Assembly (NCBI GenBank): GCA_024682115.1
Contig: JAIKZO010000058.1
Coordinates: 61,869 to 125,868, forward strand
Reading direction: 5' to 3'
Length of the DNA: 64,000 bases
Source: Lachnospiraceae bacterium
Lineage (GTDB): Bacteria > Bacillota > Clostridia > Lachnospirales > Lachnospiraceae
The notes beneath the pieces were generated by a model. That model made no database searches. It was not told where the DNA came from and saw nothing but the letters and a program-made list of their open reading frames with translations. The first letter of the stretch is position 1. The number at the start of each line of letters is the position of its first letter. Below, in pieces: positions 1 to 64,000 of the stretch. The position numbers and the translations under genes are program-made.

Positions 1-1
1 C

Positions 2-829
2 GAAAACGATTCCATAGGATGTACAAAACTTGTCGTTCTCTGTAACGCCCCTGATGATAATCCGTTCATGGCCGGAGCTTTTCACGGCGTGACGGAAGGA
101 GATAAAGTCATCAATGTCGGAGTTTCGGGCCCCGGTGTTGTTAAGACTGCGCTTGAAAAGGTCAAAGGCGAAAGCTTTGAAGTCCTTTGTGAAACTATAA
201 AGACTACAGCCTGCAAAGTCACCCGCGTTGGACAGCTTGTAGCTATGGAAGCATCAAAAAGACTCGGAGTACCTTTCGGTATAGTCGATCTGTCGCTTGC
301 CCCCACTCCTGCGATAGGAGATTCGGTTGCGGATATCCTTTGCGAGATGGGACTTGAAAGTGCCGGCGCACCCGGTACAACGGCTGCACTTGCGATCCTT
401 AACGATCAGGTCAAAAAGGGCGGTGTCATGGCGGCTTCTTATGTCGGAGGACTTTCGGGAGCTTTCATTCCCGTTTCGGAAGATCAGGGTATGATAGATG
501 CGGCGACCAGAGGATCGCTTACGATCGAAAAACTTGAAGCGATGACCTGTGTATGCTCCGTCGGACTCGATATGATAGCTATCCCCGGAGATACAAAGAG
601 CACGACCATTTCCGGCATGATCGCGGATGAGATGGCAATAGGTATGATAAATCAGAAGACCACTGCAGTGAGGATAATTCCCGTGGCAGGTAAGAAACCC
701 GGAGACCACGCCAACTTCGGAGGCCTTCTCGGCCATGCGCCCATTATGGAAGTCAATCAGTATTCCTGTGATGATTTTGTCAACCGCAAAGGCAGGATAC
801 CCGCACCTATCCACAGCTTCAAAAACTGA
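2..829 (+). CDS. UPF0210/DUF711 (PFL-like) family protein, 5'-truncated by window edge
   Basis: Frame 2 is open from the window start ([47 protein letters not shown]...); the ORF track only starts at the internal ATG at 68. Family resemblance to UPF0210. Confidence 0.85.
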
Positions 830-870
830 TGATCTTTTTGATGATATAAACTGACATTAAGGAGTGTCAT

Positions 871-2229
871 ATGAAAAAGAAACCGGGCGGAATCACTTTA
901 TCATTTCTGACAATCACGATCATTCCCATGCTTATCCTGGGTCTTATCATCACAGCTTCGGGATCTTCCATTGTCTTGAACTCACTTAACAGAAGTATCG
1001 AACAGCAGCTGGAGAACATGTCAAATACGGTTCTTGTCGGATATGACATGCTTTATCCCGGCGATTACAGATACGACACTGTTGAAGACGAGATATATCT
1101 GTATAAAGGCGAAAAGATGATCAACGGTGATTTTGAATACATTGATCAGATCAAAGCTGAAACCGGTATCGATATAACACTTTGTTATATGCAGTTTGCG
1201 GTCATCACCACCCTGAAGGATGTCTATGGTAACAGGATAGTTGGAGCCGGAGATTCGGATGTTATATATAACGAAGTCGTTGTCGGAGATACCAGCCGGT
1301 TTTATTCAAATGTGGAATTCGGCAAAGAAGATTACTACGCATTTTATACTCCCATACATGACGGCAACGGCAAGGTTTTGGGCATGCTCTGTATACTTGA
1401 AGATTCGGAATATGCGAAACCTCTTGTCTGGATGGCACTTTTGCCGATCCTTCTGATCGCTTTTTTTGCAATGCTTGCCGCATGTTTCTTTTCTTATAAG
1501 TATTCTTCGAAACTCATCGATGCCATCCATAAGATCCAGAGATATATGGCAGGACTTGCCAAAGGTGATTTCACATCTTCAATGGATAACGATGTGATAT
1601 CCAGAAGCGACGAACTCGGAAAAATGGGGAACAGTGCGGTCAAGACCGCAGCCGCATTACGCAAACTCGTTGAAGAAGACCAGCTTACTTCTCTGAACAA
1701 CAGACGTTCAGCCTATAAGCATCTGCATAATACGATGCTTTCATACCTTAATAAGGGTGTCAGATTCTGTGTGGCTATCGGTGATATAGATTTCTTTAAG
1801 AAAGTTAACGATACTTACGGACATGACGGCGGTGATGCCGTACTTATCGCAGTTTCTTCGACGATCAAGAGATATATGATGGGCAAGGGTTATGCCATAA
1901 GATGGGGCGGTGAAGAATTCCTTCTTATCTTTGAGGATGCCGTTCTTGAAAAAGCCGAAAGCCGTTTAAAGGAACTTCTTGATGAAGTAAGAGGCCTTCA
2001 GATAGTTCATGGCGAGAATACCATAAAGGTCACCATGACATATGGAATAATTGAATGCGATAAGGTTGACCTTGAAAATGAGTCTTTGAATGTTGCGGCA
2101 AAAAACGGAGAAGAATATGAGGATCTTCTTAAGCGAAGGATAGACAAATATATCTCCGATGCCGATGCGAGATTATATTACGGTAAGGAACACGGAAGAA
2201 ATCAGATCGTTTCGCACGAAGTTCCCTGA
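871..2229 (+). CDS. Membrane diguanylate cyclase: N-terminal TM, Cache-like extracellular region, TM, HAMP-like linker, GGDEF (GGEEF)
   Basis: Two hydrophobic segments flank a ~130 aa sensor; C-terminal LTSLNNRRSAY...DIDFFKKVNDTYGHDGGD...RWGGEEFLLIF is an intact GGDEF domain. Confidence 0.9.
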   Translation: MKKKPGGITLSFLTITIIPMLILGLIITASGSSIVLNSLNRSIEQQLENMSNTVLVGYDMLYPGDYRYDTVEDEIYLYKGEKMINGDFEYIDQIKAETGIDITLCYMQFAVITTLKDVYGNRIVGAGDSDVIYNEVVVGDTSRFYSNVEFGKEDYYAFYTPIHDGNGKVLGMLCILEDSEYAKPLVWMALLPILLIAFFAMLAACFFSYKYSSKLIDAIHKIQRYMAGLAKGDFTSSMDNDVISRSDELGKMGNSAVKTAAALRKLVEEDQLTSLNNRRSAYKHLHNTMLSYLNKGVRFCVAIGDIDFFKKVNDTYGHDGGDAVLIAVSSTIKRYMMGKGYAIRWGGEEFLLIFEDAVLEKAESRLKELLDEVRGLQIVHGENTIKVTMTYGIIECDKVDLENESLNVAAKNGEEYEDLLKRRIDKYISDADARLYYGKEHGRNQIVSHEVP

Positions 2230-2237
2230 CCGGTTTT

Positions 2238-3401
2238 TTATATTATGACAGGAGAAGTCCTGTATTCGTTAAGTCCGCTACCTGCTGCTTTTTCATATAA
2301 AAACGCCCGGTCGATATCTTTTTTAAGGGAATGTATATCCGGGGCGTCCGCCAGTTTGGTGATTAGCGGAAGCTTTGCGTTCTGTTTTATGATCCCGGTT
2401 ATGTCTGAACTGTCCTTTTTGAAACCAAGTATCCTTATATACTCAGGAGATGCGGTCGCATCTTCTTTTTTTATGTCCAGAAGGATATGGAACAGACATC
2501 TTGATATCCTTGTATAGGTCAGATTTTTTGATTTTAAGAGCATCGTTAATGAAGAGAGAGTTTTATACTCACCTATATGCTTTATGATCTTATTTGATAG
2601 TTCTTCATTCACATCGGCATATACGGTAAAACCGTTCTCTTTTTCACTGATCAGCTTGTAATAGAGCATATCCGAAAACATATCGGGGTGTACAACGGGT
2701 GCTTCGCTGAGTATTTTGTCAACATATGATGGGATAAAAGCAAGATGATCCTTCCTGTTTTCCAGGATGGATTCCCTTATGGCGGAAGCTGAGGCAAAGC
2801 CGGCATTTTTATCGATCTTTGTTTCGGAGTATGATTGTCCCTCTCTTGCGACAGTATATGGGATCAACCGGCTTCCCGTGCGGGAAATGGCTCTTAGATA
2901 TTCTATACCCAATATATTATTAGGGCAGGAGATGATACCTGACACATCTTCATCTGTCAGATTCTTACCGTAAGAAGAAGCATAGGAATTGCCGTTCTTT
3001 AGATCCTTACGTAAAGATGACTCGTCTACGTTCTTTTCCGAGTATTCCTTCAGCATTTCGATGTCTCCACATTCCGACCCGAAGCAAAGGCTGTCAACAC
3101 ATCCGAGAGAATCAAGGATCCTGATCCCTCCTTCCGCGAACCCTTCAGCCGAAGAAAGAGAAAAGACGGTAGGTAATTCGATTACAAGATCCGCACCGGC
3201 TAAAAGAGCCATCCTGGTTCTTTCGTATTTGTTGCATACTGCCGGAGCTCCTCTTTGAACAAAGTCCCCGCTCATAACAACTATGACCATGTCGGCTCCT
3301 GCGATCTCCTTAGATCTTTCAAGATGATGAACATGTCCTTTATGAAGCGGATTATATTCGGCGATAATACCGCAGATTTTTATGTTTTTTCTTTGAAACA
3401 T
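2238..3401 (-). CDS. tmcAL: tRNA(Met) cytidine acetate ligase (TmcAL / DUF795 nucleotidyltransferase)
   Basis: ICGIIAEYNPLHKGHVHHLERSKE...VIVVMSGDFVQRGAPAVCNKYERTRMAL. Start placed at MFQRKNIKICGI (3401), not at the ORF-track start 3479, because a divergent promoter lies between. Confidence 0.88.
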   Translation of the reverse strand: MFQRKNIKICGIIAEYNPLHKGHVHHLERSKEIAGADMVIVVMSGDFVQRGAPAVCNKYERTRMALLAGADLVIELPTVFSLSSAEGFAEGGIRILDSLGCVDSLCFGSECGDIEMLKEYSEKNVDESSLRKDLKNGNSYASSYGKNLTDEDVSGIISCPNNILGIEYLRAISRTGSRLIPYTVAREGQSYSETKIDKNAGFASASAIRESILENRKDHLAFIPSYVDKILSEAPVVHPDMFSDMLYYKLISEKENGFTVYADVNEELSNKIIKHIGEYKTLSSLTMLLKSKNLTYTRISRCLFHILLDIKKEDATASPEYIRILGFKKDSSDITGIIKQNAKLPLITKLADAPDIHSLKKDIDRAFLYEKAAGSGLNEYRTSPVII

Positions 3402-3414
3402 CACGCCAGCCTTG

Positions 3415-3443
3415 TTGAAATGATCAGTTATTTTATTTATAAT
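3415..3443 (+). promoter_or_regulatory. Sigma-A-type promoter for pta-ackA
   Basis: TTGAAA (3415-3420), 17-nt spacer, TATAAT (3438-3443), about 60 nt upstream of the pta ATG. Confidence 0.75.
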
Positions 3444-3504
3444 TTTAGCATATAACCCCGATAACAGAAACGGGGTCATTAAACAGATCTAAGGAGGAGA
3501 AGGT

Positions 3505-4506
3505 ATGTCTTATATTGACACTATAAAAGAAAAGGCCCGCATGGACAAAAAGACTATAGTGTTGCCGGAAACAACGGATAAAAGAACGTTGATAGCGGCT
3601 TCACATATTCTTGAAGAAGGTATCGCCAACATTACGATGATAGGCGATGCTGAAAAGATCAATGACGGTGCGAACTGGCTGGAGATTGATCTTACGGGGG
3701 TAAAGATCGTAAATCCCCAGACAACCGAAAAATTCGAAGATTATGTCAATCTGCTTTATGAAACAAGAAAGAATAAAGGAATGACGATAGAACAGGCAAG
3801 AGAGATCCTTTTGTCCGATCCGCTCATGTTCGGTGTCATCATGGTCAAAGCCAATGATGCCGACGGAATGGTTGCCGGTGCATGCCATGCTACGGCTGAT
3901 ACACTCCGTCCCGCTCTTCAGGTTCTGAAGACAGCGCCGGGTGTTAAACTCGTTTCCGGATTTTTCCTTATGTGCATACCCGAATGTGAATACGGTGATA
4001 ACGGTACATTTATCTTTGCCGACTGCGGCCTCAATCAGGATCCTACGCCCGAAGAGCTTGCTGCGATCGCCGACACATCTGCCAAGAGTTTTAAACAGCT
4101 TGTCGGTTCCAAGCCTATAATCGCAATGCTTTCCCATTCATCGAAAGGGTCGGCAAAACATCCGCTCGTAGATAAGATGGTAGAGGCTACAAGGATAGCA
4201 AAAGAACAGTATCCTTCACTTACGATAGACGGTGAACTGCAGCCCGATGCCGCTTTGGTCCCTCATATCGCTAAGACCAAGGCTCCCGGATCTGATGTTG
4301 CGGGACATGCAAATGTTTTGATCTTCCCCAACCTTGACTGCGGAAATATTTCATATAAGCTTGTACAAAGGCTCGGAAAAGCCGAAGCCTACGGACCTAT
4401 GCTTCAGGGTATTGCAAAACCCGTCAACGACCTTTCGAGAGGATGCTCGTGGGAAGATATCGTCGGAGTGGTCGCATTGACCGCTGTTCAGGCTCAGCTT
4501 TCATGA
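3505..4506 (+). CDS. pta: Phosphate acetyltransferase
   Basis: KTIVLPETTDKRTLIAA...SSKGSAKHPLVDKMVEAT...GELQPDAALVPHIAKTKAPGSDVAGHANVLIFPNLDCGNISYKLVQRLG; followed by ackA; AAGGAGGAG Shine-Dalgarno. Confidence 0.96.
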   Translation: MSYIDTIKEKARMDKKTIVLPETTDKRTLIAASHILEEGIANITMIGDAEKINDGANWLEIDLTGVKIVNPQTTEKFEDYVNLLYETRKNKGMTIEQAREILLSDPLMFGVIMVKANDADGMVAGACHATADTLRPALQVLKTAPGVKLVSGFFLMCIPECEYGDNGTFIFADCGLNQDPTPEELAAIADTSAKSFKQLVGSKPIIAMLSHSSKGSAKHPLVDKMVEATRIAKEQYPSLTIDGELQPDAALVPHIAKTKAPGSDVAGHANVLIFPNLDCGNISYKLVQRLGKAEAYGPMLQGIAKPVNDLSRGCSWEDIVGVVALTAVQAQLS

Positions 4507-4519
4507 TACGGAGGATAAT

Positions 4520-5716
4520 ATGAATATATTGGTAATCAACTGCGGTAGTTCTTCGCTTAAATTTCAGCTGATCGAATCGGAAACCGGTAATGTACTCGGC
4601 AAAGGTCTTTGCGACAGGATAGGTATTGACGGAAGCTTCATCTCATTTGTCAAAGGTGAAGGAGAAAAGCAAAAGAAGGAAGCTGTCATCAAAGACCATT
4701 CGGATGCGATCAAGCTTGTTATCGAAGCACTTACGGATCCCGCAAACGGAGTTATTTCTTCACTTAAGGAGATAGGTGCCGTAGGACACAGGGTTGTTCA
4801 CGGAGGAGAGAAATTCAAAGCCGCAACGCTTGTCGATGATGAAGTCATCAAGGCGATAGAAGAATGTAACGAACTTGCACCCTTGCACAATCCCGCAAAT
4901 CTTATCGGCGTTAAAGCCTGCAGGGAACTCATGGGGGATGTTCCGATGAGCGTTGTTTTTGATACTGCTTTCCATCAGACAATGCCCGAGGAAGCTTATC
5001 TTTATGGTATTCCTTATGAATACTATAAGAAATATAAGATTCGAAGATACGGGTTCCACGGGACCAGTCATGACTATGTTTCTCATGTTTGTGCCGAAAT
5101 GATGGAAAGAAAGTATGAGGATCTTAAGATCATCGTTTGTCATCTGGGCAACGGTGCTTCGGTAAGCGCGATAGACAAAGGGAAATGCGTGGATACATCC
5201 ATGGGGCTTACCCCTTTGGAAGGGCTGATAATGGGTACAAGATCGGGAGATCTGGATCCTGCCATTCTGGAATTCATATGTAATAAGGAAGGGTTGGATA
5301 TTTCGCAGGTACTCAATATATTAAACAAGAAATCCGGAGTATTCGGTCTGTCGGAAGGATTTTCTTCTGACTTTAGGGATCTTGAGGACGGATATAACAA
5401 AAACGAAGAAAACTCGATAAGAGCCGTCAATGCGTTCTGCTACAGAGTAGTTAAATATATAGGCGCTTATGTAGCTGCAATGAACGGAGTCGATGCCATC
5501 TGTTTTACAGCCGGAATCGGCGAAAACACGGCGTTTGTCAGGGAGAAGATAGTCGCTCATCTGGGATATCTCGGAGTTGGACTCAATGCTGAAGCAAACA
5601 AAGAAAGAGGCAAAAACATCCTTATATCTACAGATGATTCCAAGGTGAAAGTATTTGTCATTCCCACAAACGAAGAACTCGAGATCGCCAAGCAGACCTT
5701 AAAACTCCTGAAATAA
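4520..5716 (+). CDS. ackA: Acetate kinase
   Basis: MNILVINCGSSSLKFQLIE...VGHRVVHGG...RYGFHGTSHDYVS...LGNGASVSAIDKGKCVDTSMGLTPLEGL. Confidence 0.97.
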   Translation: MNILVINCGSSSLKFQLIESETGNVLGKGLCDRIGIDGSFISFVKGEGEKQKKEAVIKDHSDAIKLVIEALTDPANGVISSLKEIGAVGHRVVHGGEKFKAATLVDDEVIKAIEECNELAPLHNPANLIGVKACRELMGDVPMSVVFDTAFHQTMPEEAYLYGIPYEYYKKYKIRRYGFHGTSHDYVSHVCAEMMERKYEDLKIIVCHLGNGASVSAIDKGKCVDTSMGLTPLEGLIMGTRSGDLDPAILEFICNKEGLDISQVLNILNKKSGVFGLSEGFSSDFRDLEDGYNKNEENSIRAVNAFCYRVVKYIGAYVAAMNGVDAICFTAGIGENTAFVREKIVAHLGYLGVGLNAEANKERGKNILISTDDSKVKVFVIPTNEELEIAKQTLKLLK

Positions 5717-5721
5717 AGTCC

Positions 5722-5750
5722 TTGACAAAGTTTTAGGGTATCTTTATAAT
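5722..5750 (+). promoter_or_regulatory. Consensus sigma-A promoter
   Basis: TTGACA (5722-5727), 17-nt spacer, TATAAT (5745-5750): perfect match in both boxes. Confidence 0.85.
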
Positions 5751-5757
5751 TCATAAG

Positions 5758-6297
5758 GTGTGCGAACTTAAGAAGATAAGCTTGATCGATGAGTTCACTC
5801 AGTCAGGCAAGACCAGGTTTGAAAAAACCGAATATCCCTATGACGAGTTTTTAAGTCCCGACGGCTTTTCGTACAGGATACTGTCAAAAAGTGATATTGA
5901 GTTGAAGTTTTCAAACGTAAAAAGCGGCCAGATACTTCTTGAAGGAAGATTCGATCTGTCTCTCGGAATTCCGTGTGACAGATGCCTTAAGGAGGTTGAA
6001 GTCCCCATTTCTCTCAAGTTCCAAAAAGAACTTCTCGATGAAGAACATCGGGACAAGGTCGACGACGAAGACGAGTTTTACGGTCTTCAGGGTACGGACC
6101 TTGATATAAAGGCTATGATCGATCAGGAGATCCTCATAAACCTGCCGTCAAAGGTACTGTGCAGGGAGGATTGCAAAGGGATATGTCCCGTATGCGGATC
6201 CGACAGAAATGTTAAGCAATGCGATTGCGATACATTTGTCCCTGATCCCAGAATGGCCGGTATAATGGATATTTTCATGGCGAATAAGGAGGTGTAG
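5758..6297 (+). CDS. DUF177 / YceD family protein
   Basis: C-terminal CRxDCKGxCPxCGxDxNxxxCxC motif (CREDCKGICPVCGSDRNVKQCDC), immediately upstream of rpmF. GTG start is uncertain. Confidence 0.88.
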   Translation: MCELKKISLIDEFTQSGKTRFEKTEYPYDEFLSPDGFSYRILSKSDIELKFSNVKSGQILLEGRFDLSLGIPCDRCLKEVEVPISLKFQKELLDEEHRDKVDDEDEFYGLQGTDLDIKAMIDQEILINLPSKVLCREDCKGICPVCGSDRNVKQCDCDTFVPDPRMAGIMDIFMANKEV

Positions 6298-6299
6298 AT

Positions 6300-6479
6300 A
6301 TGTCAATCTGTCCTAAAAATAAATCTTCTAAAGGTAGAAGAGATAAAAGAAGAGCTAACTGGAAGATGAATCCCGTTAATCTTGTTAAGTGCAGTAAGTG
6401 CGGTGCACTTATGATGCCTCACAGAGTATGCAAGGCATGCGGCGCATACAACAAGAAGGAAGTAATTTCCGTTGATTAA
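6300..6479 (+). CDS. rpmF: Ribosomal protein L32
   Basis: Not in the ORF track; translated by hand: MSICPKNKSSKGRRDKRRANWKMNPVNLVKCSKCGALMMPHRVCKACGAYNKKEVISVD. CxxC...CxxC zinc ribbon, yceD-rpmF-plsX context. Confidence 0.95.
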   Translation: MSICPKNKSSKGRRDKRRANWKMNPVNLVKCSKCGALMMPHRVCKACGAYNKKEVISVD

Positions 6480-6492
6480 GCTTGAACTTCAG

Positions 6493-6518
6493 GCCTGAGG
6501 GAAACCTCAGGCTTTTTT
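6493..6518 (+). terminator. Rho-independent terminator after rpmF
   Basis: GCCTGAGG-GAAA-CCTCAGGC-TTTTTT. Confidence 0.9.
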
Positions 6519-6551
6519 GCGCTTTCGGGGCTTTTTATATATAGAACATCC

Positions 6552-6580
6552 TTGATTTTTATTAATACGTTTAGTATAGT
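6552..6580 (+). promoter_or_regulatory. Putative sigma-A promoter for plsX
   Basis: TTGATT, 17-nt spacer, TATAGT, downstream of the rpmF terminator. Confidence 0.6.
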
Positions 6581-6606
6581 AAAAAAGATAATAGGAAGGT
6601 ACTTTA

Positions 6607-7617
6607 ATGAACAAATATATTAACGTTGCACTGGACGGTATGGGCGGTGATAATGCACCGGTCGAGATCGTCAAAGGAGCAGTCGAAGCTGTGAATGAAT
6701 CGGAACAGATCAAAGTATTCATCACAGGCTTCGCAGACGCTATAGAAAACGAACTTTCCAAGTACTCTTATAATAAAGAGCAGATCGAAGTGGTGCCTAC
6801 CAGCGAAGTTATCGAAAATGCGGAACCCCCGGTCATGGCCATCAGACGCAAAAAGGATTCTTCTTTGGTAAAAGCGCTGAATCTGGTCAAGGAAGGTACC
6901 TGTGACGGATATGTTTCGGCCGGAAGTACCGGTGCTACCCTGGTCGGCGGACAGGTTATAGTCGGAAGACTTAAAGGGGTCGACAGATCACCGCTGGCTC
7001 CGCTCATCCCTACCGCTGAAGGATTTACGCTTCTTATAGACTGCGGTGCAAATGTCGATGCCAGAGCGAATCATTTGCTTCAGTTCGCCAAGATGGGTTC
7101 GGTCTATATGGAGTCCATAATGGGTATAAAGAATCCCAGGGTCGGGATCGTCAACATCGGTGCTGAAGAGGAAAAGGGTAATGCCCTTGTAAAAGAAGCT
7201 TTTCCGCTTTTGAAAAACTGTCCGGACATTCATTTTATAGGGTCAGTTGAAGCAAGAGACATCCCGATGGGTGTAGCCGATGTGGTCGTTTGTGAAGCAT
7301 TCACCGGTAATATCATCCTTAAGACCTATGAGGGAGTGGGTTCCGTACTCATAAGCAAAGTAAAAGAAAGCTTCATGTCTTCTCTGAAGTCGAAGATAGG
7401 AGCACTGCTTGTAAAGGACGCGTTAAAGAGTACGCTTAAGACTTTCTCCACGGATGAATACGGAGGAGCTCCGATGCTCGGACTCAACGGACTTGTGGTC
7501 AAGACTCACGGAAGCTCGAAGTCGAAAGAGATCAAGAACTCAATACTGCAGTGTATAGCTTTTTCACAGCAGCATATAAATGATAAGATCAAAGAAAAAA
7601 TTTCTGTACAGGAATAG
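6607..7617 (+). CDS. plsX: Phosphate acyltransferase PlsX
   Basis: [24 protein letters not shown]...[13 protein letters not shown]...[20 protein letters not shown]. Confidence 0.96.
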
Positions 7618-7637
7618 CAATCAGAAAGGAATCAGAT

Positions 7638-7868
7638 ATGGAATTTGAAAAACTTAAAAAGATCATTGCCGACGTATTGAACGTTGACCCCGATGAAATC
7701 ACGATGGAGACCACTTTCCTGGATGACCTGGGAGCTGACTCACTGGATGTATTCCAGATCATAATGGGAATCGAGGAAGAATTCGATATTGAAGTTCCTG
7801 CTGAAGAGGCGGAAAAGATCACTACCGTTGAGGAAGCTGTTAATCTAATCAAAAATGCAGTTAACTGA
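7638..7868 (+). CDS. acpP: Acyl carrier protein
   Basis: [33 protein letters not shown] with DSL phosphopantetheine site; plsX-acpP-rnc order. Confidence 0.96.
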
Positions 7869-7869
7869 C

Positions 7870-7890
7870 AAGAGCCCCTAGGGGCTTTTG
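7870..7890 (+). terminator. Putative short terminator after acpP
   Basis: AGCCCCTAGGGGCTTTTG: self-complementary element followed by a short T run. Confidence 0.5.
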
Positions 7891-7907
7891 TTATGTAATG
7901 TCTGACT

Positions 7908-8603
7908 ATGAACAATGAATCGGATCTTGGCAGGCTCGAAGAAGGACTGGGATATTCTTTTAAGGATAGATCCCTTCTGAAACTTGCACTTACTCACAGC
8001 TCATACTCAAATGAGCTTAAATTAAATAAGTACGGCAATTATGAAAGGCTCGAATTTCTCGGGGACGCTGTTCTGGAACTCACCACATCGTGGTTCTTTT
8101 ACCTTGAATATCCTCAAAAGAATGAAGGAGAGCTTACAAGGATGCGCTCATCAATGGTCTGTGAAATGGCCCTTGCTTATTGTGCAAGACTGATAGATCT
8201 TCCGAAGTACATACTTCTCGGAAAAGGAGAAGAAGTGACCGGAGGAAGAAACAGGGATTCCATCATATCGGATGTCTTTGAAGCTGTGATAGGAGCCATT
8301 TATCTTGACGGCGGATTTGATGAGGCGAATAAATTTGTAAAAAAACATGTTCTTACGGATATGGAGAACAAACAGCTTTTCTATGATGCAAAAACTATCC
8401 TTCAGGAATATGTTCAGAAAAAAGGGCAGACACTGAAATATGAATTGGTCTCAGAGACCGGACCTGATCATGATAAATCTTTTGAGGTTGCCGCATATAT
8501 CAATGATGAGTTTCGTTCAAAAGGCAAAGGTAAATCAAAAAAACAGGCGGAACAGCAGGCTGCTTATGCTGTTTTGATCGAAATGAAAAAAGACGGGAAA
8601 TAA
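7908..8603 (+). CDS. rnc: Ribonuclease III
   Basis: ERLEFLGDAVLELTTS signature, DVFEAVIGAIYLDGG, C-terminal dsRBD. Confidence 0.96.
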   Translation: MNNESDLGRLEEGLGYSFKDRSLLKLALTHSSYSNELKLNKYGNYERLEFLGDAVLELTTSWFFYLEYPQKNEGELTRMRSSMVCEMALAYCARLIDLPKYILLGKGEEVTGGRNRDSIISDVFEAVIGAIYLDGGFDEANKFVKKHVLTDMENKQLFYDAKTILQEYVQKKGQTLKYELVSETGPDHDKSFEVAAYINDEFRSKGKGKSKKQAEQQAAYAVLIEMKKDGK

Positions 8604-8611
8604 AGTTATTT

Positions 8612-11600
8612 ATGTATTTAAAATCGATCGAGATACACGGATTTAAATCATTCGCCAATAAAATAGTGTTTAAGTTCCACAACGGTATCACAGGTATAGT
8701 GGGCCCAAACGGATCCGGTAAATCCAATGTAGCCGATGCTGTCAGATGGGTTTTGGGTGAACAGAGGATCAAACAGCTCAGAGGAGCATCGATGCAGGAT
8801 GTCATCTTTTCCGGTACGGAACTTCGAAAGATGCAGGGCTATGCATATGTGGCGATCACTCTGGATAATTCGGATCATCAGTTACCTACAGATTTTGACG
8901 AGATTACAGTTGCGAGGAGGATATATCGTTCGGGAGAGAGCGAATACCTTCTTAACGGTGCACCCTGTCGTCTTAAAGATGTAAATGAGCTTTTTTACGA
9001 TACGGGTATCGGTAAGGAGGGATATTCCATTATCGGTCAGGGTCAGATCGACAAGATACTGTCCGGAAAACCCGAGGAAAGAAGAGAACTGTTTGATGAA
9101 GCAGCCGGAATAGTAAAGTTCAAGAAAAGAAAAGCTGCCGCTGTTAAAAAGCTTGAGGATGAACAGAACAACCTCGTACGTGTGAACGATATCCTTGCCG
9201 AGCTTGAGAAACAGGTCGGCCCTTTGGAAAAGCAATCGGAAAAAGCCAAAGTCTATCTCAAAAAGAAGGAAGAACTCAAGACTGTTGACGTCAACATGTT
9301 CCTTCTTGAGAACGAATCTCTTGAACAGTCTCTTGATAAGGCAAAAGAAAACCTAAGCATAGCGACCAAGGATCTTGATTCGGTAAAACTTCAGTATGAA
9401 TCCACCAAGGAAGAATATGATAAGATCCAGAAAGAGATTGAAGAATTAACACAGAATATCGATGATGAGAAGTCGTCTCTTTCCGAGACCAGTATCCTTC
9501 GCGGTAAACTCGAAGGCGAGATCAATGTGTTGAAAGAGCAGATAAAGTCTGCCCGTTCGAATGAAGAACACTTCCTCGGAAGAAAGAGCGCGATCGAAGA
9601 ACAGATAAAAGAGCGCAACGAAGAGAAGGAAGAGATATTAAAAGACAAGGGTGTCGTTGACGAAGAACTTCAGAAGATCGAAAAAAGCAGAGATGATGCC
9701 AAAGCCCTTCTGAATGAGGTTCAGAACAAAATAGAAGAGCTTAATGAGAATATCGAGAACGGCAAGAATACCATCATCGATACTCTTAATTCGCGTGCAA
9801 CGATAAAGTCCAAGCTTTCGAGACTGGATTCCATGACGGAATCGATAAATATCAGAAAATCCGAGCTGACTTCAAGGATCCTGAAAGTCAAATCCGACGA
9901 AGCACAGTTTTCCGAGACCATCAAAACTCTTGAAGAAGAGTTTTCGAAGATCTCAGACAGGATAGATGAGTTAAACAACGAACAGGAAAAGAAAGAAGAA
10001 GATCTTTCCATCGTCAGGGAAGAACTTTCCAAAAAAGATGAAGAGTTAAGAGATACTCAGGTAAAGTATCATCAGGATAAATCAAAACTCGATGCTCTTT
10101 CCAATATAACCGAAAGATATGAAGGTTACGGCGGATCGGTAAAAGCCGTTATGGAAAAGAAGGACGAGGAAAAAGGCATTATCGGAGTTGTGGCCGATAT
10201 CATCAAGGTGGATCAGAAATATGAAGTCGCCATCGAAACGGCTCTCGGAGGAAACATTCAAAATATCGTTACGGATGATGAAAATACCGCCAAGAAGATG
10301 ATCGCCTACCTGAAACAGCATAAAGCCGGAAGGGCAACTTTCCTGCCGCTCGATTCTCTGGATAACCCTCAGGAATTCAAGAATCCCGAAGCACTTAATG
10401 AAAAGGGTGCGATCGGAATGGCTGACGAACTTGTAAATACGGATAAGAAATACAGGAACGTCGCCAAAGCGATGCTGGGCCGTATCGTCGTTGTCGATAA
10501 TGTTGACAATGCTCTTAAGATCGCCAGAAAATTCGGTTACGGAATAAGAATGGTAACCCTTGAAGGCGAACTTCTGGTGCCCGGCGGAGCCATTTCGGGA
10601 GGTGCATTTAAGAACAGTTCCAACCTCCTCAGCCGTCGCAGGGAGATGGATGAGCTCGAAAAGAGAGTCAAAGAGTATGTTGTATTGATCGATAAGATTC
10701 TTCAGGATATCGAAGATACCAAGAAGAAGCGTAATAAGATAAGACTCGAGATAGAGGAAGTAAAATCCGAGATCCAGAAGAAATTCATTGAACAGAATAC
10801 GGCCAGATTAAACGTATTAAAAGCCGAAGAACGTAAAAACGAAGCATCCGAAGGCTCTTTGGAACTTAAGAATGAAGAAAAAGAGATCGAGATTCAGATC
10901 AAGGATATTGCGGAGAGTAAGGAAGAGATAAATTCCGAACTCGAAAAGAGCAATGAACTTGAAAAATCGGTAGAGAAACAGATAGAAGAATTCCAGGCCG
11001 AACTGGAAACAAAGCGTGAAGAGGAAACACTACATCTTTCAAAAGTTTCGGAATGGGAAGTCGAAGTCTCAAAGATACTTCAACAGACGGGATTCCATCA
11101 GCAGAACCTGGACAGGATAAATTCCGAGATAGAAAGACTTACCGATGAACTCAACGAAGTTGTTGAAGGGATCAAAACATCAACTTCAGATATCGAGCTC
11201 AAGGAAAACAGCATTAAAGAGATCGAGCAGACCATCAAGGCTTCATTTACGACGCAGTCCGATACCGAGCAGAAACTGACAGGGGATATCGAAAAGAAGG
11301 AAGAACTCACCCAGAAGCAGAAGACATTCTTTGAAGATCGAGAAAAGCTTTCCGAGAAAATGAACAGTCTTGATAAAGAAGTATACAGACTCGGTGACCA
11401 AAAGACCCGTTTCGAGGAGAGGATCAGCGCTCAGATAAGCTATATGTGGGAGGAATACGAGATCACCCTTACCGACGCAGCTTCATTAAAAGATCCCGAG
11501 ATGAATGACTTAAGCTCGATGAAGAGACGTGCCAATTCCCTTCGATCCGAGATCAAAGGACTTGGTGACGTCAATGTTAATGCCATTGAAGATTATAAGA

Positions 11601-12172
11601 ATCTCATGGAAAGATACACTTTCCTTAAAACACAACATGACGATCTTATAGAAGCCGCAAAAACTCTCGAAGGAATCATAACCGAGCTTGATACAGCCAT
11701 GAGAAAGCAGTTCTCCGAGAAGTTTGCAGATATCGGAAAAGAGTTTGATAAGGTGTTCAAGGAGCTTTTCGGCGGCGGAACCGGATCGTTGGAACTTATC
11801 GAGGATGAAGATATCCTTGAAGCAGGCATAAGGATAGTTGCTCAACCGCCCGGAAAGAAGCTGCAGAATATGATGCAGTTATCCGGAGGAGAAAAAGCGC
11901 TTACCGCTATCTCGCTTTTATTCGCGATACAGAATCTGAAACCTTCACCGTTCTGTTTGCTCGATGAGATAGAAGCGGCTCTTGATGAGAGCAATGTCAG
12001 CAGATTTGCGACTTACCTTCGTAAACTTACAAAGAATACGCAGTTCATTGTCATAACACACAGACGAGGGACTATGGAAAAAGCCGACAGGCTTTACGGT
12101 ATTACGATGCAGGAGAAAGGTGTGTCCGCTCTTGTTTCGGTTAATCTCATTGATGAGGAGCTTGACGACTGA
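8612..12172 (+). CDS. smc: Chromosome segregation protein SMC
   Basis: Walker A GPNGSGKSN, hinge (GYGGSVKAV...GGAISGGAF), signature LSGGEKALTA, Walker B CLLDEIEAALDESN. Confidence 0.97.
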   Translation: MYLKSIEIHGFKSFANKIVFKFHNGITGIVGPNGSGKSNVADAVRWVLGEQRIKQLRGASMQDVIFSGTELRKMQGYAYVAITLDNSDHQLPTDFDEITVARRIYRSGESEYLLNGAPCRLKDVNELFYDTGIGKEGYSIIGQGQIDKILSGKPEERRELFDEAAGIVKFKKRKAAAVKKLEDEQNNLVRVNDILAELEKQVGPLEKQSEKAKVYLKKKEELKTVDVNMFLLENESLEQSLDKAKENLSIATKDLDSVKLQYESTKEEYDKIQKEIEELTQNIDDEKSSLSETSILRGKLEGEINVLKEQIKSARSNEEHFLGRKSAIEEQIKERNEEKEEILKDKGVVDEELQKIEKSRDDAKALLNEVQNKIEELNENIENGKNTIIDTLNSRATIKSKLSRLDSMTESINIRKSELTSRILKVKSDEAQFSETIKTLEEEFSKISDRIDELNNEQEKKEEDLSIVREELSKKDEELRDTQVKYHQDKSKLDALSNITERYEGYGGSVKAVMEKKDEEKGIIGVVADIIKVDQKYEVAIETALGGNIQNIVTDDENTAKKMIAYLKQHKAGRATFLPLDSLDNPQEFKNPEALNEKGAIGMADELVNTDKKYRNVAKAMLGRIVVVDNVDNALKIARKFGYGIRMVTLEGELLVPGGAISGGAFKNSSNLLSRRREMDELEKRVKEYVVLIDKILQDIEDTKKKRNKIRLEIEEVKSEIQKKFIEQNTARLNVLKAEERKNEASEGSLELKNEEKEIEIQIKDIAESKEEINSELEKSNELEKSVEKQIEEFQAELETKREEETLHLSKVSEWEVEVSKILQQTGFHQQNLDRINSEIERLTDELNEVVEGIKTSTSDIELKENSIKEIEQTIKASFTTQSDTEQKLTGDIEKKEELTQKQKTFFEDREKLSEKMNSLDKEVYRLGDQKTRFEERISAQISYMWEEYEITLTDAASLKDPEMNDLSSMKRRANSLRSEIKGLGDVNVNAIEDYKNLMERYTFLKTQHDDLIEAAKTLEGIITELDTAMRKQFSEKFADIGKEFDKVFKELFGGGTGSLELIEDEDILEAGIRIVAQPPGKKLQNMMQLSGGEKALTAISLLFAIQNLKPSPFCLLDEIEAALDESNVSRFATYLRKLTKNTQFIVITHRRGTMEKADRLYGITMQEKGVSALVSVNLIDEELDD

Positions 12173-13029
12173 TGGCTGGATTTTTTTCAAAGATCTTCGG
12201 CGGATATAAACAGATCGATGAAGATTTTTACGATGAGATATTCGAAAAACTCGTTACGGGCGATGTGGGTGTCCGTACATCAAACGAGATCGTCGAAAGA
12301 TTAAGAGACCAGGTAAAGGAAAACCATATAAAAAGTCCCGAAGAATGCAGGGAATTCCTTAAAAACAATATCAAGGAACAGATGCGTCTTGATGAGGATG
12401 CTTTTGCTTTTGAGAAAGAAAGAAGCGTGATCTTTGTCATAGGGATCAACGGTGTCGGCAAGACGACCACCATCGGGAAACTTGCCGCGATGTATAAGAA
12501 CGAAGGAAAGAGAGTTCTTCTTTCCGCTGCCGATACATTCCGTGCCGCTGCGGCCGAACAGCTTGGAGAATGGGCCAACAGAGCCGGTGTTGAGATGGTT
12601 TCCGGTAAGGAAGGACAGGATCCGTCAAGTGTTCTTTTTGATACGATCCAATCTGCAAAGGCAAAGCAGGTTGATGTTCTGATCGTTGATACCGCCGGAC
12701 GTCTCCATAACAAAAAGAATCTCATGGATGAGCTTGAAAAGATGAACAGGCTCATCAATTCATATTATCCGCTCGTGCACCGTGAGAACCTTGTAGTATT
12801 GGACGGAACCACAGGGCAGAATGCCCTTAATCAGGCAAGGGAGTTCTCGGAGGTAACAAAGCTTACCGGATTTATTATGACCAAGATGGACGGAACCGCC
12901 AGGGGCGGCATAGCCGTAGCCATACAGTCGGAATTAAAGATACCCGTCAAATACATCGGGGTGGGAGAAAAGATCACCGATCTTAAAAGATTTAATGCCG
13001 ACGAATATGTTGACAGTCTTTTTGAATAA
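12172..13029 (+). CDS. ftsY: Signal recognition particle receptor FtsY
   Basis: GINGVGKTTTIGKLA, DTFRAAAAEQL, DTAGRLHNKKNLMDEL, TKMDGTARGG; start ATG overlaps the smc stop (TGATG). Confidence 0.95.
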   Translation: MAGFFSKIFGGYKQIDEDFYDEIFEKLVTGDVGVRTSNEIVERLRDQVKENHIKSPEECREFLKNNIKEQMRLDEDAFAFEKERSVIFVIGINGVGKTTTIGKLAAMYKNEGKRVLLSAADTFRAAAAEQLGEWANRAGVEMVSGKEGQDPSSVLFDTIQSAKAKQVDVLIVDTAGRLHNKKNLMDELEKMNRLINSYYPLVHRENLVVLDGTTGQNALNQAREFSEVTKLTGFIMTKMDGTARGGIAVAIQSELKIPVKYIGVGEKITDLKRFNADEYVDSLFE

Positions 13030-13041
13030 TGAGGAATGTTT

Positions 13042-14262
13042 ATGAAAAAAATGCTTACTCTTGAGGCTTTTGAAGAAGCTTCTGAAGAGGTCAGGAAAGT
13101 TGCTTTTGAAACAAAGCTCATCTATTCTGATTTTTATTCCAAACTTACAGAAAACAAAGTATATTTCAAACCCGAAAATATGCAGCTTACCGGCGCATAC
13201 AAGTTAAGGGGCGCTTACTATAAGATCAGCACGCTCAGTCCGGAAGATAGACAGAAAGGTCTTATAACCGCTTCGGCCGGCAACCATGCACAGGGTGTGG
13301 CGTATGCAGCCAAGGCATTCGGAGCCAAGGCTGTTATAGTAATGCCTACAACGACACCGCTCATTAAAGTTAACAGGACCAAAAGCTACGGCGCCGAAGT
13401 CATTCTTTACGGTGATGTTTATGATGATTCATGTGCCAAAGCACTTGAACTTGCCGAGGAAAAAGGATATACGTTCATTCATCCTTTTGATGATCTTGCT
13501 GTCGCGACCGGACAGGGAACTATTGCCATGGAGATATTCAAAGAGCTTCCGCTCGTTGACTATATCCTCGTTCCCATCGGAGGCGGCGGATTGGCGACAG
13601 GTGTATCAACACTCGCCAAAATGCTCAATCCGAACATAAAGGTGATCGGAGTGGAACCCGAGCATGCAAACTGCATGCAGGAATCTTTTAATGCAGGCAA
13701 AGTGATAGAACTTGAAAGTGTAAGTACGATAGCCGACGGAACAGCCGTCAAGAAACCCGGTGAAAAGATTTTCCCTTATCTTAAAGAGAATCTCGACGAT
13801 ATAATCACGGTTGCGGATGAAGAACTTGTTGTTGCATTCCTTGATATGGTCGAGTCGCATAAGATGGTGGTGGAAAACTCCGGATTGCTTACGGTTGCCG
13901 CCCTTAAAAAACTTGATGTCAAAGGTAAGAAGATCGTTTCCATCTTAAGCGGCGGTAATATGGATGTCATCACCATGTCTTCCGTAGTTCAGCAGGGCCT
14001 GATCTTCAGAGACAGGATATTTACGGTTTCGGTGCTGCTGCCCGATAAACCCGGTATGCTATCCAAGGTTTCACAGGTCATAGCGTCATTGAACGGAAAT
14101 GTCATCAAACTTGAACACAATCAGTTTGTTTCCATAAACAGAAATGCTGCCGTTGAACTTCGTATCACCCTTGAAGCTTTCGGTACGGAACATAAGAACG
14201 AGATACTCGGAAAGCTTGAAGAAGAGGGTTATAAGCCCAAGATAGTCAGGACAAATATCTGA
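13042..14262 (+). CDS. ilvA: Threonine ammonia-lyase (PLP) with C-terminal ACT domain
   Basis: KPENMQLTGAYKLRGAYYKIS, TASAGNHAQGVAYAAK, GGGGLATGVS, ACT-like C-terminus. Confidence 0.9.
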   Translation: MKKMLTLEAFEEASEEVRKVAFETKLIYSDFYSKLTENKVYFKPENMQLTGAYKLRGAYYKISTLSPEDRQKGLITASAGNHAQGVAYAAKAFGAKAVIVMPTTTPLIKVNRTKSYGAEVILYGDVYDDSCAKALELAEEKGYTFIHPFDDLAVATGQGTIAMEIFKELPLVDYILVPIGGGGLATGVSTLAKMLNPNIKVIGVEPEHANCMQESFNAGKVIELESVSTIADGTAVKKPGEKIFPYLKENLDDIITVADEELVVAFLDMVESHKMVVENSGLLTVAALKKLDVKGKKIVSILSGGNMDVITMSSVVQQGLIFRDRIFTVSVLLPDKPGMLSKVSQVIASLNGNVIKLEHNQFVSINRNAAVELRITLEAFGTEHKNEILGKLEEEGYKPKIVRTNI

Positions 14263-14264
14263 TC

Positions 14265-15332
14265 ATGGCAAACGGAAAAAGAAAATCCTCATTATATTCA
14301 AATATCATATTCAGTCTTATAGCGCTCACATCGCTTTCCATAGCCATAGTATGCCTTCTTCTAAATCATTCGATCAGGGAAGATCTGGAAAGCGCGAATG
14401 AAACAAATCAGATGCTGAGCGATTATGCCGATGCGCATCCTTTTACCCAGGCTGATATCGATAATGCTGTAACGGAAGCCAAAAACGAATTCGCAGTTCA
14501 TGAAAAGGACGCCCTTCTTGATGAGATGAAGGACAGGCTTTCATCCGGCGATTCCGCCTATGCTCTTTTCAGGGATATATTCCCGGATGATCTTATCGTA
14601 TATGTAAATAACGGATATATTTTCTATCCTATAACCGATGAACTGAAACACAATGATTATATTTCCGAAAACTTTGTCAAAGACGAGAATACTGATGAAA
14701 TATCATATGTGGACGATAACGGAAATGTCATTTCTGTAAAAGGGATAGATGTATCAAAACATAACGGCGATATCGACTGGGCCAAGGTTAAAAATGACGG
14801 GATCGAATTTGCTTTCATTAGAGTCGGTTACCGCGGTTCTTCAAACGGCGGACTTGTGCTGGATGAATACTTCAAACAGAACATTGAAGGGGCGATAGAA
14901 AACGGGATAGATGTCGGAGTCTATTTCTTTACTCAGGCCATTAACGAAGAAGAAGCGATAGAAGAAGCCGATTTTGTTCTTGATGCGATCGAACCTTATA
15001 AGATCACATATCCGGTTGTTTGGGATATAGAAACCCTGGACGGAAGAACTAATGATCTGGATGCAAAAACACGCACGGATGCAGCGGTGGCTTTTCTTGA
15101 AAGGGTTAAGGGGGCCGGTTACGATACGATGCTCTACGGAAATCTGATGAGCATGTTATATCTTCTTGAAACGCCCCGTATCGAAGAATATGACAAATGG
15201 TTTGCCTACTATCATTATCCCGATTACTATCCTTACGAGTACTCCATCTGGCAATACAGCAGCAAGGGTGAGGTAGACGGTATAGAAGGCGAAGTCGATC
15301 TAAATATTTCAATGAAGAGTATTGTCAAGTAA
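14265..15332 (+). CDS. Membrane-anchored GH25-family lysozyme-like hydrolase
   Basis: N-terminal TM; KGIDVSKHNGDIDWAKVKNDGIEFAFIRVGYRG...GVYFFTQAINEEEAIEEADFVL...YPVVWDIE...WQYSSKGEVDGIEGEVDLN. Confidence 0.92.
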   Translation: MANGKRKSSLYSNIIFSLIALTSLSIAIVCLLLNHSIREDLESANETNQMLSDYADAHPFTQADIDNAVTEAKNEFAVHEKDALLDEMKDRLSSGDSAYALFRDIFPDDLIVYVNNGYIFYPITDELKHNDYISENFVKDENTDEISYVDDNGNVISVKGIDVSKHNGDIDWAKVKNDGIEFAFIRVGYRGSSNGGLVLDEYFKQNIEGAIENGIDVGVYFFTQAINEEEAIEEADFVLDAIEPYKITYPVVWDIETLDGRTNDLDAKTRTDAAVAFLERVKGAGYDTMLYGNLMSMLYLLETPRIEEYDKWFAYYHYPDYYPYEYSIWQYSSKGEVDGIEGEVDLNISMKSIVK

Positions 15333-15355
15333 AAATGCTTGACAATACTTTTTTT
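15318..15355 (+). terminator. Rho-independent terminator overlapping the end of the GH25 CDS
   Basis: AGTATTGTCAAG-TAAAAATG-CTTGACAATACT-TTTTTTA, perfect 12-bp stem; the TAA stop codon lies in the loop. Confidence 0.85.
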
Positions 15356-15367
15356 ATATAGTATCAT
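15339..15367 (+). promoter_or_regulatory. Putative sigma-A promoter for ylxM-ffh embedded in the preceding terminator
   Basis: TTGACA (15339-15344) inside the descending arm of the terminator, 17-nt spacer, TATCAT (15362-15367). Confidence 0.6.
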
Positions 15368-15409
15368 CTCTCTTTGGTTAAAGATAAACCTTTGTGAGAG
15401 TATGACCGT

Positions 15410-15709
15410 ATGGAAGATATCATTAAACTCGGACAGCTTTATGATTTTTACGGCGAACTCCTTACTGACCATCAGAAGGAGGTTTACGAAGATCTTGTTT
15501 ATAACGATCTTTCGATCTCCGAGATCGCATCCAGTTACGGGATATCCAGACAGGGTGCACATGACCTTATCAAAAGGATAAATAATATACTCGGCAATTA
15601 TGAATCAAAGCTGGGGCTTGTATCCAGATTCGAAAGCATCAAAAAACAGATCGAGAGCCTGGATTCACTTACAAAAGAGGAAAAAGACCTTATCGTAGGT
15701 CAGCTTTAG
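15410..15709 (+). CDS. ylxM: YlxM/p13-like putative DNA-binding protein
   Basis: LYDFYGELLTDHQKEVYEDLVYNDLSISEIASSYGISRQGAHDLIKR, directly upstream of ffh. Confidence 0.92.
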   Translation: MEDIIKLGQLYDFYGELLTDHQKEVYEDLVYNDLSISEIASSYGISRQGAHDLIKRINNILGNYESKLGLVSRFESIKKQIESLDSLTKEEKDLIVGQL

Positions 15710-15718
15710 GAATACACT

Positions 15719-17086
15719 ATGGCCTTTGAGTCACTTACCGATAAATTACAAAATGCGTTTAAAAAACTGAAGTCAAAAGGACTGCTCACCGAAGAAGACG
15801 TTAAAGTCGCGCTCAAAGAAGTTAAGATGGCTCTGCTCGAAGCGGATGTAAACTTCAAGGTCGTTAAGCAGTTTGTTTCATCGGTTGAAGAAAGAGCGGT
15901 CGGAGCCGATGTCCTTAACGGATTAAACCCCGGACAGATGGTCGTTAAGATCGTCAATGATGAGCTTGTCTCTCTGATGGGACCGGAAAATGCTGAACTT
16001 GTATTTCAACCGGGCAAGAGTATCACGACCATAATGATGTGCGGACTTCAGGGTGCAGGTAAGACCACGGCTACTGCAAAACTTGCGGCAAAGCTTCTCA
16101 CCAAAGGGAAAAGGCCTTTGCTTGTAGCCTGTGACATATACAGACCCGGTGCCATAAAACAGTTGCAGATAAACGGAGAAAAAGTTAAAGTTCCCGTTTT
16201 CGAGATGGGTGATAAAAATTCGCCCGTTGATATAGCCAAAGCTGCATTGGAGCATGCGGCAAAAAATGACAATAACGTTGTTATCCTGGATACAGCCGGT
16301 CGTCTTCATATTGATGACGAGATGATGGAAGAGCTCATCAGGATCAAGGAAAATGTTGATGTACACCAGACCATCCTTGTTGTTGATGCAATGACAGGAC
16401 AGGATGCGGTCACCGTTGCCGAGGATTTTAACGAACGTATCGGAATAGACGGTGTCATCCTTTCCAAGATGGACGGCGATGCCAGAGGCGGTGCCGCTTT
16501 GTCGGTCAAAGCCGTTACACAAAAGCCCATCCTTTTTGTCGGTATGGGCGAAAAGTTAAGCGACCTTGAGCAGTTCTATCCCGACCGCATGGCAAACAGG
16601 ATACTCGGAATGGGTGATGTCCTGAGTCTTATCGAGAAGGCCGAAGAAAACCTTGAGATAGATGAAGAGACCACCAAAGACATGGCTTCAAGGTTAAAAA
16701 AGGGTAAGTTCGATTACAATGATTACCTTGAGAGCATGAAACAGATGAGAAATCTCGGAGGTATATCATCTATCCTCGGAATGCTTCCCGGTATGGGATT
16801 AAAGACAAAAGATCTCGAAGGAGCCATTGACGAGGACCAGTTAAAACAGACCGAAGCGATAATCCTAAGTATGACCAAGGAAGAAAGAGCGAATCCAAAG
16901 CTCATGTCACTTCCCCGAAAGGGAAGGATCGCCAAAGGAGCCGGAGTAGATATCTCTGTAGTGAACAGATTTGTAAAACAGTTTGAACAGACTCAGAAGA
17001 TGATGAAACAGATGCCGGGAATGTTCGGCGGCAAAAAAGGAAGAGGAATGTTCGGCGGCCTCGGCGGTATGAAATTTCCCTTTTAA
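15719..17086 (+). CDS. ffh: Signal recognition particle protein Ffh
   Basis: GLQGAGKTTATAKLA, DTAGRLHIDDEMM, SKMDGDARGGAAL, Met-rich M domain. Confidence 0.97.
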   Translation: MAFESLTDKLQNAFKKLKSKGLLTEEDVKVALKEVKMALLEADVNFKVVKQFVSSVEERAVGADVLNGLNPGQMVVKIVNDELVSLMGPENAELVFQPGKSITTIMMCGLQGAGKTTATAKLAAKLLTKGKRPLLVACDIYRPGAIKQLQINGEKVKVPVFEMGDKNSPVDIAKAALEHAAKNDNNVVILDTAGRLHIDDEMMEELIRIKENVDVHQTILVVDAMTGQDAVTVAEDFNERIGIDGVILSKMDGDARGGAALSVKAVTQKPILFVGMGEKLSDLEQFYPDRMANRILGMGDVLSLIEKAEENLEIDEETTKDMASRLKKGKFDYNDYLESMKQMRNLGGISSILGMLPGMGLKTKDLEGAIDEDQLKQTEAIILSMTKEERANPKLMSLPRKGRIAKGAGVDISVVNRFVKQFEQTQKMMKQMPGMFGGKKGRGMFGGLGGMKFPF

Positions 17087-17155
17087 TATCCTGTAAATTC
17101 GCACTTTTAGTGGATTTAAATAAATTATATTAATATAAAACGGAGGAAACAAAAA

Positions 17156-17401
17156 ATGGCAGTTAAGATCAGATTAAGAAGAATGGGTCAGAAGAAAGCA
17201 CCCTTCTACAGGATCGTAGTAGCAGATTCACGTTCACCCAGAGACGGAAGATTCATAGAAGAGATCGGTACATATGATCCCAATACGGATCCCAGCACAT
17301 TCAAGGTAGACGAAGAACAGGCTAAAAAGTGGCTTGCAAGCGGTGCTCAGCCTACAGAAGTTGTTGCAAAACTCTTCAAACTTGCAGGTATTGAAAAATA
17401 A
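17156..17401 (+). CDS. rpsP: Ribosomal protein S16
   Basis: [43 protein letters not shown]. Confidence 0.98.
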
Positions 17402-17422
17402 AACTTCTGATCGGAGGAATAT

Positions 17423-17650
17423 ATGAAAGAATTAGTTGAAGTTATTGCTAAGGCTCTCGTTGAACATCCGGATGAAGTTACTGTTACCGAAAAAGAAGAC
17501 GGAAAGCATGTAGTCATAGAACTGCATGTTGCTGAATCCGATATGGGTAAAGTCATCGGAAAGCAGGGAAGGATAGCAAAGGCTATTCGCTCTGTTGTTA
17601 AGGCGGCATCGTCAAAGGATAATAAGAGAGTTGATGTAGAGATCATCTGA
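17423..17650 (+). CDS. khpA: KH-domain RNA-binding protein KhpA (YlqC)
   Basis: MKELVEVIAKALVEHPDEV...HVAESDMGKVIGKQGRIAKAIRSVVKAA (GKxxGxxG KH motif). Confidence 0.94.
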   Translation: MKELVEVIAKALVEHPDEVTVTEKEDGKHVVIELHVAESDMGKVIGKQGRIAKAIRSVVKAASSKDNKRVDVEII

Positions 17651-17691
17651 TACGGTTGATCATCGTATTTAAAGATCTGGATCTGAAATAC

Positions 17692-17722
17692 GGCCTCCGG
17701 TGATCCGGGGGCCTGTTTGATT
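17692..17722 (+). terminator. GC-rich hairpin with T-rich tail between khpA and rimM (terminator or attenuator)
   Basis: GGCCTCCGG-TGAT-CCGGGGGCC-TGTTTGATTTTT. Confidence 0.55.
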
Positions 17723-17732
17723 TTTGAATCAT

Positions 17733-18254
17733 ATGGATAAAAATCAAAAAGATGACCTTTTGAAAGTCGGTATCATAACTTCCACGCATGGCATAAAAGG
17801 CGAAGTCAAGGTATTTCCCACAACCGATGATCCGGGTCGCTTCAAAAAACTGAAAAACGTTATTTTAAGAACAAATTCAGGCGATATCCGTCTTGATATC
17901 GAGAGTGTAAAGTTCTTTAAGCAGTTCGTTATCCTTAAGTTCAGACAGTTCGCAAATATCAATGATGTCGAAGCTTTCAGGCGCTCGGAACTTTATGTGG
18001 AAAGAGAAAATGCCGTTGGACTCGATAAAGATGAATATTTTATCGCAGACCTTATAGGTATGGAGGCTGTATCTGATGACGGAAGCGTTAAGGGAAAGGT
18101 TGTCGATGTTTTAAGCGGAAACGCAAATGATGTTTACGTCGTTGAACTTGAAGACGGTCGTGAACTTCTTCTTCCCGCCATTAAAGAATGTATAAGGGAA
18201 GTTGACGTAGAGAATGACAAGATCAGCTTTACAATGATGGACGGTCTTTTATGA
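17733..18254 (+). CDS. rimM: 16S rRNA processing protein RimM
   Basis: KVGIITSTHGIKGEVKVFPTTDDPGRFKKL; PRC-barrel-like C-terminus; followed by trmD. ORF-track start 17724 is a TTG; ATG at 17733 used. Confidence 0.93.
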   Translation: MDKNQKDDLLKVGIITSTHGIKGEVKVFPTTDDPGRFKKLKNVILRTNSGDIRLDIESVKFFKQFVILKFRQFANINDVEAFRRSELYVERENAVGLDKDEYFIADLIGMEAVSDDGSVKGKVVDVLSGNANDVYVVELEDGRELLLPAIKECIREVDVENDKISFTMMDGLL

Positions 18255-19033
18255 AGTTTGATGTTCTGACGCTTTTTCCCGAACAGATATCCTCTTTTTT
18301 TTCCGAGAGTATCACGGGAAGAGCTCTTAAGGATGGATTACTCCAACTGAATACGGTCAATATCAGGGATTTTTCAAAGGACAGGCATAATTCCGTAGAT
18401 GATTATACATACGGCGGAGGAGCGGGAATGCTGATGATGCCCGGGCCTGTGTATGATGCGTTCGAGAGTCTTAAAGTCAGACCGGGCACAAGGGTTGTTT
18501 ATACCACACCGGTCGGTCGCGTTTTTGACCAGTCATATGCCGAGGAGCTTGCCAAAGAAGATGAGATAGTATTTATCTGCGGCCATTATGAAGGTATAGA
18601 CGAACGGGTCATAGATAAGATAGTTACCGACAGGATATCCATAGGAGACTATGTACTTACCGGCGGAGAACTTCCTGCTCTGGTGATCATGGATTCTGTA
18701 TCAAGACTGGTTCCCGGAGTTTTGGGGAACGGTGAATCGGGTGCCGATGAAAGCTTTCAGGATCATCTTCTTGAATATCCCCAATATACGAGACCCGATA
18801 AATGGCTTGATATGGAAGTCCCGGAAATCCTTCTGTCGGGAGATCATGCGGCTGTTGATGAGTGGAGACTTGAAGAATCGATAAGGATCACCAGGAAATT
18901 AAGACCCGATCTTTATGAAAAATGGGCTGCATCCCATGAGGAATATTTCATCAAAAAAGAAAAAAAGGCCCGAAAAGAAGCAGAAAAGGAAAGAAAACGG
19001 CTTAAAAAACTTGCAAACACGGAAAACTTGTGA
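18251..19033 (+). CDS. trmD: tRNA (guanine-N1)-methyltransferase
   Basis: MKFDVLTLFPEQI...YGGGAGMLMMPGPVYDA...CGHYEGIDERV...ISIGDYVLTGGELPALVI. Confidence 0.97.
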   Translation: MKFDVLTLFPEQISSFFSESITGRALKDGLLQLNTVNIRDFSKDRHNSVDDYTYGGGAGMLMMPGPVYDAFESLKVRPGTRVVYTTPVGRVFDQSYAEELAKEDEIVFICGHYEGIDERVIDKIVTDRISIGDYVLTGGELPALVIMDSVSRLVPGVLGNGESGADESFQDHLLEYPQYTRPDKWLDMEVPEILLSGDHAAVDEWRLEESIRITRKLRPDLYEKWAASHEEYFIKKEKKARKEAEKERKRLKKLANTENL

Positions 19034-19060
19034 TAAATTATCAATGTTGTCTAAAAACGT

Positions 19061-19095
19061 GATGGTCCTCTGGTACACAGATACGCATGAACATC
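19061..19095 (+). promoter_or_regulatory. Candidate structured rplS (L19) leader
   Basis: GATGGTC / GAACATC outer pairing with inner TCTG-GTACA-CAGA hairpin in the trmD-rplS intergenic region; resemblance to a known L19 leader class not verified. Confidence 0.35.
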
Positions 19096-19123
19096 TTAAG
19101 TTAATGGATAAAGGAGAAAGAAA

Positions 19124-19468
19124 ATGAGTGATATCATCAGAGAGATCGAAAACGAAGCATTAAAAGAAGTAAATGAGTTTAATGTCGGTGATACCGTTAA
19201 GGTTCACGGTAAGATCAAGGAAGGTAACCGCGAAAGGATCCAGATCTATGAAGGAACTGTTATAAAGATCCAGGGTACCGGAGCAAGAAAGACATTTACG
19301 GTAAGAAAGACATCAAACGGTGTCGGAGTTGAAAAGACATGGCCTATGTATTCACCCTTGGTAGAAAAGGTTGAAGTAGTCAGAAGAGGTAAGGTACGTC
19401 GTGCTAAGCTCTTCTACTTAAGAGATCGTGTCGGTAAGGCTGCAAAGGTTAAGGAAGTTGTTAAATAA
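19124..19468 (+). CDS. rplS: Ribosomal protein L19
   Basis: [90 protein letters not shown]. Confidence 0.97.
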
Positions 19469-19495
19469 TCCTTTACAGAACGGAAAATGATAAAG

Positions 19496-19524
19496 ATCGA
19501 GTGGGGCATCCCACTCGATTTTTT
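19496..19524 (+). terminator. Rho-independent terminator after rplS
   Basis: ATCGAGTGGG-GCAT-CCCACTCGAT-TTTTT. Confidence 0.92.
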
Positions 19525-19571
19525 GTTCTTTATATGCTAGAATAAATTGGTTTGAACATTCGGGAGATGAT

Positions 19572-20159
19572 ATGAGAAAAAGGTCCAGGGAACTTACATT
19601 CGCAGAAAATAAAAAGATCGTTTCGGCGGATATGATAAGAGAGATCCTTATTACGGTTTTTTACTGTTTTGTCGCAGTTTTGATCGCCGTGGTCCTTGTT
19701 ACGGCTTACGGGATGAGAACTTCCATAATCGGATCATCCATGAGCCCTGGACTTGTAAATAACCAGACCGTTCTGATCAACCGTTTTGCTTACAGACTCC
19801 TTCCGCCTAAAAGAGGGGATGTTGTGTGCTTTTATCCCAAAGGGAACGAGAGTTCGCATATATATGTTAAACGCGTAGTCGGGCTTCCCGGAGAAAGCAT
19901 TCAGATAATAGACGGATACATTTATATTGACGGCGTAAGATACAACGAAGATGATTCTTTTGATATCATCGAAGATCCCGGAGATGCCGGTTCGCTGTTC
20001 GTTCTGGGAAACGATGAATACTTTGTTCTCGGTGATAACAGAAATAATTCGGAAGATTCAAGAAACGGAAATATCGGAGCCGTTAAGAGGGATACTCTTT
20101 TGGGAAAAGCCTGGTTTAAGTTTTCCAGAGGAGAGTACATGGCCGGTTTTGTGAAATAG
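19572..20159 (+). CDS. lepB: Signal peptidase I (paralog 1)
   Basis: N-terminal TM; catalytic IIGSSMSPGL and [27 protein letters not shown]. Confidence 0.94.
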   Translation: MRKRSRELTFAENKKIVSADMIREILITVFYCFVAVLIAVVLVTAYGMRTSIIGSSMSPGLVNNQTVLINRFAYRLLPPKRGDVVCFYPKGNESSHIYVKRVVGLPGESIQIIDGYIYIDGVRYNEDDSFDIIEDPGDAGSLFVLGNDEYFVLGDNRNNSEDSRNGNIGAVKRDTLLGKAWFKFSRGEYMAGFVK

Positions 20160-20166
20160 GAGATTT

Positions 20167-21018
20167 ATGGCATATCAGTATTATCCGGGTCATATGACCA
20201 AGGCTTTAAGGAATATGGAAAATGACATAAAACTTATCGATCTGGTCATAGAAGTGCTGGATTCGAGAGCTCCGTTAAGCTCGAGGAATCCCAATATAGA
20301 TAATCTCGCTAAAGGTAAGTACAGACTCATAGTGCTGAACAAATCCGATCTTTCGGATCCCGCTGTCAACGCTCTTTGGAAAGAGTATTTTGAAAAGAAC
20401 GGATTCGGAGTCTTGGAGGTTAATTCCAAGGATTCCCGATCGCTTAAGAATTTTGACAGGACCATATGCGAGGTCTGCAGGGAAAAGCTTGAAAGAGACA
20501 AAAGACGCGGTATCAGACAAAGACCTATAAAGGCCATGATATGCGGGATACCAAATGTCGGTAAATCAACTTTCATAAATACCGTTTCCGGCAAGTCCGG
20601 AGCAAAGACCGGAAACAAACCCGGCGTCACCAGAGGGAATCAGTGGATATCACTGGGTTCTTCTGCGGAACTGCTTGATACTCCCGGTATTCTGTGGCCG
20701 AAATTCGAAGATGAATCGGTGGGAATGAAACTGGCACTGCTGGGATCGATAAATGATGATATCCTGGATCTTGAAGAACTGTCATATTCCGCTCTGGATT
20801 TCATGAAAAAAGAATATCCGGATCTCCTGAAAAAGAGGTTTTCGGATGATCTTGACACAGATATGTCTGACGATGAACTGCTCAGGGAAATGGCAGTGAT
20901 AAGAAATATAAAAGCAAAAGGAAACGAGCCTGACATAAGAAGGATGAGCCTTATCTTCATGGATGAGTTAAGGAGCGGGAAAATTGGCAGGTTTTCGCTG
21001 GAAAGGCCTTTGGTATAA
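20167..21018 (+). CDS. rbgA: Ribosome biogenesis GTPase RbgA (YlqF)
   Basis: YYPGHMTKALRNM...DLVIEVLDSRAPLSSRNP...NKSDL...GIPNVGKSTFIN (circularly permuted GTPase); upstream of rnhB. Confidence 0.95.
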   Translation: MAYQYYPGHMTKALRNMENDIKLIDLVIEVLDSRAPLSSRNPNIDNLAKGKYRLIVLNKSDLSDPAVNALWKEYFEKNGFGVLEVNSKDSRSLKNFDRTICEVCREKLERDKRRGIRQRPIKAMICGIPNVGKSTFINTVSGKSGAKTGNKPGVTRGNQWISLGSSAELLDTPGILWPKFEDESVGMKLALLGSINDDILDLEELSYSALDFMKKEYPDLLKKRFSDDLDTDMSDDELLREMAVIRNIKAKGNEPDIRRMSLIFMDELRSGKIGRFSLERPLV

Positions 21019-21557
21019 TGAACAAAAGAATAAAGGATCTTCTTTTAACAAGTATATATCTGTTATTGGTTTTGATCGGAGTTTTCCTTGTTGTCACTTA
21101 TGTAGGACAAAGAGTTGAAGTTATCGGTTCTTCGATGGAACCGACACTTACCGATAAGGATCATCTCCTGGTAGACAAACTTTCATACAGATTGCATGAT
21201 CCCGAGAGATTCGATATAGTTGTTTTCCCGTATAAATATGAGACGAACACATTTTATATTAAAAGAGTGATCGGGCTTCCGGGAGAAACGGTATATATCG
21301 ACGAAGAAGGAAATATCTATATAAACGGCGAGATCCTCGAGGAAGGTTACGGCAAAGAGACCATCAGAAATCCCGGACTTGCATATGAACCGATAAAACT
21401 CGGGCTGAACGAATATTTTGTACTGGGTGACAACAGAAACAATTCGATGGATTCAAGAGATCCCAATGTCGGTAATCTTAAAAGGAACGTTATCATCGGT
21501 AAAGCATTCATAAGAGTGTTCCCTTTCCCCAAAATGGGAGTGATAAAACATCAGTGA
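21018..21557 (+). CDS. lepB: Signal peptidase I (paralog 2)
   Basis: [39 protein letters not shown] overlaps the rbgA stop. Confidence 0.94.
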
Positions 21558-21558
21558 T

Positions 21559-22320
21559 ATGGATAATGTGAGTATTTCTTTTATAAAAACAGAATTTAAG
21601 GCAGCTTCGTTCGATGAACTGCCTTATTTGATATCAAAGTATTCTTCGGATGACAGGAAACAGGTCGTTGAACTTGTTTCCAGAGCGGTCAAAAAACTGG
21701 ATGCGCTGGAAAAAGAAAAAGCCAGGATCGAGAAGATGAAGGAGTATGAGAAAAAGTATTCCGGGATGGGCTATATCTGCGGTATAGATGAAGTCGGAAG
21801 GGGCCCTCTTGCAGGTCCGGTGGTCGCCGGAGCCGTAATATTGCCCGAAGATTGTGACATCTTGTATATTAACGATTCCAAGCAATTATCCGAAAAAAAG
21901 AGAGAAGAGTTATATGATATCATCATGGATAAAGCTGTCGGGGTCGGGATCGGATACAATTCTCCTCAAAGGATCGACGAGATCAATATCCTTAATGCTA
22001 CTTATGAAGCCATGGCTCAGGCTGTCTCAAAGCTTCCCGTCAGACCGGATATCCTGCTGAATGATGCAGTGACAATACCCGGTGTTGATATCGAACAGGT
22101 TCCGATCATCAAGGGTGATGCCAAGAGCATTTCGATAGCGGCGGCGAGCATCGTTGCCAAAGTGACGAGAGACCGACTGATGGTGGAATACGACAGTGTA
22201 TATCCTCAATACGCTTTTGCTTCAAATAAAGGGTACGGCAGTGCGATCCATATCGAAGCACTGAAGAAATACGGACCCACGCCTATTCACAGAAGAAGCT
22301 TTATCGGGAATTTTATATGA
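21559..22320 (+). CDS. rnhB: Ribonuclease HII
   Basis: [24 protein letters not shown]...[12 protein letters not shown]...[21 protein letters not shown]. Confidence 0.96.
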
Positions 22321-24035
22321 ATATCGGTGAAATATTCAATCAGGTAAATAACGCGATCAACAATATGAGCGGTAATTCCGGAGAAGGGATGCAGACTCCC
22401 GGGGAACTGTCGCTCTCTCTTCAACGCGGTCTGGATATTCTTGATTCGCTCCCGGTAGGAAGCAACATTTCCGGGACCGTTGTCGGATTCAACGAAGGAA
22501 ATCTTCTTTTACAGCTCTCGGAAGGAAATATGATAGAGGCAAGACTGGAAGGTCTTCTTGACCCTGCGATAGGTTCAAGGATCAGTCTGATGATAAAGGG
22601 CAATGCTGACGGCAATATTACCCTTTCTCCTTTATTTGCAAATACGGACCACAGTTCGACCGTTTCAAATGCCTTATCGGCGGCCGGAATACCCGATACG
22701 CCTCAAATGCATTATATGGTCAGGTCGATGATGGAAGAAGGCCTTCCGATCGACAGGAATTCTCTTGCGGATATGGTCCGCAATGTCAATGAGTTTCCGC
22801 TTAATGATCCCAAGGACATAGCCTTGCTCCAAAGACTTAACATACCGATCAACGAGGAAATGCTTACCCAGCTTGAACACTACAGGAATTACGAGCATAC
22901 TATCGGCAATTCTCTTTCTGATCTTTCCGATTCTTTTTTGGAAAGTTCCGTTCAGATGCTTGCCTCGGAAGATCCTAAAGAAGCGATCGAATTCATTAAG
23001 AATACTCTTGATATACTTCTTCCCGATAATGAGGGACAGACACTTCGGGAAGAAACGGAGGTAAGACCTGATACTGAAGCTGTTCGTGAAGAAGCTCCTG
23101 CGGAAGTATCATCAAAAGAAGTGCTTCCCGAGGATATAAAAGATCCCCTTAAAGAAGTTCTTCCTGAAAATGTTTCCGATAAGAACGGTCTTCCGAAGAT
23201 CGAAAACGAAGACGGTACTGCGCCTGCAAGGAATGAAGCAATTCACGCCAAAGAAGAGGGTACGGCTGTCCCGGAAAATAAGACGATAACTCCCGAACGT
23301 GCCGCCAATGATCCTGTGAGGCTCCTTTACGATAAACTGAACGAACTGACCGGCAAAGAAAAGATTCAGCCGGATGATAAAGCTTATAAGGAGATAACGG
23401 ATATTTTAAAAAATGAGGATTTTGCAAAAAATCTCAAGGAACAGGTTTCCAGACAATGGATGTTGAAACCCGAAGATGTTGCAAGGGAGGGGAGTGTCAG
23501 GGAACTTTATGACCGCCTTAATGCTCAGATAAAGAGCCTTACGGACAGCCTGAGTGCCGAAAACAGACCCAATACTTCTATCTCACAGACTGCGAATAAT
23601 ATTTCCGGGAACATCAATTTCATGAATGAACTCAATCAGACGTTCAATTATGTTCAGATACCGCTGAAGCTTGAGGGACGTGATAAGACCGGTGAACTTT
23701 TTGTTTACACGAATAAAAGATCCTTATCTTCCAAAGACGGTAATGTTTCCGCTCTTTTACACCTGGATATGGATTACCTCGGACCTGTAGATGTCCATGT
23801 TGTTTTGAACGAATCAAATAATGTCAAAACTAAATTCATGCTCAAAGATGATGCCGCTCTCGACCTTATAGCCCAGAACATAGAAGTCCTGAACGCCAGG
23901 CTTAATAAACGCGGTTACAGCATGAACGCGGAATTTGTTAACAACGTTGATGATAAGACCATGTTTGAGAATATGATAGGTGATGAACACCCTGTTCCCA
24001 TCATGTCGGACAGTTCATTTGATGCGAGGGCCTGA
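22317..24035 (+). CDS. FliK/hook-length-control-like protein (YlqG-position homolog); low-complexity acidic middle, FliK C-terminal-like domain
   Basis: C-terminal ~100 aa ([29 protein letters not shown]...[57 protein letters not shown]) has a FliK C-terminal pattern; sits between rnhB and an FlhB-CC-like gene as ylqG does in B. subtilis. Confidence 0.7.
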
Positions 24036-24340
24036 TGTTAAAGGACGATAAGAAAAAGATCAAAACAGCGGTAGCGCTCTCATATGATCCTGAAGAAGAT
24101 GCCCCTAAAGTCATAGCATCCGGCAAGGGGGCTCTTGCCGAGCGTATCATTGAAAAGGCAAAGGAAGCCAATGTTGCCGTACATCAGGATGATAAACTTG
24201 CCGATACGCTTTCGAAGCTGGAGATCGGAGAGATGATCCCGCCTGAATTGTATGAAGTGGTGGCCGAGATCCTTATTTTTGTTGATGCAATGGATAAGGT
24301 AAAAGCAAAGATCGATAAAGCAAAAGGTAACAGTCATTGA
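24035..24340 (+). CDS. FlhB C-terminal cytoplasmic domain-like protein (YlqH/FlhX-type)
   Basis: KTAVALSYDPEEDAPKVIASGKGALAERIIEKAKEANVAVHQDDKLADTLSKLEIGEMIPPELYEVVAEILIFV resembles the FlhB/YscU C-terminal domain downstream of NPTH. Confidence 0.88.
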   Translation: MLKDDKKKIKTAVALSYDPEEDAPKVIASGKGALAERIIEKAKEANVAVHQDDKLADTLSKLEIGEMIPPELYEVVAEILIFVDAMDKVKAKIDKAKGNSH

Positions 24341-24690
24341 ACAAAAGAAAGACCGGATCAGATATGGAACTGAGGATATGCGATCATCTTGAGAAGAACG
24401 GATACGCTGTCCTTGAAAGAAATTTTACCGGAAAATTCGGAGAGATAGACATCATAGCTACCGACGGTAAATACATCTGTTTTGTCGAAGTCAAATACAG
24501 AAAAGACCTCAGAACCGGATTTCCCGAAGAAGCCGTCGGGATCAGAAAGATCAGGAGAATATGTAAAACCGCGGCATATTATCTGTCGACACACAGACAA
24601 TATGCAAGCCTTCAGATGCGCTTTGATGTGGCTTCGATCCTGGGCGATAAGCTCTCTTATTATGAAAACGCCTTTGACTATATCATCTGA
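24337..24690 (+). CDS. yraN: YraN / UPF0102 endonuclease-like protein
   Basis: TTG start; NKRKTGSDMELRICDHLEKNGYAVLERNFTGKFGEIDIIATDGKYICFVEVKYRK (GEIDxxA...FVEVKxR). Confidence 0.92.
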   Translation: MNKRKTGSDMELRICDHLEKNGYAVLERNFTGKFGEIDIIATDGKYICFVEVKYRKDLRTGFPEEAVGIRKIRRICKTAAYYLSTHRQYASLQMRFDVASILGDKLSYYENAFDYII

Positions 24691-24823
24691 TCTTTCGGAT
24701 AATTAAGAATATCTTAAGGAATTTCATTATGGGAATTAAACTTTTGAACTTATCATATGTTATAGGTCTCAAAGGGCCTGAACATATGAGTTTTTATATA
24801 TCCCGGCATATATCGGAGGAACG

Positions 24824-25888
24824 ATGAAACTTTACGACGAAGACAAAGACGAAAAACTTGAAAATGATTTTTTTGAAGGTGAGACAAAAAAAGGCTTTGC
24901 CATAAGAATGCTCATAGTATTAGGCATATTTCTGGCGGGCATTATTGTCATCTTTATCATTTTGAGCTTAAGGAAACCCGAAGAGAACAAAGTTTCCGAT
25001 ATCCAGAGCAATATAATAGATTATGCAAAAGAAGAGTCGGATCTTTCGACTCCGCTTCCTACGGAAGAGCCTTCGGAAACACCGGCATCCGAAGCCACAC
25101 CTTATCCGACGCCGGATGAACTGATCAGTGATCAGCCGCAGGAAGTTGAATATGAAGATAAGGATGACAACGGTTTTGGCGTTCACGGGATTCCCATGGA
25201 TACCGGTAAAAAAGATTATCGCCAGGTAAAATTCGATACTAAGCATAATCTGAAGGAAATGGAAGATTATTTTGACAAGAACAACAATGAAGCAATTCGT
25301 GATCTTGCTTATCTTGACAGATTCATTGCGATGTCTTATTCGCTTAATTTTTCCGATGAAGACTGCTATTATTACGGGGATGTGAACGAAGACGGAAAGC
25401 CGGACGGCAAGGGTATTGCGGTATATTCCGACAACAGATATTATTGCGGCGAATGGAAAAACGGGAAAAGAAACGGCACCGGTAAATGGGTGCATTTCCA
25501 TATCCATGAAAACGATAATATCAAAGACAAGGTCATTTATCATGAATTCAAGGGTGAATTTAAGAATGATCTTCCTAACGGAGAAGGACAGGATCATTAC
25601 GAATACAATCTTGAACTCCTAAGCAAGAATAAAAACTATATCACCAACTATATCTGCTCATATAATGACGGGCTGATAGATAAAGAAGTTTACTGCACTT
25701 CGACCGACAGTGAGGGGAATTACATAGACTGGCAGGGAGAGGCCTCAAAGGGTTCCTTTATCTACATTTCGGAGAGCAGGGACAATCTTAACAGAGGCCC
25801 GGTCATGACAGACAGAGAGAATCCTGACAGTTATATGTGGATATCTGATCAGGATAACCGGAATATAGGTGTCATTTCGTACGAATAG
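24824..25888 (+). CDS. Single-pass membrane protein with MORN-like repeats
   Basis: TM RMLIVLGIFLAGIIVIFIILSL, Pro/Glu/Thr-rich linker, then YYYGDVNEDGKPDGKGIAVYSDNRYYCGEWKNGKRNGTGKWV...FKGEFKNDLPNGEGQDHYE. Confidence 0.75.
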   Translation: MKLYDEDKDEKLENDFFEGETKKGFAIRMLIVLGIFLAGIIVIFIILSLRKPEENKVSDIQSNIIDYAKEESDLSTPLPTEEPSETPASEATPYPTPDELISDQPQEVEYEDKDDNGFGVHGIPMDTGKKDYRQVKFDTKHNLKEMEDYFDKNNNEAIRDLAYLDRFIAMSYSLNFSDEDCYYYGDVNEDGKPDGKGIAVYSDNRYYCGEWKNGKRNGTGKWVHFHIHENDNIKDKVIYHEFKGEFKNDLPNGEGQDHYEYNLELLSKNKNYITNYICSYNDGLIDKEVYCTSTDSEGNYIDWQGEASKGSFIYISESRDNLNRGPVMTDRENPDSYMWISDQDNRNIGVISYE

Positions 25889-25968
25889 CCGAAAAAACAG
25901 TAGAATAATCGCCTTTTCAATGCTAAAATATGTAATAGTGTATTTTGCTTTGTTGGGAGGTATTTTTA

Positions 25969-26616
25969 ATGGCATGGTGTCCGAAATGCAAGTATGAATA
26001 CAGAGAGGGTATCACAGTTTGCCCCGATTGCGATTGCGAACTGGTTGATGACCTCTCTTTAGTTTGTGAAGAACCTTCATTTGACCCTTCCATGCTCTTT
26101 AATCTTCAATATGATGAGGATGAAAGACCCGAAAAGCCTGAAAAGGTTGAATTATATGTAAACAACCAGGAAAGAGCGGATGAAAACAAGAGCAGTGCTT
26201 GGACCCTTCTGCTCGTAGGCGTCGCCGGACTGGCAACCGACATATGCTATTTTCTCGGAATAATCCCAAATCATATGTCCGATTCGGGGAAATATATGGT
26301 ATGCGGAGTGATGGGAGTGATGTTCCTGTTGTTCCTGATAATGGGATTCGTGTCGCTGAGAAACTCCCGCCTTTTTATGAAAAAAGCATATTCCGAGAAT
26401 AACCTTACCGAAACCATCAAAAACTGGCTCACCGAGAATGTGAAAAAGGACGAAATCGATGAAAAACTCGGTTTTACCGATGAGGCGGAAGAATTGAGAT
26501 ATTTCGGAAGGATATCGGAGATGAAGGATATGATAAATGATCAGTATATGAATCTGGAGGGTTCTTATATAGACAGGATCATAGAAGAGATTTATCCGGA
26601 GATATTTGAAGCGTGA
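25969..26616 (+). CDS. Zinc-ribbon membrane protein of unknown function
   Basis: MAWCPKCKYEYREGITVCPDCDCELVDD (CxxC-CxxC), two TM segments, acidic C-terminus. ATG 25969 preceded by GGGAGG. Confidence 0.7.
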   Translation: MAWCPKCKYEYREGITVCPDCDCELVDDLSLVCEEPSFDPSMLFNLQYDEDERPEKPEKVELYVNNQERADENKSSAWTLLLVGVAGLATDICYFLGIIPNHMSDSGKYMVCGVMGVMFLLFLIMGFVSLRNSRLFMKKAYSENNLTETIKNWLTENVKKDEIDEKLGFTDEAEELRYFGRISEMKDMINDQYMNLEGSYIDRIIEEIYPEIFEA

Positions 26617-27650
26617 GTGTTGCACTGAAACAAACAGAAAAGAATTATTCTCTTTCGGAACTTAACAGTGATGACATAAAAAATGTATTCGGCCAGTTTG
26701 ATTGTCATATAAAAAAGATAGAAAAAACACTTAATGTCGGGATCGTGGACAGGGACGGATGCCTGAAGATCTCAGGCGAAGAGGATGATATCGACAATGC
26801 CATAAAGATCATAGATGATATGGTCAAACTGTCGGAAAGAGGAAATATCATAGACGAACAAAAGATAGATTACGCAATTTCATTATACGAAGAACAGGAT
26901 GACGGTTCGATCCTTGATGTGGATGAACAGGTTATCTGCCATACCGTTTCCGGAAGGTCGGTAAAGCCCAAGACCATAGGACAGATGAAATATGTCGAAG
27001 CGATAAAGAAAAACATGATCGTCTTCGGTATCGGTCCTGCGGGAACGGGAAAAACTTATCTTGCTATGGCTATGGCCATAACCGCGTTTAAAGCGGGTGA
27101 AGTGGAAAGGATCATTCTGACGAGACCTGCAATAGAAGCCGGAGAAAAACTCGGCTTCCTGCCGGGAGATCTTCAGTCAAAAGTCGATCCCTATCTGAGG
27201 CCCCTCTATGATGCGCTTTATCAGATCATGGGTGCCGAGTCTTTTTTACGAAATATGGAAAAGGGGCTTATCGAAGTGGCTCCGCTTGCTTATATGCGCG
27301 GACGGACGCTTGATAATGCCTATATCATACTGGATGAAGCTCAAAATACCACACAGGCTCAGATGAAGATGTTCCTTACCAGGATCGGTTTCGGTTCCAA
27401 GGTGATCGTTACGGGCGATTCAACGCAAAAGGATCTTCCGAAAGACGTGCCGTCGGGTCTTGATGTGGCTCAGAAGGTTTTAAGCAAAGTCGAAGGAATA
27501 GCATTTATAAACCTTACATCCAAGGATGTTGTCAGACATCCGCTCGTCCAGAAGATCGTCAAGGCTTATGAAAATTATGAATCAAGCCACGTGAATAAAC
27601 ACAGACAGGAATATTCACAGAATGGAAGAAAGAGAAAGAAGCAGGACTAA
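26613..27650 (+). CDS. PhoH-like ATPase (PhoH/YbeZ)
   Basis: GPAGTGKTYLAMAMA...LTRPAIEAGEKLGFLPGDLQSKVDPYLRPLYDAL...AYIILDEAQNTTQAQMKMFLTRIG. Confidence 0.95.
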   Translation: MSVALKQTEKNYSLSELNSDDIKNVFGQFDCHIKKIEKTLNVGIVDRDGCLKISGEEDDIDNAIKIIDDMVKLSERGNIIDEQKIDYAISLYEEQDDGSILDVDEQVICHTVSGRSVKPKTIGQMKYVEAIKKNMIVFGIGPAGTGKTYLAMAMAITAFKAGEVERIILTRPAIEAGEKLGFLPGDLQSKVDPYLRPLYDALYQIMGAESFLRNMEKGLIEVAPLAYMRGRTLDNAYIILDEAQNTTQAQMKMFLTRIGFGSKVIVTGDSTQKDLPKDVPSGLDVAQKVLSKVEGIAFINLTSKDVVRHPLVQKIVKAYENYESSHVNKHRQEYSQNGRKRKKQD

Positions 27651-28821
27651 TTCATTATATATAATACTTACCGCCGTCGCAGGGATCGTACTGACGGCTG
27701 CAAGTGCTTTTTTATATGGATTTTCGGTTGATAATGTCGCGGGGATCGCTATCGCCTACGGCATAATGCTCATAGCCGTTCTTTTTGTGGTGGAAAGACA
27801 GAGGCTGTACGACAGGCTGATATTTGATAATTCGGAACATATCTGGCGCTTTTATCTTGTATATGCCATAGGCTTTCTTGCAAGTGTTTTCTTTCCGCTC
27901 ATATCCGAAAACGGCAGACCCTTTCTTGTCATATTTGTCGCGCTCGTTATGGTGTCCGATGAGATAGTTGCCATTTGTGCAGGATCTTCATTACTTGTTC
28001 TCTGCGAACTTCTTTGCCGTGAGCATTCCATAAACAGTCTCATCGGCTATTTTGTCCCTTCGCTCATAGCTGTCATGTTTTTTTCTGTCGTGACGGAAGA
28101 ATTCAGGATATTCGTTCCTCTTGCCGTCAGTATATTCGCCCAGTTCGTTTCACTTTGCGTTATAAGCGTATTGTTTTCAAACCGCACTTTCGGGATAGAC
28201 CTTTTTCTGATACCGTTTGCGAATATCTTTATATGTGTGATCCTTATCCTTGTCGTATTAAAGGTCCTCAGCTTTTCCTATGTATACAAAAAGGATGACA
28301 GGTATATGGATATCCTGGATCCCGAGTTTGAACTCCTTTCGGAACTCAAGAACCGTTCGAAGGATGATTACGATCATTCCATTTATACGTCAGTTCTCTG
28401 TTCGAAACTGGCTTTAAAGATGGGGCTTGATGAGAAAACGACAAAAGCACTCGGCCTGTATCACAGGATAGGTCTTCTTAGAGGCGACAATAACTGGGAA
28501 AATGCTTACGGACTTATGACCGAGCATAATATACCGGAGGAGGTCATCGATCTGCTTGCTGAATACTTCAACAAAGATGGGGGAGTCAGATCGAGACAGA
28601 CAGCCGTACTTGTGATCGCGGAAACCGTTGTTTCTTCGGTAGGCTATCTTTTTTCCAAGGATAAAGAAGTAAATATAAACTATGAAAAACTGATAAATAC
28701 GATCTTTGATAAAAAACTTGAAAGTGGAATGTTCGCTGACTCGGATCTTAGTTTCTCCGATATTAACATCATGAAAAAGACTCTTTGCGAAGAAAAACTA
28801 TTTTATGATTTTTTGAGATAG
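27622..28821 (+). CDS. Integral membrane protein with degenerate HD-like domain (possible PgpH/YqfF relative)
   Basis: Multiple TM segments then DDYDHSIYTSVLCSKLALKMGLDEKTTKALGLYHRIGLL; overlaps the phoH 3' end, the usual yqfF position; HD is HR. Confidence 0.7.
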   Translation: MEERERSRTNSLYIILTAVAGIVLTAASAFLYGFSVDNVAGIAIAYGIMLIAVLFVVERQRLYDRLIFDNSEHIWRFYLVYAIGFLASVFFPLISENGRPFLVIFVALVMVSDEIVAICAGSSLLVLCELLCREHSINSLIGYFVPSLIAVMFFSVVTEEFRIFVPLAVSIFAQFVSLCVISVLFSNRTFGIDLFLIPFANIFICVILILVVLKVLSFSYVYKKDDRYMDILDPEFELLSELKNRSKDDYDHSIYTSVLCSKLALKMGLDEKTTKALGLYHRIGLLRGDNNWENAYGLMTEHNIPEEVIDLLAEYFNKDGGVRSRQTAVLVIAETVVSSVGYLFSKDKEVNINYEKLINTIFDKKLESGMFADSDLSFSDINIMKKTLCEEKLFYDFLR

Positions 28822-28830
28822 ACGGTAAAA

Positions 28831-30444
28831 ATGGCTAAAGGTAAAAGAAAAAGCAACAGCTTTATATTGCTTATGATCATCCTTATCCTGGCACTTGTGT
28901 TCAGGGCTGTTCTTGTGCGCATTATCGGTGCAAAGGGTGTCTGCTACTATTCGCTTTCAAACGAGCTTTTCTTCATGCTTGCGGGAGCGGCATCTTTTTC
29001 GATAGAAGAGGCATGTGCCTCAATGGTAGAAAACAGGATGAACAAACAACAGTATACCAATGCGGGCAATGTTTCGAAGTATGCGATGATGTATTCCTTC
29101 GGAGTCGGTGTGCTCATAAGCCTTATCCTTCTTGTTCTTATGAATGTGCTTGTCAACCGTTTCTTTCATCTTCATCTTTCTTATATGTCATATTATTTTA
29201 TCCTTCCTTCAATACCCATGTTTGTTCTGGGAGGATCGATAAAAGGATATTTTAAGGCCGTAAATCAGTCTTCGGTCCTTTCGGTATATATGATCATTTT
29301 TGTTCTTGTATATTCAATATCCGGATCGCTGTTCGGGTATCTCAGTTCTGTTTACGGACAAAGGGTTTCCCTTCTTTTGAGGAACGAGGAGTTTGCGTAT
29401 TCCTACGGTGCCATGGGTGCATCGGCAGGAATCCTTCTTGCCAGTTTTATCAGCCTGCTATATATCCTTCTCATGCTGTTCTTATTTAAGACCAGAACTT
29501 CTTTCAATCAGGTCAAAGAGTATTCGAGGATCGTTGATTCTCCTTTGCAGATTATAATCAATCTTGCTGCGACTGCGTTGCTTCCGTTCGCTCTCTGGCT
29601 TATTTACCTTCTGGTTCCCGTACTTAACATAGCACTTGTCTTCAAGACGGAATCGCAGGATTATTCCCTTGATTTTTCATTCGGTGAATATTACGGAAAG
29701 ACATTTTCGATCGCGGGAATTGCCGTATTTACGATTTCCATATTCACTTATCCCTATATAAGAAAAGCAATAGGAGCCATAAAGAGAGAAGAATACAGAA
29801 ATGCCAGAGAAAAACTCAAGGCCATGATCCACAGGTGTTCTACGATAGCCTTTTTCACGGCTGCCATGCTGGCCGTTCTTGCGGATAACATCCTTGACAC
29901 CCTGTATGTTTCGAGCGGTGAGCAGACTGCACTGTATCTTCAGCTTCAGGCTTTGTGCATAGTTTTTGCGCTGTATACGGTCATGTTCACAGAGATGATG
30001 ATAAGCATGCAGAACTATGGATTTGCCCTCGGGATCGGGGCGGTTGCTTTTGCTGTGCATATAATACTTGCCATAGTATTTATCTCGACGCTTAAACTGT
30101 CCGTGATCGGTGTGATACTTTCCAACCTTTTCTTCTATGCGATCATTGCTTTTGTAAGTTTTGTGTTCATTTCGAGAACATTCCAGTATACACAGGAGTG
30201 GTTCAGGACATTTGCCGTCACTTTGATCGGCGCTTTGATAAGTGCGCTTATCGGAATGCTTATAAACAAAGTTATCAGTCCTCTTATCGGTAAAGGCATA
30301 GCGATGATCATCGTGCTTTTGATATGTACGGTGCTTTACATCGTGATCTTACTTGCGCTTAAGGGGTATCAGGAAGAAGAACTCGAGACCAGTCCTCTCG
30401 GAAGATTTGTACTTGCGGTAGGAAGAACATTTAATCTCATCTGA
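28831..30444 (+). CDS. Polysaccharide flippase-like (Wzx/SpoVB/MATE-like) membrane protein
   Basis: ~12-14 hydrophobic segments; N-terminal VRIIGAKGVCYYSLSNELFFMLAGAASFSIEEA pattern typical of MOP-superfamily flippases. Confidence 0.7.
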   Translation: MAKGKRKSNSFILLMIILILALVFRAVLVRIIGAKGVCYYSLSNELFFMLAGAASFSIEEACASMVENRMNKQQYTNAGNVSKYAMMYSFGVGVLISLILLVLMNVLVNRFFHLHLSYMSYYFILPSIPMFVLGGSIKGYFKAVNQSSVLSVYMIIFVLVYSISGSLFGYLSSVYGQRVSLLLRNEEFAYSYGAMGASAGILLASFISLLYILLMLFLFKTRTSFNQVKEYSRIVDSPLQIIINLAATALLPFALWLIYLLVPVLNIALVFKTESQDYSLDFSFGEYYGKTFSIAGIAVFTISIFTYPYIRKAIGAIKREEYRNAREKLKAMIHRCSTIAFFTAAMLAVLADNILDTLYVSSGEQTALYLQLQALCIVFALYTVMFTEMMISMQNYGFALGIGAVAFAVHIILAIVFISTLKLSVIGVILSNLFFYAIIAFVSFVFISRTFQYTQEWFRTFAVTLIGALISALIGMLINKVISPLIGKGIAMIIVLLICTVLYIVILLALKGYQEEELETSPLGRFVLAVGRTFNLI

Positions 30445-30448
30445 TCAT

Positions 30449-32035
30449 ATGCTTAGGATAAACGAATTACGTCTTCCCGTAGACCATACCAAAGAAGACC
30501 TTGACCTGAAGATAAAAAAATACATCGGAAAAGAAACCGGCTTTTCTTATAAGATCGTTAAAAGATCTTTGGATTCCAGAAAAAAGCCGGATCTGTATTA
30601 TATTTACGGAATAGATATCGAATCCGAAGATGAAGACAGGTTATTAAAGAGAAATAAACGGCTTTTAAAGGTACAGAAAAAGAATTATTCTTTTCCTTAC
30701 AGCTTTGATCGTATAGATGACGATAAAAGGCCCATTGTCTGCGGCTTCGGTCCCGCGGGTATGTTCTGCGCGCTTTATCTTGCCCGTGCGGGCTTAAGAC
30801 CTGTTGTATACGAACGCGGTTATGATGTTGACAAACGTAAGGTATCTGTAGACAGGTTCTGGGAAAGCGGGGAACTCGACCGGATCTCGAACGTTCAGTT
30901 CGGAGAAGGCGGAGCGGGAACTTTTTCCGACGGAAAACTCAACACTTCCGTAAAAGAAAAAAACGGCATGAATCACGCCGTGCTTTCGGATCTTGTCAGA
31001 TTCGGAGCCGATGAAGATATACTTATCGACAATAAACCTCATGTCGGAACGGATGTACTCATCAAAGTAGTAAAAAACCTCAGGAACGAGATCATCTCGC
31101 TCGGAGGAGAAGTTCATTTTGAGTCCTGTGTGGACGGATTCGGAATAGAAGGCGGAACACTGACTTCGATAAGTGTCAACGGGAAAAAGGTTCCCTGTGA
31201 TATTTTTATCCTGGCGCCCGGACACAGTGCACGGGATACGTTCAGATTACTTAAAGATTCCGGACTGAATATAGAGCCCAAAGGATTTGCGGTAGGGTTC
31301 AGGATCTCGCATCCGGCCGGTATCATTAATGAATATGCTTACGGGACCCCTTTTCACAAAAAACTCGGAAACGCTTCCTATAAGCTGACTCATATCTGCA
31401 ACGACGGGAGAGGAGTTTATTCTTTTTGTATGTGTCCCGGAGGATATGTGGTCAATGCTTCTTCGGAAGATGGGATGATTGCCGTTAACGGCATGAGTTA
31501 TTCGGGAAGAAGTTCCGAAAGATCCAATTCGGCTGTGATAGTTACCGTAGAGCCCGATGATTATATGTCGGGAGACGATGTTTTAAGCGGAATGTATTTT
31601 CAGCAGGAACTGGAAAAAAGAGCGTTTGAAGCGGGGAAAGGCAGCATCCCGGTCCAGTATTATACAGAGTATAAAAATGGAGTTCTTAACGAAATACGGG
31701 ACGATAAGGTTTTTGAATGCATCAAGGGCCGTTCCGCTCATGTTTCGTTAGACGGCATACTGCCCGAATACATCAAAAAAGACATCATAAAAGGAATAGA
31801 TGCTTTTGACGGTATAATTCCCGGATTTGCTTCTGATGAAGCGGTCCTTTATGCTGTCGAGAGCAGGACATCTTCGCCTATAAGGATGCCAAGAAATGAA
31901 CTTTACGTTTCGAGCATAGGAAATCTTTATGTCTGCGGCGAAGGAGCCGGTTACGCCGGAGGGATAATGAGTGCCGCAACCGACGGTATACGTGTTGCTG
32001 AAAATGTAGCCTTTGCTTTGAAGGCGGGATCATGA
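30449..32035 (+). CDS. FAD-dependent dehydrogenase of the COG2509 type
   Basis: IVCGFGPAGMFCALYLARAGLRPVVYERG; FGEGGAGTFSDGKLNT; C-terminal GNLYVCGEGAGYAGGIMSAATDGIRVAE. Confidence 0.88.
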   Translation: MLRINELRLPVDHTKEDLDLKIKKYIGKETGFSYKIVKRSLDSRKKPDLYYIYGIDIESEDEDRLLKRNKRLLKVQKKNYSFPYSFDRIDDDKRPIVCGFGPAGMFCALYLARAGLRPVVYERGYDVDKRKVSVDRFWESGELDRISNVQFGEGGAGTFSDGKLNTSVKEKNGMNHAVLSDLVRFGADEDILIDNKPHVGTDVLIKVVKNLRNEIISLGGEVHFESCVDGFGIEGGTLTSISVNGKKVPCDIFILAPGHSARDTFRLLKDSGLNIEPKGFAVGFRISHPAGIINEYAYGTPFHKKLGNASYKLTHICNDGRGVYSFCMCPGGYVVNASSEDGMIAVNGMSYSGRSSERSNSAVIVTVEPDDYMSGDDVLSGMYFQQELEKRAFEAGKGSIPVQYYTEYKNGVLNEIRDDKVFECIKGRSAHVSLDGILPEYIKKDIIKGIDAFDGIIPGFASDEAVLYAVESRTSSPIRMPRNELYVSSIGNLYVCGEGAGYAGGIMSAATDGIRVAENVAFALKAGS

Positions 32036-32048
32036 TCGGACTGTCGTT

Positions 32049-32636
32049 ATGAAAGAAATATCCGAAAAGACAATACTCAGACAAAAGATATTGGATAAAA
32101 GGGAAAGGATCCCGGTAAAAGACAGAAGCGAAATGAGTGATATCATTTTTGAAAAGCTTTCCGGGGTGCCTGAATATAAAAATGCTTCGACTATCCTGTT
32201 TTTTGTTAATTACAGAAGCGAAGTGATCACATCGCCTTACATAAAAAAACTCCTGGAAGAAGGAAAAAAGATATACTGTCCGAGGGTCGAGGGGATGGAT
32301 ATAACATTTTTCGGCATAGGCTCAATGGATGATCTTAAGCCCGGATATCAGGGCATACCTGAACCGGCCGAAAATGAGCTCAAAAGATACACGAAGAGCA
32401 TGCAGAACAATGATACCGTGATAATAGTTCCCGGATCGGTATTTGACCGCAATGGGAACAGAATGGGTTACGGAAAAGGCTTTTATGACCGCTTTTTAAA
32501 ACGATATGATAAACTTTTCAAGATCGCACCATGTTATGATATGCAGATATATGACGGTGAGATCCCGATCGATGAAAACGATATCAGAATGGACATGATA
32601 GTTTCCGAAAGGCAGGTAATAAGGATACATGAATGA
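32049..32636 (+). CDS. 5-formyltetrahydrofolate cyclo-ligase
   Basis: KTILRQKILDKRERI...VIIVPGSVFDRNGNRMGYGKGFYDRFL. Confidence 0.93.
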   Translation: MKEISEKTILRQKILDKRERIPVKDRSEMSDIIFEKLSGVPEYKNASTILFFVNYRSEVITSPYIKKLLEEGKKIYCPRVEGMDITFFGIGSMDDLKPGYQGIPEPAENELKRYTKSMQNNDTVIIVPGSVFDRNGNRMGYGKGFYDRFLKRYDKLFKIAPCYDMQIYDGEIPIDENDIRMDMIVSERQVIRIHE

Positions 32637-33876
32637 AGCACTGCTGGATCTTTGCAAACGCGCAAAGAACATAAAATATGATATTGAAAAACTGACAACC
32701 GAAGAAAAGAACGAAGCACTTGTTCATGCCGCGAAGATGCTCGTTGAAAGAAAAGACGAGATCCTTTTTTCAAACAATATCGATATAGATAACGGCAGGG
32801 AAAAGGGAATGAATGAAGGCCTCCTTGACAGACTTCTTCTTACCGATGAAAGGATAAAAGGTATATCCGAAGGACTTATGCAGGTGGCTTCTCTTCCGGA
32901 TCCGATCGGGGAGATACTTGAAGAGCGTGATGTTTCATCAGGTCTTCATTTAAGGAAGGTATCTGTTCCGATGGGGGTGATCGGGATAATATACGAATCA
33001 AGACCCAATGTCACCGCCGATGCATTCTCGTTGTGCTTCAAGGCGGGAAGTGCCGTTATCTTAAAAGGCGGTTCCGATGCGATAAACTCAAACCGTATGA
33101 TAACGCAGGTAATAAAGGATGCGCTTACGGATAAAGGCATAAGCCCCGATGCGATCCTTCTCATTGAATCGACCGACAGAGAAGTTACACGGGAGTTCAT
33201 GACGATGAAAGAATATGTCGATCTTCTCATCCCCAGAGGCGGGGCGGGCCTCATAAGATCCGTCGTGGAAAACAGCCTGATCCCTGTCATCGAGACCGGA
33301 ACCGGAAACTGTCATATTTTTGTGGATGAGACCGCAGATATGGACAAGGCGGTAAAGGTCATACTAAATGCAAAAACCCAGAGGATCGGCGTTTGCAATG
33401 CCGCAGAATCTCTCGTCGTCCACAGGAATATCGTCAATGAATTCATGCCGATGCTTTCGCGTGCATTAAAGGAAAAGAACGTGGAGATAAGAGGAGATGA
33501 GACGATAAGAGAAACCATCGAATGCACTCCCGCAACGGAAGAAGATTTCGGAACAGAGTATCTTGATCTTATACTTTCCGTCAAGACGGTAGACAGTATC
33601 GATGAAGCGATAAAGCATATAAACCGCTATTCAACCCACCATTCGGAATCAATCCTTACTTCGGACAGAGAAAATGCGGAAAGATTCCTTAAAGAGATCG
33701 ATGCCGCCTGCGTATATGTTAACGCATCGACAAGGTTCACCGATGGATTTGAATTCGGACTCGGAGCGGAGATAGGTATCAGTACCCAGAAACTCCACGC
33801 AAGAGGTCCGATGGGATTAAAAGAGATCACATCATATAAATATCTTATTGAAGGGGAATATACGGTTCGCGGCTGA
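32629..33876 (+). CDS. proA: Glutamate-5-semialdehyde dehydrogenase
   Basis: GVIGIIYESRPNVTADAFSLCFKAGSAVILKGG...TQRIGVCNAAESLVVH...VYVNASTRFTDGFEFGLGAEIGISTQKLHARGPMGL. Confidence 0.97.
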   Translation: MNEALLDLCKRAKNIKYDIEKLTTEEKNEALVHAAKMLVERKDEILFSNNIDIDNGREKGMNEGLLDRLLLTDERIKGISEGLMQVASLPDPIGEILEERDVSSGLHLRKVSVPMGVIGIIYESRPNVTADAFSLCFKAGSAVILKGGSDAINSNRMITQVIKDALTDKGISPDAILLIESTDREVTREFMTMKEYVDLLIPRGGAGLIRSVVENSLIPVIETGTGNCHIFVDETADMDKAVKVILNAKTQRIGVCNAAESLVVHRNIVNEFMPMLSRALKEKNVEIRGDETIRETIECTPATEEDFGTEYLDLILSVKTVDSIDEAIKHINRYSTHHSESILTSDRENAERFLKEIDAACVYVNASTRFTDGFEFGLGAEIGISTQKLHARGPMGLKEITSYKYLIEGEYTVRG

Positions 33877-33899
33877 TCTGCTGCAGGAAGGACAGATTA

Positions 33900-34898
33900 A
33901 TGAAGTGTTTTGACGAGGATATCTGGAAAGACGATGAATACACATACAGGGCAGCGTACGGTTTCAGACCGAATATTCATGCCTATCTTCATGACGAAGA
34001 TGACGAAGACAGAGACTGCATGCTCGTGGTACCCGGAGGCGGATACTGCATGTGCGCTCCTCACGAAGGTGAACCTGTCGCTTTGAAGTTCTATGAAATG
34101 GGAATGAACGCTTTTGTTCTGACATACACTACGGATATCACGATGTCCGTACCTCTCGGAAAACAGCCTCTCAACGATATTTCAAGGACAGTCAGGTCAA
34201 TCAGAAAAAGAGAAGACGAGTTTCATATAAAAAACAAAAAACTCATTATCTGCGGGTTTTCGGCAGGCGCCCATCTTTGCGGTACGCTTGCGGTACATTA
34301 CAATGACGTGAAGGATAACGATCCTTCGCTGGATGCCGTATCCAACAGACCTGACGGTGTGATCCTTTCATATCCGGTGATAACAACAGGCCAATATACC
34401 CATATTTATTCCGTATATGCGCTTTGCGGTTTTAAACCGTCCGAAGAGGATCTTAAGTATTTTTCGATCGAAAAGAATGTAAGTGCCGATACTCCTTCGT
34501 GCTTTTTGTGGCAGACAGCCACCGATGATCTGGTTCCGGTGGAAAACAGTTACTTAATGGCGGAAGCATTAAAGAAGAACGGGATCAGGTTTGCCCATTA
34601 CGTTTATCCCGAAGGATGGCACGGCCTGGGGCTCGGCAATATGGCTTATTTTAACCGTGAATCCGGCGGCGAGTTCGTAATGGAACAGTATCACAAGGCT
34701 GCCGATGCGATAAGGAACGGAAGATCGATAAACGTTTCCGGGGAAAGGATTAACGAACTTCTCACACAGTTTGACAACGATGAGGCCGCAGCTAAAGAAA
34801 AAACACCCGATATGAGCAAAGACGAATATATTATCAGCCTCGAAAAAGCGATATCAACCTGGCCTTCACTGGCAAAGGTTTGGATAGACAGATTGTGA
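33900..34898 (+). CDS. Alpha/beta hydrolase (esterase-like)
   Basis: [22 protein letters not shown], nucleophile elbow GFSAGAH, C-terminal GWHGLG. Confidence 0.82.
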
Positions 34899-34924
34899 TC
34901 GCTTGGTATCGAAAGGGGATATAC

Positions 34925-36010
34925 ATGTCCAAAACATTAATTGATCTTCAGAATATCAGCAAGTCGTTTGACGGCCAGCTCATACTGGATGATCTGAATC
35001 TTTACATAAAGGAAAATGAATTCATAACTCTTCTCGGACCTTCAGGCTGCGGAAAGACTACGACCTTAAGGATAATCGGAGGCTTTGAGACTCCCGAGAA
35101 AGGGAAAGTGATATTTGACGGAGAGGATATAACCAATCTTCCCCCTTACAAAAGGCAGCTCAATACCGTTTTTCAGAAGTATGCCCTTTTTCCTCATATG
35201 AACATTAAGGAGAATATCGCTTTCGGTCTTAAGATAAAAGGCAAGACTCAGAACTATATCGATGACAAGATCAAATATGCCCTGAAACTTGTCAATCTTG
35301 ACGGATATGAAAACCGTATGCCGGATTCGCTTTCCGGAGGACAGCAACAGCGTATAGCGATAGCCAGAGCTATCGTTAATGAACCCAAGGTACTTCTTCT
35401 TGATGAACCCCTGGGAGCCTTGGATCTTAAGCTTCGTCAGGACATGCAATATGAACTTATCCGTCTCAAGAATGAACTGGGGATAACATTTATATATGTT
35501 ACGCACGATCAGGAAGAAGCGCTTACGATGTCTGATACGATCGTTGTTATGAACCAGGGATACATCCAGCAGATCGGTACACCCGAAAAGATATATAACG
35601 AGCCGGAAAACGCATTCGTTGCCGATTTCATCGGAGACAGTAACATCATAAGATCAACAATGGTAAGAGATAAGCTCGTTAATATCCTGGGCGTTGATTT
35701 TGAGTGTGTTGATACCGGGTTCGGAACAGATAAACCGGTCGATGTCGTCATTCGTCCCGAAGATGTCATTCTTACCGAGATCAATCCCGATGATCCCAAA
35801 GGAAAGATCCAGGGCGTTGTCTCACATCTTTTGTTCAAAGGCGTTCACTACGAGATGGAAGTCCAGGCAAACGGATTTGAATGGCATGTCCAGTCGACCA
35901 AATGTTTCCCTGTAGGTACGCTGGTTTCGATAGATGTAGATCCTTTTAACATACAGATAATGAATAAACCCGAATTTGAGGATGAGGAGGCGCTTAAGAT
36001 AGATGAATAA
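34925..36010 (+). CDS. potA: Spermidine/putrescine ABC transporter ATP-binding protein
   Basis: [66 protein letters not shown]-like C-terminus; followed by potBCD. Confidence 0.94.
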
Positions 36011-36830
36011 ACAGAAGCGCTACAGAAAACTTCTCGGGACGCCGTATTATCTGTGGTCCGTGTTCTTTATAATCATTCCTCTCGGCATGGTTTTTTATTA
36101 CGGACTTACGAACAGAAACGGTTCGCTGACCTTTGAAAACATTGCCGCCATAACCCAGCCCGAGCATATCAAAGGTCTGTTTCTTGCACTCGGATTATCA
36201 TTTTTGTCTACGATAATATGTATCTTACTTTCATATCCTCTGGCTATGATTTTAAGTGCGATGAAGGTTTCAACAAAGAGCTTTGTCGTCTTTATATTCA
36301 TACTTCCGATGTGGATGAATTTTCTCCTGCGTACTATGGCATGGCAGACCCTTCTTGAAAAGAACGGAGTTATTAATTCGATCCTTTCTTTTGTCGGCCT
36401 TCCGGCTCTTAAGATAATCAATACCCCTTCAGCGATCGTACTCGGCATGGTCTATAATTTCCTGCCGTTCATGGTATTGCCTTTATATAACTGTATTTCA
36501 AAGATAGATGAGAATGTGATAAATGCCGCAAGGGATCTGGGGGCAAATTCGTTCAAGGTATTTACTAAGATCATCCTTCCGCTGTCGGTTCCCGGTATCA
36601 TCAGCGGTATAACGATGGTATTCATACCCGCACTTACGACCTTTGTAATATCCAAACTGCTCGGAGGATCAAAGATCCTCCTGATAGGAAATGTCATAGA
36701 GGAAGAGTTTACCCAGGCAAGCAACTGGAATCTCGGTTCGGGCCTTTCCATCGTGCTCATGATATTTATCATCATCAGTATCATAATCACCAATATCTTT
36801 GATAAAGGAGGTGAATCGAACTTCCTATGA
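36003..36830 (+). CDS. potB: Spermidine/putrescine ABC transporter permease
   Basis: Six TM segments, [32 protein letters not shown]-loop motif. Confidence 0.92.
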
Positions 36831-37624
36831 TCAAAAAGATATCCAGGAACATTTATATGTTCCTCATAGCCTTATTCTTATATGCGCCTATAATCACACT
36901 TATCGTATTAAGCTTTAACAGCAGCAAGACCAGAGCAAAATGGGGCGGTTTTACCACGAAATGGTATGTATCGCTCTTTAAGAACGATGCCATTATGAGC
37001 GCACTGTTCAACACGCTCCTTATCGCTCTCGTGGCTTCGTTGGTCTCAACGCTCATCGGGACCATAGCATGTATTTCGATCATGAACCTCAGAAAGAAGA
37101 CACGTTCACTTGTTATGGGTGTTACCAATATACCGATGCTCAATGCCGAGATAGTGACCGGGATTTCGCTGATGCTGCTTTTTATCAGCTTTAACTTCAG
37201 GTTCGGACTCGGTACGATCCTCCTTTCGCACATAACTTTCTGTATCCCGTACGTAATATTGAGTGTTATGCCGAGGATGGCTCAGTTAGATCCACATACC
37301 TATGAAGCGGCACTGGATCTGGGAGCGGGACCCGTTTACGGTTATATCAAGGTGGTCCTGCCCGAGATAATGCCCGGTATCACTGCGGGTTTCCTGATGG
37401 CCTTTACCATGAGTATTGATGACTTTATCATAACCCACTTTACCAAGGGGGCCGGCGTTGATACGCTTTCGACTAAGATATACACCGAAGTGAAGAAGGG
37501 CATAAAACCCGAAATGTATGCACTTTCCACTATCATTTTCCTTACGGTTTTGGTATTATTACTTTTAGTTAATTACAAGCCTGCGGACAGGAAAAAACCT
37601 GCAGGCAAAGAACAGAGTGCTTAG
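36827..37624 (+). CDS. potC: Spermidine/putrescine ABC transporter permease
   Basis: EAALDLGAGPVYGYIKVVLPEIMPGITAGFLMAFTMSIDDFIITHF. Confidence 0.93.
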   Translation: MIKKISRNIYMFLIALFLYAPIITLIVLSFNSSKTRAKWGGFTTKWYVSLFKNDAIMSALFNTLLIALVASLVSTLIGTIACISIMNLRKKTRSLVMGVTNIPMLNAEIVTGISLMLLFISFNFRFGLGTILLSHITFCIPYVILSVMPRMAQLDPHTYEAALDLGAGPVYGYIKVVLPEIMPGITAGFLMAFTMSIDDFIITHFTKGAGVDTLSTKIYTEVKKGIKPEMYALSTIIFLTVLVLLLLVNYKPADRKKPAGKEQSA

Positions 37625-37642
37625 ACTGTTCGGAGGAGGATT

Positions 37643-38701
37643 ATGAAAAGATATTTATGTGCTTTCGCGCTTGCCGTTCTATTAGCGGGAGTGTGTCTAA
37701 CCGGATGCGGGAAAAACGGATCTTCAAAAGGTGAGGTCGTAGTTTATAACTGGGGTGAATATATAGATCCCGATACGCTCTCAATGTTTGAGGAAGAGAC
37801 CGGCATCAAAGTCATTTATGATGAATTCGAGACCAATGAGACCATGTATCCGAAGGTTGAAGCGGGAGCGACCGTTTATGACGTTATATGCCCGTCTGAC
37901 TATACGATAAGAAAGATGATAGAGAACGATCTTCTGCAGGAGATCGATCTTGACCATATCCCGAATGCAAAAAACATCGGTGCCCAGTACTATAAGGAAG
38001 CAGAAGGCTTCGATCCGGGCAACAGATATGCGGTTCCTTATTGCTGGGGAACAGTAGGGATCTTATATAATAAGACAATGGTCGACGAAAAGGTCGACAG
38101 CTGGGAGATACTCTGGGATCCTAAATACAAGGATAATATCCTTATGCAGGATTCCGTGAGAGATGCGTTCATGGTTGCTTTGAAGACCAAAGGATATTCC
38201 ATGAACACCCTGGATCTCGATGAACTGACAGAAGCAAAGAATTATCTTCTCGAACAGAAACCTCTTGTACAGGCCTATGTGGTAGATCAGGTACGTGATA
38301 AGATGATCGGTAACGAAGCCGCCATCGGAGTCATCTATTCCGGTGAAGCCATATATACACAGCGTGAGAACCCGGATCTTGAATATGTGATCCCTAAAGA
38401 GGGTACAAATGTCTGGATCGATTCGTGGGTAATTCCCAAAAACGCCAAGAATCTCGAGAATGCCGAAAAATTCATCGATTTCATGTGCCGTCCCGACATT
38501 GCGCTCATGAATTTTGAATATATCACATATTCAACACCGAACGATGCTGCAAGAGAACTCATCGAGGACGAAGAGATAAAGAATTCGCCGATCGCTTTCC
38601 CGGATCTTTCACAGTATGATCATCTTGAGACTTATACATATCTCGGGCAGGAAGGTGATGAGCTTTATAATGAACTCTGGAAAGAAGTAAAATCAGAATA
38701 G
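37643..38701 (+). CDS. potD: Spermidine/putrescine-binding lipoprotein
   Basis: Lipobox LTGC; VVVYNWGEYIDPDTLSMFEEETGIKVIYDEFETNETMYPKV. Confidence 0.93.
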   Translation: MKRYLCAFALAVLLAGVCLTGCGKNGSSKGEVVVYNWGEYIDPDTLSMFEEETGIKVIYDEFETNETMYPKVEAGATVYDVICPSDYTIRKMIENDLLQEIDLDHIPNAKNIGAQYYKEAEGFDPGNRYAVPYCWGTVGILYNKTMVDEKVDSWEILWDPKYKDNILMQDSVRDAFMVALKTKGYSMNTLDLDELTEAKNYLLEQKPLVQAYVVDQVRDKMIGNEAAIGVIYSGEAIYTQRENPDLEYVIPKEGTNVWIDSWVIPKNAKNLENAEKFIDFMCRPDIALMNFEYITYSTPNDAARELIEDEEIKNSPIAFPDLSQYDHLETYTYLGQEGDELYNELWKEVKSE

Positions 38702-38715
38702 TTTTGGAGGATATC

Positions 38716-39780
38716 ATGGCCGGCAAAGATAAATATGTAGCTTATGTTTCTTCATATACTTCCGGAAATAACGCAAAACTCGGCATATCGATCTTTGATG
38801 TCGATGTTAAGAACGGAAGGATCGAAAAGAAAGATCAGGTTGAGATAACCAATTCTTCTTATATAACGATATCTCATGATCAGCAGCATCTTTATTCGAT
38901 CACCGATTTCGGCGTGGAATCATATCTTATCAAAGAAGACGGTTCACTCAAACTGATCAACAACGCTTCGATCAACGGAATGAGAGGATGCTATCTGTCT
39001 ACGGACTACGACGATAAGTACCTTTTTGTTGCCGGTTATCATGATGCAAAGCTTACCGTTCTCAAGCTCCAAAAGGACGGAGGTGTCGGTGAGATCACCG
39101 ATGAGATCTATCATAAAGGACTCGGATCTATTGCAGAGAGGAATTTCAGACCTCATATCAACTGTGTAAAGATGACGAGAGATAATAAATTCCTTCTTGC
39201 CGCAGATCTGGGAATGGACCATACCGTCGTTTACAGGCTTAACCATCAGACAGGCAAGCTCAGCCAGCTCGATATAATCCATTCCGAACAGGAATCGGCT
39301 CCGAGACACCTGAAATTCAGCAAAGACGGAAAATTCCTTTATATAGTTCATGAACTCAAAAATTATATCGATGTTTATGAGTATTCGGTAGATAAGAACG
39401 ATATCCCTTCTTTTGAAAAGATACAGACGATATCCACATTAAACGATTATCACGCTTCCGTAACTTCGGCATCGGCGATCAACTGGTCATTTGATTTTAA
39501 ATATATCGTCAGTTCCAATGCCGGTGATAATTCGGTAGTCGTATACTCGGTAGATAATAAGACAGGTCTTCTTACTAAGATCTTTTGTCTTCCCGTTTCG
39601 GGAGATTATCCCAAGGATGCGGCGCTCTTCCCAGACAATAAACACCTGGTTTCATTGAACCATGAATCCAATACGATGACATTCTTTACCGTGGATATGG
39701 AAAAAGGGACCATAGTGATGAACGGAAAAGAGATACCCATAGACAGACCGAATTGCATAATATTCCATAAATTACCCTGA
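38716..39780 (+). CDS. Lactonase-family (6-phosphogluconolactonase-like) beta-propeller
   Basis: YVSSYTSGNNAKLGISIFDVD...FRPHINCVKMTRDNKFLLAADLGMDHTVVYRL...SAPRHLKFSKDGKFLYIVHEL. Confidence 0.85.
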   Translation: MAGKDKYVAYVSSYTSGNNAKLGISIFDVDVKNGRIEKKDQVEITNSSYITISHDQQHLYSITDFGVESYLIKEDGSLKLINNASINGMRGCYLSTDYDDKYLFVAGYHDAKLTVLKLQKDGGVGEITDEIYHKGLGSIAERNFRPHINCVKMTRDNKFLLAADLGMDHTVVYRLNHQTGKLSQLDIIHSEQESAPRHLKFSKDGKFLYIVHELKNYIDVYEYSVDKNDIPSFEKIQTISTLNDYHASVTSASAINWSFDFKYIVSSNAGDNSVVVYSVDNKTGLLTKIFCLPVSGDYPKDAALFPDNKHLVSLNHESNTMTFFTVDMEKGTIVMNGKEIPIDRPNCIIFHKLP

Positions 39781-39787
39781 CTGAATC

Positions 39788-40825
39788 ATGCAGAAGAAGT
39801 TATACGAAAAGATCAAAGATTATTTCATAAACCTGGGTAAAAAACATCGCATTTTGCTCCCCATAGCGATATGCGGGCTATTTGTCACCATGTTTATCAC
39901 TCGTATAATCCTCTACTGTAAAAGGTCGGCCAAGAGATTTGCCTGTACGGTTTTTATCATCTGCTGTTTCTTCCTCGGAAGCAGTTTTGCTTTTCCCATA
40001 TTTAATCAAGGTAACGGATTCGTATCCACTGATCCGAAGGTTGAAGATATCGCTGCCGCAAATTCGAATCTGGATTTTGCATCCGAACATACTCAGGATG
40101 AAGTCGATGAAGATGAAGCGGATATGAACGTTGCCGTTAAAGATGAATCAGGTCAGCTGCTTGATGAAGATCTCGTTTATCTTGATGATATGCTTGAAAA
40201 TTTTGACAGCAGTGAGGGACCGGAAGAAGAGGAGCTTAACGAAGATCCCGATTTTTCCGCTGATGACTGGAAACTGATCCTGATAAATAAACAGCATCCG
40301 ATCCCCGAAGATTATGAATTTGTTCTTGGCGAACTTTCCGGAAGCATGAAATGCGATGAAAGGATCGTCAATGATCTTCTTTCTATGGTAAAAGCAGCCA
40401 AGGAAGAAGATATCAAGCTTGTGATATGTTCACCTTACAGGGATCTTGACAGGCAGAAAATGCTTTTCGAGCGTAAGATCAAAGCATATATGAAGAAGGG
40501 TTATTCCTACCTGGATGCATATAAGCTTTCTGCACAGGTTGTTACGGTACCCGGTTCTTCCGAGCATCAGGTCGGACTTGCCATTGATATAGTCACCGAT
40601 TCATATACTTATCTTGATGAGGGATTTGCCGACACGGATGCCGGGAAATGGCTTAAAGAACATTGCAAAGAATACGGCTTCATACTCAGATATCCCGAAG
40701 ATAAGGAATACATAACGGGTATCGAATTCGAACCCTGGCATTTCAGATATGTCGGACGTGCGGCTGCATCGGTAATAATGGAGGATGATATTTGTCTTGA
40801 AGAATTCTGGGAGAGATATCTTTAA
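39788..40825 (+). CDS. VanY-type D-alanyl-D-alanine carboxypeptidase (M15B), membrane-anchored
   Basis: N-terminal TM, acidic linker; SPYRDLDRQ, PGSSEHQVGLAIDI, EPWHFRYVG zinc-peptidase motifs. Confidence 0.92.
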   Translation: MQKKLYEKIKDYFINLGKKHRILLPIAICGLFVTMFITRIILYCKRSAKRFACTVFIICCFFLGSSFAFPIFNQGNGFVSTDPKVEDIAAANSNLDFASEHTQDEVDEDEADMNVAVKDESGQLLDEDLVYLDDMLENFDSSEGPEEEELNEDPDFSADDWKLILINKQHPIPEDYEFVLGELSGSMKCDERIVNDLLSMVKAAKEEDIKLVICSPYRDLDRQKMLFERKIKAYMKKGYSYLDAYKLSAQVVTVPGSSEHQVGLAIDIVTDSYTYLDEGFADTDAGKWLKEHCKEYGFILRYPEDKEYITGIEFEPWHFRYVGRAAASVIMEDDICLEEFWERYL

Positions 40826-41955
40826 TGTTTAAGATACTGAAAAAAGAAGGAAATGCAAAAAGAGGAGAATTCTCAACTGTTCACGGGCGCATTCAGACGC
40901 CCGTTTTTATGAATGTCGGTACGGTTGCCGCAATTAAAGGAGCGGTTTCGTCTCTTGATCTTAAGGAGATAAAATGTCAGGTTGAACTGTGTAACACATA
41001 TCATCTCCATGTAAGACCTGGAGATGAGGTGATCCATGATCTTGGCGGTCTGCATTCTTTTATGAACTGGGACAGACCGATACTTACGGATTCAGGCGGG
41101 TTTCAGGTTTTTTCATTAGCTTCCCTAAGGAAGATAAAAGAAGAAGGAGTTACTTTCAATTCGCATATTGACGGAAGAAAGATATTTATGGGCCCCGAGG
41201 AGAGCATGCGTATCCAGTCAAACCTCGGATCCACGATAGCCATGGCGTTTGATGAATGTCCCTCGTCAAGAGCGGACAGGAGATATGTATATGATTCCGT
41301 TCAGCGTACGACAAGGTGGCTTGAAAGATGCAAGACTGAACTTGAGAGGCTGAACTCGCTTGAAAGGACAGTTAATAAAGACCAGCTTCTTTTCGGCATA
41401 AATCAGGGCGCTGTATTTGAGGACATCCGTATAGAACATGCCAAAAGGATATCGGAACTCGATCTTCCGGGATACGCGATAGGCGGACTTGCCGTCGGGG
41501 AAACACATGAGGAAATGTATGCAATCCTTGACTGCACTGTTCCAAATCTTCCCGCAGACAAGCCTGTTTATCTCATGGGCGTAGGAACTCCGGAAAACAT
41601 TCTGGAGGGCGTTGAAAGAGGCGTCGATTTTTTTGACTGTGTTTATCCGTCAAGAAACGGCCGCCACGGACATCTTTATACAAAACACGGCAAGATCAAT
41701 CTTTTTAACGCAAAATACGAAAGGGACGACCGTCCGGTAGAGGAAGGCTGTGACTGTCCTACCTGCAGGAATTTCAGCAGAGCTTATCTGAGACACCTTC
41801 TTAAGGCAAAAGAAATGCTCGGAATGAGATTATGCGTTCTTCATAATCTGTATTTTTATAATAATATGATGGAAGAGATAAGACTTGCCCTGGATGAGGG
41901 CAGATTTGCCTCGTATAAGGCCCAAATGCTTGATATGGCAAAGGAAGATGCTTGA
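40825..41955 (+). CDS. tgt: Queuine tRNA-ribosyltransferase
   Basis: TPVFMNVGTVAAIKGA, TDSGGFQVFSLA, LLFGINQGAVFEDIR, zinc site CDCPTCRNFSRAYLRHLLKAKE. Confidence 0.97.
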   Translation: MFKILKKEGNAKRGEFSTVHGRIQTPVFMNVGTVAAIKGAVSSLDLKEIKCQVELCNTYHLHVRPGDEVIHDLGGLHSFMNWDRPILTDSGGFQVFSLASLRKIKEEGVTFNSHIDGRKIFMGPEESMRIQSNLGSTIAMAFDECPSSRADRRYVYDSVQRTTRWLERCKTELERLNSLERTVNKDQLLFGINQGAVFEDIRIEHAKRISELDLPGYAIGGLAVGETHEEMYAILDCTVPNLPADKPVYLMGVGTPENILEGVERGVDFFDCVYPSRNGRHGHLYTKHGKINLFNAKYERDDRPVEEGCDCPTCRNFSRAYLRHLLKAKEMLGMRLCVLHNLYFYNNMMEEIRLALDEGRFASYKAQMLDMAKEDA

Positions 41956-41957
41956 TT

Positions 41958-41985
41958 TTGACATGCATTTTGTGTATCATATCTT
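41958..41985 (+). promoter_or_regulatory. Putative promoter for yajC
   Basis: TTGACA, 16-nt spacer, TATCTT in the tgt-yajC intergenic region. Confidence 0.5.
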
Positions 41986-42051
41986 TTAGTGCGTAATTAA
42001 ATGCTGATATGCAATAAAACTTATATTTATTAATGTTTGAAAGGATTTTTT

Positions 42052-42375
42052 ATGAACGGGATCTTATTGACTGAACAGGCAGCCGCACAGGGCGGCGGAG
42101 CTTCTTTATTACTTATGGTCGCCTGGATAGCGATCATCATCGGTTTCATGTATTTTTTCATGATCCGTCCTCAGAAGAAGGAACAGAAGAAACTGCAGGA
42201 GATGATCTCTTCCATGGAAGTGGGAGATTATGTTCTGACCACCAGCGGTTTTTACGGCAGTATCATTGATATTACGGATGATACTGTTATCGTTGAGTTC
42301 GGAAATAATAAAAACTGTCGTATTCCCATGCAGAAGAATTCCATTTCTCAGATCGAGAAGGCTTCAAAGGAATGA
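42052..42375 (+). CDS. yajC: Preprotein translocase subunit YajC
   Basis: Single TM then FFMIRPQKKEQKKLQEMISSMEVGDYVLTTSGFYGSIIDI. ATG 42052 with AAAGGA SD preferred over TTG 42037. Confidence 0.95.
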   Translation: MNGILLTEQAAAQGGGASLLLMVAWIAIIIGFMYFFMIRPQKKEQKKLQEMISSMEVGDYVLTTSGFYGSIIDITDDTVIVEFGNNKNCRIPMQKNSISQIEKASKE

Positions 42376-42407
42376 TCATCTGTATGTAATTCGTGTTGTT
42401 ATTCCAG

Positions 42408-42441
42408 CGAGTAGGGAGCGGTTACATCCCTACTCGATTTT
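42408..42441 (+). terminator. Rho-independent terminator after yajC
   Basis: CGAGTAGGGA-GCGGTTACA-TCCCTACTCG-ATTTTG, 10-bp perfect stem, weak T run. Confidence 0.75.
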
Positions 42442-42476
42442 GAATTAAGAAGAATTTTGATTGATGGAGAAAAGAT

Positions 42477-43562
42477 ATGGACATGAAGATCGCCGTGATA
42501 AAAGGTGACGGGATAGGGCCCGAGATAGTTTCCGAGGCAATGAAAGTACTTGATAAGGTCTGCGCGGTATGTTCTCATTCGATCGAATACCGTGAAGTTC
42601 TTATGGGAGGTGCTTCCATAGATGCATTTGGTGTTCCTCTGACCGAAGAAACGATCGAAGCATGCAGGAACTCCGATGCCGTTCTTATGGGATCGATAGG
42701 CGGAGATACCAATACATCTCCCTGGTATAAGCTTGAACCTTCGAAAAGACCCGAGGCCGGTCTTCTTGGTATAAGAAAAGCCCTAAATCTGTTTGCCAAC
42801 CTCAGGCCTGCGTATCTTTATAAAGAGCTTTCCCAGGCTTGTCCCCTTAAGAAGGAGATAGCCGATAAAGGCTTTGACATGCTGATCATGAGGGAACTGA
42901 CAGGCGGTCTGTATTTCGGTGAAAGAAAGACCGTCACCGAAAACGGTATCAGAAAAGCCATAGATACTCTTACTTATACCGAAGAAGAGATAAGAAGGAT
43001 AGCGATCAAGGCTTTTGAGATCGCGAGAAAGAGAAGGGGAAGCGTGATATCAGTAGATAAGGCCAATGTACTTGATTCCTCAAGACTCTGGCGGGATGTC
43101 GTAAATTCCGTTTCGAAAGATTATCCGGATGTAAAGCTCTCACATATGCTCGTAGACAACTGCGCAATGCAGCTTGTAAAGGATCCTTCTCAATTTGATG
43201 TAGTCCTTACGGAGAATATGTTCGGAGATATTCTTTCCGATGAAGCATCCATGATCACAGGCTCTATCGGAATGCTTTCCTCCGCATCTTTGAATGACAC
43301 GAAATTCGGTCTTTATGAGCCTTCGCACGGATCAGCTCCCGATATAGCCGGTCAGAATATCGCCAATCCCATCGCTACGATATTGAGTGCTGCGATGATG
43401 CTCAGATATACCTTTGACCTTGATAAGGAAGCGGATCTTATCGAAAAAGCTGTTAGTGATGTTCTTTCCGAAGGTTTCAGGACATCAGACATATATACCG
43501 AAGGAACCAGGAAACTCAGTTGCTCGCAAATGGGCGAAGAGATCGCACGGAGGATCGGATAA
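42477..43562 (+). CDS. leuB: 3-isopropylmalate dehydrogenase
   Basis: [24 protein letters not shown]...[26 protein letters not shown]...[19 protein letters not shown]. Confidence 0.97.
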
Positions 43563-45232
43563 TGAAAAGTGATGCTGTAAAATGCGGAATGCAACAGGCT
43601 CCTCACAGAAGTCTGTTCAATGCTCTCGGATTTACCGAGGAAGAAATGCAAAAACCCATGGTCGGGATAGTAAGCTCTTATAATGAGATAGTACCCGGTC
43701 ATATGAATCTTGATAAGATAGTTAATGCCGTTAAACTCGGTGTCGCAGAAGCCGGCGGTGTGCCGGTTGTATTTCCGGCAATAGCTGTGTGCGACGGAAT
43801 AGCCATGGGACATGTCGGAATGAAATATTCCCTTGTAACAAGGGACCTTATTGCGGATTCTACCGAGTGTATGGCCCTTGCCCATCAGTTTGATGCACTT
43901 GTTATGGTGCCGAACTGTGATAAGAATGTACCCGGACTTTTGATGGCTGCAGCCAGGATAAATGTTCCCACGGTATTCGTTTCGGGAGGCCCGATGCTTG
44001 CCGGTCATGTAAAGGGACAGAAAAGGTCGCTGTCTTCAATGTTTGAGGCAGTCGGATCGTATGCGGCAGGAACCATGTCCGAGGAAGACGTAAAAGAATT
44101 TGAACATAAAGTATGTCCTACATGCGGGTCATGTTCCGGTATGTATACAGCCAATTCCATGAACTGTCTTACTGAAGCTCTGGGCATGGGACTTCCGGGT
44201 AACGGAACGATCCCCGCGGTTTATTCCGACAGGATAAAACTTGCCAAGCATGCCGGTATGGCAGTTATGGATATGCTTAAAAAGAACATCAGACCGAGGG
44301 ATATCATGACCAAGGAAGCGGTTATTAACGCGCTTACTGTAGACATGGCACTTGGCTGCTCAACGAATTCAATGCTTCATCTCCCGGCCATCGCTCATGA
44401 GATAGGATTTGATTTCGATATCGCATATGCAAACGGTATTTCCGAAAAGACACCTAATCTTTGCCATCTTGCACCTGCCGGTCCCACATATATGGAAGAT
44501 CTTAACGAAGCCGGCGGCGTTTATGCTGTAATAGCCGAGCTGATCGAAAAAGGACTTATCGATACTTCGTGCATGACGGTTACGGGAAAGACGATAGGAG
44601 AGAATGCCCAAGGTGCCGTAAATCTTAATGAAGAAGTAATAAGACCGCTTTCAAATCCTTATTCGGAAACCGGCGGACTTGCCGTACTCAAGGGTAATCT
44701 TGCTCCTGACGGGTCCGTGGTAAAACGTTCGGCCGTTGTTCCCGAAATGATGGTTCACGAAGGACCTGCAAGGGTATTTGAATGTGAAGAAGATGCCATA
44801 GATGCGATAAAAGGCGGAAAGATCAATCCCGGAGATGTTGTCGTCATCAGATATGAAGGGCCTAAGGGTGGTCCGGGCATGAGAGAAATGCTCAATCCCA
44901 CTTCGGCTATTGCCGGAATGGGCCTCGGCTCAAGCGTAGCACTTATTACGGACGGAAGATTTTCCGGAGCTTCAAGAGGAGCTTCGATAGGCCACGTTTC
45001 TCCTGAAGCTGCTGTCGGAGGACCGATCGCACTTGTTAAAGAGGGTGACATCATTTCGATCGATATCCCGAACATGAAACTGGACGTTAAGGTATCCGAC
45101 GAAGAACTGAATGAAAGGAAAAAGAACTGGACACCAAAAGAACCCGCGGTTACGAGCGGATATCTTGCCAGATACAGAGAACTTGTCACGTCGGGTAACA
45201 GAGGAGCGATACTTGAGGTTCCCCGTAATTAA
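43562..45232 (+). CDS. ilvD: Dihydroxy-acid dehydratase
   Basis: [74 protein letters not shown] overlaps the leuB stop (TAATG). Confidence 0.97.
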
Positions 45233-45267
45233 AAAGATCACGGATTTTTTATACAGAGGAGACAAAA

Positions 45268-46956
45268 ATGCTTATTAGCGGAGCTGATATCGTAATTGAA
45301 TGTTTAAAAGAACAGGGAGTAGATACCGTATTCGGTTATCCCGGCGGTACGATACTGAATGTTTACGATGCATTATATAAGTATAATGAAACACATAAAA
45401 AAGACGGAATAAGACATATCCTCACTTCTCATGAGCAGGGTGCTGCCCATGCCGCTGACGGATATGCCAGAGCCACCGGTCGTGTAGGCGTTTGTTTTGC
45501 AACTTCCGGACCCGGCGCCACGAATCTCGTAACGGGGATCGCTACTGCCTATATGGATTCCGTACCCATGGTTGCCATCACCTGTAACGTAAACCTTCCG
45601 CTTCTTGGAAAAGATACATTCCAGGAAGTTGATATCGCAGGCGTTACGATGCCCATAACCAAACACAGCATCATCGTTAAAGACATAAACGATCTTGCTC
45701 CCACGATAAGAAAAGCATTTAAGATCGCCACAAGCAAAAGGCCCGGACCTGTGCTCGTTGACATCACCAAGGATGTTACGGCGTCAATGTGCGAATATAA
45801 AAAAGAAAAACCGGAAGACAGTTTAAAAACCGGTTCTTATACTACGGCGGATATCGAGGTCGCTGTTAAACTCATGGAGAGTTCAAAGAAACCCTTCATC
45901 TATGTCGGCGGAGGCGCAGTTATTTCCGGCGCACATGAAGAAGTAAGAGAACTCGCCGAGAAACTTGACTGTCCCGTATGTGATACTCTTATGGGCAAGG
46001 GTGTTATGGATGCATATTCTCCCAGATATACCGGTATGATCGGTATGCACGGGACCAAAGCATCGAATTTCGGTGTTTCCGAATGTGATCTTCTTATTGC
46101 CCTCGGAGCCAGATTTTCCGACAGAGTTATCGGAAATGCCTCAAAATTCGCTACCGGAGCAAAGATCCTTCATATCGATATAGACGATGCTGAGATCGAT
46201 AAGAACATCAAGACGGATGCTTCGGTAGTCGGTGATCTTAAAGAAGTCCTAACAATTATCAATCAGAAGATCAAAAAGCATAAACATGAGACATGGATGA
46301 AGCATATATACGATCTTAACAGAAAATATCCTATGAGTTACGATAAGTCCGTGCTTTCATGTCCTTATCTTATAGAAGAACTTGATAAGCTTACCAAGGG
46401 ACAGGCTATAATCACGACGGATGTCGGCCAGCATCAGATGTGGGCCGCTCAGTATTATAAATATACGATGCCCAGGACTTTCATTTCATCAGGCGGTCTG
46501 GGCACCATGGGATACGGCCTCGGAGCCTGTATCGGAGCAAAGGTAGGAAAGCCCGATAAGGTTTGCGTTAATATTGCCGGTGACGGCTGCTTCAGGATGA
46601 ATATGAACGAGCTTGCTACTGCGAGCAGATATAATATACCCATCATTGAAGTTGTAATAAACAATCAGGTTTTGGGAATGGTAAGGCAGTGGCAGACCCT
46701 TTTCTACGGCAAGCGTTATTCCCAGACCGTGATAGAAGATAAAGTGGATTATTGTAAGGTTGCTGAGGGACTCGGCGTAAAAGCGTTCAGGGTAACAAAA
46801 CCCGAGGATGTGAAAAAAGCCCTCAAAAAAGCACTCAGCTTAAAGGAACCTGTCCTTATTGAATGTGTTATCGGCAAAGACGATAAGGTATTCCCCATGG
46901 TTCCTGCGGGAGCACCTATTTCTGAAGCTTTTGATGCTGCCGATATGAAAGACTGA
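45268..46956 (+). CDS. ilvB: Acetolactate synthase large subunit
   Basis: GYPGGTILNVYDALY, THEQGAAHAADGYARATGRVGVCFATSGPGATNLVTGI, GDGCFRMNMNELATA TPP motif. Confidence 0.95.
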   Translation: MLISGADIVIECLKEQGVDTVFGYPGGTILNVYDALYKYNETHKKDGIRHILTSHEQGAAHAADGYARATGRVGVCFATSGPGATNLVTGIATAYMDSVPMVAITCNVNLPLLGKDTFQEVDIAGVTMPITKHSIIVKDINDLAPTIRKAFKIATSKRPGPVLVDITKDVTASMCEYKKEKPEDSLKTGSYTTADIEVAVKLMESSKKPFIYVGGGAVISGAHEEVRELAEKLDCPVCDTLMGKGVMDAYSPRYTGMIGMHGTKASNFGVSECDLLIALGARFSDRVIGNASKFATGAKILHIDIDDAEIDKNIKTDASVVGDLKEVLTIINQKIKKHKHETWMKHIYDLNRKYPMSYDKSVLSCPYLIEELDKLTKGQAIITTDVGQHQMWAAQYYKYTMPRTFISSGGLGTMGYGLGACIGAKVGKPDKVCVNIAGDGCFRMNMNELATASRYNIPIIEVVINNQVLGMVRQWQTLFYGKRYSQTVIEDKVDYCKVAEGLGVKAFRVTKPEDVKKALKKALSLKEPVLIECVIGKDDKVFPMVPAGAPISEAFDAADMKD

Positions 46957-48362
46957 TGATAAAGAAATTTTTTAAGGGTATTTTTATATCGATCGTCTTT
47001 GTGTTTGTTTTACTGGCCGTTTTATACTGCCTTATGGCATACTATTACAAAGACGGATTCTCATACGGAACATTTATAAACGGCATATATTGCACCGGTA
47101 AGACGATCGATCAGGTAAATACTGAACTTCTCCGTAATATCGGGGATTACAAAGGACTTACTGTCGTTGATATTGACGGTAAGTCTTATACTGTAAGTGC
47201 CGAGGAAGTCGGACTTAAATACGATTTTACAGATCGGCTGAAGGAACTTTATTACTCCCAGATGCCTATCCTTTGGGGAGAAAACCTTATCTATTCAAAC
47301 AGGTATAATAATTTTTCTCCTACGATCACTTACAATACGGCCCTTTTTGAGGAAACTGTCGATCATCTGCCGTTTTTTACGCATATTCCCGAAGACAGCA
47401 GGATAGTCAGGATAAACAGGACTACCAATAACGGATATGAGCTTATAAATATGAGGCTCAATGTATTAAATGAGGAATATGCAAAAACACTCATAACCGA
47501 TTCGTTCAATACCTTTAAGGATGAAGTTGATCTTTATAAGGAAGGCTGCTACAGAAATCTTTCCATGACCTCCGAGATGGAGGAATGCATCGATCTTTAC
47601 AATAAGATAGATGAGTTTCAGGACAGAAATATAGTCTACCGTTTCGGGGAAGATACGGAGATCATAGACAGATCAGTTGCAAGTTCTTTCATTACCACCG
47701 ACGGTTTCGGTAAATTTGTTTTGGATGAAAACAACGACCTTATCCCTGACAGATCCAAGATGGATGAGTATGTGGACAGCCTGGCCGCCAAATATGATAC
47801 ATACGGCACGGAAAGGGAATTCAGATCCACTGACAGTCGTATAGTAAAGGTTTCGGGCGGTAATTACGGCAACAAGATAGATACGGAAGCCGAAAAAGAG
47901 TATCTTTACAATGCGTTCATCAATGGGATCAATGAAGAACATGAACCTGTTTATGAGCATGAAGCGCCTATAAAAGGCAGGAATGACCTCGGAAATACCT
48001 ATATTGAGATAGACCTGACCAAACAGAGGATGTATTACTACAGGAACGGCATACAGGAAGTTGCGACCGATATCGTTACGGGGTGTACGGCAAACGGTCA
48101 CAGTACTATACGGGGAACTTATTATATATATAATCACAGACAGAATACCTATCTTATAGGACCGGATTACAGATCTTACGTAAGATACTGGCTCGGGATA
48201 TTCAAAGGTTACGGGATACATGATGCCAGCTGGCGTAATAAATTCGGCGGAGAGATATATAAAACGGCCGGTTCCCACGGTTGTGTGAACACGCCATATG
48301 AAAATATCAAGAAAATGTGGGAGATGGTTGAAGACGGAACTCCGGTCATCCTGTTTTATTAA
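46956..48362 (+). CDS. L,D-transpeptidase (YkuD) with N-terminal TM and peptidoglycan-binding-4-like region
   Basis: YIEIDLTKQRMYYYRNGIQEVATDIVTG...GIHDASW...AGSHGCVNTP active-site motif. Confidence 0.93.
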   Translation: MIKKFFKGIFISIVFVFVLLAVLYCLMAYYYKDGFSYGTFINGIYCTGKTIDQVNTELLRNIGDYKGLTVVDIDGKSYTVSAEEVGLKYDFTDRLKELYYSQMPILWGENLIYSNRYNNFSPTITYNTALFEETVDHLPFFTHIPEDSRIVRINRTTNNGYELINMRLNVLNEEYAKTLITDSFNTFKDEVDLYKEGCYRNLSMTSEMEECIDLYNKIDEFQDRNIVYRFGEDTEIIDRSVASSFITTDGFGKFVLDENNDLIPDRSKMDEYVDSLAAKYDTYGTEREFRSTDSRIVKVSGGNYGNKIDTEAEKEYLYNAFINGINEEHEPVYEHEAPIKGRNDLGNTYIEIDLTKQRMYYYRNGIQEVATDIVTGCTANGHSTIRGTYYIYNHRQNTYLIGPDYRSYVRYWLGIFKGYGIHDASWRNKFGGEIYKTAGSHGCVNTPYENIKKMWEMVEDGTPVILFY

Positions 48363-48385
48363 ACCGTGAACGTCGGATGCACATC

Positions 48386-48411
48386 TTGACAAATATACAT
48401 GCTGGTATAAA
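48386..48411 (+). promoter_or_regulatory. Candidate extended -10 promoter for serC
   Basis: TTGACA (48386-48391) and TGGTATAAA (extended -10, TATAAA 48406-48411); the 14-nt spacing is short, so the -35 may be incidental. Confidence 0.4.
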
Positions 48412-48450
48412 AATGTAATTACTTTGTAATGTTTTAAGGAGGAGAAAAAA

Positions 48451-49536
48451 GTGTCAAGAGTTTACAACTTTTCAGCAGGTCCTGCAGTTTTGCCTGAAGA
48501 AGTTCTTAAAGAAGCTGCACAAGAGATGATGGATTATAAAGGCTCCGGCCAGTCCGTTATGGAAATGAGTCACAGGTCGAAGGTTTATGACAACATCATT
48601 AAGGAAGCTGAACAGGATCTTCGAGACTTGATGAACATTCCCGATAACTACAAGGTACTGTTCCTTCAGGGCGGTGCTTCGCAGTTCTTTGCAGAAGTTC
48701 CCATGAACATGATGAAGAACAAGAAGGCCGGCTATATCATTACGGGACAGTGGGCAAAGAAAGCATTTGCCGAGGCTAAGATTTACGGTGAGGCCGTAAA
48801 ACTCGCATCAAGCGAAGATGAGACTTTCAGCTATATACCCGATTGCTCTGATCTTCCCATTACCGATGACATGGATTATGTATATATATGTGAGAACAAT
48901 ACCATTTACGGTACCAAGTTCAAGCAACTTCCCAATACAAAGGGTAAGGATCTGGTATCCGATGTTTCTTCCTGCTTCCTTTCAGAGCCCGTTGATGTTA
49001 CCAAATATGCGGTCATCTACGGCGGTGTTCAGAAGAATGTCGGACCCGCAGGCTGCGTGATAGCGATAATCAGAGAAGATCTTATCACCGATGACGTTCT
49101 TCCCGGAACACCTACGATGCTTAAGTGGAAGACTCAGGCCGATAATGATTCTTTATATAATACACCTCCCTGCTATACTATCTATATATGCGGTAAAGTG
49201 TTCAAGTGGCTCAAGAAGATGGGCGGACTTGAAAAGATGAAAGAACTGAATGAGAAGAAGGCCAAGATCCTTTATGATTATCTTGATTCTTCAAAGCTTT
49301 TCAAAGGAACCGTACGTAAAGAAGACCGTTCGCTGATGAATGTGCCTTTTGTTACGGGCAGCGATGAACTGAATGATAAATTCATCAAGGAAGCTACCGA
49401 AAGAGGTTTCGTAAACCTTAAAGGACACAGGAGTGTCGGCGGCATGAGAGCTTCGATCTATAATGCAATGCCTATCGAAGGCGTAGAGAAGCTTGTGGAG
49501 TTTATGAAAGAATTTGAGGAGAAGAACAATGTTTAA
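48451..49536 (+). CDS. serC: Phosphoserine aminotransferase
   Basis: VYNFSAGPAVLPEEVLKEAAQEM...GSGQSVMEMSHRSKVYDNII...KNVGPAGC. Confidence 0.97.
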   Translation: MSRVYNFSAGPAVLPEEVLKEAAQEMMDYKGSGQSVMEMSHRSKVYDNIIKEAEQDLRDLMNIPDNYKVLFLQGGASQFFAEVPMNMMKNKKAGYIITGQWAKKAFAEAKIYGEAVKLASSEDETFSYIPDCSDLPITDDMDYVYICENNTIYGTKFKQLPNTKGKDLVSDVSSCFLSEPVDVTKYAVIYGGVQKNVGPAGCVIAIIREDLITDDVLPGTPTMLKWKTQADNDSLYNTPPCYTIYICGKVFKWLKKMGGLEKMKELNEKKAKILYDYLDSSKLFKGTVRKEDRSLMNVPFVTGSDELNDKFIKEATERGFVNLKGHRSVGGMRASIYNAMPIEGVEKLVEFMKEFEEKNNV

Positions 49537-50692
49537 ATATTTTTGCTTAAATCCCATCGCTAATGTAGGACTTGAGAAATTTACGGATGAGTTCACGAAG
49601 ACGGAAGATGTTAACGAAGCTGAAGGAATACTTGTAAGATCGGCTTCTATGCATGAAATGGATCTTTCTTCGGATCTTCTCGCTGTGGCAAGAGCGGGAG
49701 CGGGAGTGAACAATATTCCTCTTGATGAATGTGCAAAGAAGGGAATAGTTGTATTTAATACACCCGGAGCAAATGCCAACGGCGTCAAGGAACTTGTTAT
49801 AGCAGGTATGCTGCTTGCATCAAGAGATGTAGTCGGAGGTATCGACTGGGTACTTAAGAACAAGGATGATGCGGATATAGGCAAGAGCGCCGAAAAAGCC
49901 AAAAAAGCTTTTGCCGGAACCGAAGTTCAGGATAAAAAACTCGGGATCATCGGTCTCGGAGCCATAGGTGTTAAAGTTGCCAATGTCGCAAAGCATATGG
50001 GAATGGAAGTTTACGGATACGATCCTTATGTTTCCGTAGATGCCGCATGGAATCTCAGCAGAGACGTTAAGCATGTTCTCAATGTTGAAGAGATCTTTGA
50101 AAAGTGTGATATCATCACTATCCATGTTCCGCTTCTTGATTCGACCAAAGGCATGATCAATAAGGATGCCATCGATAAGATGAAAGACGGAGTCATCATC
50201 TTAAACTTCGCACGTGATCTTCTCTGCGATGAAAAAGCGATCCTTGAAGGAATTAAAGCCGGAAAGATCAGAAAGTATGTTTCCGACTTCCCTAACAGCA
50301 CAACAGCAGGTCAGGAAGGCTGTATAGTCATACCGCATCTCGGTGCTTCTACGGAAGAATCGGAAGACAACTGTGCAAAGATGGCTGTCAAGGAACTCAT
50401 GAATTATCTTAAGAACGGTAATATCAACAATTCCGTTAATTTCCCGAATTGTGATATGGGTGTTTGCGATCAGGCCGGAAGAGTGACGATCCTCCATAAG
50501 AATACGGCAAATATGATCACGAAATTCACGGCTTGCTTCGGTGATCTCGGAATAAACATTTCCGACATGACCAATAAATCTAAAGGCGAATATGCCTATA
50601 CGATGCTTGATATAGAGCAGCCTTCAACGGAAGATATCATTAACAAATTAAAGAGCATAGATGGTGTCATAAGAGTCAGGGTCATTAAATAG
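49529..50692 (+). CDS. serA: D-3-phosphoglycerate dehydrogenase
   Basis: GIIGLGAIGVKVANVAKHMGMEVYGYDPY, VPLLDSTKGMIN, PHLGASTEESEDNCA; ACT-like C-terminus. Overlaps serC by 8 nt. Confidence 0.94.
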   Translation: MFKYFCLNPIANVGLEKFTDEFTKTEDVNEAEGILVRSASMHEMDLSSDLLAVARAGAGVNNIPLDECAKKGIVVFNTPGANANGVKELVIAGMLLASRDVVGGIDWVLKNKDDADIGKSAEKAKKAFAGTEVQDKKLGIIGLGAIGVKVANVAKHMGMEVYGYDPYVSVDAAWNLSRDVKHVLNVEEIFEKCDIITIHVPLLDSTKGMINKDAIDKMKDGVIILNFARDLLCDEKAILEGIKAGKIRKYVSDFPNSTTAGQEGCIVIPHLGASTEESEDNCAKMAVKELMNYLKNGNINNSVNFPNCDMGVCDQAGRVTILHKNTANMITKFTACFGDLGINISDMTNKSKGEYAYTMLDIEQPSTEDIINKLKSIDGVIRVRVIK

Positions 50693-50694
50693 TA

Positions 50695-52602
50695 ATGAAG
50701 AAAAAAGTTGCGGTTTTCGCGGCCGGATGGGGCACCGAAATTTTAGATCAACTTATGAAAGGTATTTATCGGGGCTTTGCTGATGCAAGTGCCGATATTT
50801 ACCTGTTTTTGAGTTTCCCTTTACTTACCGATGAGCTTTCATCCATCAAAGGTGAGGTCAACATTTTTTCTCTTCCGCATCTTGAAGATTTTGACGGTGC
50901 GATCATTTTCGGAAATTCAATCGATTTCGGTGATACATTCCAGGAGATCAACAGATCCTGTAAAGAAGCCGGCATTCCGACTGTGAGTCTGGGCCGCAAG
51001 CCCGAATACGGTCATCATCTTACGCCTGATAACAAAGCCGGAATGGAGCTTTTGTGTGATCATTTAAAGTCCAAACATAATGTCGGCAGGGTCTATTATG
51101 TTGCCGGTTCGGCTAATAATCCCGATTCAAACGTAAGACTTGAAGTTATCAGGGATGCTTTTCAAAATCTTACCGAATCAGATATATTTTATACGAATTG
51201 GGATCTGGGGGCTGCTTCGGATTCGGTCACGCAGTATCTTAAATCCGGAAGGGAACTTCCGGATGCCTTTATGTGTGCCAATGACGGTATTGCCATATTT
51301 GTAGCCGAGACATTTTTAAATAACGGTATCAAAGTGCCTGAGGACATAGTCGTTACCGGATTTGACGATACTTACAGCTCATCCGTTTTTGACCCGACGC
51401 TTACTTCGGTAAGCCAGGATTTCACAAATGCCGGATATAAAGCATCCAGAATGATCCTGGATCTTTGTGACGGGAAAGAAGTTGCGAAAGAAACTTTGTC
51501 CGATTGCATCCTCAGGGTCAGGGAATCATGTGGCTGTACCGAATACAGCAGCGAGGCCGATGCTGCAAGAAGAGATATAGGTCATAAGATATTTATTGAA
51601 AGGCTTATCGCAAATAATTTTGATTCCAAACTGAATTACCTTGATGCAAAACTTCTTTCCGGAATGGAATTTATAGACATTTATTCTTCACTTTCAGAAT
51701 TCTACGGACAGAATTCCGGATTTGAAAAAGGAAACATGCACATCCTTCTGGAACAGGATTATGAGAATTCCGTTTATGACGAGAGTATAGAACTTCGTGA
51801 TTCGGGATATTCGGATCATATGTTTGATATCTTTTCGATGAATGACGGTAAGATATCTTTTGATCCTAATTTTGAGACGAGAAAACTCGTTCCGCATATC
51901 GAAGATTCTTCGCAGGAAAACCATGTATACATTTTCTGTCCCCTTCATGATGGTGAGAGGGCAATGGGTTATTACGTCTTCCGCGATATCATTGATGAGA
52001 TCGATAAGAACAACAATCTTGTAAGATATGAACAGAGACTCAATTCGATATTTATTAAATACCGGAAAAATCTTCTTGCAAATTACCTGAACAACAAGTT
52101 AAAGATAATAAATGAGACCGATCCGATGACCGGTGTAAAGAACAGGACCGCTTACGATGCTGCCGTATCAAAAGAGAACAGCAACATTTTCAATAAAACA
52201 GCGGAAGATTTTGCGCTTGTCATCTTTGATATCAATAATCTAAAGAGCATTAACGATGAATTCGGACATGAATACGGAGACGAATACATTATAGGATCAT
52301 GTAAACTTCTCTGTCATGTATTCAAGCACAGCCCGGTATTCAGGATCGGCGGAGATGAATTTGTTTCGATCCTCAAAGGAGAGGATTTTGAAGAAAAGAA
52401 CTCTCTTCTCATCGAACTTAATGATCTGATTAATGAGATGAGTAAAAAAGATCTGCCGGCATGGCAGAAAGTATCCGTTGCATTCGGATTGTCATGCTTC
52501 GATCCGGAAAACGATACTTCGATATCCGATGTTTTCAAACGGGCTGATACGATAATGTACGAAAATAAAAAGGAATTCAAGGGAAAGGCTGACATTCGTT
52601 AG
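50695..52602 (+). CDS. Diguanylate cyclase with cytoplasmic LacI-type (PBP1-like) ligand-binding domain
   Basis: N-term PBP1-like fold (FDGAIIFGNSIDFGD...DNKAGMELLCDHL...FMCANDGIAIFVAETFLNNGIKVPEDIVVTGFDDTYSSSVFDPTLTSV), no HTH, no signal peptide/TM; C-term DPMTGVKNRTAYD...FRIGGDEFVSIL. Confidence 0.9.
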   Translation: MKKKVAVFAAGWGTEILDQLMKGIYRGFADASADIYLFLSFPLLTDELSSIKGEVNIFSLPHLEDFDGAIIFGNSIDFGDTFQEINRSCKEAGIPTVSLGRKPEYGHHLTPDNKAGMELLCDHLKSKHNVGRVYYVAGSANNPDSNVRLEVIRDAFQNLTESDIFYTNWDLGAASDSVTQYLKSGRELPDAFMCANDGIAIFVAETFLNNGIKVPEDIVVTGFDDTYSSSVFDPTLTSVSQDFTNAGYKASRMILDLCDGKEVAKETLSDCILRVRESCGCTEYSSEADAARRDIGHKIFIERLIANNFDSKLNYLDAKLLSGMEFIDIYSSLSEFYGQNSGFEKGNMHILLEQDYENSVYDESIELRDSGYSDHMFDIFSMNDGKISFDPNFETRKLVPHIEDSSQENHVYIFCPLHDGERAMGYYVFRDIIDEIDKNNNLVRYEQRLNSIFIKYRKNLLANYLNNKLKIINETDPMTGVKNRTAYDAAVSKENSNIFNKTAEDFALVIFDINNLKSINDEFGHEYGDEYIIGSCKLLCHVFKHSPVFRIGGDEFVSILKGEDFEEKNSLLIELNDLINEMSKKDLPAWQKVSVAFGLSCFDPENDTSISDVFKRADTIMYENKKEFKGKADIR

Positions 52603-52613
52603 CCTTTACTTTT
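52584..52613. terminator. Short hairpin at the convergent 3' ends of the GGDEF gene and the minus-strand small gene
   Basis: AAAGGCT-GACATTCGTT-AGCCTTT followed by ACTTTTT; the GGDEF stop codon is inside the structure. Confidence 0.45.
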
Positions 52614-52883
52614 TCAGAAGGGTAAAGAACCCAGATCCGTTACGCCGGCCTGTTCCATGGTGTCTTTAAAATCCTTTTCCATCTTGACCTTCTGTGCTGA
52701 AGCGAGATCCATGTATTTTATAAATACATCTTCAACACTGAGACCGCTTTTTGAAGCGATCTCTTCCATTTTGGGCTTCAGTTTTTCAAGCTGAGTGGAA
52801 ACGGGCGTTTTCTGGGGATCAATGTCTCCGAGAACGGTTTCGGCATATTTATTTATCTCGTTTAAGATTTCCTGATCTGTCAT
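52614..52883 (-). CDS. Small acidic protein of unknown function (89 aa)
   Basis: Only substantial ORF in this interval; MTDQEILNEINKYAETVLGDIDPQKTPVSTQLEKLKPKMEEIASKSGLSVEDVFIKYMDLASAQKVKMEKDF...; not opposite another gene. Confidence 0.65.
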   Translation of the reverse strand: MTDQEILNEINKYAETVLGDIDPQKTPVSTQLEKLKPKMEEIASKSGLSVEDVFIKYMDLASAQKVKMEKDFKDTMEQAGVTDLGSLPF

Positions 52884-52907
52884 AGGTCTTATGATAGCAT
52901 CGGGAAC

Positions 52908-52936
52908 TTGTTTTGTACAGTTATCTTTGCTAATAT
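52908..52936 (+). promoter_or_regulatory. Putative promoter of the GlgB-like gene
   Basis: TTGTTT, 17-nt spacer, TAATAT; about 40 nt upstream of the ATG. Confidence 0.4.
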
Positions 52937-52975
52937 TTAATTGAGTTTTTCAAATACATTACACGGAGTGATCGT

Positions 52976-55402
52976 ATGAAAAAGAAACTATATAAGTTTA
53001 TGAACTGGCCGGTCATTGAGGCTATAACATACCGCGAGGAGTCTCATCCTTTTGAGACTCTCGGAACAAAATCCGTGGCCGGTGGGACCCTTTTTCAGAC
53101 TTATTATCCGGATGCGGTTAAGATTAAGCTTATCCTGGATGAAAAGGAACACAGAAGCTTTGATATGGAAATGGCTGACGAAATGGGATTTTTCGCTCAG
53201 ATCGTTCCCGGTAAGATCACCTGTGATTACGAATATGAAGTTACCGCAAAAGACGGCGGAACCTTCAAATATAGAGATCCTTACAGATATGATGATTTCT
53301 TTATTTCGGAGAAAGACAGCGCGTCCTTCAGCAACGGTACGGATTACCGTTCCTATGAACTGCTCGGGGCTTTCAGCTGCAAGGTAAACGGCGTTAAGGG
53401 TGTTCGTTTTGCGCTTTGGGCTCCCTGTGCCCTTTCGGTATGTGTCCTCGGAGATTTCAATGACTTCACCTCCGGAATGTATCCCATGCAGCTTAATGAC
53501 AGGACCGGGATATACGAGATTTTTATTCCGGGTATCGGATATGGCAACACATATTATTATGAGATAAAGACAAAGAACGGGACTAATATAATCAAACCCG
53601 ACCCGTATTCCAAAAAGATCGTTGCATCGGATGAGAGGATCTGTTCCGTCATATACGATGACAAATTCGCTTTCTCCGACGATGGATTTATCTCCGGGCG
53701 TGAAACGAAGACGGATTCGGGCCTGTCCGTTTGCGAGATAGATCTTTCATCTTTTGCAGTTGAAGATCCGATCACGGATGTAAAAAATGTATCCGATAAG
53801 ATCGTTAAGCATGTAAAGGATTTCGGATACGACCATGTTAAATTTCTTTCTTTTGCCGAAACACTTACGGACACGCCATCATCCGACAGCACTGCGTTCT
53901 TTTTTGCGCCTTCATCCAAACTTGTCGATGCAGACGGATTAAAGGAGATCGTAAATACTCTCCATCAGAATGATATCGGAGTGCTCTTTGATTTTAACTG
54001 TTCGTGCTTTTCGTCCGATAACGATTCCCTGAAATGCTTTGACGGCACCTGCCTTTACGAGCATCTCGATCAGAGACAGGCTTCTCATCCGGGAAACAAT
54101 GCTCTTAATTTCAATTATAAAAGGCCTGAAGTTACGGATTTTCTTATTTCTTCAGCCATGTATTATCTTGATCGTTTTCATTTTGACGGTCTTTGTGTTA
54201 ACGACCTTTCTTCGATGCTTTATCTTGATTACGGCAAAAGAGAAGGGGAGTGGCTTCCTAACAGTTACGGCGGAAGTGAGAACACGGACGGGATCGAGTT
54301 TATCAGGCATTTTAATTCCGTATTAAAGAAAAAATATAAAAACGTCATCTTAATGGCCGGAGAAAAGGCAGCATATAAAGGTGTCACATCTCCGATCGAA
54401 GAGGACGGTCTCGGATTTGATCTTAAGTTCAATAACGGTTTTTCCGACGATTATCTTGATTATATCTCGTTCGATCCTTATTTCAGGTCGCACCATCATA
54501 ATGAGCTGACGTTCAGCATGGTATATCAGTATTCCGAAAATTTCATCTGCGGTTTTCCCAGTGACTATTCGAATACGGAATGCGGGCCGCTGATCGACAA
54601 TATGCCGGGAGAGGATCCTGAAAGGATCGCTAACTTAAGGCTTTCATATGCTTATCTGTTTATGCACCCCGGGAAAAAGATGCTTTTTATGGGCCCCGAT
54701 TTCGGTGCCGATAATGTAAGCGGTACATCATGTCACATAGACTTCGGACTGCTCAGGAAAAACGCAAATAAAGGATTAAGGTCTCTTATAAGAGAACTGA
54801 ATAAGCTTTATAAACAGAACAGGGCTCTTTATGAGCTCGATGATGTTTCCGACGGCTTCGAGTGGATAAACTGCCTGAATTCAAATGACTGCACTTTGAG
54901 TTTCTTAAGAAAGGGCAGGAATGAAAAGGATGTTTTGCTCATTGCATGTAATTTTGCGGGGATAATAAGACAGATGACTGTCGGAACGCCTTTTGCCGGA
55001 AAGTATAAAGAGATACTCAACACCGATGACAAGGATTTCGGCGGGAGCAACATCATCAATACCAGGACTAAAGTCGTTTCGGAAAAAGAAGCCGACGGAA
55101 GGGATTATTCGATAGAAGTCAAGCTTGCACCGCTGTCGCTGGCCGTATTTAAGTATGTTCCGTTTACCGAGCAGGAAAAGTATAAGATCGAAAAGAGAAA
55201 GGAAGCTATCATAGCCGATTCCAGAGCTAAGGAGTTTAAGGAGGAAGCAATGATAGCCAAACTTGAATATGATGAGGCCAAAGCAGCCATGGAAGAAGCC
55301 AGGGATCGCATGAACGAGGCCGATGCCAGGGTCAAAAAAGCCCTTGAAAATGAAAAGAAAGAACTTTCCAAGGCGAAAAAAGCTTTGGAAGAAGCAAAGT
55401 AA
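52976..55402 (+). CDS. GlgB-family GH13 protein with substituted catalytic residues and C-terminal coiled-coil extension
   Basis: CBM48-like N-terminus (FALWAPCALSVCVLGDFNDF), GlgB-like HFDGLCVNDLSSMLYLDYGKREGEWLPNSYGGSENTDGIEF, YFRSHHHNELTFSMVYQYSENFI, HPGKKMLFMGPDFG; tail rich in Glu/Lys/Ala. Confidence 0.88.
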   Translation: MKKKLYKFMNWPVIEAITYREESHPFETLGTKSVAGGTLFQTYYPDAVKIKLILDEKEHRSFDMEMADEMGFFAQIVPGKITCDYEYEVTAKDGGTFKYRDPYRYDDFFISEKDSASFSNGTDYRSYELLGAFSCKVNGVKGVRFALWAPCALSVCVLGDFNDFTSGMYPMQLNDRTGIYEIFIPGIGYGNTYYYEIKTKNGTNIIKPDPYSKKIVASDERICSVIYDDKFAFSDDGFISGRETKTDSGLSVCEIDLSSFAVEDPITDVKNVSDKIVKHVKDFGYDHVKFLSFAETLTDTPSSDSTAFFFAPSSKLVDADGLKEIVNTLHQNDIGVLFDFNCSCFSSDNDSLKCFDGTCLYEHLDQRQASHPGNNALNFNYKRPEVTDFLISSAMYYLDRFHFDGLCVNDLSSMLYLDYGKREGEWLPNSYGGSENTDGIEFIRHFNSVLKKKYKNVILMAGEKAAYKGVTSPIEEDGLGFDLKFNNGFSDDYLDYISFDPYFRSHHHNELTFSMVYQYSENFICGFPSDYSNTECGPLIDNMPGEDPERIANLRLSYAYLFMHPGKKMLFMGPDFGADNVSGTSCHIDFGLLRKNANKGLRSLIRELNKLYKQNRALYELDDVSDGFEWINCLNSNDCTLSFLRKGRNEKDVLLIACNFAGIIRQMTVGTPFAGKYKEILNTDDKDFGGSNIINTRTKVVSEKEADGRDYSIEVKLAPLSLAVFKYVPFTEQEKYKIEKRKEAIIADSRAKEFKEEAMIAKLEYDEAKAAMEEARDRMNEADARVKKALENEKKELSKAKKALEEAK

Positions 55403-55425
55403 TACTGTATTTTTTTAAATTTATC

Positions 55426-55434
55426 TGATATAAT
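55426..55434 (+). promoter_or_regulatory. Extended -10 promoter for tRNA-Thr
   Basis: TGATATAAT 11 nt upstream of the tRNA 5' end; no good -35. Confidence 0.5.
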
Positions 55435-55444
55435 GTGTTTCGAT

Positions 55445-55516
55445 GCTTCCGTAGCGCAGTGGTAGCGCAATTGATTCGTAATCAATAGGTCATGGGTTCA
55501 AGTCCCATCGGGAGCT
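55445..55516 (+). tRNA. tRNA-Thr (anticodon CGT)
   Basis: Full cloverleaf: GCTTCCG/CGGGAGC acceptor, GCGC/GCGC D stem, ATTGA-TTCGTAA-TCAAT anticodon arm, ATGGG-TTCAAGT-CCCAT T arm; CCA not encoded. Confidence 0.96.
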
Positions 55517-55517
55517 G

Positions 55518-55550
55518 TCCCGCATCGAAACAAAAATGCGGGATTTTTTT
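55518..55550 (+). terminator. Rho-independent terminator after tRNA-Thr
   Basis: TCCCGCAT-CGAAACAAAA-ATGCGGGA-TTTTTTT. Confidence 0.92.
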
Positions 55551-55580
55551 ATTCAGTTATTCAGTCAGGGGGCGAGAAAC

Positions 55581-56273
55581 ATGAAAAAAAACATAGCTGA
55601 ATTTATCGGTACAATGACTCTGGTCATCATGGGATGCGGAACTGCAATGCTCGTCGGATGTGATTCGATGTCCGGATGCGGTTATATTTTGACTGCTCTT
55701 GCATTTGGCCTTTCGATCGTATGCATGGCTTATTCCATCGGAAATGTTTCGGGTTGTCATATTAATCCGGCAGTTTCTTTTGCAATGTGGCTTAAAGGAG
55801 ATCTTTCCGGGAAGGAATTCCTGTCTTATGTAATTTCCCAGGTGCTGGGTGCTTTGGCAGGTTCTTTGCTGCTCGCGGTTATTTTCCGTGCAGGATCGGT
55901 TAATGACATGACCGGCGGGATGGGAACAAACGGACTTGTAGGTGTTAACGGCAGCATAGTTGCGGGACTTCTTGTAGAGATCGTTCTTACATTTTTCTTT
56001 ATCATTACCATACTCGGAGTTACCGATGAAAGATTCAAGCACGGATCATTTGCCGGACTTATAATCGCTTTGGCGCTGGTAGGCGTACACATCATCGGCA
56101 TAGGGCTTACGGGAACCAGCGTAAATCCCGCAAGATCTTTGGGACCCGCTATCGTAAATGCTGTTTTTAACAAAGATACGACCGCTTTGGTGAATGTCTG
56201 GATATTCATAATAGGGCCTTTGGCGGGCTCGGGTCTGGCTGTTTCACTCTACCGTATCATATCCGGTGAATGA
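55581..56273 (+). CDS. MIP-family aquaporin/glycerol facilitator
   Basis: NPA motifs HINPAVSFAMWL and SVNPARSLGPA; six TM. ORF-track start 55536 falls in the tRNA terminator, so ATG 55581 (SD AGGGGG) used. Confidence 0.94.
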   Translation: MKKNIAEFIGTMTLVIMGCGTAMLVGCDSMSGCGYILTALAFGLSIVCMAYSIGNVSGCHINPAVSFAMWLKGDLSGKEFLSYVISQVLGALAGSLLLAVIFRAGSVNDMTGGMGTNGLVGVNGSIVAGLLVEIVLTFFFIITILGVTDERFKHGSFAGLIIALALVGVHIIGIGLTGTSVNPARSLGPAIVNAVFNKDTTALVNVWIFIIGPLAGSGLAVSLYRIISGE

Positions 56274-56296
56274 CGGAAAAATAATCGATCTTTTTT

Positions 56297-56328
56297 GACC
56301 CGGGACATGTTGTCTTGGGTCTTTTTTT
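56297..56328 (+). terminator. Rho-independent terminator after aquaporin gene
   Basis: GACCCGGGACA-TGT-TGTCTTGGGTC-TTTTTTT (two G-U pairs). Confidence 0.9.
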
Positions 56329-56382
56329 ATGATATATTTTATTTTATGCAGTTAAATTGTGATTAAATTTTAGGAGATTTTC

Positions 56383-57786
56383 ATGGCACAGCTCTGGGGC
56401 GGCAGATTTACCAAAGAAACAGAAAAAAGTGTTTATGATTTTAACGCTTCAATAAGATTTGATAAAGCACTGATCGACCAGGATATCGAAGGTTCGGTCG
56501 CACATGTTGTAATGCTTGAAAAGCAGGGGGTCCTGACTCTTGAGGAAAAGGATGCCATCGTTAAAGGTCTTACTTCCATACGCAATGAAGTTTCCGAAGG
56601 GAAACTTGTCATTACGGATGAATATGAGGACATTCACAGTTTTGTTGAAGCAAAGCTTATAGAAATGATCGGTGATGCCGGCAAAAAGATGCATACCGGA
56701 AGATCGCGTAATGATCAGGTCGCTCTTGACATGAGAATGTATGTCAGAGAGCATGTAGCCGTTACCGCGGATAATGTAGCGGATCTTCTTTTTACATTGA
56801 ATGATATCATGGAAAAGAATACCGATACATATATGCCGGGATTCACACATCTCCAAAAAGCTCAGCCCACAACTCTTTCTCATCATATGGGCGCATATTT
56901 TGAGATGTTTAAAAGAGACTATACCAGGCTCACCGATGCATATGAAAGAATGAATTACTGTCCTTTGGGCGCCGGAGCATTTGCGGGTACGACCTATCCG
57001 CTCGATCGGAATTACACATCATCGATGCTCGGATTCGAAGGCCCTACATTAAACTCGATGGATTCGGTTTCCGACAGGGATTACTGCATTGAGGCATTAT
57101 CTGCACTTTCGATGATCATGATGCATTTGAGCCGTTTCAGTGAGGAGATCATCATATGGAATTCCAATGAATACCGCTTTGTGGAGATCGATGACGGATA
57201 TTCCACCGGGTCGAGCATCATGCCGCAGAAAAAGAACCCTGATATAGCCGAACTTGTTCGAGGAAAGACCGGAAGGGTTTACGGAGCGCTGGTTTCACTT
57301 CTTACAACCATGAAAGGACTTCCGCTTGCATATAATAAGGACATGCAGGAAGATAAAGAAGTTACTTTTGACGCCTTAAAGACCGTAAATGACTGCCTTG
57401 GGTTATTTAACGGAATGCTCCGTACGATAAGATTCAATAAGGATATAATGCAAAGAAGCGCTGTCAGGGGATTTACAAATGCCACGGATGCTGCCGATTA
57501 TCTTGTGTTAAAGGGTGTTCCCTTCAGGGATGCTCACGGCATCATAGGAAGGATAGTGGTTCACTGCATAGAAAACGACAGATCGATAGATGATCTTTCG
57601 ATCGATGAACTGAAAAACTTCAGCGAATATTTCGAAACCGATGTTTATGATGCGATATCGTTAAAGACATGTGTCGAAAAAAGGCTTACGCTGGGTGCGC
57701 CCGGACCGGAGGCCATAAAGGAAGAGTTAAAGAGAAATAAAGAATTTCTTGATAAAATCAAAAGAGGAGATATGAAAAATGAGTGA
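56383..57786 (+). CDS. argH: Argininosuccinate lyase
   Basis: MAQLWGGRFTKETEKSVYDFNASIRFD...HTGRSRNDQVALDMRMY...GSSIMPQKKNPDIAELVRGKTGRVYG. Confidence 0.97.
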   Translation: MAQLWGGRFTKETEKSVYDFNASIRFDKALIDQDIEGSVAHVVMLEKQGVLTLEEKDAIVKGLTSIRNEVSEGKLVITDEYEDIHSFVEAKLIEMIGDAGKKMHTGRSRNDQVALDMRMYVREHVAVTADNVADLLFTLNDIMEKNTDTYMPGFTHLQKAQPTTLSHHMGAYFEMFKRDYTRLTDAYERMNYCPLGAGAFAGTTYPLDRNYTSSMLGFEGPTLNSMDSVSDRDYCIEALSALSMIMMHLSRFSEEIIIWNSNEYRFVEIDDGYSTGSSIMPQKKNPDIAELVRGKTGRVYGALVSLLTTMKGLPLAYNKDMQEDKEVTFDALKTVNDCLGLFNGMLRTIRFNKDIMQRSAVRGFTNATDAADYLVLKGVPFRDAHGIIGRIVVHCIENDRSIDDLSIDELKNFSEYFETDVYDAISLKTCVEKRLTLGAPGPEAIKEELKRNKEFLDKIKRGDMKNE

Positions 57787-58864
57787 GAAATTAAAAGTTG
57801 GTATTTTAGGTGCAACGGGAATGGTCGGACAAAGATTCATTTCCCTTCTTGAGGATCATCCCTGGTTTGAGGTCTGTGCTGTTGCGGCAAGCCCGAGAAG
57901 TGCCGGAAAGACTTATGAAGAAGCTGTGGGCGGACGTTGGAAGATGGATACGCCCATGCCCGAAAAAGTCAAAAAGATGATCGTTATGAACGTAAACGAA
58001 GTTGAAAAGGTCTCATCTGAGGTAGACTTTGTCTTTTCTGCAGTCGATATGACCAAGGACGAGATAAGAGCTATCGAAGAAGAATACGCAAAGGCCGAGA
58101 CGCCCGTTGTTTCTAACAACTCTGCACACAGATGGACGCCCGATGTGCCTATGATCGTTCCCGAGATCAATTCATCTCATGCCGCCATAATAGAAGCCCA
58201 GAGAAAGAGACTTAATACGAAAAGAGGCTTTATTGCGGTTAAACCGAACTGCTCGATACAGTCATATACGCCTGCTCTTACGGCCTGGAAGGAATTTGAG
58301 CCTTATGAGGTCGTTGTCTGCACGTATCAGGCTATTTCAGGAGCAGGAAAGACGTTTAAGGACTGGCCCGAAATGGTGGAAAATGTCATTCCTTATATTG
58401 GCGGCGAAGAGGAAAAATCCGAAAAGGAACCTCTCCGCGTATGGGGTAAGATCGAAGGTGATAAGATCGTTCCCGCAGATGATGTCAATATCACGGCACA
58501 ATGTATCCGTATTCCCGTTCTGAACGGTCATACGGCTGCCTGCTATGTTAAATTCAGAAAGAATCCTACTAAAGAGCAGCTCATAGAAAAGCTCCTTGCA
58601 TATAAGGGCGAACCTCAGGAACTTAATCTTCCTTCTGCTCCCAAGCAGTTTATAAGATATATGGAAGAAGATGACAGACCGCAGGTAAAACTTGACGTTG
58701 ATTACGAAAAAGGTATGGGAATTTCAATCGGAAGGCTTCGCGAAGATTCCATCTATGATTGGAAATTTGTCGGACTTTCACATAATACGATAAGAGGAGC
58801 GGCCGGCGGAGCTGTCCTTTGCGCTGAGCTCTTAAAAGCAAAGGGTTATATCAGCGCAAAGTAA
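57779..58864 (+). CDS. asd: Aspartate-semialdehyde dehydrogenase
   Basis: KVGILGATGMVGQRFISLLEDHPWFEV...SNNSAHRWTPDVPMIVPEIN...KPNCSIQSYTPAL...YQAISGAGK. Confidence 0.96.
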   Translation: MSEKLKVGILGATGMVGQRFISLLEDHPWFEVCAVAASPRSAGKTYEEAVGGRWKMDTPMPEKVKKMIVMNVNEVEKVSSEVDFVFSAVDMTKDEIRAIEEEYAKAETPVVSNNSAHRWTPDVPMIVPEINSSHAAIIEAQRKRLNTKRGFIAVKPNCSIQSYTPALTAWKEFEPYEVVVCTYQAISGAGKTFKDWPEMVENVIPYIGGEEEKSEKEPLRVWGKIEGDKIVPADDVNITAQCIRIPVLNGHTAACYVKFRKNPTKEQLIEKLLAYKGEPQELNLPSAPKQFIRYMEEDDRPQVKLDVDYEKGMGISIGRLREDSIYDWKFVGLSHNTIRGAAGGAVLCAELLKAKGYISAK

Positions 58865-58911
58865 GATCTTTTCGATCTTAACTTACGATCCGGGGGTTAT
58901 ATTTTTTTCTT

Positions 58912-60636
58912 ATGGACGAACTACATTATCAGGTTGATCTTCTTAACGCTATGAACAGCCGTCTGAAGGCTGATGAGAGAATGTACAGATTGGTATGTTC
59001 CACTTCCCTTAATGCGATCATTTATATCGATTGCAAAAAGGGAAGCGTTAAGACACTTGCAAACTGGGATTCTTTTTTCCCGGGACTTGAGATCAATTCT
59101 GTCAGTGATATTTCCAAATTATATTCATATATCGAAGAACCTTCGGTTCTTTCTTTTCGTGATCTTATTCATACGAGTAAGGCTAATGAGACGGTCACCG
59201 AAGTATTCCGGATGTCCGACAATAAAACCTATGTTGAGGTTGAAGTACGCACGGTTTATGATGAGACCGGTTGCCTTACCGATAAAGTCATCAGGTTCAA
59301 GGATGTCACTAAGATTCATGCCCAGAATGACGAACTGGCTTATATGGCCTATTACGATTCGAATACAGGCCTTATAAACCGCAATTATTTTGTTTCCAAG
59401 CTATCAAATCTGATCAAAAAAGCCGAAGAAGAAAATGCCGTTGTTTCAGTAATGTTCATAGATCTTGACGGCTTTCATACCATAAATGACGGAATGGGGA
59501 TCGTTGTCGGCGACGAGATAATCCAGATATTCGGACAATTGCTGAAAAAATACGAGAGCGAAAACGTACTTGTATCACATTTCAATATGGATATCTACTG
59601 TATGGCCATATACAATCCCGGAGGATCGCTCAACGCCAATATTGTTTTCCATGAACTCAAGGAAAATATCCGTGAGCCCATAAGACTTACGAACGGAGCG
59701 GAAACGCTTATTTCATTCTGTGCCGGAGTTGCTGACTATCCCGAATCCGCTTCCGGCCCCCTTGAACTGATCAACTGTGCCGAGATCGTTATGTTCAAGG
59801 CAAAGGATAAGGGGCGAGGACAGATCCAGTATTTTGATGCACCGATTCTTAAGGACTTCCTGGTAAATGTGAATATTGAGAATAAGCTCAAGGAAGCCGT
59901 TTTTAACGAGAATTTTACCATGAACTTCCAACCGCAGTTTTTTGCTGAAGATAAAAAACTCCGCGGATTTGAAGCTCTTATCAGATGGAAAGATCAAAAC
60001 GGCGAGATGATCTCGCCTTCGGTATTCATTCCCATCGCCGAAAAGAACGGTGCGATAATCCCTATCGGGAATTTCGTGATCAAAGAAAGCATAAGGACAT
60101 TCGTTCAATGGAAAAAGAGATATGACGTGGATATGATATTGTCCATAAATATTTCCGCAGTACAGTACAGGACCGATAATTTTGTCGAATCCGTATTGGA
60201 TATCATTTCAACTTATGAAGTCGATCCCGGAGACATCGAACTTGAGATCACGGAAAGCTTCCTCATAGAAGACTTTAACGATGTAATGAATAAGCTCGAG
60301 ATCTTAAGGGAATACGGCGTCCGGGTTTCTCTTGACGATTTCGGTACCGGTTATTCATCACTTTCTTATCTTAAAGGATTGCCTATAGATACTCTTAAGA
60401 TCGATAAAGAGTTTGTTGACAGCATTTCCTCCGATGAAAATGCCAGGATAATACTTGATACGATCATATATATGACCAAAAAACTGGGATTTGAAACCAT
60501 CGCTGAAGGCGTTGAGACCAAAGAACAGTTTGATTATCTTAAATCCATCGGATGTGACTGCATCCAGGGCTTTTATCTTGCAAAGCCCACTGACAGTGCC
60601 GGCATTGAAAAACTGTTGACAGACAGGACCATATAA
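58912..60636 (+). CDS. c-di-GMP phosphodiesterase: PAS-like region, degenerate GGDEF, intact-looking EAL
   Basis: EAL motifs GFEALIRW, SINIS, ELEITES, DDFGTGYSSLSYLKGLPIDTLKIDKEFV, GFETIAEGVET, QGFYLAKP; GGDEF position reads HFNMDIYC. Confidence 0.93.
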   Translation: MDELHYQVDLLNAMNSRLKADERMYRLVCSTSLNAIIYIDCKKGSVKTLANWDSFFPGLEINSVSDISKLYSYIEEPSVLSFRDLIHTSKANETVTEVFRMSDNKTYVEVEVRTVYDETGCLTDKVIRFKDVTKIHAQNDELAYMAYYDSNTGLINRNYFVSKLSNLIKKAEEENAVVSVMFIDLDGFHTINDGMGIVVGDEIIQIFGQLLKKYESENVLVSHFNMDIYCMAIYNPGGSLNANIVFHELKENIREPIRLTNGAETLISFCAGVADYPESASGPLELINCAEIVMFKAKDKGRGQIQYFDAPILKDFLVNVNIENKLKEAVFNENFTMNFQPQFFAEDKKLRGFEALIRWKDQNGEMISPSVFIPIAEKNGAIIPIGNFVIKESIRTFVQWKKRYDVDMILSINISAVQYRTDNFVESVLDIISTYEVDPGDIELEITESFLIEDFNDVMNKLEILREYGVRVSLDDFGTGYSSLSYLKGLPIDTLKIDKEFVDSISSDENARIILDTIIYMTKKLGFETIAEGVETKEQFDYLKSIGCDCIQGFYLAKPTDSAGIEKLLTDRTI

Positions 60637-60647
60637 GGGGTAAAGCA

Positions 60648-62012
60648 ATGTTACTTGGAAGAACATCGGAACTAAAACATCTGAATACGTATTATGATCA
60701 GGAAGGCTCCCAGATAATGGTAGTCTACGGTCAGCGTAATATCGGCAAGACGGCAATGCTTTATTCTTTTGTCGAGGACAAGCCTTATCACTATTATCGT
60801 GCGAGAAGTGCATCATGCAGACAGCAAAGATACAACTGGGGCATGGAACTTGGCGAGGATGATGTGAAGCTTTTAAAATATCCCACTTATATGGATATTT
60901 TCAAGGCTATCATCAAAGGCGAAAAGGAAAAGAAGATCATCATAATCGATGAATTCCAATATATCATCAAGTCTTCCGATACATTCATGAAGGAGCTTGT
61001 AAGTTTTGTTCACAGTTACTGGCAGCAACAGAATGTAATGGTCATTCTTGTCAGCTCATCAATAGGATGGGTGGAAAATTCCATGATCAATAAGATCGGA
61101 GAAGCCGCATATGAACTTTCTTCGTTCCTTAAAGTCAAGGAGCTTTCTTTTGAACATATGATGGAATTCTTCCCCGGATTTTCAATGGAGCAGTGTATCG
61201 AGTCATATGCTGTCCTGGGCGGTGTGCCCGGACTTTGGGAACATTTTTCCGATAAGTTATCGATCAAGGAAAACATAAGCAGATATGTTCTTGACATGCA
61301 TTCTCTTCTGCGCTTTGAAGGGCAGAGGATCGTTGAGGAAGAACTGCGTGAGACAAATGTATATAATACGATACTGTCTTCGATTGCCGCAGGAAACCAT
61401 AAGCTTAACGACCTGTATCTTCATACCGAGTTTTCACGTGCCAAGATCTCGGTATATTTAAAGAACCTTATGGAGCTTGAACTTGTTGAGAAGGTTTTTT
61501 CATATGATACGGACGGCAAGGAAAACACCCAAAAGGGTATCTACAGGATAAGCAATCATTTCGTCAATTTCTATTTTACATATATCTATCCGAACCTTAC
61601 GGATATGGAGACCATGGTCGGTTCGGAGTTTTATAAAAAGCATATTGCGCCTACATTTAAATCATATGTTGCCGAATACTTTAAGACGGTATGCAAGCAG
61701 CATATCGAAAAATGGAACAAATGGAAGGAACTGCCGATCGAGATCGACCGCATCGGTGAGTGGGTCGGAAAGATCGGAACTATCGATGTTATCGCGCAGA
61801 ACGAGGCCGGTGAGACCATTGTCAGCATTTGCAACTGGGATAAACCTCTCATGAGATACGACGATTACGAATGGCTCCTGTTCTGCTGTAAGGAAGCCAA
61901 GATACATGTTGATTACGTGTATCTGTTCTCCGTAAGGAGATTTGATGAAAAACTCAATCTGGAAGCAAAAGTAAAGACGAATCTTAAACTTATCAGTCTG
62001 GAAGATATGTAA
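60648..62012 (+). CDS. AAA+ ATPase of the archaeal-type/DUF234 family
   Basis: Walker A GQRNIGKT, Walker B IIIIDEFQY, winged-helix middle, DUF234-like C-terminus (GTIDVIAQNEAGETIVSICNWDKPLM). Confidence 0.88.
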   Translation: MLLGRTSELKHLNTYYDQEGSQIMVVYGQRNIGKTAMLYSFVEDKPYHYYRARSASCRQQRYNWGMELGEDDVKLLKYPTYMDIFKAIIKGEKEKKIIIIDEFQYIIKSSDTFMKELVSFVHSYWQQQNVMVILVSSSIGWVENSMINKIGEAAYELSSFLKVKELSFEHMMEFFPGFSMEQCIESYAVLGGVPGLWEHFSDKLSIKENISRYVLDMHSLLRFEGQRIVEEELRETNVYNTILSSIAAGNHKLNDLYLHTEFSRAKISVYLKNLMELELVEKVFSYDTDGKENTQKGIYRISNHFVNFYFTYIYPNLTDMETMVGSEFYKKHIAPTFKSYVAEYFKTVCKQHIEKWNKWKELPIEIDRIGEWVGKIGTIDVIAQNEAGETIVSICNWDKPLMRYDDYEWLLFCCKEAKIHVDYVYLFSVRRFDEKLNLEAKVKTNLKLISLEDM

Positions 62013-64000
62013 TGGGTAAGAATCTGTATATTGCGGAAAAACCGTCCGTGGCAAGAGAGTTTGCAAATGCTCTGAAGATCAACGCAAGATCCAATGACGG
62101 TTATATCGAATCGGAAGACTCTGTAGTCACGTGGTGTGTCGGACATCTCGTGACTATGTCTTATCCGGATGCTTATGACGAGAATCTTAAGAAATGGTCT
62201 CTTGATACCATTCCTTTTATTCCGACCGAGTATAAGTATGAAGTCATCGACGGTGTTAAAAAACAGTTCGGTATCGTATCCGGACTTCTGAACAGGGATG
62301 ATATAGACGTTATCTATGTCTGTACGGACTCCGGAAGAGAAGGTGAATATATCTACAGGCTCGTTGAAAGAATGGCCGGTGTCAATGGAAAGACCAGAAA
62401 GAGAGTCTGGATCGATTCTCAGACCGAGGAAGAGATACTTCGCGGGATAAGAGAAGCAAAAGATCTTTCCGAATATGATAATCTTTGTGCGGCAGCATAT
62501 CTGAGAGCCAAAGAAGACTATCTTATGGGCATCAATTTTTCCAGGGTCCTTACGTTAAAATACGGATATCCCGTCAAGAATTTCCTCAATGCCGATAAAT
62601 GCGTGGTTTCGGTCGGAAGAGTCATGACCTGTGTTCTTGGCATGGTAGTCAATCGTGAACGACAGATAAGGTCATTTGTTAAGACTCCTTTTTACAGGGT
62701 CATACTCAACGGATCGGCACAGGGCGTAAAAAACGCTTTTGAGTGGAAAGCGATAGAGGGATCCTCATATTTTGAGACACCTTATCTTTATAAAGAAAAC
62801 GGCTTCAAGGAAAAGAAAGACGCCGAATCTCTTATAGAAAAACTTTCGGACAGGAATGCCGTGATCCAAAGCATAGAGAAGAAAAAAGATAATAAGAATG
62901 CCCCGCTTTTATATAATCTCGCAGAGCTACAGAACGAATGCTCTAAGCTGTTTAAGATAAGCCCCGAAGAAACGCTGAAGATCGCTCAGGAACTTTATGA
63001 AAAGAAACTTACCACTTACCCCAGAACCGATGCCAGAGTGCTTTCTACGGCTGTTTCAAAAGAAATATATAAAAACATAAAAGGTCTTACCGGATATCAG
63101 ATAGTATCGGAATTTGCCAATGAAGTCCTTCAGAACGGATCATATAAGGATCTGTCCAAAACCAGATATGTCAATGATAAACAGATAACGGATCACTATG
63201 CGATAATCCCCACAGGGCAGGGGCTTAATAACCTTAATAACCTGAATCCCACAGTCAGGGGAGTTTATGAGATCATAGCAAGGCGCTTCTTAAGCATATT
63301 TTATCCTCCTGCGGTATTCAGAAAGCTTTCGATCAGGGCTGACATAGATAACGAAGCGTTCTTTGCCGGATTTAAGTTCCAGGAAAGCCTAGGATATCAG
63401 AAGGTTGCCGCAAATTCATTCAAAAAGAAGGAAGAAGCCGCCAAAAACGAAAAGGACGGCAAGGAATCGCAGGAAGAAAACGGTAACGGCGAAGAGACCG
63501 AAACGGTTCTTGATGAGAAGATGATGAACATACTCTCGTCGCTTAAGAAGGGAGATATCATTGAGAACGAAGGATTTGAAATAAAGGAAGGTATCACGTC
63601 TCCTCCGAAAAGATACAATTCCGGATCGCTCATCCTTGCGATGGAAAATGCCGGATCGCTTATCGAAGACGAAGAACTGAGATCTCAGATAAAGGGAAGC
63701 GGGATAGGAACAAGTGCTACCAGATCAGGGATCCTTGAAAAACTCGGAAACAATAAATATCTTTCAACAAATAAAAAAACACAGATCGTAACACCGACTC
63801 TGCTCGGTGAGATGATATATGATGTTGTGGACAGTTCAATAAGACCGCTCCTTGATCCCAAACTTACAGCCAGCTGGGAAAAGGGGCTTACAGGTGTTGC
63901 GGAAGGAACGATAACGGAAGAAGAGTATCTTCAGAAGATGGATGATTTCGTTATCCGCAGGACCAATATGGTTAAAAATCTGCATAATGAAAGCGCCCTC
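62012..64000 (+). CDS. topB: DNA topoisomerase III (type IA), 3'-truncated by window edge
   Basis: Not in the ORF track; hand translation MGKNLYIAEKPSVAREFANALKI...CTDSGREGEYIYRLVERM...LYNLAELQNECSKLF...LTTYPRTDARVLS; frame remains open to 64000. Confidence 0.93.
   Translation, partial: MGKNLYIAEKPSVAREFANALKINARSNDGYIESEDSVVTWCVGHLVTMSYPDAYDENLKKWSLDTIPFIPTEYKYEVIDGVKKQFGIVSGLLNRDDIDVIYVCTDSGREGEYIYRLVERMAGVNGKTRKRVWIDSQTEEEILRGIREAKDLSEYDNLCAAAYLRAKEDYLMGINFSRVLTLKYGYPVKNFLNADKCVVSVGRVMTCVLGMVVNRERQIRSFVKTPFYRVILNGSAQGVKNAFEWKAIEGSSYFETPYLYKENGFKEKKDAESLIEKLSDRNAVIQSIEKKKDNKNAPLLYNLAELQNECSKLFKISPEETLKIAQELYEKKLTTYPRTDARVLSTAVSKEIYKNIKGLTGYQIVSEFANEVLQNGSYKDLSKTRYVNDKQITDHYAIIPTGQGLNNLNNLNPTVRGVYEIIARRFLSIFYPPAVFRKLSIRADIDNEAFFAGFKFQESLGYQKVAANSFKKKEEAAKNEKDGKESQEENGNGEETETVLDEKMMNILSSLKKGDIIENEGFEIKEGITSPPKRYNSGSLILAMENAGSLIEDEELRSQIKGSGIGTSATRSGILEKLGNNKYLSTNKKTQIVTPTLLGEMIYDVVDSSIRPLLDPKLTASWEKGLTGVAEGTITEEEYLQKMDDFVIRRTNMVKNLHNESAL

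Follow-up and report, generated by a model that had tools for sequence, protein, structure and literature searches.

A maintained GlgB paralog with a degenerate active site, and recurrent loss of catalytic residues among its relatives in Lachnospiraceae

We describe a second branching-enzyme paralog of Lachnospiraceae, GlgB2, whose copy in the window analysed here (64,000 nucleotides of contig JAIKZO010000058.1 from a Lachnospiraceae bacterium) almost certainly has a dead active site and is maintained as a pseudoenzyme. The same loss has occurred several separate times in this paralog, with the fold and the tail kept, which suggests that the protein has a non-catalytic job. The best explanation as a whole, and one to which we give about even credence, is that GlgB2 is a selected non-catalytic partner or scaffold in glycogen metabolism.

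The glgB2 frame opens with an ATG preceded by GGAG and is unbroken over all 808 codons, as the preliminary description of this DNA had claimed (Table 1). The likeness to bacterial branching enzymes seen there by eye was also borne out, since significant matches over the CBM48, the barrel and the C domain place the window GlgB2 in the GlgB / GH13_9 sequence family; besides the Pfam and NCBIfam matches, comparison with solved GlgB gave E values of about 1e-133 with phmmer and about 1e-77 with Foldseek. For the barrel the Pfam search returned no match to the alpha-amylase catalytic domain. An AlphaFold model of the window GlgB2 (input of 43 window and locus sequences) reached a mean pLDDT of 89 and a pTM of 0.85, and its best solved structural matches are branching enzymes, with TM scores up to 0.92 (by target length, full-length enzymes).

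Table 1. Positions of glgB2, its domains and active-site codons, and neighbouring features in the window
Feature	Positions	Strand	Basis
LacI-type periplasmic-binding-protein-like sensor domain fused to GGDEF	50695-52602	+	
Terminator-like hairpin, end of upstream gene	52584-52607	+	
Conserved 89-aa ORF, divergent, beside glgB2	52614-52883	-	
glgB2, 808-aa GlgB-family protein with degenerate catalytic site	52976-55402	+	Frame reading, alignment
GlgB_N domain, residues 13-103	53012-53284	+	Pfam PF22019
CBM48, residues 134-212	53375-53611	+	Pfam PF02922
Phe164 replacing Trp of the GDFNxW motif in CBM48	53465-53467	+	Motif alignment
GH13 barrel, about residues 250-625, degraded regions I-IV	53723-54850	+	Alignment and model
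Region I His to Cys344, TGC	54005-54007	+	Codon read, alignment
Region II Arg to Cys407, TGT	54194-54196	+	Codon read, alignment
Region II nucleophile Asp to Asn409, AAC	54200-54202	+	Codon read, alignment
Region III acid/base Glu to Gly462, GGA	54359-54361	+	Codon read, alignment
Region IV His to Ser529, AGT	54560-54562	+	Codon read, alignment
Region IV Asp530 retained, GAC	54563-54565	+	Codon read, alignment
C-terminal all-beta domain (Alpha-amylase_C), residues 630-727	54863-55156	+	Pfam PF02806
Helical heptad-patterned tail, residues 732-807	55169-55396	+	AlphaFold, heptad test
tRNA	55445-55516		Rfam
Aquaporin-family (MIP) gene	55536-56273	+	

All four GH13 motif regions align without gaps to solved branching enzymes, and this alignment confirms the altered catalytic motifs reported earlier, each codon for which a position had been given lying exactly there. 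When set against the Cyanothece branching enzyme, DWVPGHF becomes DFNCSCF, DGIRVDAV becomes DGLCVNDL, AEES becomes AGEK and LSHDE becomes FPSDY, and relative to E. coli D405/E458/D526 the GlgB2 numbering is offset by a constant 4. The resulting triad is Asn409/Gly462/Asp530 as compared with Asp/Glu/Asp in active GH13 enzymes, the residues being assigned by sequence alignment and not by atom-level superposition; of the nucleophile Asp, acid/base Glu and transition-state Asp that a functional GlgB of GH13_9 carries in regions II to IV, only the last is present. Because the GH13 double-displacement mechanism requires a nucleophile and an acid/base, the window GlgB2 cannot work as a normal GH13 branching enzyme, and judged from its sequence it is near certain that the active site is dead. 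An assembly or sequencing error was rejected as the cause, comparable losses being found in other species of the genus and in many other genera.

Two GlgB proteins are encoded in each of the six genomes of the genus, where GlgB1 (L002, L008-L012) has every catalytic motif intact and GlgB2 (L001, L003-L007) carries the triads NGD, NQN, NES, DNE, DNE and DDH in place of DED. The idea that homologs might share the full set of substitutions failed, as these differ even among species of the genus. On the other hand, the suggestion that the genome be checked for an intact glgB was answered by L002, which the same genome encodes at a site unlinked to glgB2. That genome and the other five also contain glgA and glgC, the latter with another member of its family, presumably glgD, beside it.

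The wider sample covered 75 genera of this one family with one genome each, many of these being metagenome assemblies, and revealed GlgB2 in 47 genera, a count that depends on assignment by tree and alignment. The triad is intact in 28 of these (one partly masked), 18 have lost at least one residue and 1 (L078) retains the triad within decayed motifs. Outside the genus of the window GlgB2 is both widespread and more often catalytically intact. Every degenerate sampled genome has another branching-enzyme-like protein, although the proposal that loss is confined to genomes with a second enzyme was suggestive and not significant (Fisher p 0.14). In G053 (L123, L124) the sole change is nucleophile Asp to Asn and the other motifs are perfect, as if loss had been caught at an early stage; its glgB2 is divided across contig ends with the substitution present in both pieces, and in G366, of the same genus, the gene has decayed further. 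That G053 might lack a second enzyme was dismissed, since its protein L150, though diverged, is branching-enzyme-like and has all three triad residues. For eleven genera the GlgB2 of another species was read as well. In ten of these the first species was degenerate, and in 9 of those ten the second species had also lost triad residues, mostly by substitutions of its own, with the tenth (G384) retaining DED in decayed motifs.

In phylogenetic trees the window protein falls within a GlgB2 clade separate from GlgB1. The main tree of 39 rows, from which motif columns and tail were excluded, requires 7 state changes (bootstrap range 7-8), of which at least 4 are forced by well-supported branches. 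Placing all degenerate rows in one clade was rejected by the AU test (p-AU 1.3e-7), and with it a single ancient loss, but the losses in the window genus and in G092/G390 may represent one event (p 0.555). These change counts are independent of the root and cannot by themselves separate loss from regain, but regain of a complete GH13 active site is taken to be implausible. A larger, quickly built tree contains long branches and serves as supporting evidence only. No report of a dead bacterial GlgB was found in the open-access literature searched, and the wider picture of repeated GlgB2 catalytic loss in Lachnospiraceae appears to be new.

The serC-serA and argH-asd genes flank glgB2 in the window genome and in G001-G004, with G005 partly rearranged. 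The same order of serC-serA, glgB2 and argH-asd occurs in G268. There the GlgB2 triad is intact, and the window copy therefore decayed in place. The neighbouring 89-aa ORF has no Pfam match, and its relatives (47-55% identity to the L103 copy) adjoin glgB2 in each of the six genomes of the genus and elsewhere are found near the serA/DUF1015 locus. That glgB2 has a promoter of its own, another early claim, is suggested by the gene layout, but a search of the + strand from the upstream hairpin to the start codon detected nothing resembling a sigma-70 site. In many other genera an MscS mechanosensitive-channel gene adjoins glgB2, at 63 of 91 loci examined, and DUF1015 lies on the other side at 39 of 91, a set that includes some non-GlgB2 or incomplete loci; the window locus has no mscS neighbour. 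No glycogen gene is adjacent to glgB2 in the window genome. A direct link with glucan metabolism is provided by G077, in which a degenerate glgB2 (L101, 9007-11376) overlaps a 4-alpha-glucanotransferase (GH77) gene (11373-13040) by four bases, and a GH77 gene also adjoins glgB2 in G380 of the same genus.

Other features of this locus were observed in passing. The sensor-GGDEF gene lies between serA and glgB2, and is present at that spot also in G003 and G004 and absent there in G001, G002 and G005. Downstream of glgB2 are a tRNA, the sole Rfam match, and then the aquaporin-family gene, for which no counterpart is listed at that place in the other five genomes of the genus.

The C-terminal tail described earlier proved to be real, in that AlphaFold models it as a single continuous helix of 76 residues, with confidence declining along its length, and its heptad pattern exceeds that of shuffled sequences (p 0.004 in the window protein, and p 0.002-0.01 across all six genus members). 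Helix and heptads fit a coiled coil, although a single-chain model cannot display helix pairing. If residue 730 is taken as its start, the tail measures 79-81 residues in each of the six species. The accompanying statement that such a tail is not expected on a GlgB holds in comparison with E. coli only, as tails are common on lachnospiraceal GlgB2, catalytically intact ones included. The tail is an old trait of the paralog and did not arrive with catalytic loss. In other genera it may be coiled-coil-like, disordered and rich in Lys/Ala/Thr/Pro, or almost absent, and such wide variation makes one common partner unlikely. As a separate observation, the GlgB1 proteins of the genus (L002, L008-L012) bear an N-terminal extension of ~50 residues, rich in Lys/Ala/Thr/Pro, whose composition resembles that of the disordered GlgB2 C-tails of other genera.

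The preliminary description had also pictured GlgB2 as binding glucan. From the motif only, we take the Trp of GDFNxW to be the counterpart of the Trp with which AMPK-beta and PTST bind glucan. In PTST these tryptophans are required for starch binding (PMC4339375). Of the six species of the genus, five have Phe or Tyr in place of the GDFNxW Trp, and in the genus the adjacent Asp and Arg are mostly lost as well, making glucan binding by way of the CBM48 doubtful here. The Trp is retained in 20 of the 21 other degenerate rows.

Substitution rates were compared in a trio of close genus members (L001, L003 and L004). Here GlgB2 has a dN of 0.24-0.31 with dS saturated or near-saturated, versus a dN of 0.07-0.08 for GlgB1 in the same genomes; within GlgB2 the C domain (0.14-0.22) and the tail (0.14-0.17) are slowest and the CBM48 is the fastest domain (0.34-0.37). 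Neutral simulation at 0.5 substitutions per site produced about 22 stops on average, and none is observed. By median identity the best-conserved parts of intact pairs are the barrel (0.79) and CBM48 (0.77), ahead of the C domain (0.64) and the N domain (0.58), and between degenerate pairs the corresponding values are 0.55, 0.58, 0.63 and 0.55. Barrel-minus-C-domain identity splits the degenerate pairs from the intact ones (9 and 14 pairs, non-overlapping; p 1.5e-4). Intact GlgB2 proteins have 229 invariant positions, and the fraction of these kept in degenerate copies is 0.97 in the N domain, 0.90 in the C domain, 0.86 in CBM48 and 0.62 in the barrel, and the most-lost positions include W302, Q305, H344, W374, D409, N491, D530 and H534, in or around the catalytic motifs. 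Constraint on the barrel is relaxed, and the N domain, the C domain and, within the genus, the tail are conserved. A decaying pseudogene is disfavoured by the open frames and by this constraint, and the earlier view of a maintained pseudoenzyme stands.

Slow decay, in which a redundant GlgB2 drifts under weak selection with no function of its own, is a different matter; GlgB2 does evolve faster than GlgB1, its barrel is relaxed, and the copy in G031 may have a barrel deletion. However, the frames are open despite saturated synonymous divergence, tail length is held in six of six species, no part evolves more slowly than the C domain and the tail, and the N domain, C domain and CBM48 keep their positions; we regard this explanation as improbable. 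More improbable still is a new enzyme in which the barrel has been rebuilt as a different active site, for although the model shows a folded barrel and some constraint is left, that constraint has dropped and the cleft residues vary among species of the genus and between genera, with no common new catalytic set visible. We find it hardly credible that the protein is a residual or altered branching enzyme with weak activity from a remodelled site: the window protein retains Asp530 and, in region II, the D404-G405 frame, but it has neither the nucleophile nor the acid/base that the mechanism needs, and its His and Arg have gone too.

The main rival, itself a special case of the partner idea, is that dead GlgB2 would serve as a regulatory or structural subunit of GlgB1 in a mixed complex that tunes chain-length choice. 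Such a subunit would have a direct precedent in ISA1/ISA2 of the same superfamily (PMC12510319), and the dead and active copies do occur together in six of six genus genomes, as does some other branching-enzyme-like protein in every degenerate genome sampled. Against this, the two genes are unlinked, their co-occurrence is statistically unremarkable by the Fisher test given above, and the N-tail of GlgB1 is basic and disordered and offers no matching coiled coil. By analogy to the plant proteins we consider a GlgB1 subunit conceivable, though rather unlikely.

Returning to the partner or scaffold explanation, GlgB2 is a second branching-enzyme paralog of Lachnospiraceae in which the N domain, CBM48, GH13 barrel and C domain are often followed by a tail of low complexity or coiled-coil type, and we propose that beyond branching it probably has a non-catalytic role resting on the N and C domains and the tail. 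Most likely this role would be to hold or recruit glycogen enzymes into a complex, and in lineages with another branching enzyme catalysis has been repeatedly lost and the remainder kept. The window GlgB2, a folded pseudoenzyme by its model, would represent a late stage, probably oligomerising or binding partners via its helical tail and touching alpha-glucan, if at all, by residual surface sites. The scaffold hypothesis is plausible; its elements, namely a scaffolding or partner function, assembly through the tail and contact with glucan, are inferred. Although speculative, and something we lean against, GlgB2 might mainly organise glycogen metabolism, its tail and end domains assembling the enzymes or the particle, with catalysis optional and repeatedly lost; such an organiser would by analogy be a bacterial counterpart of ISA2 and PTST in one chain.

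These proteins form a natural series that runs from intact GlgB2, through the single nucleophile change of G053, to wholly remodelled clefts, with another branching enzyme kept, so that what a branching enzyme does apart from catalysis can be put to a direct test. They also have a bearing on annotation. The dead window GlgB2 scores 552 bits with TIGR01515 'branching enzyme' (curated cut-off of 464) and L041, likewise dead and likewise called branching enzyme, scores 802 against a curated cut-off of 741, and because such proteins exceed the cut-offs and receive that name, glgB counts in gut genomes overstate branching capacity.

Bacterial GlgB (PDB IDs 3k1d, 9u77, 5gqu and 1m7x) has the same domain order and predicted fold as GlgB2 at about 30-33% identity, whereas the window GlgB2 has the Asn/Gly/Asp triad, has lost the His and Arg and has added a helical C-tail. 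GlgD is a non-catalytic partner of GlgC in Firmicutes, and the degenerate GlgB2 resembles it in being a glycogen-enzyme paralog that has no catalytic function and coexists with an active sister protein. In contrast to glgC with its adjacent second glgC-family gene, glgB2 is unlinked to glgB1, and most of its relatives are still catalytically intact. A regulatory subunit of GlgC is mentioned in the literature (PMC10395257).

In plants, ISA2 is a non-catalytic GH13 paralog whose varied catalytic residues include the nucleophile and which is kept with an active paralog, and why such non-catalytic alpha-glucan paralogs are selected is stated as not being understood (PMC12510319). The window GlgB2 is similarly a dead GH13 paralog maintained by selection alongside an active one. 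However, ISA2 is of the debranching type, its loss was already present in the common ancestor of green plants and its complex with the active paralog has been demonstrated, whereas GlgB2 is a bacterial branching-enzyme paralog with several separate losses, whose complex with GlgB1 is hypothetical. PTST combines a non-catalytic CBM48 with a coiled coil, and a partner enzyme is thereby delivered to alpha-glucan (PMC4339375, PMC6243121). That combination, as in PTST1 / FLO6, may recur in the window GlgB2 with its putative coiled coil, but PTST has no GH13 barrel, and the window GlgB2, in a comparison made by motif, has Phe where the CBM48 of PTST has a tryptophan needed for starch binding. Between them, ISA2 and PTST indicate that both halves of the partner or scaffold idea exist in nature (PMC12510319, PMC4339375).
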